Positions 1 through 64,000 of a stretch of 64,000 bases of DNA are shown piece by piece. Both the position numbers and the translations under genes were made by a program. The first letter of the stretch is position 1; each line of letters opens with the position of its first letter. This DNA is from Treponema sp. GTDB lineage: Bacteria; Spirochaetota; Spirochaetia; Treponematales; Treponemataceae. Location of the stretch: the NCBI GenBank assembly GCA_024687165.1, contig JAILEY010000067.1, positions 1 to 64,000 on the forward strand, read 5' to 3'. Below the pieces are notes generated by a model. It ran no database searches, was not told the DNA's origin, and worked only from the letters and a program-made list of their open reading frames with translations.

Positions 1-110
1 TTGCAGTCGCGAAAGCGACATGTTTAATAGTTACTTTGCAACAAACAGTATATAGATGCTGTACAGCATCGGTTTTGGACTGCTCAACACGACTGGGAGC
101 AAATTTTATT
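1..110. repeat. Nested-palindrome repeat, copy 1 (cut by window start)
   Basis: This is one end of the dispersed element seen complete at 5346-5505, in the opposite orientation. About 105 bases match that copy with only scattered differences. Visible parts are a GTCGC-gaaa-GCGAC hairpin (7-20), the arm TGCAACAAACAGTATAT (about 37-53), the palindrome GATGCTGTACAGCATC (55-70), TGCTCAAC (81-88) and the terminal GCAAATTTTATT (99-110). It ends two bases before the stop codon of the regulator gene on the minus strand. No protein is encoded. The left part lies outside the window. Confidence 0.8.
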
Positions 111-112
111 TT

Positions 113-1504
113 CTAAAGATGATGTTTTAAAATCGATATTGCCTTTTCAAATTTTTCAAGATTTATACTGGAATAATTCAGCATGAACATATGCTCAAGA
201 TTTTTTGAATCAGTGCTGTAATACTCTGAAAGCATGTTCAGGTTTATTCCGTCTTTTAAAAGCAGTTCCTTTATTTTACTGTCAGATTTTTTACTTTTCA
301 GTTTGATTATAAAATGCAGTCCTGAATCATTTTCAATTATTGAATATTCATTTTCCGCAAAGTTTTTTTTGATCAGTTCCAGAACATTAATTCTTTTGCG
401 TCTATAGTAAAGTCTCATTCTGTTGATGTGCTTTTCAAAGTATTTTTCCTTAATAAATTTTGCAAGTGTGTACTGTTCAAAAGTCGGTACAGGACATGAG
501 TAAAAATCAAGTTTTTTGTAATAGAGGTTTGCAACTTCTTCCGGAAGAACCATGTAGCTTATTCGGATTGTTGAAGCAATTGATTTTGAAAAAGTGTTCA
601 TGTAAATTACTTTTCCAAGGATATCGATGCTTTGTAATGTTGGAAGCGGATTCCCATTCTGGCGGAACTCGCTGTCGTAATCGTCTTCTATGATGTAACG
701 TCCGTCTTTTTCATTTGCCCAGTTTAGAAGTTCATAGCGTCGTGATGCAGGCATTGTAATTCCTGTTGGGAAATGATGATTTGGACTTATGTGTACAATC
801 TGTGCTTTTGATTTTTTTAAATCATCAACGCTTAGTCCTTTATCATCCAGATTTGCAAGAGCATATTTAACGTTATTGATTTCGTAAACTTTTCTGATTT
901 TTGTATAACCCGGATTTTCAATGCAGTATGTTTTTTCATAGCCGAGGAGTTTGATTAATATTTCGTACAGATTTTCTGTTCCTGCACCGATAACTATCTG
1001 ATCTGGATTTATGCTCATCCCGCGGAAAGAAAAAAGATGATCAGCGATTGCAGTTCGTAACTCTTTTAATCCTGAGCTTGGAGAAATTTTTAAAACTTCT
1101 TCCTGCATGTCGGATAATACTTCCCGGCTGAGTTTTGCCCAGACTGAAAAAGGAAAGTTTTGAGGTTCTACAGTGTTTGAGGAAAAATCAAAAAAATATG
1201 AAGGTCTGTTTACTGTCTGAATTTTAGTTTTTTGTTTTTTTTCTGATTGTGATTCTGAAAGATTTTCAATTGCTGAAACAAAGTAGCCTTTTTTTTCTTC
1301 TGTATAAATGTAGCCTTCACAGATTAACTGATCATATGCATTTTCAACTGTGATTGTGCTTATTCCAAGATTCCGTGCGAGATTTCTTTTTGATGGAAGT
1401 TTTTCTCCGGTTTTAATTGAGCCGCTGAGTATGTCCTGCCTGATTTTTTTGTAGAGTTCTTTGTAAATTGGACCTTCTGTTTTGGAAAAATCGTAAGTAA
1501 TCAT
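113..1504 (-). CDS. MocR/PdxR-type GntR regulator with aminotransferase-like domain
   Basis: 463 residues with the classic MocR layout. A GntR winged helix-turn-helix lies at about residues 10-75 (KLPSKRNLARNLGIS, then ITVENAYDQL). A short linker follows, then a fold-type I aminotransferase-like domain at about 105-463. The PLP-binding lysine is probably K307 in NTFSKS, and the cofactor-contacting EDDYDSEFR lies at 274-282. Members bind PLP or a PLP-amino acid adduct and control vitamin B6, GABA or other amino acid genes; the target cannot be told here. It stands alone, transcribed towards the window start, with an AGAGGA-like ribosome site 12 bases upstream. A HAD phosphatase gene lies behind it on the same strand. 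A PLP-synthesis regulator (PdxR) is possible, but no pdx genes are in view. Confidence 0.88.
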   Translation of the reverse strand: MITYDFSKTEGPIYKELYKKIRQDILSGSIKTGEKLPSKRNLARNLGISTITVENAYDQLICEGYIYTEEKKGYFVSAIENLSESQSEKKQKTKIQTVNRPSYFFDFSSNTVEPQNFPFSVWAKLSREVLSDMQEEVLKISPSSGLKELRTAIADHLFSFRGMSINPDQIVIGAGTENLYEILIKLLGYEKTYCIENPGYTKIRKVYEINNVKYALANLDDKGLSVDDLKKSKAQIVHISPNHHFPTGITMPASRRYELLNWANEKDGRYIIEDDYDSEFRQNGNPLPTLQSIDILGKVIYMNTFSKSIASTIRISYMVLPEEVANLYYKKLDFYSCPVPTFEQYTLAKFIKEKYFEKHINRMRLYYRRKRINVLELIKKNFAENEYSIIENDSGLHFIIKLKSKKSDSKIKELLLKDGINLNMLSEYYSTDSKNLEHMFMLNYSSINLEKFEKAISILKHHL

Positions 1505-1587
1505 TTTTCTTTGAATTCCTCTGGCATCTGTTGTAATGTATATTCTGATAATTATTTAATATCAGTTTTTTACACTGATTTCAATAT

Positions 1588-2232
1588 TCAGAAAAGTTCT
1601 TTAAGTTCATCGAGAGAAGTTTTATATGCAAAAAGCATTTTTTTTGTTTCTTCATCTGCTGTATCCTGATCTGGAATCATTGCAACTTTACATCCGGCAG
1701 CAAAGGCACTTTTTATTCCGTTTGGAGAATCTTCAACCGCAAGACATTCTTCTGCTTCTAGTTTTAATTCTTTCACGGCAAATTCATAAATATCCGGTGA
1801 AGGTTTCCCTTTTTCTACCATACTTGCAGAAATTATTTTGTCAAAGAATTTTAAAATTCCTGTTTGTGAAAGATATCTTTCTGCGCGGTCTTTTGGACTT
1901 GCAGTTGCAACAGCAGTTACAATTTTCTTTTCATTTAAGAACTTAAGGATTTCTTCGGCTCCTTTTTTAAGCTGAAGACCGTTTTCCTTCAGTGATTTTT
2001 CCATCAGTTTTGAACGGTATGATTTTACTTTTTCATAATCAAAATTTTCATCGCCTGAAATTTCTTTTAAGAATTTTTGTACAAAAGGTCTTCCCAAAGA
2101 TCGAAGAAGAAGTGCCTGTTCGTCGCTCATCCTGTACCCGAAGTGCTCAAAGGCTTTAGGCCAGTTTATTCTGTAATATTTTTCTGTATCAATCAGAGTT
2201 CCATCTAAATCAAAAATTACTGCTTTAATCAT
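1588..2232 (-). CDS. HAD-superfamily hydrolase, beta-phosphoglucomutase-like subfamily
   Basis: 214 residues from the ATG at 2232. A TTG at 2274 would add 14 residues, but the family normally begins at MIKAVIFDLDGT. Motif I is DLDGT (residues 8-12, nucleophile D8 and acid/base D10). An alpha-helical cap follows, then motif II (ATASP), motif III lysine in GKPSPDIY and motif IV EDSPNG. This is the layout of subfamily IA phosphatases and phosphomutases such as beta-phosphoglucomutase and phosphoglycolate phosphatase. A hexose-phosphate or similar small phosphate ester is the likely substrate; specificity cannot be read from sequence. It follows the acyl-CoA synthetase gene but is separated from it by a strong terminator, so it is probably its own unit. 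Confidence 0.85.
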   Translation of the reverse strand: MIKAVIFDLDGTLIDTEKYYRINWPKAFEHFGYRMSDEQALLLRSLGRPFVQKFLKEISGDENFDYEKVKSYRSKLMEKSLKENGLQLKKGAEEILKFLNEKKIVTAVATASPKDRAERYLSQTGILKFFDKIISASMVEKGKPSPDIYEFAVKELKLEAEECLAVEDSPNGIKSAFAAGCKVAMIPDQDTADEETKKMLFAYKTSLDELKELF

Positions 2233-2296
2233 TTTTATTATGTAGGGTATTTTGGGGAAGTCTCTAAAAATCAATTTCAGAGATTTTCATTTTTAC

Positions 2297-2332
2297 AAAA
2301 AAAACAGGTAACAGCTTTAAATCCGTTACCTG
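2297..2332 (-). terminator. Rho-independent terminator of the 4680-2354 operon
   Basis: On the minus strand CAGGTAACGG and CTGTTACCTG form a stem (2305-2332) followed by eight Ts (2304-2297). It lies 22 bases after the stop codon of the acyl-CoA synthetase at 2354 and ends the regulator-synthetase operon. Confidence 0.85.
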
Positions 2333-2353
2333 CTATATTTTATTTTTCAAAAA

Positions 2354-4066
2354 TTATTTTGTATCCTTTGCGCGGATTACATTTCTCTTGATTTTTCCGG
2401 AAATTGTTTTTGGAAGCTCTGTAACAAATTCAACGATTCTCGGATATTTATAAGGAGCCGTTGTTTCCTTTACAAATTTCTGAATCTCTTTTACAAGTTC
2501 ATCGCTCGGTTCATAGTCTTTTGCAAGAACAATTGTTGCCTTTACTACCTGTCCGCGGACTGGATCTGGGGCACCTGTGATTGCACATTCAACAACTGCC
2601 GGGTGCTGCATTAAAACAGATTCAACTTCAAAAGTTCCAATTCTGTAACCTGAACATTTGATAACATCATCATTGCGTCCTGTAAACCAGAAGTATCCGT
2701 CTTCGTCACGCCAGGCATTGTCGCCGGTGTGATAGTAACCGTCGTGCATTACAGATTTTGTTTTTTCAGGATCACCAAAGTATGTCATGAAGAGACCAGG
2801 GAAAGTTTTTCCGTCTTTGAGCTCAACAACAATTTCTCCGATTTCACCGTCCTGCACTTTGTTTCCTTCTTCATCAACAAGTGTAACGTTGTAGTATGGT
2901 GCAGATTTTCCAAGGCTTCCCGGTTTGATTCTTTCATTTCCGTAATTGAAAAGTGAAAGTGTGGTTTCAGTCTGACCAAATCCTTCGTGAATTTCTTTTC
3001 CCGTAATTTCCTTCCACTTATTGAAAACTTCTTCTGAAAGTGGTTCGCCGGCTGTTGACCAGTGTTCGCATGAAGAAAAATCATACTTTGAAAGATCTTC
3101 CTGAATGAGAAAGCGGTAGATTGTTGGTGGTGCACAGAAAGATGTGATGTGATGCTTTTGAATCTGGTCCATCAAATCTACAGGCTTAAATTTTGCATGA
3201 TAGTCATAGATGAATACGCAGCATTCAGCAATCCACTGTCCGTAAAGTTTTCCCCAGACTGCCTTTCCCCATCCTGTGTCTGCAACTGTCAGATGAAGTC
3301 CGCCTTTTTTTACCTGCTGCCAGTAAGATGCAGTAACGATATGTCCAAGCGGATAAAGGAAGTTGTGTGAAACAAGTTTCGGATGGCTTGTTGTTCCCGA
3401 AGTAAAATATGAAAGGAAGATGTCGTCGTTTTTTGAAATATCTTCGCGCTTCAATGCATGGAATTTTGCAAGATCATCTTCTGTAACAGAATTTATGCCT
3501 GCTGTAAAATCAGTCCATTTTGGGTGAGCTTTAAGAAAGTCTTCATCAAGGCCCTTGTCGATTCCAAATGGAGCTACACCAATTAATGTTTTAAGGGAAG
3601 GGCACTGTTCCATTGAGTCTTCACAATATTTAAATACATCGCGGTCGTTAACTGCGAAAATTGTTTTGATTCCGGCAGCATTACAGCGGTAAACAATGTC
3701 TTCTGTTGTAAGCATGTGTGTTGCAGGAATTACCGATGCACCAATTTTGTGGAGGGCAACAATTGTAATCCAGAATTCATAGCGGCGCTGAAGAATAAGC
3801 ATTACAAAATCTCCGCGCTTAATTCCCTGTTTCATAAAGAATGCAGCTGCTTTGTCTGTTCTTTCCTTTAACTGACTGAATGTAAGTGTAAGTTCCTCTC
3901 CATTGTCATTACACCATACTATTGCTTTTGCATTTCCGTTGTGTTCTGCAAGATAATCTACAACATCATAACCGAAGTTGAAATTTTCAGGCACCTTGAG
4001 CTTGTAGTTTTCATAAAAATCTTTGTAGTCTTTAAATTCTGTTCTTTCAAGAAATTGTTCTAGCAT
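2354..4066 (-). CDS. AMP-forming acyl-CoA synthetase (short/medium-chain type)
   Basis: 570 residues, full length for the ANL (acyl/aryl-CoA ligase) family. The phosphate-binding loop is FTSGTTSHPK (about 221-230). Other core motifs are STAGEPLSEE, GFGQTE, YHTGD and GRNDDVIKCSGYRIGTFEVE, with the C-terminal catalytic lysine K558 in KTISGK. It should turn a carboxylate, ATP and CoA into acyl-CoA, AMP and pyrophosphate in the cytoplasm. Overall it resembles the acetyl/medium-chain (ACSM-like) branch more than long-chain FadD. The gene follows an XRE-cupin regulator by 62 bases and ends at a strong terminator. The pair is mirrored by a second regulator-synthetase pair at 8948-6690. Given the nearby oxidoreductase, a branched short-chain acid is a reasonable but unproven substrate. 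Confidence 0.9.
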   Translation of the reverse strand: MLEQFLERTEFKDYKDFYENYKLKVPENFNFGYDVVDYLAEHNGNAKAIVWCNDNGEELTLTFSQLKERTDKAAAFFMKQGIKRGDFVMLILQRRYEFWITIVALHKIGASVIPATHMLTTEDIVYRCNAAGIKTIFAVNDRDVFKYCEDSMEQCPSLKTLIGVAPFGIDKGLDEDFLKAHPKWTDFTAGINSVTEDDLAKFHALKREDISKNDDIFLSYFTSGTTSHPKLVSHNFLYPLGHIVTASYWQQVKKGGLHLTVADTGWGKAVWGKLYGQWIAECCVFIYDYHAKFKPVDLMDQIQKHHITSFCAPPTIYRFLIQEDLSKYDFSSCEHWSTAGEPLSEEVFNKWKEITGKEIHEGFGQTETTLSLFNYGNERIKPGSLGKSAPYYNVTLVDEEGNKVQDGEIGEIVVELKDGKTFPGLFMTYFGDPEKTKSVMHDGYYHTGDNAWRDEDGYFWFTGRNDDVIKCSGYRIGTFEVESVLMQHPAVVECAITGAPDPVRGQVVKATIVLAKDYEPSDELVKEIQKFVKETTAPYKYPRIVEFVTELPKTISGKIKRNVIRAKDTK

Positions 4067-4128
4067 TTTATATTTTCCTATGTGTGCTTTTTTTGTTTTA
4101 CGCTGATTTGATTCAGTCTGTTGAAAAA

Positions 4129-4680
4129 CTAAATGATCATCGCAAGAAATTTTGCTGCTTTTCCACCGGTTGCTTTCATTCCGTGCAATTTTGTTCCGTC
4201 AAAGTAAATGCTGTCTCCGGCTGTAAGATGCATTTCTTTTGAATCAACAATGATTGTCATTTCGCCTTCAATCATATATTCAAATTCGTGGCCGGGGTGG
4301 CTGTTGAAATGAATTTCTGCTTTTTCATCGTATGGAACCGTAACGATAAATGGATCCGCTTTTCTGTTGATGAATCCGCTTGCAAGAGCTTCATATTTGT
4401 AATCTTTTCTTCGTTCAACAGTAAGTCCCTTGTTTTTTTTTGTAAGACAGTAAGAATGCATATGTGGTTCATTACCGCTTATAAGTGTTCCAAGGTCGAT
4501 TCCGTATTTTTTTGACATTGACTGAAGAACTCCTACAGGAATATCTGTAGAGCCTGATTCGTAAGAGAGATACTGTTCAATTGAAATTCCACAAACAGCT
4601 GCTGCCTCTTCAATTGTTGCATCCATAATTTCACGCAGACCTTTTAGTCTGTCTGCCACTGCTTTAATCTCATCACTCAT
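4129..4680 (-). CDS. XRE-family regulator with C-terminal cupin domain (copy 1)
   Basis: 183 residues. The start at 4680 is fixed by GGAGGT eight bases upstream; the frame is open to 4740 but that extension has no ribosome site. An XRE helix-turn-helix lies at about residues 8-62 (RLKGLREIMDATIEEAAAVCGIS). A cupin-2 fold follows at about 105-180 (GHEFEYMIEGEMTI, then LTAGDSIYFDGTKLHG). This architecture belongs to small-ligand-sensing repressors such as PuuR. It heads an operon with the acyl-CoA synthetase, so it probably senses the acid or its CoA ester. Its promoter is nearly identical to that of its paralogue at 8367-8948, which suggests auto- or cross-regulation. Confidence 0.9.
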   Translation of the reverse strand: MSDEIKAVADRLKGLREIMDATIEEAAAVCGISIEQYLSYESGSTDIPVGVLQSMSKKYGIDLGTLISGNEPHMHSYCLTKKNKGLTVERRKDYKYEALASGFINRKADPFIVTVPYDEKAEIHFNSHPGHEFEYMIEGEMTIIVDSKEMHLTAGDSIYFDGTKLHGMKATGGKAAKFLAMII

Positions 4681-4755
4681 GATAGACCTCCTGTGATTCT
4701 TTATCAGTTTTAACATCAATTTAGAAAAAATTGAAATCAAGCTTGATTGATTTTA

Positions 4756-4810
4756 TTTATAACATATCTTAAGTATTTATTCAAGAACTTTAGTATAATT
4801 TAAGTTTTTT
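4756..4810 (-). promoter_or_regulatory. Promoter and candidate operator of regulator copy 1
   Basis: On the minus strand there is a -35 TTGAAT (4784-4779), a 17-base spacer and a -10 TATAAA (4761-4756). The block 4761-4810 is 44/50 identical to 8971-9020 upstream of the paralogous regulator. It includes the self-complementary core ACTTAAG overlapping the spacer and an AT-rich stretch upstream of -35. Part could be an RNA polymerase UP element, but identity between separate operons over the whole block suggests a shared operator. Confidence 0.7.
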
Positions 4811-4846
4811 TAGCGTAAATTTATTCGTTTTTTTCTTCAGAAATGA

Positions 4847-4852
4847 TATAAT
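4847..4852 (+). promoter_or_regulatory. -10 hexamer of rnhA, leaderless spacing
   Basis: TATAAT at 4847-4852 lies 7 bases before the ATG at 4860, so transcription would start at or next to the start codon. No good -35 is visible (TTCGTT at 17-base spacing) and no ribosome site precedes the ATG. Confidence 0.5.
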
Positions 4853-4859
4853 GCTTCTC

Positions 4860-5315
4860 ATGGATAACGAAAATTTTCTTGTAATATATACTGACGGCGG
4901 ATGCAGCGGAAATCCCGGACCTGGTGGCTGGGGGTGTGTAATTATTGACGGTGAAAGTGAAACTCAGCTTAGTGGCGGTGAAAAACAGACTACAAATAAC
5001 CGCATGGAACTTACGGCTGCAATAAGTGCCCTTGCTGCAGTCTGCTCAAAAAGTGAATGGAAAAGCAGACCTCTTGCAGTTTACTCAGATAGCCAGTACG
5101 TAAAAAACGGAATTACAAGCTGGATTAAAAACTGGAAAAAGAACGGATGGAAAACTGCTGCAAAAAAGCCGGTGCTTAATCAGGATTTGTGGGTAAAACT
5201 CGATGAACTTTACAATCAGCTTAATATCGAATGGAAATGGGTTAAAGGACATGCCGGACACAAGTACAACGAAATGTGCGACAGTCTCTGCCAGATGGAA
5301 ATGAGCAAGTTTTAA
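4860..5315 (+). CDS. rnhA: Ribonuclease HI
   Basis: 151 residues from the ATG at 4860; another in-frame ATG at 4851 would add three residues but overlaps the -10 hexamer. The enzyme cuts the RNA strand of RNA-DNA hybrids in the cytoplasm. The full catalytic set is visible: Asp in [16 protein letters not shown], Glu in NRMELTAA, Asp in YSDSQYV, and the His and Asp in [14 protein letters not shown]. The basic-protrusion region [11 protein letters not shown] is present. The length matches bacterial type 1 enzymes. It is a single gene between the two minus-strand regulator operons. Translation is probably leaderless, because TATAAT sits seven bases before the ATG and no Shine-Dalgarno sequence is seen. 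Confidence 0.95.
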
Positions 5316-5345
5316 TTCTTCCTAAATTTGAGTTTCTCTAAAAAT

Positions 5346-5505
5346 AATAAAATTGGCTCTCAGTCGCGTTGATCAGTCCAAAACCGATGCTGTACAGTAT
5401 CTATATACTGTTTGTTGCAAAGTAACTATTAATCATGTCGCTATCGCGACTGCAACAAACAGTATATTTTCGTCCTGCTCAACACTCCTTCGCGCCAATC
5501 TTATT
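5346..5505. repeat. Nested-palindrome repeat, complete reference copy (160 bp)
   Basis: This fills most of the 299-base gap between rnhA and the lipoprotein gene. Terminal inverted repeats are AATAAAATTGGC (5346-5357) and GCCAATCTTATT (5494-5505). Inside them lie GTTGATCAG / CTGCTCAAC, then the perfect 17-bp arms ATATACTGTTTGTTGCA (5403-5419) and TGCAACAAACAGTATAT (5451-5467). These enclose the hairpin GTCGC-tatc-GCGAC (5437-5450). A side hairpin GATGCTGTACAGTATC lies on the left flank. It has no reading frame worth calling. It could be a non-autonomous mobile element or a structured intergenic repeat. No transposase and no clear target-site duplication are visible. Confidence 0.85.
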
Positions 5506-5614
5506 AATATTTTAAAGAATTGCAGATTTTACAATCACAATTGTAGATTTTACATTCATTTGTAATCAGCCTTGTTCTATACTTTCATCATAAAATATCA
5601 AATGGAGGCTTGAT

Positions 5615-6502
5615 ATGAAATATTTAAGAACAAAAACTCTGATGGCTGCTGCAATTGCTGCTGCATGTATATTTTCAGGATGTAAGACAAAAAAAGCTGA
5701 GGAATTAAAAGTAAAATCTCTTGGTCTTGTGCTTACAACTTCAACAACAACTTCAAACATTTATACCGGCGTAATGACTTCTCAAAAGAAAGGAATCGTC
5801 GGTGGTGAAAAAGGTCAGATTCTTTACACAGAAGACGGCGGAAAGACCTGGATTGATAACGGAAATGTTTCTCCATGTATTCACGGAATTTATCCTGTTG
5901 ATGAAAATCTGATTATTTTTGCAGTTGATACATACACTTACTGTTATTCTACAGACGGCGGAAAGACTCTTGAATTTTATCCACGCTCGCCAAAAGGTAT
6001 TCCAAGAAATGCCTGCATGATCAGTAAGGATTATGGCTGGATCTGGGATAAATATTATCTTCATGAATATTCTTCTGAAACTGGAAAATACAAGGATCTT
6101 AAGGTTCCAAAGCAGTCAGACGGAATTGAATGTGCACTCGTGCTTTCAAAAGGAAAAGGAATGTTCTGTGATTTTAACGGCGACATCTATTATACAGAGG
6201 ATTCCGGGGCTTCATGGGGAAAAAGAGGAAATGCATTTGTTAGCAAAGGAAAGCCTGTTGTAAAGAATCTTTTTTCAACTACTGGAATTGATTTGAAAGA
6301 TGGTGTGATTCGTGTTGCTTCTGTTGTTCTGGATTCTGGTGCATATTATCTTGCTGTTTCTTCAAGCAGTGATGAAGGAAAATCATTTAAGCTTGAATCT
6401 AGAACTAAGCTTAGAATGGCTCCTAATTCAATTACTTTCAACAGAACAAACGGCATTTCAGTTTTCAATACAGACAGAACACTTGATTTTTACGAAATAT
6501 AA
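5615..6502 (+). CDS. Lipoprotein with BNR/Asp-box beta-propeller repeats
   Basis: 295 residues, start fixed by GGAGG six bases upstream. The signal peptide ends in a lipobox (FSGC, Cys at about 23), so the protein is lipidated and probably faces the periplasm or cell surface. Four Asp-box-like turns are visible: TEDGGKTW, STDGGKTL, TEDSGASW and SSDEGKSF. They are spaced as in YCF48- or sialidase-type propellers. No sialidase catalytic set is apparent, so I do not call it an enzyme; a binding or assembly role is possible. It is a single gene between two repeat-bearing gaps. Confidence 0.82.
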   Translation: MKYLRTKTLMAAAIAAACIFSGCKTKKAEELKVKSLGLVLTTSTTTSNIYTGVMTSQKKGIVGGEKGQILYTEDGGKTWIDNGNVSPCIHGIYPVDENLIIFAVDTYTYCYSTDGGKTLEFYPRSPKGIPRNACMISKDYGWIWDKYYLHEYSSETGKYKDLKVPKQSDGIECALVLSKGKGMFCDFNGDIYYTEDSGASWGKRGNAFVSKGKPVVKNLFSTTGIDLKDGVIRVASVVLDSGAYYLAVSSSSDEGKSFKLESRTKLRMAPNSITFNRTNGISVFNTDRTLDFYEI

Positions 6503-6532
6503 TAAGTTTATTTGAGAGTTATGTCGAGTCAT

Positions 6533-6617
6533 GAAATGAGAGATTCAGAAATCAATGGAAGCGGTGAGCAGACCAAAATCGATGCTGTTCAACATTTCTT
6601 CTCGCTAATTTCATTTT
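6533..6617. repeat. Degenerate copy of the nested-palindrome repeat
   Basis: GGTGAGCAGACCAAAATCGA followed by TGCTGTTCAACA matches the GTTGAGCAGTCCAAAACCGATGCTG core of the family with several changes. Flanking ATGAAATGAGAGA and TTCTCGCTAATTTCAT are imperfectly complementary. The terminal AATAAAATTGGC is not preserved. Confidence 0.5.
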
Positions 6618-6622
6618 ATCTA

Positions 6623-6668
6623 TAAAAAAAGGCTGTCTTTGTGAAGTTTCAAACTCCGGGACAGCCTT
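6623..6668 (-). terminator. Rho-independent terminator of the 8948-6690 operon
   Basis: AAGGCTGTC (6629-6637) pairs with GACAGCCTT (6660-6668). On the minus strand the stem is followed by a run of Ts (6630-6624). It lies 22 bases after the stop of the acyl-CoA synthetase at 6690. Confidence 0.85.
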
Positions 6669-6689
6669 CTTAATTTTTATGTGATTATT

Positions 6690-8333
6690 TTATTCCAGAC
6701 CAAGTACTTCTTTTCTGTACTTTGTTCCGATTTCCGTAAGCTTGAACTTCTGAATCTTTCCAGAACCAGTCATCGGGAATTCGTCAAGGAACATAACAAG
6801 CTGCGGCCATTTATATTTTGAAATTTTTCCGCGGCAGAATTCAACAACATCTTCTTCCTTCATTGTTTGACCTTCTTTAAGGATGATGAAGGCTCCTGTG
6901 ATTTCTCCGTACTTTTTGTCTTTAACTGCTGCAACCTGAATGTCTTTAATCTGCGGCATCTGAGCAAGGAATTCTTCAATTTCCTTTGGATAGATGTTTT
7001 CACCGCCACGAATAATCATATCCTTGATACGGCCTGTAATGCGGAAGTTTCCGTCTTCTCCAAGAACTCCAAGGTCTCCTGAGTGAAGGTATCCGTTTTT
7101 GTCGATGATTTCTGCTGTTGCTTCAGGCATCTTGTAGTAGCCTTTCATAACATTCCATCCGCGGCAGCACATTTCACCCTGAACACCAACAGGACATTCT
7201 TCATTTGTTTCAGGATCAAGAACCTTTACGTCAATTCCTTCAAATGCGTCACCAACAGTTGTTGCTTTAACTTCAATAGAATCATTCCAGTGGCTCTGTG
7301 TCATACCAGGAGAAGTTTCAGTCAGTCCGTAAACTGAAGTAACTTCCGGCATGTGCATTTTTTCGATTACAGTTTTCATCAGTTCGATAGGAACTCCTGA
7401 GCCTGCCATGATGCCTGTTCTTAAAGAAGACATATCGAACATGTTGAACATAGGATGATTTAATTCTGCGATGAACATTGTAGGAACACCGTAGATTGCT
7501 GTACATTTTTCCTTGTGAATTGAAGCAAGTGCCAGAAGCGGATCAAAGCTTTCAAGAAGAACGTGAGTAGCTCCATGCGTAAGAACTGCCATTACTCCAA
7601 GAACGATTCCAAAACAATGGAACAGTGGAACAGGAAGACATACTCTTTCTTTTGAAGTGTATCTCATTCGCTCACCGATAATCCATCCGTCGTTGATAAT
7701 GTTGCGGCTTGTAAGCATAACACCTTTCGGGAATCCCGTAGTGCCTGAGGTGTACTGCATGTTTACAACATCATTCTGGTTAACTTCAGCTTCAACTTTT
7801 CTGATGATGTTGATATCAACATGCTGACCAAGAAGAAGAAGCTCCGGAGTAGAGAAGAGTCCGCGGTGTTTTTCTGGTCCCATAAATACTACTGTTTTAA
7901 GGAACGGAAATTTTGCAGACTTAAGGCAGCCACGTTCATAGATATCGAGTTCCGGTACAAGCTCTTTAATCATTTTTACGTAGTCTGAATCTTTAACTCC
8001 GTCTGTGAGACAAAGAACTTCAAGATCCGCCTGCTGAACAAGATATTCAAGTTCGTGGAGCTTATAGCTTGTATTTACAGTAACTGCAACTGCACCAAGC
8101 CGGGCACAGGCAAACATGTATGTAAGCCAGTCAGGAACATTTGTTGCCCAGATTCCAACGTGAGAGCCTTTTCTTACACCAAGCGCATAAAGTCCGCATG
8201 CAAGGTCATCAACACGCTTATTGAATTCACCGTATGTAAATCTTAAATTTCTGTCTGCATAAACCATGAATTCCTGATTTGGATTTTCATTTGTTTTTTC
8301 ATGCAGAAGCTGATTCAATGTAACTTCAAACAT
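6690..8333 (-). CDS. AMP-forming acyl-CoA synthetase, FadD-like
   Basis: 547 residues, full length. The phosphate loop is [11 protein letters not shown], followed by [35 protein letters not shown] and the catalytic-lysine motif MTGSGKIQK near the C terminus. It activates a carboxylic acid to its CoA ester using ATP. The motifs match the medium/long-chain acyl-CoA ligase branch and differ clearly from the synthetase at 2354-4066, so the two probably take different acids. AAGGAT precedes the ATG at proper spacing. It lies 33 bases after its XRE-cupin regulator and ends at a terminator, forming a two-gene operon parallel to the one at 4680-2354. Confidence 0.92.
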
Positions 8334-8366
8334 ATTTTATCCTTAAAAAAACTGCTTCTGTGAAAA

Positions 8367-8948
8367 TCACACAGGTGTGTAAACAACAGCAAGAATTTTT
8401 GCATTCCCGTCTTTGCTGTGAAGGTGATGTGCAACAATCGAATCGTAATAAATGCTGTCACCCTTTGAAAGTTCGTACTTGTCCTTTCCATAAAGAACTT
8501 CGATTTTTCCTTCAAGTACATAAATGAATTCTTCACCTTCATGTGATGAAAGCTTTACATCTTCTCCACTTGGCGGGAATACATCGATTATAAAAGGATC
8601 CATGTGACGGTCTGCTTTGTTCTGTGCAAGTGTATAAAAATCAAGGTCAGAATCTTTTGCATTATTTCTTTCAGAAAAGCGTGTAACTTTCTGATTATCT
8701 TTTTCACTGTCTGCGCGTACAAGTACAGGGCCAAGATCCTGCTGGTCATCCATGAATGTACCAAGTCTTACCCCTAAAACGCGTGCAATTTTGATTAGAG
8801 GAGTTAGTCCTGGAATTAGTTCACCGTTTTCGATGCTTGTGATTGTGCTAACAGCGATGTTTGTTCTTTCGCTTACATCTTCAATGCTGAGTTTGCGGCT
8901 TTCGCGAACCAGACGTACTTTGTCACCAATTCTGTTTTTTTCAGACAT
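8367..8948 (-). CDS. XRE-family regulator with C-terminal cupin domain (copy 2)
   Basis: 193 residues from the ATG at 8948, preceded by GAGGT at good spacing; the frame is open to 8975 without a ribosome site. A helix-turn-helix lies at about residues 6-62 (KVRLVRESRKLSIEDVSERTNIAVSTI). The cupin lies at about 115-190 (SHEGEEFIYVLEGKIEVLYG, LSKGDSIYYDSIVAHHLH). It is a paralogue of the regulator at 4129-4680: same architecture, the same DPFI(I/V)-type segment before the cupin and a nearly identical promoter block. It probably controls its own operon with the FadD-like synthetase and may cross-talk with copy 1. Confidence 0.9.
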   Translation of the reverse strand: MSEKNRIGDKVRLVRESRKLSIEDVSERTNIAVSTITSIENGELIPGLTPLIKIARVLGVRLGTFMDDQQDLGPVLVRADSEKDNQKVTRFSERNNAKDSDLDFYTLAQNKADRHMDPFIIDVFPPSGEDVKLSSHEGEEFIYVLEGKIEVLYGKDKYELSKGDSIYYDSIVAHHLHSKDGNAKILAVVYTPV

Positions 8949-8965
8949 AAAATTACCTCGGAGCG

Positions 8966-9020
8966 AATTTACCATACCTTAAGTATTTATTCAAGTACTT
9001 AAGTATTATTAAAGTTTTTT
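8966..9020 (-). promoter_or_regulatory. Promoter and candidate operator of regulator copy 2
   Basis: Minus-strand -35 TTGAAT (8994-8989), 17-base spacer, -10 TAAATT (8971-8966). The block 8971-9020 is 44/50 identical to 4761-4810 and carries two ACTTAAG cores. The sequence TTTAATAATACTTAA just upstream of -35 recurs at the oxidoreductase promoter (about 11821-11835). Confidence 0.7.
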
Positions 9021-9046
9021 AATGGGATTTAAATATTTGAGAAGTG

Positions 9047-9084
9047 AAAAAAAACAGGCATCCAAAATCACTTTCGGATGCCTG
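9047..9084 (-). terminator. Rho-independent terminator of the oxidoreductase operon
   Basis: CAGGCATCC (9055-9063) pairs with GGATGCCTG (9076-9084), and on the minus strand a run of Ts follows (9054-9047). It lies 13 bases past the stop of the gamma subunit gene at 9098. Confidence 0.88.
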
Positions 9085-9097
9085 CTGTGCGGTAAGA

Positions 9098-9646
9098 TTA
9101 TTTTACCTGATAATCTTTACTGTATGATGCTTCGATAGTTGCAATGTTGATTGGATTGAATTTCTTGTTTCTTGCACTGATTGCTTCATCAAGGGCGTAT
9201 TCAAATGATTTTACATTTACAAGCCCCGGAATAACCTTTGCAAGACAACCCATGACTACCATGTTTGCACCGCGCGGATTATTTGTTTCTGCTGCGATTT
9301 CATTTGCCGGTAATGCAAGAGTTCTGATGTCCTTTCTTGAAGGTTCAATATCGATTAAAGATGAGTTGTAAATCAAAAGTCCGCCTTCTTTAAGAAGAGG
9401 TTCGAATTTTGTCATTGAAGGCTTGTTCAATGCTACAACTACATCCGGATGTTCGATTACAGGAGAAGCAACTTCTTCATCACTTACGATTACTGAACAG
9501 TTTGCAGTTCCACCGCGCATTTCTGCACCGTATGAAGGAATGTGGCTTACATTTTTGTTTTCGCTCATGCCTGCAAGAGTAAGAATTTTTCCGGCAAGAA
9601 TTACACCCTGACCGCCGAATCCGGCAAAAATAATTTCTGTTGTCAT
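9098..9646 (-). CDS. 2-oxoacid:ferredoxin oxidoreductase, gamma subunit
   Basis: 182 residues, full length for the separate gamma subunit of KOR/VOR-type enzymes. The N terminus has the signature FAGFGGQGVILAGKIL and then SYGAEMRGGTANCSVIVSD, which help bind CoA. A strong AGGAGG ribosome site precedes the ATG. It is the last gene of the minus-strand order ferredoxin-alpha-beta-gamma. The complex decarboxylates a 2-oxoacid with CoA, giving acyl-CoA, CO2 and reduced ferredoxin, or runs in reverse. The exact substrate (2-oxoglutarate, 2-oxoisovalerate or other) cannot be set from this subunit. A terminator follows directly. Confidence 0.92.
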   Translation of the reverse strand: MTTEIIFAGFGGQGVILAGKILTLAGMSENKNVSHIPSYGAEMRGGTANCSVIVSDEEVASPVIEHPDVVVALNKPSMTKFEPLLKEGGLLIYNSSLIDIEPSRKDIRTLALPANEIAAETNNPRGANMVVMGCLAKVIPGLVNVKSFEYALDEAISARNKKFNPINIATIEASYSKDYQVK

Positions 9647-9667
9647 ACTGTTTCCTCCTGCCTCAAA

Positions 9668-10459
9668 TTAATTGCTGTTTACAACACCGGCTTTTGGTGC
9701 TGCTGCTTCCGGAATAACTCCGGCTGGTACATCGCGGAAAACTCCGAGAGGGTAGTAAGGTTCCATTGCGTCTCTTACCCAGTCTGCTGCAACTGTAGGC
9801 TGTACACCCCAGTTTGTAGGACACATTGAAAGAACTTCAACGAATGAATATCCCTTTCCTTCTTTCTGATATGTAAGTGCCTTTTTGATTGCTGCCTTTG
9901 CCTTGTTGATGTGCTTTACATCGTAAACTGCAACTCTCTCAATGTATTTTGGTTCAACGAGTGTGTTAAGAAGTTCACATGCACGGATCGGATATCCTAC
10001 TTCTTCAGCTTTACGGCCGAAAGGAGTTGTTTTTGTAACCTGACCGACAAGTGATGTTGGAGCCATCTGTCCGCCTGTCATACCATAAATTGCATTGTTA
10101 ATGAAGATTACTGTGATGTTTTCTCCGCGGTTTGCAGCATGAACTGTTTCTGCTGTACCGATTGCAAGAAGATCACCGTCTCCCTGGTATGAAATTACGA
10201 TTTTGTCTTTGTGTACACGCTTCATTCCTGTTGCTACAGCCGGAGCTCTTCCGTGTGCTGCTTCACAAGAATCCACATCGATATAATTGTAAGCATAAAC
10301 TGCACATCCTACAGGAGCAACAAGAAGAACATCCTGCTGAATGTTCATTTCATCAATTACCTGGCAGATGAGTTTGTGAACGATTCCATGACCGCAGCCT
10401 GCACAGTAGTGTGTCTTGTTGTCTTTCATCGATTCTGGAAATTTATATTTCATAGACAT
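9668..10459 (-). CDS. 2-oxoacid:ferredoxin oxidoreductase, beta (TPP-binding) subunit
   Basis: 263 residues. Thiamine pyrophosphate binding is shown by CAGCGHGI near residue 20 and the GDGD...NNAIYGMTGGQ segment, with the Mg/TPP motif running from GDG to NN over about 27 residues. AGAGGAAA lies upstream of the ATG at 10459. It acts with the alpha, gamma and ferredoxin subunits encoded beside it. The MTGGQMAPTS stretch and separate subunits fit 2-oxoglutarate or branched-chain 2-oxoacid enzymes rather than the large single-chain pyruvate:ferredoxin oxidoreductase. Confidence 0.93.
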   Translation of the reverse strand: MSMKYKFPESMKDNKTHYCAGCGHGIVHKLICQVIDEMNIQQDVLLVAPVGCAVYAYNYIDVDSCEAAHGRAPAVATGMKRVHKDKIVISYQGDGDLLAIGTAETVHAANRGENITVIFINNAIYGMTGGQMAPTSLVGQVTKTTPFGRKAEEVGYPIRACELLNTLVEPKYIERVAVYDVKHINKAKAAIKKALTYQKEGKGYSFVEVLSMCPTNWGVQPTVAADWVRDAMEPYYPLGVFRDVPAGVIPEAAAPKAGVVNSN

Positions 10460-10477
10460 AGCATTTTCCTCTATAAA

Positions 10478-11539
10478 TTACTTAAGTAAAGCCTTTACTT
10501 TTTCAATGATAACATCAACCTTAGGAATGATTCCGCCTGGTTCACCGTAGAATTCCACATCAGAAGTTTTAAGTCCGCAGTTGAGTTTTACATCCTGAAC
10601 CATCTGACCCATGCTCATTTCAACAGTAAGAACTTTCTTTGCGTTTTCACATGCCTTTTTAATTTCCTTTTCTGGGAAAGGCCAGAGTGTAATCGGTCTG
10701 AAAAGTCCTGCCTTGATTCCCTGGTCACGAAGAAGCTTTACAGCCTTTTTGCAGACACGTGCACTTGTTCCGTATCCAGTGAGGACAATATCTGCATCAT
10801 CACACATGAATGATTCGTACATTGTCTCATTGTCCTGAATGTTCTGGTAGTTCGCAAAAAGTTCCTTTGTGTGGCGGTTGAGTTCTGTGTCATCGCCGCG
10901 GAGTCTGAGTGAAAGTGCAATGTTGTTTGCGCGGTCTTTTGTTTTTCCTGTAAGTGCCCATGGTTTTGCAGGGAAATCTTTAACTTCTTCAGGAAGAACA
11001 CAAGGTTCACTCATCTGTCCAAGGTAACCATCGCCGAGAATCATACATACAACGCGGTATTTATCTGCAATTTCAAAAGCTTTTACTGTACAGTCAGCCA
11101 TTTCCTGAACTGTTCCCGGAGCGATTACAACAACGTGATAGTCACCGTTTCCGCCGCCGCGTGTTGCCTGAAAATAATCTCCCTGTGCACCTGCAATGTT
11201 TCCAAGTCCCGGACCACCGCGCATCATATTTACGATAACTGCCGGAAGCTGTGCTCCTGAAAGATATGAGATTCCTTCCTGTTTAAGAGAGATTCCAGGA
11301 GAAGAAGATGATGTCATTGCTCTTGCACCTGCTGCTGATGCACCCATTACCATATTGATTGCAGCAAGTTCACTTTCAGCCTGAAGGAATGTTCCTCCTG
11401 CCTGTGGAAGACGTTTTGCCATGTAAGCCGGAATTTCATTCTGTGGAGTAATCGGATATGCAAAATAGAAGCGGCATCCAGCTCTTACTGCTGCTTCACC
11501 GATTGCTTCGTTTCCTTTCATAAGAACTTTTTCAGACAT
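10478..11539 (-). CDS. 2-oxoacid:ferredoxin oxidoreductase, alpha subunit (KorA/VorB-like)
   Basis: 353 residues. The N terminus MKGNEAIGEAAVRAGC and then YPITPQNEIPAYMA is typical of the pyrimidine-binding alpha subunit. SPGISLKQEGISYL and GPGLGNIAGAQGDYFQ follow. The ~350-residue length matches VorB/KorA subunits that lack an attached gamma domain. It begins directly after the ferredoxin stop codon and is 18 bases ahead of beta, showing tight translational coupling. Such enzymes work in amino acid fermentation or, run backwards, in reductive carboxylation of acyl-CoA to 2-oxoacids for amino acid synthesis. Confidence 0.93.
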   Translation of the reverse strand: MSEKVLMKGNEAIGEAAVRAGCRFYFAYPITPQNEIPAYMAKRLPQAGGTFLQAESELAAINMVMGASAAGARAMTSSSSPGISLKQEGISYLSGAQLPAVIVNMMRGGPGLGNIAGAQGDYFQATRGGGNGDYHVVVIAPGTVQEMADCTVKAFEIADKYRVVCMILGDGYLGQMSEPCVLPEEVKDFPAKPWALTGKTKDRANNIALSLRLRGDDTELNRHTKELFANYQNIQDNETMYESFMCDDADIVLTGYGTSARVCKKAVKLLRDQGIKAGLFRPITLWPFPEKEIKKACENAKKVLTVEMSMGQMVQDVKLNCGLKTSDVEFYGEPGGIIPKVDVIIEKVKALLK

Positions 11540-11749
11540 TTAGCACTCCTCAATTTCTATTGCGCAGTCAGGGCACATTGTTGCGCAGAATGTACATGCG
11601 ATACATTTTGATTCATCAGTACAAACAGGAAAATTTACACCCTGACTGTTTGTTTCTTTTGACATTTCAAGAATGTTTTTTGGACATGAACGGATACATA
11701 ATCCACATCCTTTACATCTTTCATCATTAATAACTGGCTTTCCTGCCAT
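11540..11749 (-). CDS. 2[4Fe-4S] ferredoxin subunit of the oxidoreductase
   Basis: 69 residues from the ATG at 11749, which has GGAGG seven bases upstream; the frame is open to 11818 but passes through the promoter. Two cluster motifs are visible: CKGCGLCIRSCP and CIACTFCATMCP, each CxxCxxCxxxCP. It is the delta (ferredoxin) subunit that carries electrons between the TPP site and external ferredoxin. It is the first gene of the four-gene operon and abuts the alpha subunit gene. Confidence 0.93.
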   Translation of the reverse strand: MAGKPVINDERCKGCGLCIRSCPKNILEMSKETNSQGVNFPVCTDESKCIACTFCATMCPDCAIEIEEC

Positions 11750-11789
11750 ATTTGCCTCCAGTTTCCAATGCGTGTTTTTTAGTTGCCAT

Positions 11790-11835
11790 AGTATAGTCGA
11801 ATATGTTTTTTTATGCAATTAAGTATTATTAAATT
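11790..11835 (-). promoter_or_regulatory. Promoter of the oxidoreductase operon with shared upstream motif
   Basis: Minus-strand -35 TTGCAT (11818-11813), 17-base spacer, -10 TATACT (11795-11790), giving a leader of about 34 bases. Directly upstream of -35 is TTTAATAATACTT (11833-11821), also found upstream of -35 at regulator copy 2. It may be the same regulator's site or an UP element. Confidence 0.7.
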
Positions 11836-11873
11836 CTTTTTAATGATATTAAAGATTATTAAGGCTGTTTTAG

Positions 11874-11902
11874 TTGTAAATTTAAGCTTTTTTCTATATA
11901 CT
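11874..11902 (+). promoter_or_regulatory. Promoter of the 1518-residue activase gene
   Basis: TTGTAA (11874-11879), 17-base spacer, TATACT (11897-11902). Predicted start is about 11909, giving a leader of about 40 bases with AAGGGAAG before the ATG at 11950. It diverges from the oxidoreductase promoter with only about 55 bases between the two -35 boxes. Confidence 0.65.
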
Positions 11903-11949
11903 GAAACGACGTATTTTGAATTTTTCATTTTTACAATAAGGGAAGTTAC

Positions 11950-14900
11950 ATGGACGGTATTAAACCTATCAGAATGGGAATCGATGTTGGATCTACTACA
12001 GTAAAGGTGGTTGCTCTTGGAGAAAATAACGAACTTTTGTACGGAGCTTATGAGAGACATCGTACTGACATAAGAAATACAATTATTGCAGTAGTTAATA
12101 AATGTTTTGATACGATTGTTGCAAATTTCCCGGAAAAGGAAAATCAGACTGTTTCTGTAAAAGTTACTGGCTCTGGCGGACTTTCTGTTTCTCAGTGGCT
12201 TAATATTCCGTTTATTCAGGAAGTTGTTGCAGCTACAACAGCAGTTCGCAAGCTGATTCCCCAGACGGATGTTGTAATTGAGCTTGGTGGTGAAGATGCC
12301 AAGATTACATATTTTAAAGGCGGTGTAGAGCAGCGAATGAATGGTACTTGTGCCGGCGGTACGGGTGCTTTTATTGATCAGATGGCAGCGCTTCTTGAAA
12401 CTGATGCTTCCGGATTGAATGAACTTGCCCGTGGTGCAACTACAATTTATCCGATTGCAGCACGTTGTGGTGTATTTGCAAAAACTGACGTTCAGCCTTT
12501 AATCAACGAAGGTGCACGCCGTGAAGATATTGCGGCTTCTATTTTTCAGGCTGTAGTAAGTCAGACAATTTCGGGACTTGCATGCGGTAAGCCTATCCGT
12601 GGAAATGTTGCATTCCTTGGTGGACCTCTGCACTTCCTTGATCAGCTGAGAGAAAGATTCGTTGTTACACTTAAGCTTAAAGAAGAAGAAAAAATCGTTC
12701 CTGAAAACAGCCAGCTTTTTGTTGCATCCGGGGCAGCATATTCAGCAGAACGTGAAATAAAATGTACCGGTGCAGAAGGTGAACAGCCTCAGTCATTCCC
12801 TACAATTGCATCTTTCCGAAATGCACTTAAAAATCTTACGGGTGCAGAAATGCAGGAAGTTCAGCGTCTTGAGCCTCTTTTCAACAGTCAGGAAGAAATT
12901 GATGAATTTAACCTTAGACATTCAAGTGAAAAAGCTCTTGCAGGAAATCTTGATGAAACTGAAGGTCCTGTTTTCCTTGGACTTGATGCAGGTTCTACAA
13001 CAACAAAAGCTGTTCTTACGGATACAAAAGGCCGCATTCTCTGGAGATTCTATGATGTAAACGCAGGAAATCCTGTTGATCTTGCAGTTAAAGTTTTAAA
13101 GAGCCTTTACAGAATCCTTCCTGAAAAATGTTATATTGCCCGCGCAGTTTCTACCGGTTATGGTGAAGCATTGTTCCAGGCTGCTCTTGGTGTTGATGCC
13201 GGTGAAGTTGAAACAATCACTCATTATCGTGCTGCAGATTTCTTTGTTCCTGGAGTTGAGTTCCTTCTTGATATCGGTGGACAGGATATGAAGTGTCTGC
13301 GCATGAAAGACGGTGCAATTCAGTCTATCCAGTTGAATGAAGCTTGTTCTGCAGGTTGTGGTTCATTCCTTGATCAGTTTGCACATACAATGGGAATGGA
13401 TGTACGTCAGTTCAGTAAGATTGCGCTTCTTGCAAAAAAACCGGTTGACCTTGGAACACGATGTACTGTTTTCATGAACAGCCGTGTTAAGCAGGCACAG
13501 AAGGAAGGTGCTGAAGTTGCAGATATTTCAGCAGGTCTTTCATATTCAGTAATTAAAAATGCTTTGTTTAAAGTTATCAAGCTTCGCAAGGCAAGTGATA
13601 TTGGTAAAAAAGTTGTAGTTCAGGGTGGAACCTTCTTTAATGATGCAGTTCTTCGTGCATTCGAAAAAATTGCAGGAGTTAATGTTTATCGTCCTGATGT
13701 TGCGGGCCTTATGGGTGCTTATGGTAGTGCGCTTATTGCTCAGGATCAGTGGGAAGATTTAAGAAGACCAAAGCCTGATGATCCGGATCAAACTCCAAAA
13801 TTCGTAAAGTCTGGAATTGCAACTCTTGATCAGCTTGAAAATTTCAATGTAAGCCTTGAATTAAGAAGATGTGGAAAATGTTCAAATAACTGTCTTCTTA
13901 CAATCAACTCATTTACTGCAGGGGATCGCACTAGAAAGTTTATTACCGGAAATAGATGTGAACGTGGTGCTGAACTTGAAGAAAATGAAAAAGAAAAAGC
14001 TTCTGTTGTAGATGCTTCAAATAAAAATAATACGAATGTCGGTGCAGATGGTGAAGATGACGGAAAGAATCTTCCGAATCTTTTTGCATGGAAATACAAG
14101 AGACTTTTCAGTTATGTTCCGTTAAAGGCTGAAAATGCTCCGATGGGTGATGTTGGAATTCCTCGTGTTCTCAATATGTATGAGAATTATCCGTTGTGGT
14201 TTACATTCTTTACAAAGCTTGGATTCCGTGTTCGACTTTCACCGCGCTCAAGCCGTGCAATTTATGAAAAGGGGCTTGAAACAATTCCGAGTGAATCTGT
14301 CTGCTATCCTGGAAAAATTTCTCATGGTCACATGGAGAGCCTTCTTCAGCAGGGTATAAAATTTATTTTCTATCCTTGTGTGCCTTATGAAACAAAGGAA
14401 GATTCCGGGGCTGGCGATCACTATAACTGTCCTATTGTTACAAGTTATTCTGAAGTTCTCCGCAATAATGTTGAGCAGCTTCGTCAGGATGACAGTGTAT
14501 TCTTTATGAATCCGTTCCTCCCGATTTATGACAAGGAAAGACTTCAGGAACGTCTTTGTGAAGAAATGCTTCCAAAATTCAACAAGCTTACAAAAAAACA
14601 GATTTATGAAGCAGTAGAAGAAGCATGGAAAGAACAGGAAAAATTTAAGCGTGATGTTCAGGAATATGGAGAAGAAGCTCTTGAAGAGACAATCCGCCGT
14701 GGTGCAAACGGTATAGTTCTTTCAGGTCGTCCTTATCATCTTGATCCGGAAATCAATCATGGTATTCCTGAAATGATCAACGGCCTTGGAATGGCTGTGT
14801 TCACTGAAGACAGTGTATGTCATCTTGGTTCTGTTGAGCGTCCTTTGCGCATCATAGATCAGTGGACTTACCATAACAGACTTTATCGTGCTGCATCGTT

Positions 14901-16506
14901 TGTAAGCGGTATGGCAAACCTTGAACTTGTTCAGCTTACAAGTTTCGGTTGTGGACTTGATGCCGTTACTGCAGATCAGGTTGATGAAATCCTCAAGGCA
15001 AAAAGCCGCATGTACACTCTTATCAAAATCGATGAAGGAAGTAACCTTGGTGCAGTCAGAATCAGGATCCGTTCACTTATTGCGGCAGTTCGTGCAAGAG
15101 AAAGAAACCGCGTAAAGCTTACTGTAAAATCTTCTGCATACAAACGACAGATTTTTACAAAAGAAATGAAGTATAAGCATACAATCCTCGGTCCACAGAT
15201 GAGCCCTATTCATTTCCGTCTTATTCAGCAGGCATTCCGTTATTCAGGGTATAATTTTGTTGTTCTTGATGCGGTTGATCCTACAGCAGTTGAAACCGGA
15301 CTTAAGTATGTAAATAACGATGCATGTTACCCTTCAATTCTTGTTGCGGGTCAGATGATAGCGGCACTTCAGAGCGGAAAATATGACATCAATAATACAA
15401 GTTTGATTATTACTCAGACTGGAGGCGGATGTCGTGCCACAAACTACATCGGCTTTATCCGTCGTGCACTTCAGGATGCGGGAATGGGACAGGTTCCTGT
15501 AATTTCTTTGAGTTCTCAGGGCTTTGAGCAGAATCCTGGCTTTAAACTTGGACCTGCAATTTTGTTCCGTTCAATGAGAGCTCTTGTTCTTGGTGATCTT
15601 CTGATGCGTGTTCTTTACAGAGTACGTCCTTATGAAGCAGTGCCGGGAAGTGCAAATGTCCTTTATGAAAAATGGAATGCAAAATGTGAACTTGGACTTA
15701 AGTCACTTTCTTCATTCAAGTTTAAAAAGCTTGTTCGTGGAATTATCCGCGACTTTGACCGTTTGCCGCTGCTTCCTGTAAAAAAGCCGCGTGTTGGTGT
15801 TGTCGGTGAAATTCTTGTAAAGTTCCATCCGACTGCAAATAATCAGATTGTAAACGTAATTGAGCAGGAAGGTGCTGAATGTGTAATGCCTGACCTGATG
15901 GATTTCTTCTTCTATACATTCAGTGATGGAATCTTCAAGCACAGAAGCCTTGCGTTCTCAAAAAAATCTGAAAAGAATGCACGACTTGTAATCTGGTTCC
16001 TTGAAACATTCCGTTCATATATGAAGAAACAGCTTAGAAAGAGCCGAAGATTTGAACCTCCTCACAGTATTTATGACATGATGAAGAGTGTTGATGATAT
16101 CGTTCAGCTTGGAAATATTACGGGTGAAGGCTGGTTCCTTACTGCAGAAATGGTTGAGCTCATTCATTCTGGAGTTCCAAGTATTGCCTGTGTTCAGCCG
16201 TTTGCATGTCTTCCAAACCATGTTACAGGAAAGGGAATGATTAAGGAGCTTAGACGAAGATACCCTGAAGCAAACATTTCTGCTGTTGATTATGATCCGG
16301 GTTCAAGTGAAGTAAATCAGCTTAACCGTCTTAAGCTTCTGCTTTCAAATGCTCCTGCAGGAAAACATCCTGATGAAAGAGCAGACGGAATGATTTGCGG
16401 ACACGATAAAAAAGTTATGAAGCCTGTAATTCAGCTTGCAGAAGGGTCCGGATTTACAGATCCTGAGCCGGTTGAAATGAAGGACGCACCGGTAAGTAAT
16501 TCATAA
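11950..16506 (+). CDS. Giant acyl-CoA dehydratase activase-like protein (two ASKHA ATPase halves, DUF2229, HgdB-like C terminus)
   Basis: 1518 residues. Two BadF/BadG-type (ASKHA) ATPase domains lie in tandem: residues 8-270 (GIDVGSTT, ELGGEDAKI, GTCAGGTGAF with C133, ARCGVFAKTD with C173) and 340-610 (GLDAGSTT, DIGGQDMK, EACSAGCGSF with C466, GTRCTVFMNSR). Classical activases are homodimers sharing one [4Fe-4S] cluster bound by two such cysteines per subunit, so here the dimer may be fused. A DUF2229-type region follows at about 700-900, rich in SVCYPGK and YPCVPYET, then a C-terminal part like the 2-hydroxyglutaryl-CoA dehydratase D component (GRPYHLDPEINHG). Such proteins are widespread in anaerobes and their substrate is not established. 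No separate HgdAB-type dehydratase subunits are nearby. AAGGGAAG precedes the ATG. It is a single gene. Confidence 0.88.
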   Translation: MDGIKPIRMGIDVGSTTVKVVALGENNELLYGAYERHRTDIRNTIIAVVNKCFDTIVANFPEKENQTVSVKVTGSGGLSVSQWLNIPFIQEVVAATTAVRKLIPQTDVVIELGGEDAKITYFKGGVEQRMNGTCAGGTGAFIDQMAALLETDASGLNELARGATTIYPIAARCGVFAKTDVQPLINEGARREDIAASIFQAVVSQTISGLACGKPIRGNVAFLGGPLHFLDQLRERFVVTLKLKEEEKIVPENSQLFVASGAAYSAEREIKCTGAEGEQPQSFPTIASFRNALKNLTGAEMQEVQRLEPLFNSQEEIDEFNLRHSSEKALAGNLDETEGPVFLGLDAGSTTTKAVLTDTKGRILWRFYDVNAGNPVDLAVKVLKSLYRILPEKCYIARAVSTGYGEALFQAALGVDAGEVETITHYRAADFFVPGVEFLLDIGGQDMKCLRMKDGAIQSIQLNEACSAGCGSFLDQFAHTMGMDVRQFSKIALLAKKPVDLGTRCTVFMNSRVKQAQKEGAEVADISAGLSYSVIKNALFKVIKLRKASDIGKKVVVQGGTFFNDAVLRAFEKIAGVNVYRPDVAGLMGAYGSALIAQDQWEDLRRPKPDDPDQTPKFVKSGIATLDQLENFNVSLELRRCGKCSNNCLLTINSFTAGDRTRKFITGNRCERGAELEENEKEKASVVDASNKNNTNVGADGEDDGKNLPNLFAWKYKRLFSYVPLKAENAPMGDVGIPRVLNMYENYPLWFTFFTKLGFRVRLSPRSSRAIYEKGLETIPSESVCYPGKISHGHMESLLQQGIKFIFYPCVPYETKEDSGAGDHYNCPIVTSYSEVLRNNVEQLRQDDSVFFMNPFLPIYDKERLQERLCEEMLPKFNKLTKKQIYEAVEEAWKEQEKFKRDVQEYGEEALEETIRRGANGIVLSGRPYHLDPEINHGIPEMINGLGMAVFTEDSVCHLGSVERPLRIIDQWTYHNRLYRAASFVSGMANLELVQLTSFGCGLDAVTADQVDEILKAKSRMYTLIKIDEGSNLGAVRIRIRSLIAAVRARERNRVKLTVKSSAYKRQIFTKEMKYKHTILGPQMSPIHFRLIQQAFRYSGYNFVVLDAVDPTAVETGLKYVNNDACYPSILVAGQMIAALQSGKYDINNTSLIITQTGGGCRATNYIGFIRRALQDAGMGQVPVISLSSQGFEQNPGFKLGPAILFRSMRALVLGDLLMRVLYRVRPYEAVPGSANVLYEKWNAKCELGLKSLSSFKFKKLVRGIIRDFDRLPLLPVKKPRVGVVGEILVKFHPTANNQIVNVIEQEGAECVMPDLMDFFFYTFSDGIFKHRSLAFSKKSEKNARLVIWFLETFRSYMKKQLRKSRRFEPPHSIYDMMKSVDDIVQLGNITGEGWFLTAEMVELIHSGVPSIACVQPFACLPNHVTGKGMIKELRRRYPEANISAVDYDPGSSEVNQLNRLKLLLSNAPAGKHPDERADGMICGHDKKVMKPVIQLAEGSGFTDPEPVEMKDAPVSNS

Positions 16507-16513
16507 TAGTTTT

Positions 16514-16770
16514 AATAAAAAAACGGCTCTCAGCGAAATTCGTCCCGAAAAACGGGGCGTTTAGAATGTCAATTTTTGATAAAAGTGATAGAAGTCAACG
16601 TAAGCAGGAGTCAAGTTCGAAAAAAAATCTGCACACACGACGTAGCAAGTGCGTACATCGTGCCGTAGGGCGAAGCGCGGAAGCCTTTTTTCGGGCTTGA
16701 CTCCTGCTGTGAGTTGATTTCTGTGTATTTTATTTTGGACTGCACAACGCGACTGGAAGCCAATTTTATT
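16514..16770. repeat. Composite nested-palindrome element (257 bp)
   Basis: This fills the first two thirds of the 387-base gap 16507-16893. The left end AATAAAAAAACGGCTCTCAG resembles the left end of the 5346 copy, and the right end GCGACTGGAA + GCCAATTTTATT (16759-16770) is the family end. The interior is unique: imperfect 35-base arms 16591-16625 and 16687-16721 (core GCAGGAGTCAAG / CTTGACTCCTGC) enclose a GC-rich stretch with its own CACGACGTA / TACATCGTG hairpin. The rest of the gap (16771-16893) is AT-rich and I see nothing else in it. Confidence 0.7.
16541..16562 (+). terminator. Possible terminator of the activase gene
   Basis: CGTCCCG and CGGGGCG (16541-16559) form a 7-bp stem with an AAAAA loop, 34 bases after the activase stop. 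Only three Ts follow, so this is a weak intrinsic terminator at best. It lies inside the composite repeat. Confidence 0.4.
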
Positions 16771-16893
16771 AACTCTGTAGCGATTAGTGTTAATATATAA
16801 TTTGTCTGAATTATGAATCAAAAAATGCCGATAATCTGATGGAAGAAAAGGCTTTTAAAACTTTCTCAAATTTTCTTGATTTTCGGATTATAT

Positions 16894-18285
16894 ATGAAAA
16901 AGACTTTGATTTTTGTTTTATCTTTGGTTCTCTCTGGATTGGCATTTGCTGAATATAATAGTTCAAATATTCCGGATTCTGCAGAAATTCGTCGTTCCTG
17001 CGCAGATTCCTGGTTCAACTGTCCGGTTGATCAGATCAGGTCTCAGAAAGAAAAATTTGTAAAAAATAATATCGGCTTTCAGTTTCAGATTCGTCTTGAA
17101 GAAGATGATAAATTTTATCAGATTGTAGTTGCTCCAAAGTCTGAAATTTCAATTGACTTCAATAACAACGGCGTGCACAGAATGGAAAAGGCTGATGTTT
17201 ATCCAAAAACTGCATGTGGAAGCTGGATTCTTTACCGCGACAAAAAGAAGGGAAACTGCACAAAAATCGTCTGGTATTTTAATGCTGATTCAGATGTTTA
17301 CCTTCAGTTGAGAGAAGAAAATAAAAAAACTTTTGCTGACCTTGTTGTTTTCGGTGGATTTATTGCGCGCCATGTGCCTGTAGGAATTTCTTTTGAAAAG
17401 GCATGTATTTCTTCTTTTGCTGATATTAAGAGGCTTACAAAAACTTCACTACCATGGAATAAAGTTCAGGTGCTTCCGGGTCAGTATAAAGATTCAGTTG
17501 CAATGGTTTACCAAATCAGAAAAAATCTTTCATCAATCGTACATGTGGATGATGCCTGTTATGATGAAAAAGGCGTTTTAAAATCGATTTTTACACAGGA
17601 ACCTTACAATTTTGCAGCGCTGGAAGAAAAAGATGCTGATTTTAAGGCTGATACAAAGCGTCGTCATTATCTGTCTAATTCAGGCTTCTTAAAATGGATT
17701 ATCGATGGTATTGTAGAACCTGCATTCGGACGCGGAACAAGAATCGATGCAATGGGTGAATCAACTGTTGAATTCAATCCTTTGAGTAAAAACGGAGTTG
17801 CCTCTCAGAAATGGAACCTTACTTTTACACTTGACTGGTGTCGTAATCTTGCAGCAAGTGCTTATTCTGCACACACATACCGCGATGTAACTTATAAAAC
17901 TGCAGGTCTTGATGTAAACAGAAATTATTTTTCATCGGAAGTTGATGGAGACGGAGTTAGAAATTCTCTCGGCTATATAAAGAACAGCGGTTATGAAATA
18001 AGAAATTTAAAGAGCATTCTTTATCTGCTTGGAATTGAAGAGCCGGGATGGTTCTACCTTGCTGCAATCAGACAGCCTTCACAAAAAAAAGCTGATGATC
18101 TTGTTTATAAAGATTGTGCAGTCTTCTTTCCGTATTTTGATGATGCAGGAAGATTCGGGTGCTTTGTGTTTGAAGGACCAAGAGAGTATTCTCTCAGCGA
18201 ATTTATTGCAAATCACAGCAAGTCATATGTTCATCTTGAACGTGTAAAGTCTACTCAAGCTTTCTTTCTTTACGAGAAACGATAA
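16894..18285 (+). CDS. Exported protein of unknown function
   Basis: 463 residues from the ATG at 16894; a TTG at 16876 would add six residues ahead of the signal peptide. A clear signal peptide (MKKTLIFVLSLVLSG, cleavage after AFA) sends it to the periplasm. The mature part has no motif I recognise. It is rich in aromatic residues, has scattered cysteines (ADSWFNCPVD, KTACGSW, GNCTKIVW) that could form disulphides, and a DVNRNYFSSEVDGDGVRNSLGY-like segment (residues about 345-366) that could be a loop or ligand site. No Shine-Dalgarno sequence precedes the ATG. It lies just upstream of a HAD hydrolase gene that has its own promoter. Function is not inferable. Confidence 0.75.
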   Translation: MKKTLIFVLSLVLSGLAFAEYNSSNIPDSAEIRRSCADSWFNCPVDQIRSQKEKFVKNNIGFQFQIRLEEDDKFYQIVVAPKSEISIDFNNNGVHRMEKADVYPKTACGSWILYRDKKKGNCTKIVWYFNADSDVYLQLREENKKTFADLVVFGGFIARHVPVGISFEKACISSFADIKRLTKTSLPWNKVQVLPGQYKDSVAMVYQIRKNLSSIVHVDDACYDEKGVLKSIFTQEPYNFAALEEKDADFKADTKRRHYLSNSGFLKWIIDGIVEPAFGRGTRIDAMGESTVEFNPLSKNGVASQKWNLTFTLDWCRNLAASAYSAHTYRDVTYKTAGLDVNRNYFSSEVDGDGVRNSLGYIKNSGYEIRNLKSILYLLGIEEPGWFYLAAIRQPSQKKADDLVYKDCAVFFPYFDDAGRFGCFVFEGPREYSLSEFIANHSKSYVHLERVKSTQAFFLYEKR

Positions 18286-18297
18286 TTCTGCTACAAT
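18269..18297 (+). promoter_or_regulatory. Promoter of the HAD hydrolase gene, leaderless spacing
   Basis: TTTACG (18269-18274), 17-base spacer, TACAAT (18292-18297). The ATG at 18304 begins 6 bases later, at the expected transcription start, and no ribosome site is present. The promoter lies in the 3' end of the preceding gene. Confidence 0.6.
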
Positions 18298-18303
18298 AGT
18301 AGA

Positions 18304-18978
18304 ATGATATATAATATAGAGGCGGTTGCTTTTGATATTGACGGAACTCTTTATCCATCGTGGAAACTTTTTATCCGCATGGTGTTCTATGTTCTTAAGA
18401 ATCTGCGCTTCTATATGCACTTCAATAAAATCAGAAATAAACTACATGTAACAGCGCCTCTTCCTGATCTTTATGAATATCAGGCACGTCTTTATTCTGA
18501 AAGTGCCCGTGTGAGTGTTGAAGATGCCAGAAAAAAAATCCAGAGCGTTTGTTATGATGGTCTTAAAAAAATTTTCAGAAAAATTAAACCGTATGAATAC
18601 GCATATGAATTCATGAAGAACTGTAAGGCTGCAGGTCTTAAGGTTGGAATTCTTTCAGATTTCCCGCCGAGCCAGAAAGAAGAAATCTGGGGAATGAAGG
18701 AACTTACTGATGTCTGCATCGGGTCGGAGGAAGCCGGATGCCTTAAGCCTTGTATTTATCCTTTTGGAATCCTGTCGCAGAAGCTTGGTGTTGATCCTTC
18801 AAAAATTCTTTATGTAGGAAACAGTCACCGCTACGATGTTCTTGGTGCAAAAAATGCCGGGATGTACAGTGCGTATATTCTTACGGGCTTTGAAAAATTG
18901 TTTAACAGAAAAAATCCTGTTGCAGATATTTCCTTTAGAAATTACAGGGAACTGGAAAGGATTGTGTTTCAGAAATAG
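18304..18978 (+). CDS. HAD-superfamily hydrolase
   Basis: 224 residues. Motif I is FDIDGTLYPS (D11 nucleophile, D13). An alpha-helical cap covers about residues 20-110. Motif II is LSDFPPS, motif III has K in GCLKPCIYPFGI and motif IV is VGNSHRYDVLGAKNAG. These are the four catalytic motifs of a subfamily I phosphatase. It is cytoplasmic with unknown substrate. The promoter spacing implies a leaderless transcript. It lies 29 bases before the SpiroCoCo gene and may be co-transcribed with it. Confidence 0.85.
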   Translation: MIYNIEAVAFDIDGTLYPSWKLFIRMVFYVLKNLRFYMHFNKIRNKLHVTAPLPDLYEYQARLYSESARVSVEDARKKIQSVCYDGLKKIFRKIKPYEYAYEFMKNCKAAGLKVGILSDFPPSQKEEIWGMKELTDVCIGSEEAGCLKPCIYPFGILSQKLGVDPSKILYVGNSHRYDVLGAKNAGMYSAYILTGFEKLFNRKNPVADISFRNYRELERIVFQK

Positions 18979-19007
18979 ATAATCTCAAATTGGGTGGGGA
19001 ATAAAAA

Positions 19008-22000
19008 GTGTTTGTTGCTATCATTATCTCAGTTTTTTCACTTGTATGTTCGATTGCGTTGAGTCGTCTTGGAAGAAAAGAAAATTCAATGGAAAAAGTT
19101 AAGCGCTATGCTGATAAGCGCATGAGTGAATTTGACGAATACTTTGAGCAGCAGCAGGAAGCCGTTAAACTTCTTGCAAATGAGCTTGAGGAAAAAGATA
19201 TTCTTGCAAAGGCCGTTGTTCAGCGTCTCCAGCAGCAGATTGAAGAATGCAGAAATACTGCCCAGGAATTTAAGAGTCCTGTTGAAGCTGTAGAAAAAAT
19301 CAACGAAAGAATTTCCGCTTATGACAATATTCTTCAGAACCTTATGGAGATGACTGTAACTGTTGAAGAAAATCTTGAAAGCGTAAAAAAAGAAGCTGCA
19401 CTCGTTGATAAGGTGAATTTTAAACTTGAACGTCAGGAAAAAACTCTTGAACTTATAGAAAAGAAAGTTAACGATGTAACAAAACAGTTTGCTGTAAAAA
19501 ATGCAGAACAGCTTAAGACAATCGGAACGGATCTTTTGAATCAGTATGAAGACCGTGCTGCAGAAATTGAAGCAACAACAGAAAAAGCAACAAAGCAGAA
19601 TGAAGCAATCATGCAGAAAATTGAAGACGATATCCGCAATGCATATTCTGCTGCAATTGAAAATGCTAAGAAGCTTGAAGACGAGGCTTTTTCTCAGCTT
19701 AATGAAGAATCACAGAAGAGAATCAATGAATGTCTTTCAGAAGTTGATGCTCAGACAAAACAGATTACTGCAATCATCGATACAAAAATTTCTGATACAC
19801 AGCAGGCACTTCACAATAAAACAGAAGAACTTAATTCATCGTTAAAAGAACAGACAGAAGAAATTGAACAGAAGTTTGATGAACGAATCAATCGCTTTGG
19901 AACTCAGCTTGAAGCTCATTCAAATGTACTTGAAGAGCAGTGGGGAAAGAAACTTTCATCTCTTGAAGAATTCATTGTTGACCGATCAAGAAATTTTGAT
20001 TCTGAACTTGAGGATTCTACAAATAAAATCAGCGAAGAATTTAAAACAAAGATTTCTGATCTCCAGGATAAAGTTTCAGGTACAGCAGAAAATTTAAGCT
20101 CAGAAATTGAATCTAAAATCAATGTTCTTTCTGAATCCGTTGTACGTACTACATCTTCTATTGATGAAAAACTCAATGCTCGCCTTGATGTAATTGAATC
20201 AAATGTTAATGAAAAAACTGCCGCTCTTCAGGAAAGTGCAGAAAGTCAGATTGCAAATATTCAGCAGAACGCGGATGAAAAAATTGCTGAAGTTCGTCTT
20301 GCTGCAGAAGAAAAAATTTCTGAGGTTAAGCAGACTGTTGAAGATACAACATCAAATCTTGATACTGAACTTACTGAAAGAATTAATGAAGTTTCTGAAA
20401 ATCTTGCACAGAAAATTTCTGCATATGAAGAAAAAACTGCCGCCTTTGAACAGCAGCTTTCTGAGCGTACGGAAAAAATCGATTCTGTTCTTGCTGAAAA
20501 TGCAGACGGATTTGAATCAAAACTTGCAGCAAAAATCGAGGAACTTGAAGCAGCTCTTAATGATAAAACTGAAACTTTCGGTTATGCAATGACAGATAAA
20601 ACTGACAGCCTTTATTCACAGCTTGATGATAAGGTTAATGAACTTGAATCTCTTTTCAGAAATAACACGGAATCAATTGCTGATAATTTTAATTCACGTA
20701 CAACTGATCTTGAAAATTCTCTTTCAAGCAGAATTGAAGAAGTAAATTATAATGTAGACAATATTGCTAAGGACGTTGCAAGACAGGTTGAAGAAAAAAC
20801 AATGTCTGTTACACAGCAGTTCAAGGATTCTTCTACAAACCTCACTCAGTTCTTTGAAGAAAAAGTTAAAGAACTTGAGGATACTTACAATGCAAAAACA
20901 AAGCAGCTTCGTGAAACTCTGGATTCAAGCGTCGAATCTGTAGATTCTGAAATGAAGAAAAGAACTGTTTCAATCGTTACTTTGTTCAATGAAAAATCAA
21001 CAGAAATGAATGATAAGATGAAGCAGAAATTCTCTTCTCTTAACGAAGATCTTTCAAAAAATACAGAAGATATAAATTCAAAAATTAAGACAAAAATTAC
21101 TTCAATAAATGAAGGCGTTGAAAATTTAGTCTCAAAGACTGAAGAAGGTTTGAAACATAGAATCCAGAATTTTGCAGATTCATTTGCAAGAAAGTCTGAA
21201 TCAGTTGACGCACAGATTAAGAAAAATCTCAAGGAACTTGATGATCGTGCACTTTCAATTTCTACTGATATTAAAAACAGAACGGAAGGCCTTGAGGATG
21301 ATGTTCGACGCAGACTTACAAAGATTACAGATGATGTTGCAGAACAGACAGCAGCTGCAGTTGAAAAATATAAGTCGGTAACTTCTACATATTCTCAGGA
21401 TATTGAAGACAGAACTGACAGTCTTCGCCGCGAACTTGCAGAAAGAACAGAAGCTCTTGAAAATCAGATTCGTCAGGAATCAGAAAGTGTTGAAAGCAGA
21501 CTTAAGTCTTTGTCTGAAAATATTGATAATCAGACAAGCGGTGCAATGGAAGAATACAAAAATGTTGTTTCAAATTATCTTCAGCAGATTGATGAAAAGA
21601 CACGTCAGCTTGAGACAGATGTTGAAGAGAAAAAAAATGTGCTTGAAAATTCTGTAGGAAACTATCTTCAGAAAATCGACGAGAAAACACGCCAGCTTGA
21701 AGAAGGCGTAGAAAACAGAAAGAATGATTTTGAAAATTCTTTTGCAAATTATATTCAGCAGATTGAAGATAAAGCACAGCAGCTTGAAACAGATGTTGAA
21801 AGAAGAAAAGGTGAGCTTGAAACTTCTGTTGCAAATGCAGCCTCAAATATCGACATGCAGACTGGTGAAATTAAAGATCATCTTGAAGAACGTGTTGGTG
21901 AGCTGAAAGAAATGATTAAGGATGCTGCTTCTGGAATTGAAGAACAGGTTTCAAATCTTTCTGCCGAAGCTGATGAAACTGTAAAATCTCTTACTGCAAC

Positions 22001-24608
22001 AACAAAAGAAAGTGCTCAGCGTCTTGTTGAACTTGAACAGAACGTTGGTGAAAAAGCAAAAGAGATTGAAGCAAAGTACGATGTAAAATTCAACGATATT
22101 GTTTCAAAGCTTGAAAAAGAAGAAACGGATGCTTATGCTCAGTTCTCTTCAATGAGTTCTGCAAATCTTGAAAAATATAAAAAGGATGTTCAGGATCGTG
22201 TAGATCAGATGCATTCTGAAATTAAAAATACTCTTGGTGAACTTGATTCTAAAACCCGAGAGCTTAATGAAAGTCTTTCTTCTACAGTTCTTGAAATTAG
22301 AACTAAATACGAGCAGGTTGAAACAGAAGCAAGAGATGTTTCTCAGCGAATTGAAGCAGAAACTTCAGAAAATTCTCAGAAGCTTGAAAAACTTACTGCA
22401 GAAATCCAGGATAGAATTAACAGCCTTAATGCTAATCTTGCTGAAACAGTTCGCAGTATGGCAATCGAATATGACTCAAGACAGACTAAGCATCTTGCAG
22501 AACTTGATGATCAGCTTGAGTTGTATAAAAAGGAAATGGAGTATCGCTTCAAGAAACTTAATTCCGCTGGTGCAGATGTAGATAAACTTGAAGCATCGCT
22601 GAGAAAACTCATGGATCAGAGTCAGAAAAAAGTTATGGGTGATTTTGAAAAGTTTACTCAAAGCGTTACAAAGTCCCAGTCTGATTTTGAGGACGGAATT
22701 GCCGCTCAGCATTCAAAAGTAAAAAATGAACTTGATACAGTTCAGTCTTCCCTTGATGAAATAAAGAAGAAGGCCGCTGCAAACATGAGCGCTAAGGTTA
22801 AGGTCTTTGAGGATTCATTTGCACAGGAACTTGTAAAACGTCAGGATGCAATTCAGGAAAAATTCAATCTCTGGAAAACAAAGTTTGATAATGAGTTCTC
22901 TGGATTTACTGAAGAATATGAAGAAAAACGAGTTGCCCTTGAAAATACCTATGACGCTGCACTTGCAAAGAGAATCAAGGATCTTCAGACAAAGACAATG
23001 GATCAGGAAAAGAAATTCCAGGTTGCACTTATGACAGGACAGACTGCAATTCAGGAGCAGATTAATACTGTTAACCAGAAGATTCATGATTTCATGGAAC
23101 AGTATAAAAATGAATTGAAGTCTACTATTGATAATGCAAACAGTTATCTTAAAACTGAAACAGAAGGTTACAATAACCGCATGAATGATCAGCTTGATAG
23201 AACAGAGCGCGAACTCAATCAGAAGATTGAAAATATTCATGACATTCTTATTTCAAAGCAGGAAAGTCAGGCTGCAACAATTGATGCTGCGGTTCAGGAA
23301 TTTGAAGGCTGGAAGAAAAGAATTAAGGGGCAGTATGATGAATCTTCTGCACAGGTTGAAGATCAGCTTAAGCTTCTTGCAGAAACAAACGAACAGAAGC
23401 TTTCAGATCTTCAGACTAATCTTACTTCTGCAACAAAGAGAGCCGCTGATGTTCTTGCCGAATATGACAAAAAGAGTAAATTGTTCCTTGAAGAATTCCA
23501 TGATCAGTATGAGGCAATGGCTGCAAATGTAAAGAAGTTTGCTGATGAGCAGAATGAATTTGCTGAAGAACGTGCAAAGGAGCTTAAGAAAGATTTCAAT
23601 GTTAAGGCTGCAGAATATTCTGACTTCTACAGAAAATCTTTTGACAAGTTGAATTCTGATACAAACAACATGCAGATTAAGATTGATGAAATCAATAAGA
23701 GCATTGCGAAGTTTGTTTCTGAATCTTCTGTTTTTGATAAAGCTGATTCTCTTAAAAAGCAGCTTGAAGATTCTATTCAGAGTCTTGAGCGTGAAATTAC
23801 AGAAGTTAAAACCTTTGGTGAAAAAATTGCAGATATCAAAACTCAGCAGCTTCAGCTTGATAAATATGCAACACAGATTAATGCCAAACTTAATGCATAC
23901 AGTGAAGATAAATCAAGGATTGACAGTATTGATTATAAGTTTGAGACACTCAAAAACCTTAGCGACGGAATGGAAGCTAAAATCAACGAAATGACAACTA
24001 TGAAGGATTCCATTATCAACATGCAGGCCAGTGTAAGAAAGTTCCAGGACGGTCTTACAAAAATGGAAGCAAAATTTGACCGCATCGAAGGTAAGAGTGA
24101 GACAATCGACAGAATCACAGAAGAGGTTGATCAGTCATTTGAAAATATCGCTAATCTTGAAAAGAGACTTAGTGAATGTTCTAGCATGATGGAAAATATG
24201 CCTTCTGATATTGAAGTGATGCAGTCGGATATTCAGCGCATTCTTGATAATAATGAAAAAATTAATGATGCCGTTGATAAGGTAACTTCACTTACCAAGT
24301 TGATTGAAAAAGCAGAAGAAAGAATTGATGTTATTACAACGACTAAAAAAGGCTTTGATAATACTGAAGCTCATCTTAAAAAGCTCTATGATGAAGTTGA
24401 AGAAAAACTTGAGCTCGTTCATTCAATTACAAAGAGTGAAATCAAGAAGAATGGCGGTAATGTTGAGAATTCAAGAATTACACCTAAGAAGAGAAGTGAT
24501 ATTCTTAAGCTTCATAAAGAGGGCTGGTCAGATGCAGAAATTTCCAAGAGCATGGGAATTGAAATTGAAGTTATCAAGGGAATTGTAGAATTCGGTTCTG
24601 ACAGTTAA
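19008..24608 (+). CDS. Giant spirochaetal coiled-coil protein (SpiroCoCo type)
   Basis: 1866 residues, GTG start with GGGTGGGG upstream. The N-terminal ~20 residues (VAIIISVFSLVCSIAL) form one membrane helix, so the long rest probably extends on one face of the membrane. Residues ~30-1800 are almost uninterrupted heptad-rich coiled coil, dominated by E, K, Q, S and short hydrophobics, with no proline-rich break. Three exact-length 29-residue tandem repeats occupy residues 857-943 (21576-21836). The last ~45 residues (KKRSDILKLHKEGWSDAEIS, KSMGIEIEVIKGIVEFG) look like a small helix-turn-helix. The size and layout match the spirochaete-specific SpiroCoCo family; a role in cell shape or envelope organisation is plausible but unproven. 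Confidence 0.88.
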   Translation: MFVAIIISVFSLVCSIALSRLGRKENSMEKVKRYADKRMSEFDEYFEQQQEAVKLLANELEEKDILAKAVVQRLQQQIEECRNTAQEFKSPVEAVEKINERISAYDNILQNLMEMTVTVEENLESVKKEAALVDKVNFKLERQEKTLELIEKKVNDVTKQFAVKNAEQLKTIGTDLLNQYEDRAAEIEATTEKATKQNEAIMQKIEDDIRNAYSAAIENAKKLEDEAFSQLNEESQKRINECLSEVDAQTKQITAIIDTKISDTQQALHNKTEELNSSLKEQTEEIEQKFDERINRFGTQLEAHSNVLEEQWGKKLSSLEEFIVDRSRNFDSELEDSTNKISEEFKTKISDLQDKVSGTAENLSSEIESKINVLSESVVRTTSSIDEKLNARLDVIESNVNEKTAALQESAESQIANIQQNADEKIAEVRLAAEEKISEVKQTVEDTTSNLDTELTERINEVSENLAQKISAYEEKTAAFEQQLSERTEKIDSVLAENADGFESKLAAKIEELEAALNDKTETFGYAMTDKTDSLYSQLDDKVNELESLFRNNTESIADNFNSRTTDLENSLSSRIEEVNYNVDNIAKDVARQVEEKTMSVTQQFKDSSTNLTQFFEEKVKELEDTYNAKTKQLRETLDSSVESVDSEMKKRTVSIVTLFNEKSTEMNDKMKQKFSSLNEDLSKNTEDINSKIKTKITSINEGVENLVSKTEEGLKHRIQNFADSFARKSESVDAQIKKNLKELDDRALSISTDIKNRTEGLEDDVRRRLTKITDDVAEQTAAAVEKYKSVTSTYSQDIEDRTDSLRRELAERTEALENQIRQESESVESRLKSLSENIDNQTSGAMEEYKNVVSNYLQQIDEKTRQLETDVEEKKNVLENSVGNYLQKIDEKTRQLEEGVENRKNDFENSFANYIQQIEDKAQQLETDVERRKGELETSVANAASNIDMQTGEIKDHLEERVGELKEMIKDAASGIEEQVSNLSAEADETVKSLTATTKESAQRLVELEQNVGEKAKEIEAKYDVKFNDIVSKLEKEETDAYAQFSSMSSANLEKYKKDVQDRVDQMHSEIKNTLGELDSKTRELNESLSSTVLEIRTKYEQVETEARDVSQRIEAETSENSQKLEKLTAEIQDRINSLNANLAETVRSMAIEYDSRQTKHLAELDDQLELYKKEMEYRFKKLNSAGADVDKLEASLRKLMDQSQKKVMGDFEKFTQSVTKSQSDFEDGIAAQHSKVKNELDTVQSSLDEIKKKAAANMSAKVKVFEDSFAQELVKRQDAIQEKFNLWKTKFDNEFSGFTEEYEEKRVALENTYDAALAKRIKDLQTKTMDQEKKFQVALMTGQTAIQEQINTVNQKIHDFMEQYKNELKSTIDNANSYLKTETEGYNNRMNDQLDRTERELNQKIENIHDILISKQESQAATIDAAVQEFEGWKKRIKGQYDESSAQVEDQLKLLAETNEQKLSDLQTNLTSATKRAADVLAEYDKKSKLFLEEFHDQYEAMAANVKKFADEQNEFAEERAKELKKDFNVKAAEYSDFYRKSFDKLNSDTNNMQIKIDEINKSIAKFVSESSVFDKADSLKKQLEDSIQSLEREITEVKTFGEKIADIKTQQLQLDKYATQINAKLNAYSEDKSRIDSIDYKFETLKNLSDGMEAKINEMTTMKDSIINMQASVRKFQDGLTKMEAKFDRIEGKSETIDRITEEVDQSFENIANLEKRLSECSSMMENMPSDIEVMQSDIQRILDNNEKINDAVDKVTSLTKLIEKAEERIDVITTTKKGFDNTEAHLKKLYDEVEEKLELVHSITKSEIKKNGGNVENSRITPKKRSDILKLHKEGWSDAEISKSMGIEIEVIKGIVEFGSDS
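21576..21836 (+). repeat. Three 87-bp in-frame tandem repeats in the coiled-coil gene
   Basis: Each unit encodes 29 residues of the pattern Y(L/I)QxI(D/E)(E/D)KxxQLExxVExxKxxxExSxxN. Units are 21576-21662, 21663-21749 and 21750-21836. They diverge at the base level, so this is an old duplication, and 29 is near four heptads plus one residue (a hendecad-like shift). Confidence 0.85.
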
Positions 24609-24619
24609 TTTGCATCTTG

Positions 24620-24657
24620 CTGTGTCTGATATTTATTTGAAAAGCATGCAGACACAG
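24620..24657. terminator. Possible bidirectional stem between convergent genes
   Basis: CTGTGTCTG (24620-24628) pairs with CAGACACAG (24649-24657) between the plus-strand coiled-coil gene and the minus-strand ispDF, overlapping the last codons of ispDF. There is no clear T-run on either strand, so termination is uncertain. Confidence 0.4.
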
Positions 24658-25835
24658 TAAGCTTTAATTGCGTTGCCTTCTCCAACTGCATCAAGTTTTT
24701 CATTTGTCTTGGCTTTTACAAAAACACGGTCGCTTTCAATTTCTAAAACACCTGCGATTGAATCAATGACCTTTTGTCTCCATGGAAGAAATTTTGGTTT
24801 TTCTGTTTCAACAACGCAGTCAAGGTTGTTTATTTTCCAGCCATGATTTTTAACATCGCTCCAGATTTTTTTTAGAAGCATTTTTGAATCAGCATCTTTC
24901 CATTTGTCATCTTCAGGCGGAAAGTAAGAACCTATATCTCCTAAACCGCTGGCTCCAAGAAGTGCGTCGCTTATCGCATGTAAAAGCACGTCTCCGTCGG
25001 AATGTGCAACTTCTCCTTTTTCTGCAGGAATTTCAATTCCTCCAAGAAAAAATTTTCTTCCTTCTGCAAGTTTGTGCAGGTCTGTCCCAAATCCAATCCT
25101 TGTATTATTCATTTCGCTCTTAATTTCAATGTCCGATGCATATGTGATTTTTTTATTGCATAAGTCACCTTTAACAGTAAATACTTTTTTGCCTCCCGTA
25201 ATTTCAGGAAATGCATCGAATATTTCAGTATCGTCTGTAAATTCTTTTTCAAGCTTTAAGGCTTCTTCATGACATTTTGAAATTTCATTAAGGAAAAATC
25301 CCTGCGGAGTTTGAACGCCTTTAATGAATTTTCGTACAAGATGCCTTTCAATAGTTCCGTCTGAAGCAATTTCTTTTTGAGTGTCCACAACGTCTATTAC
25401 AGGAACTGCTGCACCATATTTTTCTGTTGCGGCTATTGTATCTTTAATGATTTGTTTTGTAACAAAAGGACGAGCTGCATCATGAATTAAAACAATGCAT
25501 TTGTCAGAAATAATTTTATTCAAAAAGGAAAGAGCGTTGTATATTGATTTTTGCCTTGTGTCGCTGCCTTCAATAAAATGAAGCTCTGTGTCGTGCAGAA
25601 GTTTTTTTATTTCTGAATCAAGAAAAAGATTTTTTTTTGCTTCATCAGCTCCGCCTACAGGAACAGTTATTATAATGTGTGAAAAGTGAGCGGTTTCCAG
25701 AAAGGCTCTGGCTGCTGTAGAAAGAACGCTGCCCCCGTCAAGAGGCAGGTATTCTTTTTTTTTGCCGAGTCCCATTCTTGTGGAAGAACCTGCGGCTGTA
25801 AGTATCAGTGCGAGTGATGCAGAAGAATTAATCAT
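24633..25835 (-). CDS. ispDF: Bifunctional IspD/IspF (MEP cytidylyltransferase / MECDP synthase)
   Basis: About 400 residues from the ATG at 25835; an ATG at 25850 is also in frame. The N-terminal half is IspD, forming CDP-methylerythritol: LTAAGSSTRMG with KKEYLPLDGG, and HDAARPFV. The C-terminal half (from about residue 245) is IspF, forming the 2,4-cyclodiphosphate: GFGTDLHKL, GGIEIP, then AHSDGDVLLHAISDALLGA with metal-binding Asp and His residues, and GDIGSYFPP. Both belong to non-mevalonate isoprenoid synthesis, so the organism uses the MEP pathway. The fusion is known in several bacterial groups. It overlaps the end of carD by 8 bases and is translationally coupled to it. Confidence 0.94.
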   Translation of the reverse strand: MINSSASLALILTAAGSSTRMGLGKKKEYLPLDGGSVLSTAARAFLETAHFSHIIITVPVGGADEAKKNLFLDSEIKKLLHDTELHFIEGSDTRQKSIYNALSFLNKIISDKCIVLIHDAARPFVTKQIIKDTIAATEKYGAAVPVIDVVDTQKEIASDGTIERHLVRKFIKGVQTPQGFFLNEISKCHEEALKLEKEFTDDTEIFDAFPEITGGKKVFTVKGDLCNKKITYASDIEIKSEMNNTRIGFGTDLHKLAEGRKFFLGGIEIPAEKGEVAHSDGDVLLHAISDALLGASGLGDIGSYFPPEDDKWKDADSKMLLKKIWSDVKNHGWKINNLDCVVETEKPKFLPWRQKVIDSIAGVLEIESDRVFVKAKTNEKLDAVGEGNAIKAYCVCMLFK

Positions 25836-26442
25836 CTTCGTCGTCATCATCCTCGTTGTTCTTTTCGTCTGCTACAGTGTCATCTTCGAATTCATCATCT
25901 TCGTCGTCATCAGCATAAGACTGTTTCTTTTCGATTTTGAGACCAAGAGGTTCGAGTTTGGCATGGAGCATTTCTTCTACTTCTTTAACAGAAATTCCAA
26001 ATGCTTCTGCAACTTCATCTTCAAGAAGTTTTCTTGCATTGTCGTAGAGCTTTCGTTCCTGAATAGGAAGTTCCTTAACCTTTGAACGGTGATAGAGACA
26101 GCGTACGATTGATGCAATATCTGCGATAGATCCGCGCTTTAAAAGCTCAAGATTCATCTGATAACGAAGCTTCCAGTCTGAGGTTGGAGGCTCGAAATCT
26201 TCACTGATCATATTCAATGCTTTTTGAGCTTCTGATTTTGAAACGATTGCACGGATTCCAAGAGAAGCAGAGTTTGCAACAGGAACCATAACATGCATGT
26301 CAGAAACTTCGAGATAAATCTTGTAGTAGTAGACCATCTCGCCGTTGAATTCTTTTTTGAGGATATCTGTAATTACACCGACACCCTGGCTTGGATAAAC
26401 AATTTTCTGATTTACAGAGAATTCTGTCTTTGGTTTTGCCAT
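25828..26442 (-). CDS. carD: CarD-family transcriptional regulator
   Basis: 204 residues. The N-terminal Tudor-like RNA polymerase-interacting domain is visible (FSVNQKIVYPSQGVGVITDI, then EMVYYYKIYLEVSDMHVMVPV). A helical DNA-binding domain follows (WKLRYQMNLELLKRGSIADIA, LYHRSKVKELPIQERKLYDNA). CarD stabilises open complexes at promoters. Unusually, the last ~30 residues are almost all Asp and Glu, encoded by GAT/GAC/GAA runs. It leads an operon with ispDF, an arrangement I also associate with other treponemes. The promoter (TTGAAT-17-TATAAT) sits only 9 bases from the ATG, so the leader would be about 3 bases; GGGTG may still act as a ribosome site if transcription begins earlier. Confidence 0.92.
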   Translation of the reverse strand: MAKPKTEFSVNQKIVYPSQGVGVITDILKKEFNGEMVYYYKIYLEVSDMHVMVPVANSASLGIRAIVSKSEAQKALNMISEDFEPPTSDWKLRYQMNLELLKRGSIADIASIVRCLYHRSKVKELPIQERKLYDNARKLLEDEVAEAFGISVKEVEEMLHAKLEPLGLKIEKKQSYADDDEDDEFEDDTVADEKNNEDDDDEDD

Positions 26443-26451
26443 AATGCACCC

Positions 26452-26480
26452 ATTATATCATTTTATTTATGAAAATTCAA
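26452..26480 (-). promoter_or_regulatory. Promoter of carD-ispDF
   Basis: Minus-strand -35 TTGAAT (26480-26475), 17-base spacer, perfect -10 TATAAT (26457-26452). The ATG begins at 26442, nine bases on, implying a leader of two to three bases. Confidence 0.75.
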
Positions 26481-26504
26481 ATTATGATTTTTCTCGTTGA
26501 GATT

Positions 26505-27476
26505 TTATTTTCCTTCAAGAGAAAACATATCAATCGTATTTTCTGTCCATTTTCTGCTGAGTTCCGGTCTTGAATCTTCAATTGAAAGAAAGTATGGAAG
26601 GGCTTTTTCAAATTTTCCTGTAAAATAGTAACATTCTCCAAGATAGAATGAAGCTCTTTCTGTAACCGATGCACTTCTGTTTCTTGCAAGAAATTTTTTC
26701 AGCGATTCTGCAGCCTGTGAATATTTTTTCTTTATAAAAGTGGTTCTTAAAATTTCAAAAAGAAGATAATCATCTCCGCCTGGTGGACTGATTAAATCCT
26801 CATCAAAAATATAGACTGGAAGAGGCTCTGTCTTTTTTGCAGGAGTTTTAGCTGCAAGTTTTTCAGCCATTTTTTTGTTTGATTCATTTATTGTTGATTT
26901 ATGTTCTTCATTTTCAAGAATATTCATGTAAGGAAGCGGCTGTTCCCTCAGCTTGTTTGAATAATTTTTCTTTTCTTTTTCAGCCTGTTCTTTTTTTATT
27001 TCATTTCTTTTTGTTGAAGTTTTTATCTTCGTGCCTGTAACTGTTGAATTTACTCCCGGTAGAACGAGTTTAAGAACGGTGCTTTCCGATTGAATTTCTA
27101 TCTTATCAAGTTCTTCATCAAAATAAAGTTCATTGTCTTTTGCTGACGAAGTTCCTTTTGCAGTCATAGAAATTACAGCATAAAAATATTCACTTGAAGT
27201 TCTCACCTTATCTGTGTAGGAAAGCGTACCTGCTGGAAGAGTTGCAAGTGGAATTAAAGTTTCTGTCTGTGAAAAGGATTTAATCGGTTTTGTATCCCTG
27301 TAAATAATCAGTGATGTAACCTGCTCTGTGTCAGTTCCTTTTGGAAGTGTCCAGGAAACAATGATTTCTTTTCCTTTTGGATTGTATGCGTTTATTTCAG
27401 AGACAACAAGTTTTTTTGACTGTGCAAAAACTGAAACAGATAAAATTGAAAGAAGTGCACAAATTAATTTCTTCAT
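26505..27476 (-). CDS. Exported protein with fibronectin-III-like and TPR-like parts
   Basis: 323 residues. The signal peptide MKKLICALLSILSVS ends at VFA-Q, so it is periplasmic. Residues ~25-130 (ISWTLPKG-like strands, SLIIYRDTKPI, AGTLSYTDKVRTSSEYFYAVI) resemble a fibronectin type III domain. A charged low-complexity linker with many Lys, Glu and Thr covers ~150-225. The C terminus (KKKYSQAAESLKKFLARN, RASFYLGECYYFTGKFEKALPYF) looks like two TPR units of the YbgF/CpoB kind. AGGA lies 11 bases before the ATG and a -10 TACAAT further up. A role in envelope assembly is possible; no enzyme motif is seen. It is transcribed ahead of carD, which has its own promoter. Confidence 0.75.
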   Translation of the reverse strand: MKKLICALLSILSVSVFAQSKKLVVSEINAYNPKGKEIIVSWTLPKGTDTEQVTSLIIYRDTKPIKSFSQTETLIPLATLPAGTLSYTDKVRTSSEYFYAVISMTAKGTSSAKDNELYFDEELDKIEIQSESTVLKLVLPGVNSTVTGTKIKTSTKRNEIKKEQAEKEKKNYSNKLREQPLPYMNILENEEHKSTINESNKKMAEKLAAKTPAKKTEPLPVYIFDEDLISPPGGDDYLLFEILRTTFIKKKYSQAAESLKKFLARNRSASVTERASFYLGECYYFTGKFEKALPYFLSIEDSRPELSRKWTENTIDMFSLEGK

Positions 27477-27571
27477 TATAAAAATCCTTTCATTTATTGT
27501 AGCACAGTATGTTCAATAAAAAAAGGGTTCTGCTTTAAGAGGTGGAATTGTAAATTATGAGTTTTGCATAT

Positions 27572-27652
27572 TTAGTCTTGATTTTGAATTTTTATAGATT
27601 TAATAAAATTGGCGACTGGAAGCCAATTTTATTATTTTTTTAGATAAACTCG
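27572..27652. repeat. Minimal copy of the nested-palindrome repeat
   Basis: The perfect 12-bp ends AATAAAATTGGC (27602-27613) and GCCAATTTTATT (27622-27633) enclose only GACTGGAA. Flanks are also shared with the copy near 40100: TTAGTCTT...TAGAT on the left and AGATAAACTCGA (27641-27652) on the right, so the true unit is longer than the terminal palindrome. The remaining gap between 27477 and 27710 holds the promoter of the Cas2-like gene and nothing else I can name. Confidence 0.75.
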
Positions 27653-27675
27653 ATAATCATCATTTCTTATTTACA

Positions 27676-27704
27676 TTGAAAAAAATGCTGTTTTTATTTA
27701 TTCT
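27676..27704 (+). promoter_or_regulatory. Promoter of the cas2-like/prfB operon, leaderless spacing
   Basis: TTGAAA (27676-27681), 17-base spacer, TATTCT (27699-27704). The ATG at 27711 begins six bases later, at the predicted transcription start. No Shine-Dalgarno sequence precedes it. Confidence 0.6.
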
Positions 27705-27710
27705 ATAAAC

Positions 27711-28019
27711 ATGTTTGTTTCAGTTATTATTGAGCCGGGTGGACTCGACAGCGGAAAAATGATTGTCGATATTTTGACCCGCTATGGTTTCATGAAGATT
27801 CAGCGTTCGTGCTGGGAAATTCTCAAGATTTCAGAGGATGAACTTTTTAAGCTCAAAAACGATCTTGACCGTGTTACTGATTATTATGACAAGATAAGAA
27901 TTTATCAGTTTCCTGTAAACGGTATGTTCGTAATCACGGAAATGAAGCAGAAAAAATGGCGTAAATGTCAGTTCAGTGGGACTCCCGCTGCTAATCAAAA
28001 TAAAAAAAGAGGTAAGTAA
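27711..28019 (+). CDS. Orphan Cas2-like small protein
   Basis: 102 residues. Residues 1-75 follow the pattern of the Cas2 ferredoxin-like fold: strand 1 MFVSVIIEP, a helix (GKMIVDILTRYGF), strand 2 MKIQRSCWEI, a helix (EDELFKLKNDLDRVTD) and strand 3 DKIRIYQFP. In Cas2 nucleases an Asp ends strand 1; here the position holds Glu (E8), so metal catalysis is doubtful. A basic tail (KQKKWRK, NQNKKRGK) could bind nucleic acid. There is no cas1, other cas gene or CRISPR array in the window. It lies two bases before prfB and both seem to share the leaderless promoter. VapD-like proteins have the same fold and are an alternative. Confidence 0.6.
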   Translation: MFVSVIIEPGGLDSGKMIVDILTRYGFMKIQRSCWEILKISEDELFKLKNDLDRVTDYYDKIRIYQFPVNGMFVITEMKQKKWRKCQFSGTPAANQNKKRGK

Positions 28020-28021
28020 AA

Positions 28022-29165
28022 ATGCTGGAAGATTATCAGCAGCCAATTGCAGAATTAAAAGAAGAAATTTTTGCTGTCTGGGGGCGTCTTTGACTCGGAC
28101 GAGATCAATAGAAAAATAGCAGAAAAAGAAGCATTGACTCAGACCGCAGATTTCTGGAATGACAATGAAAAAGCTACAAAAGTAATGAATGATATAAAGC
28201 TCCTTAAAGGAAGAATTGAGCCTTGGAAGGAACTTTGTGCAGCAGCAGAAGATCTTGAGACTTTGTACCAGCTTGCAGTCGAAGAAAATGATCAGAGTAT
28301 TGAAGCTGAATTAAAAGAAAATTATGAAAAGGCAAAGGCAGAGTTTGATCATCAGAGTATCTTAAATCTTTTAAGTGATGAAGTTGATAAAAATGACTGC
28401 TTCCTGAGCGTTCATTCTGGTGCCGGTGGAACAGAAGCCTGTGACTGGACTTTTATGCTCAGTCGAATGTATCAGAGATGGGCAGAACGTCACGGATATA
28501 AAGTTGAAATTCTTGAACAGGAAGAAGCTGAAGGCGGATTAAAATCAATCAATATGAAAATCAGCGGACCGTATGTTTATGGCTATACAAAAGGTGAAGC
28601 TGGTGTTCATCGTCTTGTCAGAATCAGTCCGTTTGATGCAAATGCAAGACGTCATACATCTTTTGCATCGGTTTATGTTTTCCCGGTTCTTGATGACAGC
28701 ATTGAAGTAAATATCGATCCTAAAGACCTTCGCGTCGATACATATCGTTCCGGTGGAAAGGGCGGACAGCATGTTAACAAAACTGAATCAGCAGTTCGTT
28801 TTACACACCTTCCGACTGGAATTGTTGTTGCATGTGACAGCGAGCGCTCTCAGCTTATGAACAGACAGACTGCAATGAGTATGCTTCGTTCAAGACTTTA
28901 TGAATATTACAGGGAAGAGCGTGAAAAGGAAAATTCAAAGTTTGCCGGTGAAAAAAAGGATATTTCTTTTGGAAGCCAGATCCGCTCATATGTTTTCCAG
29001 CCTTACACAATGGTAAAGGATCTTCGCACAAGATTCTCTGTAGGAAACATTCAGGCTGTAATGGATGGTGATATTGACGGATTCCTTGATGCATATCTTT
29101 CTGCAAAATGGAAGGGGCTTTCTGAAATTGCAGATGATGATGACGATGATCTTGGAGATGAATAA
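28022..29165 (+). CDS. prfB: Peptide chain release factor 2, with programmed +1 frameshift
   Basis: Translation starts at ATG 28022 (GAGGTAAG upstream) and reads 23 codons to an in-frame TGA at 28091. It resumes in the +1 frame from GAC at 28092 to 29165, about 380 residues. The slip site CTT-TGA-C with GGGGG a few bases upstream is the textbook RF2 autoregulatory signal: scarce RF2 lets the ribosome slip and make more. RF2 identity is shown by the anticodon-like SPF in RISPFDANARRHTS and by the hydrolysis motif SGGKGGQHVNKTESAVR. It recognises UGA and UAA stop codons. It should not be annotated as a pseudogene. Confidence 0.96.
28073..28094 (+). promoter_or_regulatory. RF2 programmed +1 frameshift site
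   Basis: GGGGG (28080-28084), a Shine-Dalgarno-like stimulator, sits four bases before the slippery CTT (28088-28090) and the TGA stop (28091-28093) followed by C. The ribosome shifts one base forward to read GAC. Spacing and sequence match the conserved bacterial prfB site. Confidence 0.93.
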
Positions 29166-29168
29166 TTA

Positions 29169-30827
29169 ATGCATTGTTGCTGCCTGAAAAAAATTATAGT
29201 TTCTCTTTTGCTTTCTGTAATTTTTTCAGGCATTGTGTTTTCTGCAGAAAAAAATACCTGGACTTTAGCCTGTACGGAATTTGAGTTTACACAGAATATT
29301 CACGATAGAAAATCCTCAGAGCAGAATCTTTCACAAGTTCTTCCGTCACTGATTCTTGAGCAGATTGCAGAAGGGCTTATCCGAACAACTTCAGATGAAG
29401 AAATGCTTGACCGCGCGCTGGACAGTTATTTAACAGACAGACAGTCTTTGTTTCTTCAGCTTTCAAAAGAAGTTCAGCTTCGGGACAGTTATGTACTTAC
29501 CGTTCCTGATGAAAAAAAAATGAAGAAAAAAATCCGTGTACAGGAAAAAAAAATTGCGGAGATAGAAGAAAAAATATCAAAGAATCTTGAGGACTGCCGG
29601 CTTGTAAATGAAACTTATCTAAAAAAAAAATCAGGTAATAAAAACGATTTGAATAAAGAAGTGGTAGAGCTTTTAAAAGTTAAAAATGAAAATGTAAAAT
29701 TTTACAATGATGATATTCATGCATTGTATAAATTCAGCGATTCAAGGGTAAAAGAGCAGTCGCTTGTTCAGGATAAAATAAATGCACTTTTTGAAGGAAA
29801 AATAACTGTTTACAAAAACTTTTTTTCTGTTACGGTGACTATGACAATTTTTCCTGGAAATAAAGTTGCTGCTACTTTAACTGAAGTCGGTTCGTTGAAA
29901 GATGCGGTTTCTGTAGCAAAGAGTCTTGCTTCGTATTTTATGCCTTACATCACAAACAATCTTCCTGTAAAACTTTTCTTTGATGTTGAAGGAGTTGAAA
30001 CTGAAAAAGTTAAGCTTACCGTAGACAGCCTTGTATATGATGTTTTACCGAAAGAAGTAACGGTTCCAACAGGAATTCATACAATCAAGTTTGAAAGTGA
30101 AGGTTATGATTCGCAGACTGTAAAATATGAATTTAAAGATTCTCCTGCTTTTAAAATCAACGTTGAAATGAAGAAAACTGAATTTCGAAAATTGAATCTT
30201 GTTTTAAAAAATCCTGTGCCGGGAAAAATGTATGCGAATGGAAAATTTTTAAATGAACTTTCTGCAGACTGCATGGGTGCGATAATTGAATGTGACGGAA
30301 CTCCTCTGATTGGTCAGTTCAGGTCAAATAATGCGGAAAAAGAATCATTCTTTTATTATGTGCCGTCTGATATTCAGCTTAAAAATACAACATTTATTGT
30401 AAAGGGAAAGAGCGTTGATGCGGAAACGTATATTGATAACAGAAGAATCTGGATGTACCGTGCATATTCACTTCTTGTTTTGTCTATGCCATTTACGCTT
30501 TATTCAAAAGGAAAATATATTTCTGCTGTAAACGCTTATAACTCAAGGACTATGACAGATCTTAATAAGGTTTACAGGTATGAAAAAATGTATGATATTG
30601 CAACGGGCATTACAATTGTCTGTGCCGGATTTTTCGGCTATGAGCTGATTCGTTATCTTATTGCGGCAAATAAAGTTCTTCCTGCTAAAGTGGTTCCTGC
30701 AAAAGATGGAGAAATGGAAGCAATTATGATACAATCAAAAGACAAATTTACTATTGAAGAAAAATCAGAAAGTAAAACTGAAGCTTCATCTGAAAATAAA
30801 ACAGAAGAAAAAACTGAAACGGAGTAA
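29169..30827 (+). CDS. Exported or membrane protein with PEGA-like domain, unknown function
   Basis: 552 residues. The N terminus has a signal sequence (KKIIVSLLLSVIFSGIVFSA). Residues ~115-150 are a very basic coiled coil (KKMKKKIRVQEKKIAEIEEK). Residues ~280-335 (EVTVPTGIHTIKFESEGYD, TVKYEF) resemble a PEGA domain, a surface beta-module. Two hydrophobic segments near the C terminus (AYSLLVLSMPFTLY and YDIATGITIVCAGFFGYELIRYL) anchor it, followed by a Glu/Lys/Ser-rich tail. It begins three bases after prfB and ends seven bases before ftsY, so it is in an operon. I do not recognise a specific function; a role in envelope biogenesis fits the neighbours. Confidence 0.72.
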   Translation: MHCCCLKKIIVSLLLSVIFSGIVFSAEKNTWTLACTEFEFTQNIHDRKSSEQNLSQVLPSLILEQIAEGLIRTTSDEEMLDRALDSYLTDRQSLFLQLSKEVQLRDSYVLTVPDEKKMKKKIRVQEKKIAEIEEKISKNLEDCRLVNETYLKKKSGNKNDLNKEVVELLKVKNENVKFYNDDIHALYKFSDSRVKEQSLVQDKINALFEGKITVYKNFFSVTVTMTIFPGNKVAATLTEVGSLKDAVSVAKSLASYFMPYITNNLPVKLFFDVEGVETEKVKLTVDSLVYDVLPKEVTVPTGIHTIKFESEGYDSQTVKYEFKDSPAFKINVEMKKTEFRKLNLVLKNPVPGKMYANGKFLNELSADCMGAIIECDGTPLIGQFRSNNAEKESFFYYVPSDIQLKNTTFIVKGKSVDAETYIDNRRIWMYRAYSLLVLSMPFTLYSKGKYISAVNAYNSRTMTDLNKVYRYEKMYDIATGITIVCAGFFGYELIRYLIAANKVLPAKVVPAKDGEMEAIMIQSKDKFTIEEKSESKTEASSENKTEEKTETE

Positions 30828-30833
30828 AAATAT

Positions 30834-31706
30834 ATGGCAAAGATTCCATTTGCAGAGAAATTTAAAAATCTATTTTTAAAAAAAACTGATAATTCTGAAT
30901 TTTTTGAAGACCTTACTGATGCCCTCATTGAAGGTGACGTCGGTGCAAAAAATGCAATGCAGATTGTTGATGAACTTGAATCAAAATGTAAGGAAGGAAA
31001 AATTTCTTCTCCAGAACAGATCACAGAAGAACTTAAGAATATGCTTCTTGAATTTATAAAGGAAGCTTCCCTTGAACCTGAAGAAGGAAAAGTAAATGTT
31101 TATATGCTTCTTGGAGTAAACGGCGTTGGAAAAACTACAAGTGTTGCAAAACTCGCTAAACTGTATTCTGAAAAGGGATTTAAAATTGTAATGGCTGCTT
31201 CTGATACTTTCCGTGCAGCGGCAGTAGATCAGTTGAGTATGCATGGAGAGCGCCTTGGAATCCGTGTTGTAAAACATCAGATGGGCAGTGATCCGAGTGC
31301 TGTTGTTTTTGATGCGGCTGATGCATGTCGTTCTGCAGGAGGTGGTCTTGTTCTTGCTGATACTGCTGGCCGTCTTCACAATAAAGAAAATCTTGTTAAT
31401 GAATTAAAGAAAATAGACAGAGTTGCTTCGTCAAAAGCTGATGAAGGTTGCTATAAAAAAATCCTTATAATCGATTCAACTACAGGACAGAATGCTGTAA
31501 GACAGGCTGAAGTTTTTAATGAGGCAGTTGGTGTTGATGCCGTAATTCTTACAAAATATGATTCAACTGCAAAAGGCGGTGAGGTTGTTACAATCGGAAA
31601 GGAACTTGGAATTCCTGCAGCTTATGTCTGCACCGGTGAAAAATATGATGATATTCACGTCTTTAACGGCAAAGAGTACGTGGAAGAATTTCTTGGAATA
31701 AAATAA
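30834..31706 (+). CDS. ftsY: Signal recognition particle receptor FtsY
   Basis: 290 residues, comprising the helical N domain (about 1-85) and the GTPase G domain. Visible motifs are G1 GVNGVGKTTS, the insertion-box region DTFRAAAVDQL, G3 DTAGRLHNKENL, G4 TKYDSTAKGG and the closing GEKYDDIHVFN. It docks SRP-ribosome complexes at the inner membrane for co-translational insertion. The long acidic A domain of E. coli FtsY is absent, which is common in many bacteria. It precedes the Lol export genes and is transcribed with them. Confidence 0.95.
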   Translation: MAKIPFAEKFKNLFLKKTDNSEFFEDLTDALIEGDVGAKNAMQIVDELESKCKEGKISSPEQITEELKNMLLEFIKEASLEPEEGKVNVYMLLGVNGVGKTTSVAKLAKLYSEKGFKIVMAASDTFRAAAVDQLSMHGERLGIRVVKHQMGSDPSAVVFDAADACRSAGGGLVLADTAGRLHNKENLVNELKKIDRVASSKADEGCYKKILIIDSTTGQNAVRQAEVFNEAVGVDAVILTKYDSTAKGGEVVTIGKELGIPAAYVCTGEKYDDIHVFNGKEYVEEFLGIK

Positions 31707-32624
31707 ATGATTCTTACCGCAGTTGCACTTTCTGTTTATCTGCTCTTTCCGATTTTTAACGAGCGGCATGAAAAATTTGCGCTAATGCTGAATAAAAATC
31801 CTTCTTCTCCTGAACAGATTAATATGAAACTGAAGCTTCTTTCAAAATTGAAGGATCCGTCTGAAAAAGAAAATTTTTTTTCTGAGAATGAAAAAGTTGA
31901 TGATCTTGCTGAAAATAAAAATGAAAAAAGTTTGACATCAGTTTACTTTCGGAATTCAAAAAATATGCTTTCTGCATTTTCTTATGATGATGAAGTTTTT
32001 GTTCCTGTTCAGCTTCTTGACGGAGAGCGATCTTTTATTTCTGTTAATCAGGATAAAATCTGCAGAGTAAAGTTTGATAAAGAAATGAAGATCTGTGAAG
32101 AAATTGAATGGTCAAAAGGTAATTCAGTTTCTGATTCAAAAATGATTGCAAGACGAAGATGGAATTATGGAGAAAAAAAATCTATAACAGAAGAATTATT
32201 TGATCAGAAAAAAATAATTGAAACCTTTTACGATGAGAAAAATAATCCTGTAAAAATTTATAATTATCTTCTTGTTAACAATCCAAAATCAACTTCCCTT
32301 GAGCCTCTGCCGGATTTAAAAAAAATTGATGGAATAATAGAAAATTTTTATGATGGTGAAAACAGGCTTATTGAATCAAATATAAATGATTATGAGAGAA
32401 AAATAGAAGATAACAGAATCGTTTACAAAAAAAAGATTCTTTACATTTATACTTCAAAATCTTCTATGCCTGATATGAAAGTTTATGAAGATGACAAACT
32501 TCGCCTTGTGACTGAATATGAAAATGATGAAACATATTATGAGACAATTTATTTTGATGAAAAATTTTCTGTCAGATCTAAATATGTTGATGAGGTGATG
32601 GTGGAAGAAAATGTTCAAAAGTAA
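31707..32624 (+). CDS. Membrane-anchored protein of unknown function upstream of lolC
   Basis: 305 residues. One N-terminal hydrophobic segment (LTAVALSVYLLFPIF, residues 3-17) suggests a membrane anchor; the rest is soluble, strand-rich, with many Lys, Asp, Glu and Phe. Segments such as KKIIETFYDEKNNPVKIYN, ENFYDGENRLIESNIND and YEDDKLRLVTEYENDETYYE resemble RHS/YD-like or MORN-like repeats of about 20-25 residues, possibly a beta-sheet stack. The ATG follows the ftsY stop directly and the gene overlaps lolC by 14 bases, so it is tightly coupled to lipoprotein export. It could be a periplasmic partner, but this is inferred only from context. Confidence 0.7.
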   Translation: MILTAVALSVYLLFPIFNERHEKFALMLNKNPSSPEQINMKLKLLSKLKDPSEKENFFSENEKVDDLAENKNEKSLTSVYFRNSKNMLSAFSYDDEVFVPVQLLDGERSFISVNQDKICRVKFDKEMKICEEIEWSKGNSVSDSKMIARRRWNYGEKKSITEELFDQKKIIETFYDEKNNPVKIYNYLLVNNPKSTSLEPLPDLKKIDGIIENFYDGENRLIESNINDYERKIEDNRIVYKKKILYIYTSKSSMPDMKVYEDDKLRLVTEYENDETYYETIYFDEKFSVRSKYVDEVMVEENVQK

Positions 32625-33837
32625 ATGGATTTATTTTGTTTCAAAAAGAATCAGTCACGTTGACAGAAAAGGGCGTACTGCCGTTACTTCATTGCTCGCT
32701 TCCTTAGGCATTTGTTTTGGCGTAATGGCACTGATTGTTGTCATGAGTGTTATGAACGGCTTTCAGTTGAATTTTATAGAATCAATTCTTGAAATAAGCT
32801 CCTTTCATGTGCAGGCTGAAAATATTAATGAAGTACAGGCTGAAAATCTTGTTGAATATTCGCGGTCCCAGCCTTATGTTCGTTCTGCGTTTCTTTTTAA
32901 GGATGCTCAGGGACTTGCGGTTTCAGCTGACGGAATTCAAAACGCTTGTTTACTGCGCTCTGTTTCTGAAGATTTTATAAAAAATGATTCCGGCGTAAAA
33001 AATGAAATGAAGTGCATCGCGGGAAAACTTGAGTTTACTGAAGATAATTCTATCCTCATGGGATATTCACTTGCACGTGCACTTAATGTTCGTATTGGAA
33101 ATGAAATCGGTCTTTTTATTTTACCGCCTTCAACCTCAAAAGGAATTTTATCTGCAAAAAAGAATTTTAAAATTACCGGAATTTTTAACTGCGGTTATTC
33201 GGATATAAATTCATCATATTGCTTTATAAATCTTGACGGTCAGAATTCAGTACCAGCTGCATCTTTGCCGCTGAAGCTTGGAGTAAAATTCAGCAATAAG
33301 GATTTTGATTCTTCATTCATAAAAAATGCATCCCGGGAATTTCCTCAGGTAAAATTTTCAAGCTGGAAAGAATATAACAGAAGCTTCTTTGGAGTTTTAC
33401 GGCTTGAGAAAAATCTTTTATTCCTTCTTGTCTTTTTGATTTTTATTGTTGTTGCAGTAAATATTTATAATTCTATGAAAAAACTTGTCTATGAGCGAAA
33501 GGAAGAAATTGCGGTATTTTCTGCACTGGGTGCCGGCCGTGGACAGATTCAGTCAATATTTATCATGCAGGGTTTTAGAACCGGATTATTCGGCGCAGTA
33601 CCGGGACTTCTGTTTGCTATTTTAATCTGCAGAAATATGAAAAGTATTTTTATGTTTTTTGAGCATCTTACATCAAATCCGATGTTTGCTGTTTATGCTT
33701 TAATTCCCGCACGAATGATTCCAATGGAAGTGTTTATGATTTTTATGTTCGGACTTTGTTCTGCTTTTGCAGCATCTTTTTTTGTAAGCAGAAAAGTTCT
33801 TGATGTTACAGTTTCGGAGGTTTTGAGAAATGAATAG
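32611..33837 (+). CDS. lolC: Lipoprotein-release ABC transporter permease (LolC/LolE family)
   Basis: 408 residues in the FtsX/MacB fold: one membrane helix near the N terminus (LLASLGICFGVMALIVVMSVMNG), a large periplasmic domain, then three C-terminal helices (about 270-295, 320-345 and 375-400). With LolD and a second permease it extracts lipoproteins from the inner membrane for transfer to the outer membrane. The N-terminal RISHVDRKGRTAVTS segment is typical of LolC/E. It overlaps the ATPase gene by 8 bases. The presence of this system shows that the cell has an outer membrane. Confidence 0.9.
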   Translation: MFKSKWIYFVSKRISHVDRKGRTAVTSLLASLGICFGVMALIVVMSVMNGFQLNFIESILEISSFHVQAENINEVQAENLVEYSRSQPYVRSAFLFKDAQGLAVSADGIQNACLLRSVSEDFIKNDSGVKNEMKCIAGKLEFTEDNSILMGYSLARALNVRIGNEIGLFILPPSTSKGILSAKKNFKITGIFNCGYSDINSSYCFINLDGQNSVPAASLPLKLGVKFSNKDFDSSFIKNASREFPQVKFSSWKEYNRSFFGVLRLEKNLLFLLVFLIFIVVAVNIYNSMKKLVYERKEEIAVFSALGAGRGQIQSIFIMQGFRTGLFGAVPGLLFAILICRNMKSIFMFFEHLTSNPMFAVYALIPARMIPMEVFMIFMFGLCSAFAASFFVSRKVLDVTVSEVLRNE

Positions 33838-34525
33838 TGATAATGAAATTGTTGTAAAAATTTCTTCGCTTGAAAAAACTTTCAGAACGCAGAGTGAAAC
33901 TTTGACTGTTCTCAAAAATCTTGATATGAATGTGCGCAGAGGAGAAAAGTGCGTAATCATCGGAAAGAGCGGAAGTGGAAAATCTACGCTGCTGAATATT
34001 ATCGGTGGGCTCGACAGACTTTCTGGTGGAAGTGTTGTTGTTGACGGAAAAGAAATTTCTTCAATGAGTGAACGACAGCTTTCATCTTTCAGACAGAATT
34101 ATCTTGGGCTTGTTTTTCAGTTCCACTATCTTCTTAAGGATTTTACAGCTTTGGAAAATGTTTATCTTCCAGCATATATGGCTGGTGTTTCTAAAAAAAC
34201 AGCAATTGAAAAAGCAAAGCAGCTTCTTGCAGATGTTGGACTTTTGGAAAGAATGAATCATCTTCCGTCGCAGCTGAGTGGCGGAGAGAGACAGCGTGTT
34301 GCCGTTGCACGATCTCTTGTAAATGACCCTCAGTTAATTCTTGCAGATGAACCAACCGGAAATCTTGATCCTGCAAATGCCTCTCTGATTGGTGACATGC
34401 TTTTTGATCTTAGTGAAAAATACGGTAAGACTTTGATTCTTGTAACACATGACATGAATCTTGCTTCCAGAGGAGACGTAAAATATTACATTGAAAACGG
34501 ATGTCTCGTGGAGAGTCTCAAGTGA
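33830..34525 (+). CDS. lolD: Lipoprotein-release ABC transporter ATPase LolD
   Basis: 231 residues. Walker A is GKSGSGKST, the Q-loop lies in LGLVFQFHYLLKDFTALEN, the signature is LSGGERQRVAVARSL, Walker B is LILADEPTGNLD and the switch histidine is in LVTHDM. The FHxLLxxxTALENV stretch is characteristic of the LolD/MacB/FtsE subfamily. It powers lipoprotein extraction by the flanking permeases. It overlaps lolC by 8 bases and its TGA overlaps the GTG start of the next permease. Confidence 0.94.
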   Translation: MNSDNEIVVKISSLEKTFRTQSETLTVLKNLDMNVRRGEKCVIIGKSGSGKSTLLNIIGGLDRLSGGSVVVDGKEISSMSERQLSSFRQNYLGLVFQFHYLLKDFTALENVYLPAYMAGVSKKTAIEKAKQLLADVGLLERMNHLPSQLSGGERQRVAVARSLVNDPQLILADEPTGNLDPANASLIGDMLFDLSEKYGKTLILVTHDMNLASRGDVKYYIENGCLVESLK

Positions 34526-35811
34526 CTTTAAAATCAAGCTTTCTTTATGCAAAAAAAATATTTTTCTCACGAGGAGTAAACAGCCGTCACAGTTTAAAAG
34601 GTGCTGTCATCAGTATTGCATTGTCTCTTGTTCCTCTTGTTGCAACTTTATCGCTGAGCGAAGGAATGATAAGTGGAATTACCGGAAGAATCATAAATCT
34701 TTCAACGCAGGATCTTTCTGTTCAGATTTCAAAAAATTCTTCATGTGTAAAATCTGTGGAAAAATTTTACAATGCTAAAAAACGTATTGAAAAAATCGAT
34801 GGAGTAAAAGAAGTTTATCCTGAATTTCAGATGACTTCACTTGCTGCAGGGAAGTCTTTTAGAACCGGTGCAATAATCCGCGGTGTTGAAAAAAATATTT
34901 TTACTTCTAATAAAAGTTACGAAGAGTTTTTTAAAATCCATGAGGGTTCTGTTGATTTTAAAAAAGAAGATTCAATTGTAATCGGCTCAAGAATTGCAGA
35001 GCTCCTTTCACTTCATCCAGGAGATAAAATCAGCATTATTGCGGTAAATACATTCGGTAAAAGTTTTATACCAAAGATTGTTGACTTTACTGTTGAGGGA
35101 ATTGTTTCTTCCGGATATCAGGAACTTGATGCACTTTGGGTTTTTGTTCCGATAGAAAAAGCATTTTCTGTATTTCCTAAAAAGGCTGCAGATTTTACAT
35201 TCGGAATAAAAACTGAAAATTCTTTTTCAAAGGATCTTGTAAAGCTTCAGAATAAAATTCAGGAAATCCTTTTTGAAGATGAAGAACTTTATGAATCTTA
35301 CGTTTCTCGGTGGGATCAGCTTAATGCCTCTCAGTTTGAAAATTTTTCATCAACAAAGGCTCTTTTACTGATAATCATGATGCTGATTGTTCTTGTTGCT
35401 ATCATTAATATTTCGTCTGCAATCGTGATGATTGTAATGGAAAGAAAAAAAGAAATTGCAATTTTAAAGAGTATGGGCGCTTCATCAAGTGGAATTATGC
35501 TTTCATTTTTAACGGCTGCATTTTTTGCAGGAGCATCAGGTGTCCTTCTTGGAATCCCTGTTGGCCTTTTAATTTCTTACAATGTAAATGAAATCATCTG
35601 GTTTATTGAAAAAGTTGCAGGTCTTATTTCAGGCAGAACTTTTAAACTTCTGGACCCTTCATTTTATCTGCAGACAATTCCAATCGTAATTCCGTATAAA
35701 GAAATATTTTTAATTGCAGCGGGAACTGTTATTCTTTCTGTTCTTGTGTCTCTTTTGCCTTCTTTGCGAGGCGGAATATCAAAACCTCTTGATACTTTGA
35801 GAAAAGTCTGA
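34522..35811 (+). CDS. lolE: Lipoprotein-release ABC transporter permease, second copy (LolE-like)
   Basis: 429 residues from the GTG at 34522, which overlaps the lolD stop (GTGA) and has GGAG eight bases upstream; an ATG at 34501 is in frame but deeper in lolD. It has the same fold as lolC: an N-terminal helix (SIALSLVPLVATLSL), a large periplasmic domain, and helices at about 280-310, 330-360 and 395-420 (LLIIMMLIVLVAIINISSA, then MERKKEIAILKSMGAS). Together with LolC and LolD it completes a heteromeric LolCDE-type exporter. Confidence 0.9.
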   Translation: MTLKSSFLYAKKIFFSRGVNSRHSLKGAVISIALSLVPLVATLSLSEGMISGITGRIINLSTQDLSVQISKNSSCVKSVEKFYNAKKRIEKIDGVKEVYPEFQMTSLAAGKSFRTGAIIRGVEKNIFTSNKSYEEFFKIHEGSVDFKKEDSIVIGSRIAELLSLHPGDKISIIAVNTFGKSFIPKIVDFTVEGIVSSGYQELDALWVFVPIEKAFSVFPKKAADFTFGIKTENSFSKDLVKLQNKIQEILFEDEELYESYVSRWDQLNASQFENFSSTKALLLIIMMLIVLVAIINISSAIVMIVMERKKEIAILKSMGASSSGIMLSFLTAAFFAGASGVLLGIPVGLLISYNVNEIIWFIEKVAGLISGRTFKLLDPSFYLQTIPIVIPYKEIFLIAAGTVILSVLVSLLPSLRGGISKPLDTLRKV

Positions 35812-35824
35812 GATGTGCTAAAAT
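35797..35824 (+). promoter_or_regulatory. Candidate promoter of mcsA-mcsB-clpC
   Basis: TTGAGA (35797-35802), 16-base spacer, TAAAAT (35819-35824), inside the last codons of the permease and the gap after it. A start near 35831 would give a ~30-base leader. Confidence 0.5.
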
Positions 35825-35862
35825 ATAAGTCAAATTCTAAAGGAGTCTTAAATCCGATTAAA

Positions 35863-36378
35863 ATGCTGTGCGATTTTTGTCATGAAAACGAAGCCGTAAT
35901 CTACATGGAACAGACTGTAGCCGGCCAGAAAAGAAAAATACATATGTGCCTTGAGTGTGCTGCTGAAAGGGGAATTTCTCCAGATGCATCAAGCATTCAG
36001 TCATCAATCGGTGACCTCTTTAAGGAACTTGCAGATATCTCAAAAAATATTTTAAGAAAAGAAAGCAAGCTTTGTCCTGTCTGTGGAATAAGCCTCGGTG
36101 AAATTCAGAAAACAGGAACTACAGGCTGTCCTGAATGTTATTCGGTATTTAAAAGCGAAATCAGAAGCCTTCTTGAATCGAACGGAATAAAGGAACAGTT
36201 TAAAGGTGATCTTCCTGCTCGTCTTGCACATTTTAAATCAATTTTGCGGGACCGCATGATTTTGCAGAATAAGCTTAATGATGCACTGCAGAATGAAAAT
36301 TATGAAAAGGCTGCAATGTACAGAGATTATCTTAAGGCTCTTGAACAGAACTCGGTTTCAAACGGGACGGATGAATAA
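35863..36378 (+). CDS. mcsA: McsA-like zinc-finger protein with UVR motif
   Basis: 171 residues from ATG 35863; an upstream GTG at 35815 is in frame, and the GGAG at 35842 is rather far from the ATG, so the start is uncertain. Two zinc-binding pairs are visible at the N terminus (CDFCHEN and CLECAAERG) and two more in the middle (CPVCGIS and CPECYSVF). The C terminus has a UVR-type helix hairpin (LNDALQNENYEKAAMYRDYL). In Firmicutes McsA activates the arginine kinase McsB and helps deliver clients to ClpC. The stop codon overlaps the mcsB ATG (TAATG). Confidence 0.9.
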   Translation: MLCDFCHENEAVIYMEQTVAGQKRKIHMCLECAAERGISPDASSIQSSIGDLFKELADISKNILRKESKLCPVCGISLGEIQKTGTTGCPECYSVFKSEIRSLLESNGIKEQFKGDLPARLAHFKSILRDRMILQNKLNDALQNENYEKAAMYRDYLKALEQNSVSNGTDE

Positions 36379-37493
36379 TGGCAGGACACAGAAAATCAGA
36401 AACTGTAAATGATGCATGGTATACGCTTCCCGGTGAAGAGCAGGATGTTGTAGTTTCCACAAGATCCATGCTGCTTAGAAATCTTGCAAATTTTCCTTTT
36501 CCCGCAAGACTATCTGAAGATGAATGTTACAGAATTCAATCCATCGCTTTTGACGCATTTAATTATCTTGATGATGCAGAAAAATATCAGACTGTCGCAT
36601 TGAATAAGCTTGATGAAAATGGAATCCGCGTTATGCGTGAGCGTGGAATCTTAGGTGCTTTTGATATAAATAAAGCCGGATTGATTCTTCGTGATGACGG
36701 AAAAATTGCTTGTTCTGTTAATACTCAGGATCATCTTTCAATTTCTGCTTTTTCTTCTGGCTTTGCACTGGAGCAGACTATTAATCCACTTTATTCTGTA
36801 GATAATGAATTGCAGAAACATATTCAGTTTGCCGCAAGTTATGATTTTGGTTATCTGACTTCAAATATTATTTCAAGCGGAAGCGGACTTGGAATGACTG
36901 TAAAAGTTCATCTTCCTGCTGTTTCTATGCTGCATAAAGTAAGACATATTGCAGAAAATGTTGCGGGTCCAGAATTTTCTGTTGTTGCAGCATATGGGGC
37001 TGGTGGTGCTGATAGTGTAAGCGGATTTGGCGGAACAGGTTCATCTCTTGGATGCTACTATCTTATTTCTTCTGCAAACTCTGTAAGCGGAACTGAATTT
37101 GATCAGATGACTTCCATGCAGTGTGCGGTAAATAAAATCATAAAAGAAGAACGCGATGCAAGAAAAGAATGTCGTGCAGATCACATGACTGAAATTAAAA
37201 ATTTTGCATGCCGTGCGCTGAGTCTTGCAAAAAACAGTCTGTTCGTTTCATTACGTGAATCGATTGAAATTATAAGCGGTGTAAAATTTGCCAAAGAAAT
37301 GAATCTTATAGGCGGAATTGATGACAGTGAACTTCATGCTCTTTTGTACAGAGTTCAGGAAGGCCACCTTGAGTTTGTTCTGGGAAACGGAAAATTTAAA
37401 TTTGAAAAAGACATACAGGACAATAAACAGAAAAAAATCGAAAGGCTTCGTGCACTGATTCTTCAGGAAGCTTTTGATTCTGTTGAATTGTGA
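36378..37493 (+). CDS. mcsB: McsB-like guanidino-kinase homologue, probably catalytically degenerate
   Basis: 371 residues; overall alignment to the ATP:guanido phosphotransferase fold of McsB is clear (FGYLTSN...[24 protein letters not shown]). In Firmicutes McsB phosphorylates arginines to mark proteins for ClpC. Key motifs are changed here: the N-terminal SSRIRLARN is STRSMLLRN (27-35), the DHxR before the core is DHLSIS (119-123), the Cys-Pro-Thr-Asn active-site loop is NIIS (163-166), GLRAS is GLGMT, and the RGxYGEG loop is GFGGTGSS (216-223). The protein may be an adaptor without kinase activity. It is co-transcribed with mcsA and clpC. Confidence 0.85.
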
Positions 37494-37503
37494 GGTTATA
37501 AAT

Positions 37504-40056
37504 ATGAACGAAAACTATTCACCAAGAGTTCAGCGGCTTCTTGTTGCACTTTCGCAGGATGAAGCTTATTACATGGGCAGTAAAACTGTAGAACCTGAAC
37601 ATCTTATACTTGCACTTTTAAAATCTGCGGATGGATTGGGATACGTTACTCTTCAGCATCTTCGGATCAATGTGCTTACACTTCAGCTTGCAATTGAGCA
37701 GAGTATGGATGCAAAATATCCGTCGGGAATGCTTTTGAAAATTCCTACAAGCGGAAGAACTGACAATTTTTTGAAGCAGGCTGCATTTATCGCAAAATCC
37801 TGCGGAAATAATTACATTGGAACAGAGCATATTTTTCTTGCAGCAATTGCAGAAGAAAACTCACTGATGAATGCTTATTTTAAAAAGGCTGGAATCAGTA
37901 TTGAGCAGGCAAGAAAAGCCGTTTTTGAAATTCAGAAAAAAATTCCGTCATCTGCAAATACACCTGAAAAAAGATCACTTGAAGGAAATTATATTCCAGA
38001 TAATTCAGTGCCGTTCTTTTCAGATGGATCTACAAAAAGAAAAGGCAGAAAAGATAATCAGGGCAGTATACTCGATCAGTTTTCACGCGACCTTACAAAA
38101 GCTGCTAAAGATGAATCGCTTGATCCTGTGGTCGGCCGTGATGAAGAAGTTTTAAGAATGGTTCAGATCCTTTGCCGCAGAACAAAAAATAATCCCGTTC
38201 TTATTGGTGAACCTGGAGTTGGAAAAACAGCGATTGTAGAAGGGCTTGCACAAAGAATTGTAAAAGGAGCGGTTCCTTCTTCTTTACTTGATAAGCGTGT
38301 TCTTCAGCTTGATCTTGCCGCAATGATTGCAGGAACAAAATACCGCGGTGAATTTGAAGAGCGACTTAAGAAGGTTATGACAGAAATCAGAGGTGCTGGA
38401 AACATCATTCTTTTTGTTGATGAGCTTCATACAATAATTGGTGCCGGTGGTCCAGAAGGAAGCATGGATGCAAGCAACATGATAAAGCCTGCATTAAGCC
38501 GTGGTGAACTTCAGATGATCGGCGCAACAACAACAAAAGAATTCAGAAAGTACTTTGAAAAAGATTCGGCTCTTGTGCGAAGATTTCAGAAAGTTACTGT
38601 TGAAGAACCTTCAGAAGTTGAAACTGTTGAAATCTTAAAGGGACTCAAAAAATATTATGAGGATTTTCATCAGGTTGTGTATGCAGACGATGTTATTCCT
38701 CTTGTTGCAAAACTCAGTAAACGATATATTGCAGAACGATTTTTGCCGGATAAGGCACTTGATATTCTTGATGAAGCCGGTGCCGCAAAAAAAATTGCTG
38801 ATGACGGTAAACCTGAAGAACTGGAAAAGCTTGAAGCGGAAATTGCAAAGTATACAGATCAGAAGCGTGAATTTGTTGCATCCCAGCAGTATGAAAAAGC
38901 AGCGTATGTCCGTGATCACATGAATATGCTTCGTTCCCGCATTGATGAAGTAAACAGAAAATGGAAGTCTGCGGAAGGAATGAAAAATCGTCTTGTTACA
39001 ACTGATGATATCCGCAGAATCGTCAGCGTGATGACAGGAATTGATGTTTCAAAGCTTGATGAAGAAAATACTGAACGCCTTTTGAATATGGAAAAAATTC
39101 TCCATGAAGAAGTTGTCGGTCAGGATGAAGCCGTATCTCTTATTTCAAGTGCAGTTCGCAGAAGCCGTGCCGGTGTTTCATCTTTGAAGAGACCTATGGG
39201 ATCCTTTATTTTCCTTGGGCCAACTGGTGTCGGAAAAACTCAGCTTGCAAAAAGTCTTGCAAAATTTTTGTTTGGAACTGAGGATGCTCTTATTCGCGTA
39301 GACATGAGCGATTACATGGAAAAGCAGAATGCGTCTCGTCTTGTTGGAGCTCCTCCGGGATATGTCGGTTATGAGGAAGGCGGTATGCTTACTGAGCAGG
39401 TTCGTCAGCATCCGTATTCTGTAGTTCTTCTTGATGAAATTGAAAAGGCTCATAAAGATATTTTTAATCTTCTTTTGCAGATGCTTGAGGAAGGTGAGCT
39501 GAAAGATAATCTTGGACATACCGTAAGCTTTAGAAACTGCGTTGTAATCATGACAAGTAATGCAGGGGCTCGTGAAATTACCGCAGACAGCAGAGTCGGA
39601 TTTTCTACAGTTAAAGAAGGTGTGCTTCCTTATGAGGAAATAAAATCAAGCGCCCTTGAAGAACTTAAGAAAATCATGAACCCTGAGCTTTTAAACAGAA
39701 TTGATGACGTAATTGTCTTTGATGCGCTTTCAAAAGAACAGGTAAGTGCAATCCTTGATATTCAGTTTAGTGAGCTTGAGCAGCGTCTTAGGGAAAAAGG
39801 ATTGACAGTTCAGCTTAAACCAAAGGCAAGAGATTATCTTGTTGAACACGGCTATGATCCTGCAATGGGAGCTCGTCCGATGCGTCGTCTCATTCAGCGT
39901 GAAATAGAAGATTCACTTGCTCTTCTTCTGCTTTCAAAAAAGAATGAGACAAGCAGTACGATTATAATTGACTGTAACGGCGAAAAACTCTCTTTGAAAT
40001 TTAAGAAAACAAAAGTGAGCGTAAAATCGACGGAAGTTGAATTTGTTAATTCTTGA
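37504..40056 (+). CDS. clpC: ATP-dependent Clp protease ATPase subunit ClpC
   Basis: 850 residues from the ATG at 37504, chosen because GAGG lies nine bases upstream; the frame is open from 37474 inside mcsB. It has an N-terminal double Clp-N domain (about 1-145), a D1 AAA+ module ([22 protein letters not shown]), a middle UVR/coiled-coil segment ([21 protein letters not shown]) typical of ClpC, and a D2 module ([35 protein letters not shown]). It unfolds substrates for ClpP. The McsA/McsB-type adaptors upstream match the Firmicute arrangement, but no ctsR is present. Confidence 0.95.
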
Positions 40057-40199
40057 TTAGTCTTAATTTCGAATTATGTAGATATAATAAAATTGGCGCG
40101 AAGGAGTGTTGAGCAGTATATAGATGCAGTACAGCATCGGTTTTGTAATGCTCAACGCGACTGGAAGCCAATTTTATTAATTTGTCAGATAAACTCGAA
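40057..40199. repeat. Nested-palindrome repeat copy between clpC and a lipoprotein gene
   Basis: The inner element is 40086-40178: AATAAAATTGGC...GCCAATTTTATT, with GTTGAGCA / TGCTCAAC inside, then GATGCAGTACAGCATC. Flanks shared with the copy at 27572-27652 extend it to TTAGTCTT (40057) and AGATAAACTCGA (40187-40198). The right flank overlaps the stop codon and the last three codons of the convergent lipoprotein gene. Confidence 0.8.
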
Positions 40200-40664
40200 G
40201 TTCAGGTTAGTAAACAAAGGAACCTGATTTTTTTCTGTCCAATGCTGAATCGATGTACCAGAAGTAAATCCTAAACTTTGTATTGAGTCACTTGATGACT
40301 GAATTGTGAAAGAATCATTTGTTGTTCCGTTTGAAGTGTTTGTAAGACTTCCTGTAACTGTGTATTCAGTACCGCTTCTTGTACCGCTGAAAGTATAAGA
40401 ATTACCATTCTTAGTTTTTGTAAGTGTAACAAAAGTTCCGTCATACAAATCGCCGCCTTTTTCAGCTTCTGTTGTCGACAAAATAGCAACATCAGAATTG
40501 TCAGCAGTACGTATCATTGCGCTGTTAGTTCCATAATCTGTGAAAAAATAATGCATATTGTAGCTTGAACCAGAGCCGTTTGGTGCTTCATCAGAACAGC
40601 TTGTAATAAAACATGCAGACAATAATACACAGAGCATCATTGTTAATTTTGAAAATAATCTCAT
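40185..40664 (-). CDS. Small lipoprotein of unknown function
   Basis: 159 residues from the ATG at 40664, fixed by GGAGG seven bases upstream. The signal peptide ends in a lipobox (FITSC). The mature part is low in charge, rich in Ser, Thr and Gly, and strand-like (GTFVTLTKTKNGNSYTFSG, then TRSGTEYTVTGSLTN), suggesting a small beta-sandwich. No known family is recognised. The last residues (EFI) and stop lie in the shared flank of a repeat element, so the original C terminus may have been replaced. A perfect 22-bp palindrome lies about 37 bases upstream of the start codon and may be an operator. Confidence 0.78.
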   Translation of the reverse strand: MRLFSKLTMMLCVLLSACFITSCSDEAPNGSGSSYNMHYFFTDYGTNSAMIRTADNSDVAILSTTEAEKGGDLYDGTFVTLTKTKNGNSYTFSGTRSGTEYTVTGSLTNTSNGTTNDSFTIQSSSDSIQSLGFTSGTSIQHWTEKNQVPLFTNLNFEFI

Positions 40665-40700
40665 AAAAATCCTCCAGAGATTTAATTTGTTTTTCTTCTT

Positions 40701-40722
40701 TTTGCTAGTGTACACTAGCAAA
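40701..40722. promoter_or_regulatory. Perfect 22-bp palindrome, candidate operator
   Basis: TTTGCTAGTGT followed immediately by its reverse complement (40701-40722), between the divergent lipoprotein and rimP genes. It is 37-58 bases upstream of the lipoprotein ATG on the minus strand. It could be a dimeric repressor site or form a hairpin in the leader. Confidence 0.55.
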
Positions 40723-40741
40723 GGTTTTTAACCTGAGCCTG

Positions 40742-40770
40742 TTGACACTATTATCTCAAACTGTTATATT
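40742..40770 (+). promoter_or_regulatory. Strong promoter of the rimP-nusA-infB operon
   Basis: A perfect -35 TTGACA (40742-40747), 17-base spacer, -10 TATATT (40765-40770). Predicted start is about 40777, leaving an ~80-base leader that contains a terminator-like stem. Confidence 0.8.
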
Positions 40771-40791
40771 CTCAGTACTAAATTAATATTT

Positions 40792-40826
40792 AAAAAAGGA
40801 GCCGAGAAAAAGGTTCCTTTTTTTTT
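40792..40826 (+). terminator. Leader terminator (attenuator) ahead of rimP
   Basis: AAAAAAGGAGCC (40792-40803) pairs with GGTTCCTTTTTT (40812-40823), loop GAGAAAAA, with one G-T wobble, followed by three more Ts. It lies between the promoter and the rimP start, so full operon transcription needs read-through. In other bacteria nusA operons are autoregulated in the leader. Confidence 0.75.
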
Positions 40827-40856
40827 GTTCTTACAAATAATTTTTTTGAGGTCAAA

Positions 40857-41324
40857 TTGGAATACACTCCCCTGAAGAAAATTTACGGTTACAAGGAATG
40901 TTCGGCTGCAGCAGAAGAACTTGGCTACAAGATTGTCGAACTTCAGATTGTTCCGCAGCATGGAATGACACATATCACGGTTGTAATTTCATGTGCAGAC
41001 AGTAAAAAGGATGTTGGTGTTGCCGACTGTTCAAAGGCACACAGAGCACTTGCTCCTGTTCTTATGGCTTTCCTTAATAAAACGGAAGATGATATTTCCA
41101 TGGAGGTTTGTTCTCCTGGAATTGAAAGAAATCTTAAGGATGCCCACGAATTTGAAATCTTTGCAGGAAAAGAAGTTCGTGTATGGGATAAGGAAATCAG
41201 CGACTGGGTTTACGGAATAATAAAATCTTCAGACCAGACAAGCGTTACTTTGGAAATTGAGGACGGCAGTGAAAAAGCTGTCGCCTATGAAAATATTGCA
41301 AAAGCAAAATTTATACATTTATAG
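40857..41324 (+). CDS. rimP: Ribosome maturation factor RimP
   Basis: 155 residues with a TTG start, supported by GAGG five bases upstream. RimP helps 30S subunit assembly. Visible family features are SAAAEELGYKIVELQIVPQHG at the N terminus, the DCSKAHRALAPVL helix, the conserved MEVCSPGIERNL (SPG-[IL]-[DE]-R) and the C-terminal SH3-like barrel (GKEVRVWDKEISDWVYGII). It is the first gene of rimP-nusA-infB-rbfA-truB, the usual bacterial order. The frame overlaps no neighbour, and nusA starts 10 bases after its stop. Confidence 0.93.
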   Translation: MEYTPLKKIYGYKECSAAAEELGYKIVELQIVPQHGMTHITVVISCADSKKDVGVADCSKAHRALAPVLMAFLNKTEDDISMEVCSPGIERNLKDAHEFEIFAGKEVRVWDKEISDWVYGIIKSSDQTSVTLEIEDGSEKAVAYENIAKAKFIHL

Positions 41325-41334
41325 GGGGCGTGCT

Positions 41335-42804
41335 ATGTCAGATATGGCAGATGCAATCCGCGCATTATCAGCAGAAAAAGGGATTGATGAAGAAACAATC
41401 AAAAACACAATTGAAAGAACTATTCTTGCAGCATATCAGAAGTCTTTCGGAAAAGGCTATGACAACTGTATAATCAAGTTTGCAGATGATTTGTCTGAAG
41501 TAAACATTTATTCAAGAAAAACAGTTGTTGACGGAGTATACGATCCTGTTATCGAAATTGAACTTGAAGATGCAAGAAAGCTTGCTCCGGAAGCAGAAGT
41601 TCATGATACTCTTGATATTCTTCTTGATCCACGCCATGACTTTGGACGCGGTGCAGTTTCAGTTGGTAAGCAGGAAGCTCACAGAAATCTTAACGAAAGC
41701 ACAACAAAGCGTCTTATGGACGAATATAAAGATAAGATTGGAACAATTGCCGTTGGTTATTATCAGCGTGAAAAGAACGGAAATATTTTTGTAGATCTCG
41801 GAAAGGTTGAAGGATTCCTTCCACAGAAATTCCAGAGTCCGCGCGAAGTTTATGAAAAGAATGACAGAATCAGAGCAATCATTCACGACATCAAGAAAGC
41901 TTCAAATTCAAATGGAGTTCAGATTGTCCTTAGCCGTACATCTGATGCATTTGTAAAGGCTATTCTTGAAGTTGAAGTTCCAGAAATTGCAGACGGAACT
42001 GTTGAAGTTAAGAGCGTTGCCCGTGAAGCTGGTTACCGTACAAAGATTGCAGTTTACAGCAGAAAGATGGATGTAGATCCTGTTGGAGCTTGTGTTGGTC
42101 TTAAGGGTGTTCGTATTCAGAATGTAATCCGCGAGCTTTACGGAGAAAAAATCGATGTTCTCCGCTACGATGAAGATCCACATGTATTCATCACAAATGC
42201 ACTTTCTCCTGCACAGGTTAAGCAGGTTGTAATCAAGGATTATGAAAAGAAGGAAGCACTTGCAATCGTTTCTGAAGAAGATTTCTCAATTGCAATCGGA
42301 AAGCAGGGACAAAATGTACGTCTTGCAAACAAACTTTGTGACTGGCTTATCGACGTAAAAACAGAAGCTCAGGCTGCAGAACTTGATCTTACAGAAAGCG
42401 AAGCACACAAGGCTGCTGAACAGCTCTTTGCAAATAACAATGTTTCTGAAGATGAAGAAATCCTTACAGTTGCTCAGCTTCCTGGAGTTGATGCTTCAGT
42501 TGCAGAAGTTCTTAAGAATGCAGGATTTGATGATATTGAAGAATTTGTAACAGCATATGAAAATGGTCAGCTTGATAATCTTGAAGGCGTTACAAAGGAA
42601 CAGCTTGAAGAAGTAAATTCTATTATTAATGAAAATGTAGAATTCGAAGAATCAGATGATGAAGTTGAATCTGAAGAAGCAGAAAAGAGTGAAGAAGATA
42701 CAGAAGAGGAAGAATACTTCTGTCCTGAATGTGGAGCAAAAATCACTCTCGAAATGACAAAATGTCCTAAGTGCGGTGTAGAATTCTCATTTGAAGAGGA
42801 ATAA
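41335..42804 (+). CDS. nusA: Transcription factor NusA with C-terminal zinc ribbon
   Basis: 489 residues from the ATG at 41335, with GGGGGCG seven bases upstream; the open frame reaches back into rimP. Order: N-terminal RNA polymerase-binding domain (1-125), S1 (about 130-200, NGNIFVDLGKVEGFLPQ), two KH domains (VGACVGLKGVRIQNVIREL and FSIAIGKQGQNVRLANKL), a helix-hairpin-helix-like repeat (LPGVDASVAEVLKNAGF), an acidic linker, then a zinc ribbon with C463, C466, C477 and C480 (CPEC, CPKC). The ribbon is not part of standard NusA. The protein governs pausing, termination and antitermination. Confidence 0.94.
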   Translation: MSDMADAIRALSAEKGIDEETIKNTIERTILAAYQKSFGKGYDNCIIKFADDLSEVNIYSRKTVVDGVYDPVIEIELEDARKLAPEAEVHDTLDILLDPRHDFGRGAVSVGKQEAHRNLNESTTKRLMDEYKDKIGTIAVGYYQREKNGNIFVDLGKVEGFLPQKFQSPREVYEKNDRIRAIIHDIKKASNSNGVQIVLSRTSDAFVKAILEVEVPEIADGTVEVKSVAREAGYRTKIAVYSRKMDVDPVGACVGLKGVRIQNVIRELYGEKIDVLRYDEDPHVFITNALSPAQVKQVVIKDYEKKEALAIVSEEDFSIAIGKQGQNVRLANKLCDWLIDVKTEAQAAELDLTESEAHKAAEQLFANNNVSEDEEILTVAQLPGVDASVAEVLKNAGFDDIEEFVTAYENGQLDNLEGVTKEQLEEVNSIINENVEFEESDDEVESEEAEKSEEDTEEEEYFCPECGAKITLEMTKCPKCGVEFSFEEE

Positions 42805-42822
42805 GGATAGGTACAGGAAAAT

Positions 42823-45477
42823 ATGGCAGAAGAATCAAAGAAGACAGGTGCTGTCTTAAACAAACAGGTTAAATCGGGAGACTCAAATAGCACTTCTGGA
42901 GCTGAAACAAAAAAGAAAGTCGTAATCAAAAGAAAGACTGTTGCTCCATCTGCATCTTCAACAGATAGTGCAAAAAAAGAGCAGAAAAAAGTTCTTCATA
43001 TTGTAAAGAAGAGCAATGATGCTGTTAAAACTGGTGCAGAAAAACAGAATGCTTCAAAAGATATATCTTCTGATCAGAAGCCGGCTGCAGATAAACCTGT
43101 TTCTACACGTCCTCAGGTACAGACTCTTGAAATTTCAAGCTCACGTCCAAATGTTAAGGCTGGAAATTTAAGTGGTGGCGGAAGAGGCCGTTACAACAAT
43201 GGTTACGGAAGTGGTTCGTATAATAACTACGGAAACCGTAACGGCGGAAATTCTTTCACCGGTGCTCAGGCAAGAGAAGGATATCAGAACCGCGAACGTC
43301 AGGGTGGTTATAACAGAGACGGTCAGAATGGTGGCTTTAACCGCGGAAATGGTCAGGGTGGCTTTAACCGCGGAAATGGTCAGAGTGGCTTTAACCGTGG
43401 AAACGGACAGGGCGGCTTTAACCGTGGAAATGGTCAGGGTGGTTTTAATCGTGGAAACGGACAGGGCGGATTCAGTGGTCAGCGTTCGACCGGATTTGCT
43501 CCTGCAGCCTCTGCAATTCCTACAAAACAGCTTCCTGCAAAGAAACAGCAGTTTAAGGGAAAGAAGCAGGTTTACAATAGAAAAGATAAAGAAGATTTCT
43601 TTGACGAAGAAGAACTTTATCAGAACAAGAAGAAGACTGTTGCCGTAAGTGCAGTTCCAGAATCAATTGAAATCATGGAAACTGTCAGCATCTCTGATCT
43701 TGCACGCAAAATGAATCTTAAGGCAAGTGAGATTATCGGTAAGCTGATGGGCATGGGAATGATGGTTACAATCAACCAGTCAATCGACTCTGACACAGCT
43801 ACAATTCTTGCAGAAGAATACAATTGTAAAGTTCACCTCATCAGTCTTTATGATGAAACAGTTATTGAAAGTGATGCAGGTTCCTCAGAAGAAAGAACTC
43901 GTCCTCCAATCGTTACTGTCATGGGACACGTTGACCACGGTAAGACAAAGACTCTTGATGCAATCCGTAATGCAAACGTTGCAGCAGGAGAAGCCGGTGG
44001 TATTACACAGAAAATCGGTGCTTATCAGATTTCTGGATCTAAGGGTGTAATTACATTCCTTGATACTCCGGGTCATGAAGCATTTACAATGATGCGTGCC
44101 CGTGGTGCTCAGATTACAGATATTGTTGTTCTTGTTGTTGCAGCAGATGACGGTGTAATGCCTCAGACTCGTGAAGCAATCAACCATGCAAAAGATGCAA
44201 AGGTTCCAATTATCGTTGCAGTTAACAAGTGTGATAAGCCTGAAGCAAATCCTGAAAAGGTTATGACTCAGCTTTCTGAACTTGGACTTACTCCTGAAGA
44301 ATGGGGTGGAGATACACAGTACGTAAAGATTTCTGCCCTCAAGAGAGAAGGTATTGATGATCTTCTTGATGCAATTCTTATTCAGGCTGAAATGCTTGAA
44401 CTTAAGGCACAGTATGACTGTCGTGCTGAAGGTAAGGTTATTGAAAGCCGCACAGATCAGGGACGTGGTGTTGTTGCATCTGTTGTTGTTCAGCGTGGTA
44501 CACTCAAAATTGGTGACCCTCTTGTTGCAGGCATTTATTCAGGTCGTGTTCGTGCAATGTTCGACGACAAGGGTCGCAAGATTACAGAAGCAGGTCCTTC
44601 AATGCCTGTTGAAGTTCTCGGTCTTGAAAGCATGCCAAACGCAGGTGACCCGATCCAGGTTACAGAATCAGAAAAAGACGCACGTGCATTTGCAGCAAAA
44701 CGTCAGGAACTCAAGAGATTTGAAGCCGCTAAAGCCGTTAAAAAGACAACTCTTGATTCCCTTTACTCAGATATTGAAAGAAGCGAAGTTAAGACTCTTA
44801 AGGTTATCATTAAGGCTGATCTTCAGGGGTCTGCAGAAGCTCTTAAGACTTCTCTTGAAAAGCTTTCTACAAAAGAAATCAGACTTTCTGTTATTCACTC
44901 AAGTGCGGGTGCAATCAACGAGAGTGATGTTACTCTTGCAGCGGCAGACAGAGAAGGAAGCAGCGTTCTTATTATCGGTTTCAATGTTCGTCCTACACCA
45001 AAAGCAAAGGAACTTGCTGAACAGGAAAAAGTTGAAATCCTTAAGTACAATATCATCTATAAGTGTGTCGAGGAAATGCAGCAGGCTATGGAAGGTATGT
45101 TGCAGCCGGATACAAAAGAAGAGACAACTGGTACTGCAGAAGTTCGCGATACATTCAAGGTTCCAAAAATCGGTCTCATTGCAGGTTGTTACGTTACAGA
45201 CGGTATCATCAAGCGTACATGCAGCGTAAACGTTATTCGTGACGGTGTTGTTATCCATACAGGAAAACTTGCATCCCTCAAGAGATTCAAGGATGACGTT
45301 AAGGAAGTTAAAGACGGATTTGAATGTGGTATCGGTCTTGAAAACTGGCAGGACATTCAGGTTGGCGACCAGCTTGAAGCTTTCGAAATTGTTGAGATTA
45401 AACGCAAGCTCGGAAAGACTCTTGTTGAAGAAGAAGCTGAAGCTGCAAAAAAATCTGGCGAAGTTGTAGAGGAATAA
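42823..45477 (+). CDS. infB: Translation initiation factor IF-2
   Basis: 884 residues. The N terminus is basic and low-complexity, with five 9-residue repeats GGFNRGNGQ at residues 170-214. An IF2-N helix domain follows (about 285-340, [24 protein letters not shown]), then the GTPase domain ([43 protein letters not shown]) and domains II-IV, ending in the fMet-tRNA-binding region ([15 protein letters not shown]). It positions initiator tRNA on the 30S subunit. It lies 18 bases after nusA and 3 bases before rbfA. Confidence 0.96.
43330..43464 (+). repeat. Five 27-bp tandem repeats inside infB
   Basis: Five in-frame units of about 27 bases (first GGTGGCTTTAACCGCGGAAA + TGGTCAG) encode GGFNRGNGQ. 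Third-base differences between units (CGC/CGT, GGT/GGC, AAT/AAC) show selection on the protein. A unit-number change would keep the frame. Confidence 0.9.
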
Positions 45478-45480
45478 GCA

Positions 45481-45891
45481 ATGGGTCAGTACAGAATGGA
45501 ACGTCTGGGAAACCAGCTTCGTGAAGAAATTGCATCAATGCTCATGAAACATGAAGTTAAGGATCCTCGTGTCAATGAATTCCTTACGATCAACAGAGTT
45601 GAAGTTGCAAAAGATTTAGCATATGCAAAAGTGTATGTTTCTTCTTTTATGGATGATGCTTCTGTTGAACGCGGAGTTCAGGGATTGCAGAGTGCGGCTG
45701 GATTCATTCAGTCTTCCATTGCAAAAAAAGTTTCTATATACAGGTTTCCGAAACTGACATTTATTGCAGACTTCAGTATGAAAGAAGGATTTGAAATGGT
45801 TCAGAAATTGAACAAAATCGTTTCTGACGATGAAGCTGCAGCAAATGGAAGTTCAGTAAAAAATACAGAAAATGAAGAAACAGAAAACTGA
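45481..45891 (+). CDS. rbfA: Ribosome-binding factor A
   Basis: 136 residues, one KH-like domain. Typical stretches are RMERLGNQLREEIASMLMKH, DPRVNEFLTINRVEVAKDLAYAKVYVS and SIAKKVSIYRFPKLTFIAD (the usual R-x-x-P-x-L-x-F core). It acts in late 30S maturation and 16S 5'-end processing. It begins three bases after infB and overlaps the next gene by 20 bases. The last ~15 residues are a short acidic and Asn-rich tail. Confidence 0.93.
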   Translation: MGQYRMERLGNQLREEIASMLMKHEVKDPRVNEFLTINRVEVAKDLAYAKVYVSSFMDDASVERGVQGLQSAAGFIQSSIAKKVSIYRFPKLTFIADFSMKEGFEMVQKLNKIVSDDEAAANGSSVKNTENEETEN

Positions 45892-47719
45892 ACAGAGAGT
45901 GGCTCCTGCCGGAATAATGCTTCTTGCAAAAAAAGCAGGAATCACAAGCTTTTCTTCACTCTGGTCAATAAAAAATGCGCTCAATACAGGAAAGGTTGGT
46001 CATACAGGAACTTTAGACAGTTTCGCGGACGGCCTTCTTGTTGTTTTGAGCGGCTCTTTAACTCACATCGTTCCGCATATCACGGGATTTACAAAAACAT
46101 ATAAAGCCGTTGTCTGTTTTGGAAAAGAGACAGACACACTGGATCCAACAGGTCAGATTGTTTGTGAGGGAAGCGCTCCTTCAAAAGAAGAAATTGAAAA
46201 AATCCTTCCGCAGTTTACAGGTGCCTTGCTTCAGCTTCCGCCTGCTTTTTCTGCACTTCACGTTGACGGTAAGCGTGCCAGTGATTTAATCCGTGCGGGA
46301 AAAGAAGTCCATCTTGAGCCAAGACAGATTTTTGTTTATTCAAATAAACTTTTAGATTATAAAGCTCCTTCACAGGAAGATCCGTGTTCGTACGCAATTC
46401 TTGAAATTACCTGTTCTAAAGGAACTTACATCCGTGCCCTTGCAAGAGACATTGCGCAGAAGCTTGGAACTTGTGCTCATCTGAGTGCACTTAGAAGAAC
46501 ACAGGTCGGTCCTTTTAAGCTTGAAGATGCTGCATGCTACAGAGAGCTTGAAGAGTTTACAATTGAAAATGCCCTTTGTGAAAAAACAAAAAAGCGCAAT
46601 GAAGGATTAAAGAATCTTGAGCGCGGAAATGAAAAAGATTGTGAAGAAAAAATCCGCGACATAAAAAATCATTTTATGGTTATTTCGCCGGAGCTTGCTT
46701 CAGTCTGTGGATTTGAAATCGATATTCTTAAAAAAGAAAGTGAAAAAAGTTATCTTAACGGACGCCCTTTATCATCAAGAATGTTCAACCGTATTTCAAC
46801 AGAGCACAGTGCAGACAGCCGTGAAATTGCAGTTTTTTATGAAGACAGAAGTTTTGCAGGAATGATAAAACTCAATGAAGATAACAGATTGAATTATAGT
46901 TTTGTAGTTCATCCTGAAAAAAATAAATTCGAAGTTTTTACCTGGGATGAAATTTTAAATGGTGATTTCCCGGTTCAGTACATGAAAAAAGGAACAGCGC
47001 TGACTGTCGGTTCTTTTGAGGCCGTTCATATCGGACACGCTGAGCTTATTAAATCAACTGTTGAAAAAAAAGATTTTATTAGCGGTGTCGTAACATTTTC
47101 TTCTTCAATCAAAAAGAATTCAAAAGAGATTTTTCATTTAAAAGATCGTCTTTCTTATTTTAAGGAACTTGGTGCACGGTTTGCAATTGTAATCGATTTT
47201 GACGAAAAATTTGCTTCATGCAGCGGCAGGAAATTTTTTGAGATTCTTAAAAATCAGTGCGGCTTAAAATTTCTTGCAGAAGGAAAAGATTTTAAGTGCG
47301 GTTCAAAAGGCAGCTGTTCGATGGAAGAAATTAAAAAACTTTCCTGTGAATTTGATTTTGAAATAAAGGAATTTGATTTTGTTTCTATTGATGGCATTAA
47401 GGTAAGCTCAAGCCGCATCAAGGAAAAAATTCAGAATGGACTTTTTTCAGGTCTTAAGGAAATGCTAGGCAGATTCTACAGTCTTAATTTTGAAAACTGC
47501 CACTGGAAAGAAAAAAGCACCGGTAAAGAAATGAGCATTTTTGAAACGGATGCTAAAAGCGAAATTATTCTTCCAAAAGACGGAATTTATAAAATTGCTG
47601 CCCGTTTTGCTGATGACACAATTTTGCATACTGACTTACAGGTTGAGAAAAATAAAATATCTGTTTTCCTGCCGACGATCAATTATGCTAACAGTCTTGC
47701 ATCCGCAGCTTTTTTATAG
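45872..47719 (+). CDS. truB: TruB pseudouridine synthase fused to a RibF-like domain
   Basis: 615 residues. Residues 10-240 are TruB, which makes pseudouridine 55 in tRNA: catalytic Asp48 in GHTGTLDSFADGLL, then KTYKAVVCFGKETDTLD and CSKGTYIRALARDIAQKLG. Residues ~240-365 are the variable C-terminal TruB part. From ~375 there is a RibF-type nucleotidyltransferase domain (VGSFEAVHIGH in place of G-x-F-DG-x-HxGH, and VSSSRIKEKIQNG). The final ~85 residues sit where riboflavin kinase should be, but the GRTLGFPTAN motif is missing; only ILPKDGIYK is reminiscent. FMN adenylylation is possible; riboflavin kinase activity is doubtful. The start overlaps rbfA by 20 bases. Confidence 0.85.
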   Translation: MKKQKTEQRVAPAGIMLLAKKAGITSFSSLWSIKNALNTGKVGHTGTLDSFADGLLVVLSGSLTHIVPHITGFTKTYKAVVCFGKETDTLDPTGQIVCEGSAPSKEEIEKILPQFTGALLQLPPAFSALHVDGKRASDLIRAGKEVHLEPRQIFVYSNKLLDYKAPSQEDPCSYAILEITCSKGTYIRALARDIAQKLGTCAHLSALRRTQVGPFKLEDAACYRELEEFTIENALCEKTKKRNEGLKNLERGNEKDCEEKIRDIKNHFMVISPELASVCGFEIDILKKESEKSYLNGRPLSSRMFNRISTEHSADSREIAVFYEDRSFAGMIKLNEDNRLNYSFVVHPEKNKFEVFTWDEILNGDFPVQYMKKGTALTVGSFEAVHIGHAELIKSTVEKKDFISGVVTFSSSIKKNSKEIFHLKDRLSYFKELGARFAIVIDFDEKFASCSGRKFFEILKNQCGLKFLAEGKDFKCGSKGSCSMEEIKKLSCEFDFEIKEFDFVSIDGIKVSSSRIKEKIQNGLFSGLKEMLGRFYSLNFENCHWKEKSTGKEMSIFETDAKSEIILPKDGIYKIAARFADDTILHTDLQVEKNKISVFLPTINYANSLASAAFL

Positions 47720-47725
47720 TAAAAT
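47697..47725 (+). promoter_or_regulatory. Promoter of rpsO
   Basis: TTGCAT (47697-47702), 17-base spacer, TAAAAT (47720-47725), overlapping the end of the truB-ribF gene. Start would be about 47732. Confidence 0.65.
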
Positions 47726-47731
47726 ATGCGA

Positions 47732-47826
47732 ACATTCACTGGCAATGATCGTGCTTGGAAATGAAGGCGCCACCTTCTTTCTCGGTTCTGATTTTAGGTG
47801 AATAAAAAATAAACAGGAGTAGTATT
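47732..47826 (+). promoter_or_regulatory. rpsO leader, possible S15 autoregulatory structure
   Basis: A ~95-base untranslated leader with GAAGG-cgcca-CCTTC (47763-47777) as the clearest hairpin, and GGAG before the ATG. S15 leaders are often autoregulatory, but I cannot match this one to a known class by eye. Confidence 0.35.
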
Positions 47827-48096
47827 ATGGCACTCTCAAAAGAAACAGCTTCATCTATCGTATCAAAGTTTGGAGCAAACGCAAATGACACAGGAAGCGC
47901 AAGAGTTCAGGTTGCATTGATGACAGAACGCATCAAGGAACTTACAGCTCACTGCAAAGCATTCCCAAAAGACACTGGCGCATCACGTGGCCTTCTCAAA
48001 GTAGTTGGTGCACGCCGCAAGATGTTGAAGTACATTCAGCGTACAGACCTTGAAGGATACCGCGCACTTATTAAAGAACTCGGAATCCGCAAGTAA
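47827..48096 (+). CDS. rpsO: 30S ribosomal protein S15
   Basis: 89 residues, the normal size. Conserved stretches include DTGSARVQVALMTERIKELT, HCKAFPKDTGASRGLL and RRKMLKYIQRTDLEGYRALIKELGIRK, which bind the 16S central domain. AGGAG precedes the ATG at 47827. It has its own promoter and is followed by a strong terminator, then pnp; rpsO-pnp adjacency is widely conserved. Confidence 0.97.
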   Translation: MALSKETASSIVSKFGANANDTGSARVQVALMTERIKELTAHCKAFPKDTGASRGLLKVVGARRKMLKYIQRTDLEGYRALIKELGIRK

Positions 48097-48106
48097 GTTT
48101 GATAAG

Positions 48107-48153
48107 ATGGCAGTTTTGAATTCTTTTGAAGAACTCAGGCTGCCATTTTTTTT
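48107..48153 (+). terminator. Rho-independent terminator after rpsO
   Basis: ATGGCAG (48107-48113) pairs with CTGCCAT (48140-48146), followed by a run of Ts to 48153. It lies between rpsO and pnp, so pnp expression needs read-through or its own promoter. Confidence 0.85.
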
Positions 48154-48246
48154 GTAAAGGTGGATCCGGCTGTTCAAACGGGTTTCCCTGCAGAATCTGA
48201 AATTATTCAGTTTTGCGAAAGAAGAAAAAGAACTAAGGAAATATTT

Positions 48247-50343
48247 ATGGTACAGAGATTAACTCGTAAAATCGGTGATCAGGAACTTATTCTTGAAACT
48301 GGTAAAATTGGTAAACAGGCAAACGGCTGTGTTTATGCTCAGATTGGTGGAACAGCTGTTATTGCTACAGTATGTGCTTCTTCAGAGGCAAAAGAAGGAT
48401 TGGATTTTGTTCCAGTTACAGTTGAATACAATGAAAAATTCTATGCTGCAGGAAAGATTCCTGGTGGCTTTGTAAAGAGAGAAGGTCGTCCAAAGGATAA
48501 GGAAATCCTCGTTAGCCGTCTTATTGACCGCCCTATGCGTCCTCTTTTTGAAACAGCATTTGGTCGCGAAATTCAGATCGTTCCAACTTGTGTTTCTATT
48601 GACGGTGTAAATACTCCGGACATTCTTGCAGTTCTTGCTGCATCAGCTGCAGTTTCTATTTCAGACATTCCATTCCACGGACCAGTTGCTGCTGTTCGCG
48701 TTGGATTCCTTAACGGTGAATACATTCTTAATCCAACTTATGAACAGATGGAAAAAGTTCAGCTTGAAATCGTTGTTGCCGGTACAAAAGACGGATTTAC
48801 AATGGTTGAAGGTGGAGCAAATGAAGTTAGCGAAGAAGTAATGCTTGGTGCTTTGGAAAAGGCACAGGGCTTCATCACAGATATGTGTCTTCTTCAGGAA
48901 GAACTTGTAAAGCTCTGTGGAAAAGAAAAGCTTCCTCTTTCACCATCAACAGTTACACTTGAAAACGCAGATGCAATTAAAGCAGAAGCACTTCCTCTTA
49001 TGCAGGAAGCATGTTTCAAGAAAGGAAAGATGGCTCGCGGTGAAGCAGTTAAAGAAGTAAAAAAGCAGGTTGCAGAAAAATATGCAGAACAGCTTGAAGA
49101 TGAAACTCAGAAAAAACTCTTCAATGCATTGTTCGATGATATTCAGTACGATCTTCTTCGTTCTTCAATTCTTGAAAAAGGTCTTCGTATTGACGGCCGC
49201 GGAACAGAAGATATTCGTCCAATCACATGTGAAATCAACGTTCTTCCACGCCCACACGGATCTGCATTGTTTACTCGCGGTGAAACACAGTCACTTGCAG
49301 TTTGTACACTCGGTACAGTAAATGATGAACAGGTTTATGATGATATTGAAGGCGACAGAAGCGAAAACTTTATCCTTCATTATAACTTCCCTCCATATTC
49401 AGTTGGTGAAGTTGGAAAACTTACAACAGGACGCCGCGAAATTGGTCACGGAAATCTTGCACGCCGTTCACTTGCTCCAATGATTCCTTCAAAATCAGAA
49501 TTCCCTTATACAATTCGTGTTGTTTCTGAAATCATGGAATCAAACGGTTCATCATCACAGGCTTCTACTTGTGGCGGATGTCTTTCACTTCTTGCAGCTG
49601 GTGTTCCAATGAAGAAGATGGTTGCCGGTATTGCAATGGGACTTATCACAAGCGATGAAAATTATTCTAAGTATGCAATCCTTTCTGATATCCTTGGTGA
49701 AGAAGATCATCTTGGTGACATGGACTTTAAGGTAGCAGGTACTCGTGATGGTATTACAGGCTTCCAGATGGATATTAAGATTGCCGGTGTTTCTATGGAT
49801 ATTATGCGTAAGGCTCTTGAACAGGCAAAGCGCGGCCGTAATCACATTCTTGACATCATGGAAAAGTGCATTAACAAGCCACAGCCATTGAGCCCAAATG
49901 CTCCAAAAATCGACACAATGAAGATTGCAGTTGATAAGATCGGTGCACTCATCGGACCAGGTGGAAAGAATGTAAAGGCTCTCTGTTCACAGTATAATGT
50001 TACAATCAACACAGAAGATGACGGTACTGTTACAATCTACGGAAAAACAGGAACTGCAACTGATGCTGCAAAAGCTGCAATCAAGGGAATCTGTGAAGAT
50101 CCAGAGCCAGGTACAATTTACCAGGGAACAGTTAAGCGCATCATGGACTTTGGTGCATTCATCGAAATTCTTCCGGGAAAAGAAGGACTTTGTCACATTT
50201 CAAAGCTATCAAGAGCCCGCGTAGAAAAAGTAACTGATGTACTTAAGGAAGGTCAGGTTGTTCCGGTTAAGCTTCTTGAAGTTGACAAGATGGGACGTCT
50301 CAATCTTTCTTACATTGATGCCGTTGAAGCTCAGGAAAAATAA
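48247..50343 (+). CDS. pnp: Polyribonucleotide nucleotidyltransferase
   Basis: 698 residues from ATG 48247, chosen for AAGGAAAT upstream and because the family starts near MVQRLTRKIGDQELILETGK; the open frame runs back to 48160 through the gap. Two RNase PH domains are visible (IGGTAVIATVCAS, FVKREGRPKDKEIL, RLIDRPMRPLF; and IDGRGTEDIRPI, TRGETQSLAVCTLG, GDMDFKVAGTRDGITGFQMD with the catalytic Asp residues). A KH domain (IGALIGPGGKNVKALC) and S1 domain (GTVKRIMDFGAFIEILPGKE, GLCHISKL) follow. It degrades RNA 3' to 5' with phosphate. Confidence 0.97.
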   Translation: MVQRLTRKIGDQELILETGKIGKQANGCVYAQIGGTAVIATVCASSEAKEGLDFVPVTVEYNEKFYAAGKIPGGFVKREGRPKDKEILVSRLIDRPMRPLFETAFGREIQIVPTCVSIDGVNTPDILAVLAASAAVSISDIPFHGPVAAVRVGFLNGEYILNPTYEQMEKVQLEIVVAGTKDGFTMVEGGANEVSEEVMLGALEKAQGFITDMCLLQEELVKLCGKEKLPLSPSTVTLENADAIKAEALPLMQEACFKKGKMARGEAVKEVKKQVAEKYAEQLEDETQKKLFNALFDDIQYDLLRSSILEKGLRIDGRGTEDIRPITCEINVLPRPHGSALFTRGETQSLAVCTLGTVNDEQVYDDIEGDRSENFILHYNFPPYSVGEVGKLTTGRREIGHGNLARRSLAPMIPSKSEFPYTIRVVSEIMESNGSSSQASTCGGCLSLLAAGVPMKKMVAGIAMGLITSDENYSKYAILSDILGEEDHLGDMDFKVAGTRDGITGFQMDIKIAGVSMDIMRKALEQAKRGRNHILDIMEKCINKPQPLSPNAPKIDTMKIAVDKIGALIGPGGKNVKALCSQYNVTINTEDDGTVTIYGKTGTATDAAKAAIKGICEDPEPGTIYQGTVKRIMDFGAFIEILPGKEGLCHISKLSRARVEKVTDVLKEGQVVPVKLLEVDKMGRLNLSYIDAVEAQEK

Positions 50344-50373
50344 AATCAGCTGAGTTTGCAAAGTAAATAATTG

Positions 50374-50412
50374 AGGTCAGTTTTGTGTAATGCAGAACTG
50401 ACCTTTTTTTTT
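50374..50412 (+). terminator. Rho-independent terminator after pnp
   Basis: AGGTCAGTT (50374-50382) pairs with AACTGACCT (50396-50404), followed by Ts to 50412. A run of eight Gs (50418-50425) follows. Confidence 0.88.
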
Positions 50413-50438
50413 GTGGTGGGGGGGGATTTTGATTCTAA

Positions 50439-50585
50439 TTATTTTTTATTAATCTGTCCGTCCAGAATTAAATCAATCTGTTCTTTTATATGCAGAAGAG
50501 CCTGTTTATAATCAGCACTGTTTGCTTTTTCTGCTGCCAGTTTACGTGGATATAAAAGTTCATACGGTTGAACATCGAATTTTAT
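50439..50585 (-). pseudogene. C-terminal remnant of an unknown gene (no start)
   Basis: On the minus strand a 48-residue frame runs from just after a TAA (50588-50586) to a TAA at 50441-50439. Its text (YELLYPRKLAAEKANSADYK, QALLHIKEQIDLILDG) has the composition and amphipathic helices of real protein, yet it has no start codon or ribosome site. It looks like the tail of a gene whose front was lost. The family is not recognised. This and the next entry fill the 494-base gap 50344-50837 together with the terminator. Confidence 0.5.
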
Positions 50586-50824
50586 TTATTTTAGGTGAAA
50601 AAAAAGACGAAATTGAAAATAATTTATTAGCAGAAGGTATTTTAAAGAAATGCCCGTTTTGTGCAGAAACAATTAAAGCAGAGGCAATAGTTTGTAGATT
50701 TTGTGGAAGAGATTTGTCAAAGGAAACAAATGATGAATTAGAGTGTGTTGACTGGGTTTGTCCGAAATGTGGGGCTGGAAATCCTGAAAATGATATGTGG
50801 TGTTCTTGCGGTTATAGGAGATAA
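50522..50824 (+). pseudogene. Zinc-ribbon protein, probably a 5'-truncated remnant
   Basis: The frame opens with TTG at 50522 and has no ATG. Residues from about 42 on encode two zinc-ribbon motifs: CPFCAETIKAEAIVCRFCG and, after an acidic spacer, CPKCGAGNPENDMWCSCG. The first is a common treble-clef or ribbon found at the ends of membrane proteins. The first ~30 codons overlap, on the other strand, the remnant at 50439-50585, so the true 5' part was probably lost at a junction near 50586-50600. It might be expressed from an unusual start, but no ribosome site is convincing. Confidence 0.5.
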
Positions 50825-50837
50825 AAAAAATCATAAT

Positions 50838-51974
50838 TTACTTCTTCCTCTGGCCGATCATCCAGGGGCAGAATCTTTTTATAAGGTATGCTGGAATTGC
50901 GCAAAGTAAAAGTGAGCAGAGAGAAAAGATAATTCCAGTTAAAATACTGAATGAATCATCAATAAATATGCTGCCTAAGTTTATGTGAAGACTGTGTGAA
51001 TATTTATGAACGATGTATGCTGTGATGCCGTGAAATGCAAGTACTGAAAGTGAATTGGCTCCGAAAAATCCGACTGGTCTGTTTATTGCATTAAGGAGAT
51101 GAGATAGGTTTTTCATGAACAGTATTCCGCAGAATCCGCCAAGGAGAAAAAGAAGAAGGTCACAGCCGTAGCGGTTGTGGTTTATGTTTATGTTATCTGT
51201 GTTTATGCAATATAACAATGTAGTTAGCGTAAAAAATAAAAATGTTTTTATTGCAATTGAAGATTTTTTTTCTTCAGTATCATTTTTAAAAATTTTTTCT
51301 TTTAATAAAGTTCCCGTGTAAAAAAACGGATATGCAAGAGTTATGGAACCGATTGAAAGCGGAATGAAATTATCTGCAACTTTTGAAACGTCATCATCAA
51401 CGAGAATTTTTGTGAACGACGGAATATTTAATTTTCTGATTACAAATGCAATAGTTAAAAAAAATGCTGTTACGCAGATATTTGCTTTTATGTTGTCTTC
51501 ATTATTTTTTCTGTAAAAAATTGAATGGATTATTTTGCACCAGAAAAGACAGATTAAAAACCAGAGTACCGGATTTTCATGAACGCTGTATCGAGTGTTG
51601 AGACCGGTAACAAAAATCATTCCAAGAAAATCTTCCCTGATTATTTTTAAAACCTGTGCTGCAGTTTGAAATTTTTCAGGGTGAACAAAGTATGATTTTA
51701 GAATCCAGAAAATGCATGTTATTACATAAAGTACAATATATGGAATTACAAGCTGTCTGAAAGATTTTTTTGCCGTAACATTGAGTTCAGCTTTTTTATG
51801 TGTAAGTCCTGCAAGGAAAAAAAACAGCGGCATGTGGAATATATAAATCCATCTTACAATTGAGAATCCATAGAAATCTTTTACAGGAACATGTGCAAGT
51901 ATTACGAGGAAAATTCCAATTCCTCGTGCTGTATCAACCCATGTAATTCTTGTGCCAGTATTTTCTGTTTCCAT
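50838..51974 (-). CDS. Membrane acyltransferase (acyltransferase-3 family)
   Basis: 378 residues from ATG 51974; in-frame ATGs exist upstream to 52010 and none has a clear ribosome site. The N-terminal motif WVDTARGIGIFLVILAHVP, with its Arg and catalytic-type His, then FHMPLFFFLAGL, is typical of acyltransferase-3 proteins that O-acetylate sugars. About ten hydrophobic segments follow. The substrate could be a surface polysaccharide or other glycan; no glycan cluster is nearby. It is a single gene, convergent with the zinc-ribbon remnant and divergent from the M16 peptidase. Confidence 0.85.
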   Translation of the reverse strand: METENTGTRITWVDTARGIGIFLVILAHVPVKDFYGFSIVRWIYIFHMPLFFFLAGLTHKKAELNVTAKKSFRQLVIPYIVLYVITCIFWILKSYFVHPEKFQTAAQVLKIIREDFLGMIFVTGLNTRYSVHENPVLWFLICLFWCKIIHSIFYRKNNEDNIKANICVTAFFLTIAFVIRKLNIPSFTKILVDDDVSKVADNFIPLSIGSITLAYPFFYTGTLLKEKIFKNDTEEKKSSIAIKTFLFFTLTTLLYCINTDNININHNRYGCDLLLFLLGGFCGILFMKNLSHLLNAINRPVGFFGANSLSVLAFHGITAYIVHKYSHSLHINLGSIFIDDSFSILTGIIFSLCSLLLCAIPAYLIKRFCPWMIGQRKK

Positions 51975-52047
51975 AAATCTTAATTTATTATAATTCATCA
52001 TAAAAATCAATTTGACTCTTTGTTGTGCATAAAAAAATTAAATCTGC

Positions 52048-52053
52048 TATAAT
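52048..52053 (+). promoter_or_regulatory. -10 hexamer of the M16 peptidase gene, leaderless spacing
   Basis: TATAAT ends seven bases before the ATG at 52061. No ribosome site is present between them. The -35 is weak (TTGTGC at 19-base spacing). Confidence 0.5.
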
Positions 52054-52060
52054 TCAATCG

Positions 52061-53350
52061 ATGAGTATAGAAAAATCTGTTTTAAAAAATAATGTTACAC
52101 TGATTACGCAGAGTGTTGAAAATTCAAAAGTTGCGACAATTGGTTTTTATTTTTCAGTCGGAAGCCGCTTTGAAAAAAAAGGTGAATATGGAATCAGCCA
52201 TTTTACAGAGCATATGCTTTTTAAAGGAACTGAAAAAAAATCAAATATTGAAATCTCAAGAATATTTGACAGAATGGGTGGAATTACAAATGCCTGGACT
52301 GAGCGGGAAAATATAAGTATCTGCTGTTCTGTTCCTGTAGAAAAAAAAGAAAACTTTTCTATTGCTCTTGAAACTATCTGCGATCTTTCCTGCAACTGTA
52401 ATTTTCCTGAAGAAGAATTTGAAAAAGAAAAGGGTGTTGTTGAAAATGAAATTTATTCTGTGGAAGATGACCCTGATGATTCTTCAATGGATGAGATTGC
52501 TCGCCGCATTTGGCCTAAGCAGGATATTTCACGGACAATCACTGGAACTGTAGAAGATGTTGAATCGATTACAAGAGAGCAGATGAAAGCATGGTATGAA
52601 AAATATTTTGTAAACGGCGAGCTTGTTGTAATTGTTGCAGGTAATTTTCAAAAGGATGTTCTTGTAAATCAGCTTGAAAAACTTCCTGTAAAAAAGCCTT
52701 CGGTTCAGTTTTTTAAGAACAGTCATTTCCCTCAAGCAGTTAACTGGCAGAGCGGGCATTCTGTTGTAAAGGCAAAATTTGGTCAGGAACAGATTTTTGC
52801 AGTTTTCCCGCTGGAGAAGCCTTTGTCTTATAAAGATTATCTTTGTCTTATGGTTTTTGATGCAGTTACCGGTGACAGCATGAGTTCCAGACTTTTTCTT
52901 GAGCTTAGGGAACATCTTGGGCTTTGTTATTCTGTCGGCAGTTTTTTTACGACTTATGAAAATGCTGGATTGTGGGCTGCTTATCTTGTCTGTGAAAAAA
53001 AGAATTCTGTTGAATCATGCAGAAGTCTTTTGAGGGAATTAAAAAATCTTGTTGAAAAAGAAATCTCTCAGGATGAAATTGATATTGCTGTTGAACGTAT
53101 TTCCGGGACTGAAATAATGAATGAAATCAATTCTGCTTTCTTAATGCGTCGTCTCTGGAATTTTTATTCGATGGGATTTGAACTGATGGATACTCAGGAA
53201 TTTATCAGCTCCTTACGTTCTATAAATAAAAATGATATAATCGAATTTGTAAAAAATCTTCTTTCGTTTGACAGAATGAATTTGGTTTTATACGGATCAA
53301 AAATTTCTATGAATGCAAGAAAAGAAATAAAGAAAAATTTAAGGAAATAA
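52061..53350 (+). CDS. M16-family zinc metallopeptidase
   Basis: 429 residues from ATG 52061 (12 earlier in-frame codons lie inside the promoter). The inverted zinc motif HFTEH (HxxEH) is followed ~75 residues later by the third ligand Glu in EKGVVENEIYSVEDDPDD. The N-terminal half is the active domain, and the C-terminal half the inactive partner domain (GLCYSVGSFFTTYENAGLW). The size fits the PqqL/mitochondrial-processing-peptidase-like single-unit type. No signal peptide, so probably cytoplasmic. dut lies four bases downstream, in the conserved peptidase-dut order seen in several bacteria. Confidence 0.93.
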   Translation: MSIEKSVLKNNVTLITQSVENSKVATIGFYFSVGSRFEKKGEYGISHFTEHMLFKGTEKKSNIEISRIFDRMGGITNAWTERENISICCSVPVEKKENFSIALETICDLSCNCNFPEEEFEKEKGVVENEIYSVEDDPDDSSMDEIARRIWPKQDISRTITGTVEDVESITREQMKAWYEKYFVNGELVVIVAGNFQKDVLVNQLEKLPVKKPSVQFFKNSHFPQAVNWQSGHSVVKAKFGQEQIFAVFPLEKPLSYKDYLCLMVFDAVTGDSMSSRLFLELREHLGLCYSVGSFFTTYENAGLWAAYLVCEKKNSVESCRSLLRELKNLVEKEISQDEIDIAVERISGTEIMNEINSAFLMRRLWNFYSMGFELMDTQEFISSLRSINKNDIIEFVKNLLSFDRMNLVLYGSKISMNARKEIKKNLRK

Positions 53351-53354
53351 TAAA

Positions 53355-53798
53355 ATGAATAAAATTGAAATTAAAGTTGTTGCAAAAGAAGGTGTTTCGA
53401 TTCCATGTTACAAAACTGCGGGTGCTGCAGGTGCTGATGTTTGTGCCTGTGTTGATTCTCCTGTTGTAATTAAAAAAGGTGAAAGAAAACTTATTCCAAC
53501 AGGTTTGTTTTTTGAAATCCCTGAAGGATACGAAATTCAGCTTAGACCAAGAAGCGGTCTTGCTCTTAAAAATGGAATTACTGTTCTTAATACTCCCGGA
53601 ACAATTGACAGCGATTACCGCGGGGAACTTATGGCTTTGCTTATAAATCTTGGAGATGAAGATTTTACAGTAAGCAACGGAGACAGAATTGCTCAGATTA
53701 TTGTGGCTCCTGTCACTCTTGGTGATTTTAAAGTTGTTGATAAACTTAGTGATACAGAACGTGGTGCCGGTGGTTACGGTAGTACAGGTACAAAATAA
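53355..53798 (+). CDS. dut: Deoxyuridine 5'-triphosphate nucleotidohydrolase
   Basis: 147 residues, trimeric dUTPase. The five motifs are visible: AGAAGADVCA, RPRSGLALKNG, NTPGTIDSDYRGEL, GDRIAQIIV and the C-terminal RGAGGYGSTG loop. It hydrolyses dUTP to dUMP, keeping uracil out of DNA and feeding dTMP synthesis. AAGGAAAT precedes the ATG. It lies four bases after the M16 peptidase gene and nine before lptF. Confidence 0.96.
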   Translation: MNKIEIKVVAKEGVSIPCYKTAGAAGADVCACVDSPVVIKKGERKLIPTGLFFEIPEGYEIQLRPRSGLALKNGITVLNTPGTIDSDYRGELMALLINLGDEDFTVSNGDRIAQIIVAPVTLGDFKVVDKLSDTERGAGGYGSTGTK

Positions 53799-53806
53799 GT
53801 TAGCAG

Positions 53807-55147
53807 ATGAGTTTTAATCTTTCTGATTTATTTGACAGAATTGATACTCTGCGGGTTGCGTTTTACAGACAGTATGTTTTTGCAATTTTATATTTTAAAA
53901 GGAAAATATATAAGCCTGTAAAAAACTATCAGTACAGAAAAAATTTTTACATTCTGATTTTCTGGATCGGGAAAAAAATATCCTGTAAAAAAATAGTTTC
54001 TTTTGCAGCCAGACAGATTTACAATCTGAAAAATGTCGGAAATCACATTTTGATAAAATATTTTTTTAGAGAACTTTTTCTTTATTTTCTTGTCTGCTTT
54101 GCTTTTTTCTTTGTTGTTTTTTTTGTTAATCAGATTCTTCTTCTTGCGGAAACAGTTTTAAAAAAAAGAGTTCCATTAGGCAGTGTACTTCTTTTAATCT
54201 GGTACAGTCTTCCTGCTGTAATTGCTCAGTCTGCACCGTTTGCAACTCTTGTAGGTTTTTTAATGTGTCTTGGTCGTCTTGTTACGGATAATGAATTTTT
54301 GATTTTCAGGGCAAGCGGACAGCGTTATTCTCTTATTCTTGCAATCGTACTTTCTGCGGGAGCTGCAATTGCTCTTTTCAGCTTTATAATGAACGATTAT
54401 TTTCTTCCTCTTGGAAATTTAAAATTTAACAAAATGAGAAATGAAATCATCGCAAGTAATCCTGCAATCGAACTTGAATCAAAATCTATTAAAAGACTTA
54501 ATGATGCAACTTTAATCCTCGGTGATGTTAAAAAAAATAAAGTCAGTGATCTTGTAATTTTTGATACGAAAGAAAAAAATAAGCAGCGTGTAATTATTTC
54601 AAAAGAGAGTGGTGTAAAAAAATCTAAAGATGATGGTGTTCTTATGAAGCTTACAATGAACAAGCCGCTCGTTCTTAGTTTTGAAAATAGCAATAAATTA
54701 ACTTACGATGTTCTTGAAAGTGACAGCATGAGTTTAAATGTTTTTGAAGAATCAATCATGGAAAAAAAATACGAGATTGAACCAAGAGAAATGACATCCT
54801 GGGATCTTGGAAAAGAAATAAAAAAACGAAAGAAAGATCCGAATATTGAAAAAAGAAAACTTAATTCTTACATTCTTGAATATAACAGAAAATTTTCAAT
54901 GCCGTTCGGGTCAATCTTTTTTGCTCTTCTTGCTTTACCTCTGGCTTTAATTTTTGGTAGAAAAGACGGACTTACTCTCGGATTGATTTTTGGAATTTTA
55001 ATTTCAGTATTGTACTGGGCCGCTTCTATTTTAGGTCAGATGTTCGGAATCAGGAGCGGATACAACGGATTCTGGATGATGTGGACTCCAAATTTTGTTT
55101 TAGGAGCAACCGGTATTCTTCTTTATCTGAGGTTAAGAAGAAAATGA
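53807..55147 (+). CDS. lptF: YjgP/YjgQ-family permease (LptF-like) with N-terminal extension
   Basis: 446 residues. The LptF/G fold begins near residue 80 (ILIKYFFRELFLYFLVCFAF) with further helices near 115-150 and 170-195, a periplasmic jellyroll-like domain (about 205-335), and C-terminal helices (MPFGSIFFALLALPLALIFG, ILISVLYWAASILG). These permeases with LptB drive export of lipopolysaccharide-like molecules. The first ~80 residues are an unusual basic, Tyr-rich extension (ILYFKRKIYKPVKNYQYRKN). A later start is possible. Treponemes often lack classical LPS, so the cargo may be another glycolipid. Confidence 0.85.
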   Translation: MSFNLSDLFDRIDTLRVAFYRQYVFAILYFKRKIYKPVKNYQYRKNFYILIFWIGKKISCKKIVSFAARQIYNLKNVGNHILIKYFFRELFLYFLVCFAFFFVVFFVNQILLLAETVLKKRVPLGSVLLLIWYSLPAVIAQSAPFATLVGFLMCLGRLVTDNEFLIFRASGQRYSLILAIVLSAGAAIALFSFIMNDYFLPLGNLKFNKMRNEIIASNPAIELESKSIKRLNDATLILGDVKKNKVSDLVIFDTKEKNKQRVIISKESGVKKSKDDGVLMKLTMNKPLVLSFENSNKLTYDVLESDSMSLNVFEESIMEKKYEIEPREMTSWDLGKEIKKRKKDPNIEKRKLNSYILEYNRKFSMPFGSIFFALLALPLALIFGRKDGLTLGLIFGILISVLYWAASILGQMFGIRSGYNGFWMMWTPNFVLGATGILLYLRLRRK

Positions 55148-56214
55148 AACTTGTATTCTATCTGCTTAAAAAATTTTTTCTTGTCTTTTTAGCTTCAATG
55201 CTTTTCTTTGTACTTGTTCTTTGTCTCACAGATTTACTTTTGAATATCTGGGGGTACATTTCGCGTAATGCACCTGCAAAAGTTATTTTGAAAATTTCTC
55301 TGTATTATGTTCCGAAAGCAGTCTGGTATTCGGTTCCTGTTGCTGTTCTTTTTGCTGTGTCGTATACACTCAGCAGCCTGTATTCAAGAAATGAACTTCT
55401 TGCAATATTTGCGTCAGGAATATCACTTTTAAGATTTTCATTCCCGCTTTTTATTGTTTCCATTCTGATGTCTTTTGGAATGTTTCTTTTTGAAGATAAG
55501 GTTGTAGTTCCAACTTATTCAAAAAAAGTTTCAATGCAAAAAGCATACATGAATATTTCGAATGCAAAAAACAGCGATAAAATCGTAATTATGGCAGAAG
55601 AGGGAAATATAATTTACAAGGCTGATTTTTACGATGACAACGTGAGACGCCTTTATTCTCTGTATGTTATGTTCCGTGATAAAAATAAAAATTTCCAGTC
55701 TCTTGTTTACGCTGATTCCGCATCCTGGCAGAATGATCACTGGATGCTTTCATCTCCTTTTGAATATAAAGTAAAAAATGATGAAGTCCTTCCTGTTCCT
55801 TTTGAAGCAGATCTTTCACTGCGTCTTGTTGAGCCTCCTGAGACCTTCAGAAATAATGTTATTTCAGTTGAAGAAGTAACTGCAAAAGAAGCTCGTGAAT
55901 ATATTGAGCATCTTGAAAAAGCGGGGCTCCCTTCTGCAGAAGCAAAATCGGTCTACTATAAAAAGTATTCGTTTCCGTTTGTTGTCTGCATTGTTGTTTT
56001 TCTTGCTGTAGGTTTAAGCGGAAAAACAAAAAAGAATATCCTGCTTGTGAGTCTTGCCAGCTGTGCATCTTCAGTTGTTCTTTTTTATATCACCCAGATG
56101 CTTACAATGCTTATGGCAAAATTTGGTGCTCTTCCGCCGCTTCTTGGTGCATGGTCGCCGGTTGTACTTTTTATATTTTTAAGCGGTGTCTTGTTACATT
56201 ATGCACGAACTTAG
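55144..56214 (+). CDS. lptG: YjgP/YjgQ-family permease (LptG-like)
   Basis: 356 residues from ATG 55144, whose ATGA overlaps the stop of lptF; the longer open frame upstream lies inside lptF. It has an N-terminal helix (VFYLLKKFFLVFLASMLFFV), two further helices, a periplasmic domain (about 140-250) and C-terminal helices (YSFPFVVCIVVFLAVGLSG, LLVSLASCASSVVLFYITQ). With LptF it would form the heterodimeric permease. LptB and LptC are not in the window. Confidence 0.87.
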   Translation: MKLVFYLLKKFFLVFLASMLFFVLVLCLTDLLLNIWGYISRNAPAKVILKISLYYVPKAVWYSVPVAVLFAVSYTLSSLYSRNELLAIFASGISLLRFSFPLFIVSILMSFGMFLFEDKVVVPTYSKKVSMQKAYMNISNAKNSDKIVIMAEEGNIIYKADFYDDNVRRLYSLYVMFRDKNKNFQSLVYADSASWQNDHWMLSSPFEYKVKNDEVLPVPFEADLSLRLVEPPETFRNNVISVEEVTAKEAREYIEHLEKAGLPSAEAKSVYYKKYSFPFVVCIVVFLAVGLSGKTKKNILLVSLASCASSVVLFYITQMLTMLMAKFGALPPLLGAWSPVVLFIFLSGVLLHYART

Positions 56215-56216
56215 TT

Positions 56217-56222
56217 TATAAT
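56217..56222 (+). promoter_or_regulatory. -10 hexamer upstream of tgt
   Basis: A perfect TATAAT 25 bases before the tgt ATG, overlapping the end of lptG (stop 56214). No convincing -35. AGGAATAAT gives the ribosome site. Confidence 0.4.
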
Positions 56223-56247
56223 ATGAAAAAAATATTGCAGGAATAAT

Positions 56248-57384
56248 ATGATAGAAAAAATTTTTGACATAAATCATAAGGATGAAAAATCAAAAGCAAG
56301 AAATGGAGTTCTTCATTTGCCGCATGGTGATGTTCAGACTCCTGTGTTTATGCCCGTTGGAACAAAAGGTACAGTTAAAGCTCTTACAAAGGATGATCTT
56401 GAAGAAATCGGATTTGAGATTATTCTTGCAAATACGTATCACATGTATCTTCGTCCGGGTGCTGATATTGTTGATGAAGGTGGCGGTCTTCACGGATTTA
56501 CAAAATGGAACAGAAACTTTTTAACTGATTCCGGCGGATTTCAGGTCTGGTCTCTTTCAAAGCTCAGGAAGATTAAAGAAGAAGGTGTTGAATTTAGAAG
56601 TGACATCGACGGCAGTAAGCATTTTTTTACTCCGGAAAATGTTGTGCAGACTCAGGTGAAATTAAACAGTGATATTCAGATGCAGCTTGATGTCTGTTCA
56701 GGATATGGTGTTGAAAAAAAAGAAGCTGTGACTGCATTGCGTCTTTCAAGTGAGTGGGCTGTAAGGGCAATCAAAGAATGGAATGTTCAGCGGGAAAAAG
56801 GTTATAAAGGAATTCTCTTCCCAATTGTTCAGGGGAATTTTTTTGATGATTTAAGAAAACAGAGTGCAGAATTTGTTTCATCCCTTGAAACTCCGGGTCT
56901 TGCAATCGGCGGTTTGAGTGTAGGGGAACCTGCTGAAATTTTTGCGGAAAAGCTTCAGTATACAGTTCAGTTTCTTCCGGAAGATAAACCACGCTATGTA
57001 ATGGGAATCGGAACTCCTGAATATATTCTTGAAGCTGTTTCAAACGGAATCGATATGTTTGACTGTGTTGCACCTACAAGAGTTGCGCGGCATGGACTTT
57101 ATTTTAATAAAAAAGGAATGCTTTCAATCAAACAGAAACGTTTTGAACGTGATTTTTCGCCAATAGACAATACCTGTAACTGTAAAGTCTGCAGAACGTA
57201 TTCTCGTGCATATTTGCGCCATATTTTCCGTGAACAGGAAATTCTTTCAAGTATGCTTGCAACTTATCACAATCTTTATTTCCTTCACAATATGATGAAA
57301 GAAATCAGGCTTGCAATTTCGGAAAACAGGTTTGAAGAATATAGAAAAGAATTTCTCCAGAATTTTCATTCAAATGAACTGTAA
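56248..57384 (+). CDS. tgt: tRNA-guanine transglycosylase (queuine insertion)
   Basis: 378 residues. It swaps guanine-34 for preQ1 in GUN-anticodon tRNAs. Visible motifs are DSGGFQVWSLSKLRKIKEEGV with the active-site Asp, GGLSVGEP, the nucleophile region FDCVAPTRVARHG and the zinc site CNCKVCRTYSRAYLRHI (CxCxxC and His). AGGAATAAT precedes the ATG. It lies 33 bases after lptG and probably has its own -10 at 56217. Confidence 0.96.
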   Translation: MIEKIFDINHKDEKSKARNGVLHLPHGDVQTPVFMPVGTKGTVKALTKDDLEEIGFEIILANTYHMYLRPGADIVDEGGGLHGFTKWNRNFLTDSGGFQVWSLSKLRKIKEEGVEFRSDIDGSKHFFTPENVVQTQVKLNSDIQMQLDVCSGYGVEKKEAVTALRLSSEWAVRAIKEWNVQREKGYKGILFPIVQGNFFDDLRKQSAEFVSSLETPGLAIGGLSVGEPAEIFAEKLQYTVQFLPEDKPRYVMGIGTPEYILEAVSNGIDMFDCVAPTRVARHGLYFNKKGMLSIKQKRFERDFSPIDNTCNCKVCRTYSRAYLRHIFREQEILSSMLATYHNLYFLHNMMKEIRLAISENRFEEYRKEFLQNFHSNEL

Positions 57385-57440
57385 CATTTATGCCGATAAT
57401 TATTTTAAATGATATTGAGAATATTTTTTAAGGATTTAAT

Positions 57441-59012
57441 ATGAAGAAATTGATTTTGACATTTTCAGCTTTAGTCTTATTGTCTTCTGCTTTATTCGCG
57501 GATCCATCGGATTCTGAAAAAAAAGACAATAAAGATTCTGTTTATAAATATACAAAAGAAAAAATCGTTCCTTCAAAAGTTCGTCCTTCTCAGAAATCTT
57601 CTGATAAAACCTATGAAGATAAATCTGAAAATTATAAAGAAGAATGTTCTGATACATTTAAGTATGGGCTTGAGGGTCAGATCTCAGAGCTCCTTGATGA
57701 ACTTACAAAAAATGAAGACACTCGTTTCGTAGATGAAATTTATGATCTTTTTTATGAAACGAAAGATATGAATATCAGAATTAAGATTTTTGGATATTTT
57801 ACGAAGCTCAAGGATCCGTGTCTTAAAGATTATGTTTGTGAAGTTATAAATGATCCTTATGATCACCGCACAGATCTGGTTGATGCATGTTTTAAGTATG
57901 CTGCAGATACAAAAGTTGTTGAAGCAGTTCCCGGCCTTGTTGATCTTGTAGATAAAGAAGAAGACGGATATTTTAACGGTGCACTTTCTGCTTTGGGAGA
58001 ACTCGGCGGAAGTGATGAAGCACAGTTCCTTGCAGAATATCTTGATCGTGATGATCTTTCTGTAAGTCAGAGACAGTCTTTGATGCGTGTTCTTGGAAGA
58101 ATTAAAGCTGTTGAAACATGGGATAAGCTTGCGGAAATTGCACAGAATGAAGATGAAAATACCTTTGTCCGAATGTATGCCGCTGAAGCAATTGGTGCAA
58201 TGGAAAAGCCTGAAAGTGAAGAAATTCTTCTTAAACTTTTTGAAACAAATGATTCAAATTTCCGCGGTTATATTCTTAAGGGACTTTCTCATTTTGATAC
58301 AGAACAATCTAAAAAACTGATAATTCAGGCTTTGAGAGATAATCAGTATAAGGTGCGTCTTGAGGCAATCAATTGTGTTGAAGAAAAAGAAATGAAGGAT
58401 GCTGTTCCATATTTGATTTACCGCTGTAAGGATAAAAGTGAAGAAAAAGTTGTTAAAGAAAAGTGTTACAAGACTATTGCAAAATTCAATACTTCAGAAG
58501 GAAATGAATATCTTGTAAGCCTCATTACAGATAAGAAAACAGGTGATGGCGTAAAAGCAAAAGTTGCCGCTGCTCTTTTGGAATATGATAATGCAGGTAC
58601 AAAAGAAATAATCGAGCTTGCTAAATCTACAATGGAAAAAGATGCTCAGAAATCTTTGCGCTATGCACTTGGAAAAGAATTTGCAAAATACGGAAGAAGC
58701 AGCTACTGTGAAATCTGTGAGGTTTATCTTGATCACGCGGATGTTGCAACTCAGGGTACAGGACTTGATATCTGGGCAAAGGGACATTATTCAAGTCTTT
58801 CTGATAAAGTTAATAAGATTGCTCAGGATGCTCTTGAGGATGAAACTGAAGAAGAGTCTGAAAAAAATAAAAAGCGCATAAATCCAAAAAAGAGAAATGC
58901 TAATGCAAATAAAGCTAAAAAAATTCTTGAAGCCGCAGGTTATTCTGTTTCACGTGTTGCAGAAAAAGAAACACCGGCCCCTGCAGTTGATGCGGTAACC
59001 GGTGCTCAATAA
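57441..59012 (+). CDS. Exported HEAT-repeat protein
   Basis: 523 residues. The signal peptide (MKKLILTFSALVLLSSALFA) sends it across the inner membrane. After a Lys/Asp/Ser-rich stretch (20-70), residues ~75-450 are HEAT/PBS-lyase-type helical repeats of ~30 residues (VEAVPGLVDLVDKEEDGYFN, DEAQFLAEYLDRDDLSV, KAVETWDKLAEIAQNEDEN, FVRMYAAEAIGAMEKPESE). The C terminus is basic and Asn-rich, then Ala/Pro-rich. HEAT arrays form protein-binding solenoids; here probably periplasmic scaffolding. AAGGATTTAAT precedes the ATG. Convergent with the helicase gene downstream. Confidence 0.82.
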   Translation: MKKLILTFSALVLLSSALFADPSDSEKKDNKDSVYKYTKEKIVPSKVRPSQKSSDKTYEDKSENYKEECSDTFKYGLEGQISELLDELTKNEDTRFVDEIYDLFYETKDMNIRIKIFGYFTKLKDPCLKDYVCEVINDPYDHRTDLVDACFKYAADTKVVEAVPGLVDLVDKEEDGYFNGALSALGELGGSDEAQFLAEYLDRDDLSVSQRQSLMRVLGRIKAVETWDKLAEIAQNEDENTFVRMYAAEAIGAMEKPESEEILLKLFETNDSNFRGYILKGLSHFDTEQSKKLIIQALRDNQYKVRLEAINCVEEKEMKDAVPYLIYRCKDKSEEKVVKEKCYKTIAKFNTSEGNEYLVSLITDKKTGDGVKAKVAAALLEYDNAGTKEIIELAKSTMEKDAQKSLRYALGKEFAKYGRSSYCEICEVYLDHADVATQGTGLDIWAKGHYSSLSDKVNKIAQDALEDETEEESEKNKKRINPKKRNANANKAKKILEAAGYSVSRVAEKETPAPAVDAVTGAQ

Positions 59013-59034
59013 TTTTATAATCAGTTTTTAAGCA

Positions 59035-61638
59035 TTATTCGTACATACTGTTTAACTGTCTGTACATAATATTTATCTGTTCTTTCTGGGCTTCATTCAG
59101 ATTCAGTGTATTCGCATCATCTATGAGTTTTTCAAGTGATGCAAGGCTTTCGTTGAGTGCAGTTGCAAATCCTCTTGAAACCTTAAACCAGTATGTTCCG
59201 TTTCCGTCTGTAAAAAGACATACAAATCCATATTCTTTTGAAGAACGTTTTGCTTCTGTAACGCGCATTATGCAGTCGAGGCATCTTGTAAGACCGGTTA
59301 CGTTCGTGTCGCCTTCAAAAATATTTATGTTCATCTTTCTAGGCCATTTGTTTTCTTCAAGCGGATCAAGATTCAAAAGCTTTGATGATTTCATGATGAT
59401 TTCCATCTTTTCTCCGTCAAAGAGTTTGTATCCTTTTTTGTATGTAATGGTTCCGCGAAGCCCCGCAATCTGTGCAAGAAGATTTTCATTTTTTTCTGCC
59501 ATGATTGCAGTTTTAAATTCATGCCATGGAAGCTGAACTGTTTTTTTACCTTTAATTTTGCTGATAAAGAATGTTGTTCCACCGATACAGATAGAATCTC
59601 CTTCCTGCTCTTTATCATCTTTACCTTTCTTTTTCTTTTTTGAATCGTCTTTTCCAACTTTTTTGTTATCTTCGCTGAAAGTTGTTCCTCTGTATTCAAG
59701 ATTTCCTGTAAGGCTTTTCCCTTTGTCACTTCTTACTGTAGAAAGCTGACGTTCAAGGTTTGGATCTATTTTGGAAAGAATTGCTTTGGTAAGCGGAGAA
59801 ACGCTCATTGCAAACATTCTGGATGTTCTTACGATTTCACCTGCAACAATGTAAAGCGGATTTACTTTAAACATGTTAGATCCAGGGTGAATTGAAATTC
59901 TGTCCTGTGTAAGGCTTCTGTAATTTTCACGTCCGTCGCGGATGCAGACAAATTGAATCATTCCGCTTGAAATACAGCAGAGATAGTTGTCCATGCTGCC
60001 GCCGCCTGTTATTGGAAGCTGCATTCTGTTTCCGACGATTTCTTCAAGCTGTTCTTTTATGTTTAAAATTTCAGCCATTACTTTTTCATCAAGATAATTG
60101 TTTTTGCAGAACTGAGCTTTATCTTTCATGCTCATGTATGTTCTGAAGAGCTTTACGTAAGAAACAAAGTCTCCCTGAATATCGCGGAATGCATGATGAG
60201 CTGCACGTGCATCCATTTCTTCCCCGACTGGAAGAACAAATGGCGACTGTGTGCTCAAATAAGATGCTGCAATAATAACTTCTTCAAGTACATCAGGATA
60301 ACGCATTATGCTTTCAACAATAATTCTTGAGATTCGCGGTTCAAGCGGGAATTCAACCATCATCTTTCCGATTGAACTGAGTGAGCCGTCTTTTTCAAGT
60401 GCACCAATCATGTTCAGTGTGTTTACTGCTCCTACAAGTCCTTCGTGCTGCGGTGGTGAAATAAAATCAAAACTTTCAAAATCTGTGATTCCAAGTTCCG
60501 CCATTCTTAAAACAACTTCACTTAAATCTGTTCTGTAAATTTCTTCAGTTGTGTATTCCTGTCTTGTGTCAAAATCCTTGCGAGAAAAAAGACGGTAACA
60601 TGTACCTTCGCAAACTCGTCCTGCTCGCCCACGACGCTGATTGCAGCTTGCTCTTGAAACCGGAGTTTCATTGAGGCTTGAAGTAAATGTACGCGGACTA
60701 TAGAAATTCAGTTTTGCAAGACCAGAGTCGATGACTGTTGTAATTCCGTTGATTGTAACTGATGTTTCTGCAATGTTCGTACTTATTACAACTTTCTTTT
60801 TCCCAAACGGTGCACTGTCAAAAACTTTTTCCTGTTCTTCTTTCGGTAGTCGGCCGTATAAAGGAACAATGTGAATTTTATTTTTGAACGGAGCGTTGTA
60901 AAGTCGCTGCATACAGTCCTTGATGATTTTTTCGCCCGGAAGAAATATAAGAATATCTCCGTTTTCTTTATTATCAAGAACGCGGTCAACTGTAGTTTCA
61001 ATTTTTTCAAGAAGAGCTTCACAGCCTGTTTCTGTTGTAGTTGTTGCTGCAATTGCAGGAGGATCATAAATCATCGTTACAGGGAAAGTCTGTGTTTCAA
61101 TATTTACGATAGGGCAGCCGCCAAAGTATGCACTGAAGCTTTCTGCATTCATTGTTGCCGAACTTACAATCACTTTAAAATCTTTTCTGACTGTAAGAAC
61201 ACGTTTTAAAAGACCGAGTACAAAATCAATATTTAAACTTCGCTCGTGAGCTTCATCAACCATGATTACAGAATATTTGCTCATGTAAGGATCAAGCTTC
61301 ATTTCCTGTAGCAGAATTCCGTCAGTCATGATTTTGATTTTTGTTGTGTAATCTGTCTTGTCTTCAAAACGCATCTTGTAGCCGACAAGACCTGGATATT
61401 TAGTTTTAAGCTGCTTTGAGATGAATTCACTTACGCTTAATGCTGCGATTCTTCTAGGCTGTGTAACTGCAATTACTCCTTTTTCGCTGTATCCTGCTTC
61501 GTGAAGAATAACCGGGAGCTGTGTTGTTTTTCCTGAGCCTGTTGGACTTTGAACTACAATAACCTGATTTTCGCTCAGTGCTTTTAGAATTACATCTTTC
61601 TGTTCATATACTGGTAATTTTTTGTAATCTATTGCCAT
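59035..61638 (-). CDS. hrpA: DEAH-box RNA helicase, HrpA-like
   Basis: 867 residues. The motifs are SPTGSGKTTQLPVILHEAG (I), TQPRRIAA (Ia), DEAHERS (II), SSATMNAE (III), STNIAETSVTINGI (V) and QRRGRAGR (VI), followed by the winged-helix/ratchet (HA2-like) region. Residues ~655-685 are a Lys/Asp/Glu-rich linker (KKKKKGKDDKEQEGD), and the C-terminal ~180 residues differ from E. coli HrpA (1300 residues, with an OB and DUF3418 part). It probably remodels RNA or ribosomes. The start overlaps the end of the CapA-like gene by 10 bases, so both form one minus-strand operon. Confidence 0.92.
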   Translation of the reverse strand: MAIDYKKLPVYEQKDVILKALSENQVIVVQSPTGSGKTTQLPVILHEAGYSEKGVIAVTQPRRIAALSVSEFISKQLKTKYPGLVGYKMRFEDKTDYTTKIKIMTDGILLQEMKLDPYMSKYSVIMVDEAHERSLNIDFVLGLLKRVLTVRKDFKVIVSSATMNAESFSAYFGGCPIVNIETQTFPVTMIYDPPAIAATTTTETGCEALLEKIETTVDRVLDNKENGDILIFLPGEKIIKDCMQRLYNAPFKNKIHIVPLYGRLPKEEQEKVFDSAPFGKKKVVISTNIAETSVTINGITTVIDSGLAKLNFYSPRTFTSSLNETPVSRASCNQRRGRAGRVCEGTCYRLFSRKDFDTRQEYTTEEIYRTDLSEVVLRMAELGITDFESFDFISPPQHEGLVGAVNTLNMIGALEKDGSLSSIGKMMVEFPLEPRISRIIVESIMRYPDVLEEVIIAASYLSTQSPFVLPVGEEMDARAAHHAFRDIQGDFVSYVKLFRTYMSMKDKAQFCKNNYLDEKVMAEILNIKEQLEEIVGNRMQLPITGGGSMDNYLCCISSGMIQFVCIRDGRENYRSLTQDRISIHPGSNMFKVNPLYIVAGEIVRTSRMFAMSVSPLTKAILSKIDPNLERQLSTVRSDKGKSLTGNLEYRGTTFSEDNKKVGKDDSKKKKKGKDDKEQEGDSICIGGTTFFISKIKGKKTVQLPWHEFKTAIMAEKNENLLAQIAGLRGTITYKKGYKLFDGEKMEIIMKSSKLLNLDPLEENKWPRKMNINIFEGDTNVTGLTRCLDCIMRVTEAKRSSKEYGFVCLFTDGNGTYWFKVSRGFATALNESLASLEKLIDDANTLNLNEAQKEQINIMYRQLNSMYE

Positions 61639-62753
61639 ATTTCTATTCCTTTAATTTTGTCAACAATTTTTTTTCTTTCACTCAGATAGTCAGCCCATTT
61701 TGTTTCTTTTGAATCTCTGAGTTTTTGTATAGTTTCATCATTCATCAATCTGATGAAATAAAATTTGTCTTTTGTAATATACGTCGTTATCTCGTAAGGT
61801 TTCAGCTGTTTGATTCTGATTCCGTCCTTTTGTTTTTCAAATTTTACAGTTGCAAGAAATCCGTCTCCTGTATAATCCCTTGGTGAATCAGGCATGTCCC
61901 AGGAAGGCTTTGTTCTTTGTGCACTTATTGTATTTCCCATTCCGTAAAAAATTATTTTGCGTGGAATATTGTTCTCATCATACAGAACTTTCCAGGTTTT
62001 CGGAACATGTGCGTGATTGATCCAAAGTACATCTGCTCCAAGTTCGATTATTTCGTCGTAGAGTTTAAGGTGAGATTTTTCTACAGAAAGAACATATTCT
62101 TCTTCTGCGTTGTGAAAGCTTACTATAAACATATCGTGCTCAACAGAATCTTTGAGCGAAGTAAGATCTTCTTTTAATTTAGTCCAGCTTTTTCTGCTCC
62201 ACGGATAGTAGTCCATCAGTGATGTTGACTCTCCATGATTTACAAGTTCTGTTACTGCAACAAAAAGAATTTTCCAGCCGTCTTTTTCAATAAGTGAATA
62301 AGTCAGCGGATCGTTGTTTTTATTTTTAATTCCTGCAGAATAAATATTTTTTTTTGATGCGAAGAAATCACGCGTTGAATTAAGACCTTCTGCCATCTGG
62401 TCATTTGAGTGATTATTTGCAAGACTGAAGACATTAAATCCCGCATCTATTGCTGCCTGAGCATATTCATTTTTTGCGTTGAAAAAAGGGTATCCTGAAT
62501 AGGGCTTTGATTCTGTTACAGGAGTTTCAAAATTCGCAAAATTTAAATCACTTTCATCAAGAATCGGTTTGATGTCTTCATAGATTTCCGAAAATCTTCC
62601 TTTTACATTCGGACCGTGAGCCATAATATCGCCGGCAAATGTAAGTGTGATTTGAGATTCATGTTTTTTCCCTGAGGTTGATACACAGGAAATTATTGTG
62701 CCCAGAAATAAAAGTGAAAGCAGGGCGTTAGATACTATTTTTAACTTCCGCAT
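61629..62753 (-). CDS. CapA/PgsA-family lipoprotein (metallophosphatase-like)
   Basis: 374 residues from ATG 62753 (another ATG at 62759). The signal peptide ends in a lipobox-like FLGTIISC, so it is a lipoprotein. The CapA fold is shown by LTFAGDIMAHGPNV, LNFANFETPVTESKPY, NVFSLANNHSNDQMAEGL, VSFHNAEEEY and WINHAHVPKTWKVL. These Asp, Asn and His residues match the calcineurin-like metal site of poly-gamma-glutamate synthesis proteins. No pgsB/C genes are nearby, so the substrate is unknown. It is coupled to the helicase gene by a 10-base overlap. Confidence 0.9.
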   Translation of the reverse strand: MRKLKIVSNALLSLLFLGTIISCVSTSGKKHESQITLTFAGDIMAHGPNVKGRFSEIYEDIKPILDESDLNFANFETPVTESKPYSGYPFFNAKNEYAQAAIDAGFNVFSLANNHSNDQMAEGLNSTRDFFASKKNIYSAGIKNKNNDPLTYSLIEKDGWKILFVAVTELVNHGESTSLMDYYPWSRKSWTKLKEDLTSLKDSVEHDMFIVSFHNAEEEYVLSVEKSHLKLYDEIIELGADVLWINHAHVPKTWKVLYDENNIPRKIIFYGMGNTISAQRTKPSWDMPDSPRDYTGDGFLATVKFEKQKDGIRIKQLKPYEITTYITKDKFYFIRLMNDETIQKLRDSKETKWADYLSERKKIVDKIKGIEIWQ

Positions 62754-62777
62754 TAACATATATTTTATAGTAAGTTT

Positions 62778-62806
62778 TTGACTTTCTCAAGATTTTAATT
62801 TAGCAT
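62778..62806 (+). promoter_or_regulatory. Promoter of the RACo-type gene, leaderless spacing
   Basis: TTGACT (62778-62783), 17-base spacer, TAGCAT (62801-62806). The ATG at 62813 starts six bases later. The region also holds the opposing promoter of the CapA-like gene (minus-strand TTGAGA 62791-62786, TATAAA 62770-62765). Confidence 0.6.
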
Positions 62807-62812
62807 TATAGA

Positions 62813-64000
62813 ATGGTTTGTTCCCGTTGTGTTCATTGCGGCCTTTGTTTAGAAGAAGGTGCTGCAAAGTTTCTTGAAAAAAAAGTTAATTTCACTTTAG
62901 AGACTGAAGATCTTTTACCATTTAAAGATTCAGAAAAGGGGATTGCTTTTGATATCGGGACTACAACTGTTGAAGCAGATATTTTTGATCTTAATTCAAA
63001 GAAAAAAATTGCATCCGTAAAGCAGCTTAATCAGCAGAGTGAATTTGGAATGGATGTTGTAAGCAGGATAAGTTTTTCGATAAAAGAAAATGGTCTTAAA
63101 ATCCTTCATAAAATCATTGAGAATCAGCTGAACGAAATTATAGTTCAATCTGAAAAAAACTTCGGATTAATTAAGCGGGTTGTAATCAGCGCAAATACCT
63201 GCATGCTTTCTCTGCTGCAGAACGTTAGCGTTTCTTCGTTAAGTGCGTTTCCTTTTTTTGTGCCTGAAGGTCTTGTTTATAAAACTACAGAGGAGTCGCG
63301 GGACGTTTTTTTTGTTCCACCGGCAACTCCTTTTGTAGGCGGCGATATTGTTTCTTCGTTTGTTGATTTGGATTTTTTCAGCTTAAAAAATAATGCTTTC
63401 CTGTGCGATATCGGAACAAACTGTGAAATTGCGGTTTATGATGCACTTAAAAAATCGATTTTGTGCACTTCTGCGGCGGCCGGTCCTTGTTTTGAAGGCT
63501 TTGGCATAGAATGTGGTCTTCCTGCTGTTGAAGGAGCCGTTTATCAGCATGGAAAAATTATTGGGGATAAAGAGCCCAAAGGTTTCTGCGCAACAGGTGT
63601 GATTTCTGAAATTTCTCACTTTTTAGAAGAAGGTAGTTTGTTAAAAGACGGTGCTTTTGAAAACGGTGAAGATAAAAAATATGTTTATCCGCATCTTTAT
63701 ATTTCTCAAAAAGATGTAAGAAATATTCAGCTTGCAAAAAGTGCCGTTAAAACAGGTCTTGAGCTTCTTTCTGCTCACAGCGGCATAAAGAATGGAGTTT
63801 TGTATCTTTCAGGAGCATTTGGTTCAAAATTGAATGAAACAGAAGCTGAAAGATTATCTCTTTTTCCTTCTTCATTTTTTTCTGAAATTAAAAAGTGCGG
63901 AAATACAAGCTTAAACGGTGCCTCAAAAATCCTTATAAATCCTCAGCTTGAAAAAAAGTGCTTTGAATATGTTGAAAAATGCGTTTCCCTTGATCTTGCT
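62813..64000 (+). CDS. RACo-type/DUF4445 ASKHA activator, partial (runs off window end)
   Basis: 396 residues are visible and the frame is still open. The N terminus has CSRCVHCGLC, four cysteines in CxxCxxCxxC spacing, a half ferredoxin motif able to bind one [4Fe-4S] cluster. From residue ~40 the DUF4445/RACo ATPase-like domain follows: FDIGTTTVEADIFDL, NQQSEFGMDVVSRISF, VISANTCMLSLL, VGGDIVSSF, CDIGTNCEIAVYD, TSAAAGPCFEGFGIECG and LYLSGAFGSKL. RACo proteins use ATP to reductively reactivate corrinoid proteins in methyl transfer. Typical members have a [2Fe-2S] domain; here a short four-Cys motif replaces it. No corrinoid protein or methyltransferase is in view. Transcription seems leaderless. 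Confidence 0.82.
   Translation, partial: MVCSRCVHCGLCLEEGAAKFLEKKVNFTLETEDLLPFKDSEKGIAFDIGTTTVEADIFDLNSKKKIASVKQLNQQSEFGMDVVSRISFSIKENGLKILHKIIENQLNEIIVQSEKNFGLIKRVVISANTCMLSLLQNVSVSSLSAFPFFVPEGLVYKTTEESRDVFFVPPATPFVGGDIVSSFVDLDFFSLKNNAFLCDIGTNCEIAVYDALKKSILCTSAAAGPCFEGFGIECGLPAVEGAVYQHGKIIGDKEPKGFCATGVISEISHFLEEGSLLKDGAFENGEDKKYVYPHLYISQKDVRNIQLAKSAVKTGLELLSAHSGIKNGVLYLSGAFGSKLNETEAERLSLFPSSFFSEIKKCGNTSLNGASKILINPQLEKKCFEYVEKCVSLDLA

Follow-up and report, generated by a model that had tools for sequence, protein, structure and literature searches.

The window, as the 64-kb stretch of Treponema DNA analysed here is called, carries several copies of one dispersed palindromic element, which differ in completeness and orientation, together with an unrelated hairpin. 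The copy under study occupies positions 5346-5505 on the minus strand, and the features assigned in the window are the following:

1..110, plus strand: 3' two-thirds of a full copy (covariance-model match of 103 bits, model positions 51-159, flagged as cut at the 5' end)
5318..5345, minus strand: outer terminal repeat on the 3' side of the element, of the TTCCTAAATTTGAG... type (assigned from sequence)
5346..5505, minus strand: full-length structured core of 158-160 nt (covariance-model match of 176 bits, E 3.9e-41; fold z-score -10.2)
5506..5533, minus strand: outer terminal repeat on the 5' side, strongly decayed (assigned from sequence, at the same offset as in other copies)
6545..6615, minus strand: probable decayed deletion derivative, marginal (8.2 bits in an unfiltered search; sequence resembling the copy at 40086)
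16603..16708, no strand assigned: foreign inverted repeat with 23-nt arms, 91% complementary, nested in the chimera at 16514-16770
16733..16770, plus strand: right end of a family member (TTTTGGACTGCACAACGCGACTGGAAGCCAATTTTATT), a 90% inverted match to 5345-5383
27575..27601, plus strand: left outer terminal repeat GTCTTGATTTTGAATT... (assigned from sequence)
27602..27633, plus strand: 32-bp minimal derivative that has lost nearly the whole core (covariance-model match of 24.8 bits)
40060..40085, plus strand: left outer terminal repeat GTCTTAATTTCGAATT..., an exact match to GYCYTAAWTTCGA
40086..40178, plus strand: 93-bp derivative that has lost the main P3-P4 hairpin (covariance-model match of 74.5 bits, and sequence)
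40179..40206, plus strand: right outer terminal repeat ...AACTCGAAGTTCAGG (assigned from sequence, at the offset seen in other copies)

The outer end of the repeat at 5318..5345 was placed 27-29 nt beyond the core by means of the target duplications of sister copies. The first-pass annotation of this DNA had described a dispersed repeat family with shared ends, and such a family is present: the pattern AATAAAATTGGC, with at most one mismatch, occurs eight times in the window against 1.37 expected, and none of 100 shuffles reached eight. The nested inverted repeats reported there are reflected in fold z-scores of -10.2 as RNA and -8.2 as DNA.

The extents of several copies had to be redrawn. 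The copy at 1-110 belongs to the family, and its supposedly different content is that of a truncated element, since it lacks its 5' part because contig C85, whose first base is also that of the window, starts inside the element. The copy given as beginning at 27572 is likewise a member, reduced to the 32-bp hairpin at 27602-27633 plus outer ends; what remains is a perfect hairpin with a T run behind it, a terminator-like site for which 0.1 is expected in shuffles. Within 16514-16770 the right part (~16733-16770) was correctly assigned, and the inner hairpin with 17-bp arms is a different palindrome. The long hairpin with 23-nt arms at 16603-16708, which has a structured interior, is unrelated to the family and matches the family model at the palindrome level only, so that it is not a family core, and a second core inside 16514-16770 was dropped on the same ground. 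The decayed copy proposed at 6533-6617 yielded only the marginal match of 8.2 bits, and its sequence suggests that 6545-6615 is probably a decayed deletion derivative of the family; next to it, at 6626-6671, an ordinary short hairpin precedes a T run. Elsewhere in the window, 27-bp tandem repeats at 43303-43472 encode a G/N/R-rich tract within ORF 42823-45477, and 87-bp tandem repeats at 21559-21835 lie within a 1866-aa ORF (19008-24608).

Deletion between short direct repeats that lie at hairpin feet explains the short copies, with junction repeats CAG (40086-40178), GCG (27602-27633) and GCGA (34-bp copies). The proposal that the element gains and loses inner modules thus holds mainly for loss. 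Gain is occasional and occurs by nesting of palindromes, as with the foreign hairpin in 16514-16770 and an insert common to loci L316 and L351; at locus L207 a core lies within a core.

Distribution and predicted fold of the core

The genome from which the window derives measures 2.38 Mb in 87 contigs, and a search of all of it with the family ends, AATAAAATTGGC at up to one mismatch, gave 82 + 80 = 162 occurrences, compared with 14 + 16 = 30 for the reversed pattern. The covariance model R1, which was built on 20 copies, recovered approximately 55 full-length and 20 short copies in this genome, some of the matches being weaker reverse-strand ones, as expected of a near-palindrome. Copies oriented GCGAAGGAG-first align over about 160 columns with a mean identity of 90%. 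With the same model the family was found in 17 of 35 genomes of the same genus, and 23 genomes of other genera in the order gave no match. When 294 genomes of the order were searched with a broader model (R2), 50 proved to carry it; these belong to 3 of 83 genera, all within the family of the window genome; the named carrier records are rumen and gut Treponema, including isolates JC4 and C6A8. Copy number across one genus varies from none detected to about 80, and two genomes (G314 and G275) hold several loci with identical scores, that is, identical copies. A spread beyond the bacterial family was rejected, as all matches of the scanning patterns outside Treponema were due to chance and did not fit the covariance model. 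Viral contigs gave no matches to either transposon-end pattern and four short matches to the core pattern. Many contigs of genome G010, as well as the window contig at position 1, start or end inside an element; metagenome-assembled genomes thus break within it and the copy numbers are lower bounds. A second dispersed palindromic repeat (AAAAAAAATGGCGGGAAGAAAAGCAAACGGCTGTGGAGCGC...) was noticed at ~1600-1740 of locus L025 and seems to be common to the flanks of L033 and L045.

The inner layer of the element, or cassette, is predicted to fold into a three-way junction of about 158 nt. Its outermost stem, P1, pairs an A-rich/GGC strand with a GCC/U-rich one. Between P1 and P2 lies an internal loop that is GA-rich and conserved, with GCGARGGAG facing CGACYGGRAGC. 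P2 is followed by the junction of a long hairpin (P3 + P4) and a short hairpin (P5), closed by GUUUYG. P4 is a tetraloop hairpin, and the P3-P4 arm includes a conserved unpaired AUAGUU.

In an alignment of 81 copies from many species, which was fitted to a model, 47 of the 53 base pairs show changes on both sides. Paired cells amount to 96.0%, compared with 75.1% in shuffles and 33-46% with a slid partner, and double-changed cells number 842 against 229; no shuffle among 500 reached the real value on any of five pairing measures. An independent MAFFT alignment returned the same nested structure with a consensus energy of -59.7. One strand is clearly preferred: its consensus energy is -77.8 kcal/mol, compared with -64.4 kcal/mol for the opposite strand, GU+UG cells number 93 against 26 AC+CA cells, and the same strand folds better in all 20 own-genome copies compared. 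This massive compensatory change across species bears out the first-pass alternative of a structured element. Base-pair composition differs along the fold, as P3, P4 and P5 contain only about 7 G-U cells among some 1,950 in alignment A3, despite frequent C-G/U-A/G-C switches, and in P2 G-U reaches about 6%. The scarcity in P3-P5 is uncommon in RNA helices and nearer to what a DNA palindrome would show. It suggests either that wobble pairs are not tolerated or that both arms change together, for instance by template switching, and it keeps a purely DNA-level reading alive.

The window had no match at the gathering score among the 4227 families of Rfam release 15, and a search of 15 diverse loci against Rfam at E <= 10 returned nothing meaningful. 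Two RNA motifs of Treponema denticola, a possible lead, are absent from the main text of PMC2864571, and no paper describing the family was found in the literature. On the modelled fold, the cassette is a putative structured-RNA family that has not been catalogued.

One cassette in two transposon skeletons

The cassette is carried in two unrelated MITE skeletons, which differ in their ends and in the length of the target duplication, and a composite of skeleton and cassette is very probably the correct description of the element. The skeleton of the window copies, type ii, has inverted ends of about 40 bp (GYCYTAAWTTCGA...) on both sides, and these outer repeats start 26-28 nt outside the core. 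In the window's genome, 6-bp target duplications stand at a fixed offset in 7 of 50 copies, although in two of these the duplication may contain end sequence; 0.82 are expected, and none of 2000 permutations reached the observed number. The duplications include TGTTTA, TATGTA, TAAATA and TAATTA. The inverted ends and the fixed-offset duplications together uphold the view that the element is a non-autonomous mobile element, and the mobile-element and structured-RNA readings, which had been offered as alternatives, both hold at once. Type ii ends with a duplication also occur in genome G073 (L354: TAACTA), and in G005 they occur with duplications and with the core absent; three loci of this genome (L336, L350 and L358) are MITEs with GCCCTAATTTCGA ends and a different palindromic interior.

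The type i skeleton is found in relatives and has ends CAGGGCAAACGCATTATAA on both sides, a total length of 213-217 bp and exact 10-bp target duplications in at least 10 copies. In G010, 84 and 81 such ends were counted in the two orientations, and none in the control. At one locus of G031 (L315), type i ends flank a 1266-bp element with an intact ORF of 384 aa, whose product is an ISAs1 transposase (NF033564 transpos_ISAs1, E 1.3e-107; Pfam PF13808 and PF01609), and L309 is an internal-deletion derivative of that element. By the ends that they have in common with this intact ISAs1 element in a sister species, the type i relatives appear to be ISAs1-derived MITEs. The same derivation was rejected for the window copies, which have no CAGGGCAAACGCATTATA ends and show 6-bp rather than 10-bp duplications; the CAGGGC-type end CAGGGCAAACGCATTATA gave no matches in the window's genome. 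A transposase with matching ends, which the first-pass annotation had proposed to look for, was thus found for type i, and no autonomous partner was found for the type ii ends GYCYTAAWTTCGA: loci L335 and L349 carry the end without a transposase. In both, an 18-bp end, GCCCTAAATTCGAGTTTT, is followed by a common hairpin, ATTTCAGCCTG...AGGCTGAAAT, and they are possibly a further derivative of the type ii transposon. The L315-type transposase is itself absent or decayed in most carriers. The lack of an autonomous transposase is common for MITEs.

Comparison of cores between the two skeletons indicates that the cassette has moved between them. In G073 the type i core matches the type ii core of that genome at 83% identity and the type ii core of G077 at 91%, and it matches the type i cores of G075, G010, G006 and CAMVDX at 53-63%; between the type ii cores of G073 and those of the window's genome, identity is about 44-56%. 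In addition, L316 (type i) and L351 (type ii), which lie in two genomes, have the same palindromic insert of ~90 bp in the core. Cores therefore group by lineage and not by end type, which implies that the cassette has switched vehicles. The core, bordered by P1, has on these identities been exchanged between transposon skeletons, and the route may be recombination within P1 or a transfer in which the core itself moves.

Fate of copies, possible role and relation to known systems

Copies in the window's genome decay neutrally after insertion and freely lose the fold. The 26 copies of the youngest subfamily have 0.42 singletons per site at paired and 0.43 at unpaired positions (p = 0.89); of 36 single changes in paired positions, 28 disrupt the pairing. 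Single copies are thus unprotected and source lineages protected, so that the family-wide covariation would be made when elements amplify. A different picture is given by the sister species G004 and G024, in which four orthologous loci (L415/L439, L416/L438, L417/L426 and L421/L441) show six differences of G-U type, three fully compensated and two pair-breaking. Over these four loci, the orthologs keep their pairing, far from the four-fifths breakage of the window's genome. Three other loci first taken as orthologs (L408/L428, L410/L427 and L418/L429) were left out of the pairing count, as the same gap holds differing copies of opposite orientation in the two species; the rest of the gap is replaced and the flanking genes are up to ~99% identical. 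At five further G024 loci, the corresponding G004 gap contains element remnants in four cases and none in the fifth, which indicates that the insertions are old and that some have since been lost. Empty sites, which had been suggested as a source of evidence, were accordingly scarce: no relative was close enough to provide a clean one for the copies of the window's genome, and the G004 sites are mostly remnants or replacements. Clear target duplications were not found in G004 or G024, where the ends are presumably eroded. Orthologous copies with compensatory changes, which the first-pass annotation had named as favouring a functional RNA over a mobile element, are present at the four loci of these two species; they leave mobility standing and add that a number of old copies are being, or once were, maintained as RNA.

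The position of copies relative to genes gives some indication of a role. In G004 and G024 the element often starts 5-50 bp past a stop codon, and the gene on its 5' side points at it in 28 of 37 copies (p = 0.003). Between co-directional neighbours, orientations are 14:4 in these two species and 29:12 when pooled with the window's genome (p = 0.01); the latter alone shows no significant bias (31:19, p = 0.12). Relative to other gaps of the same loci, the element is over-represented in convergent gaps and under-represented in divergent ones (p ~0.015 each, in a test resting on crude ORF calls); in the window's genome, divergent genes flank 11 of 50 copies. In most groups of copies a U-rich run stands behind P1, and it does so on either strand, an arrangement that resembles an intrinsic terminator in both directions and is clearest in the 32-bp derivative at 27602-27633. 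The T run scores 3.6 of 8 in ISAs1-type copies, compared with 5.3-5.9 in the others, and this weak run, together with the copies in divergent gaps, means that a terminator role is not universal. A 3'-end or terminator-type role of the RNA is our best guess, put forward tentatively from the position of the element's plus strand just past stop codons and from the U-rich run behind the closing stem.

The best explanation overall, with a probability of about 0.6, is that a structured RNA-type cassette is the cargo of trans-mobilised MITEs. The cassette lies between MITE inverted ends and would be moved by a transposase acting in trans; its fold would be selected when elements amplify, since it would matter to source copies, and would sometimes be retained by the host. 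Placed at the 3' end of the upstream transcript, it could end, shield or insulate transcripts, and this action would make insertions near genes tolerable and so favour MITEs that carry the cassette. More speculatively, the cassette could be a genetic unit in its own right, namely a structured RNA that rides on and switches between unrelated skeletons, aids its carriers and is sometimes fixed by the host at 3' ends. The aiding function in that case may be transcript-end shielding or termination, RNA processing or a ribozyme-like activity. Such a unit seems conceivable, though doubtful.

The most probable alternative is a plain MITE with a DNA palindrome, in which RNA plays no role and the repeats are kept perfect by template switching between the arms during replication or by a need at the DNA level in transposition, such as a cruciform or hairpin or protein binding. 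The almost wholly Watson-Crick pairing of P3-P5 despite C-G/U-A switches, the neutral decay of own-genome copies and the direct-repeat deletions at hairpin feet, which are typical of palindromes, all agree with it. It is nevertheless considered unlikely, in view of the strand asymmetry in G-U over A-C cells and in folding, the sequence conservation of the unpaired stretches in the internal loop and of AUAGUU, the frequency of G-U pairs in P2 and the orientation bias towards upstream genes. A further alternative is a host family of regulatory or structural RNA genes, inherited vertically at fixed loci and only seemingly mobile; the pair-preserving changes between the G004 and G024 orthologs, the age of loci implied by remnants where a sister species lost the element, and the site just past stop codons would be in line with this. 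The fixed-offset target duplications contradict it for both type i and type ii copies, and the variation in copy number within one genus, the neutral decay in the window's genome and the identical copies at many loci make it improbable.

Transposition as a single-strand hairpin by an HUH (Y1) enzyme, as in REP/RAYT or IS200/IS605 derivatives, would fit the palindromic structure, intergenic location, high copy number and orientation bias of this family. Inverted ends with 6- or 10-bp duplications are instead the mark of DDE-type transposition, and the type i ends match an ISAs1 element of the DDE class, which leaves this origin very improbable. Integron attC sites were also considered and rejected, as GTTGAGC/GCTCAAC fit the core-site consensus and the order and dispersed spread do not.

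Several known systems share some features with the family. REP and BIME sequences are palindromic, intergenic and often located after genes, and each REP consists of one short hairpin and is moved by a Y1 transposase; the Treponema element differs from them in having a multi-helix core of 158 nt and ends of DDE type. Very small mobile repeats that insert into other repeats occur in cyanobacteria and resemble, by description, the nested palindromes in 16514-16770, L316 and L351. The type i skeleton, with ends CAGGGCAAACGCATTATAA and exact 10-bp duplications, is like the insertion sequences and MITEs of the ISAs1 family. Unlike the internal-deletion derivative L309, it carries a cassette that is not IS-derived, and the window copies use different ends. 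With the structured RNAs of Rfam the cassette has in common a conserved secondary structure with compensatory changes, and no Rfam family matches it.

By analogy, the nearest relatives in kind appear to be ERIC, YPAL and NEMIS. ERIC/RU-1, YPAL/RU-2 and NEMIS/Correia are small mobile palindromic repeats (PMC2229807, PMC2267715), with 5'-TA-3' at their termini and one set of ends for one element (PMC2229807). The Treponema family is like these elements (127-168 bp) in its intergenic location, inverted ends, tens of dispersed copies, lack of a needed protein and stable RNA fold once transcribed. It differs from ERIC and NEMIS, whose hosts belong to different phyla and which are set apart here by described features, in having 6- or 10-bp target duplications instead of a terminal TA. 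In contrast to ERIC, YPAL and NEMIS, its fold is a three-way junction with strong covariation across species, and its core is common to two unrelated sets of ends. ERIC/NEMIS-type repeats have long been viewed as degenerate MITEs, with their RNA folds a by-product. In Treponema, an uncatalogued family of putative structured RNAs, which fragments the assemblies of its hosts, provides one fold that can be traced through about 30 species with clean covariation and on two unrelated transposon backgrounds, and among its individual copies some are observed to decay neutrally and others to be retained. The family thereby makes testable, for this class of repeats, whether selection acts on the RNA structure of a selfish repeat during amplification and how such repeats become host 3'-end elements.
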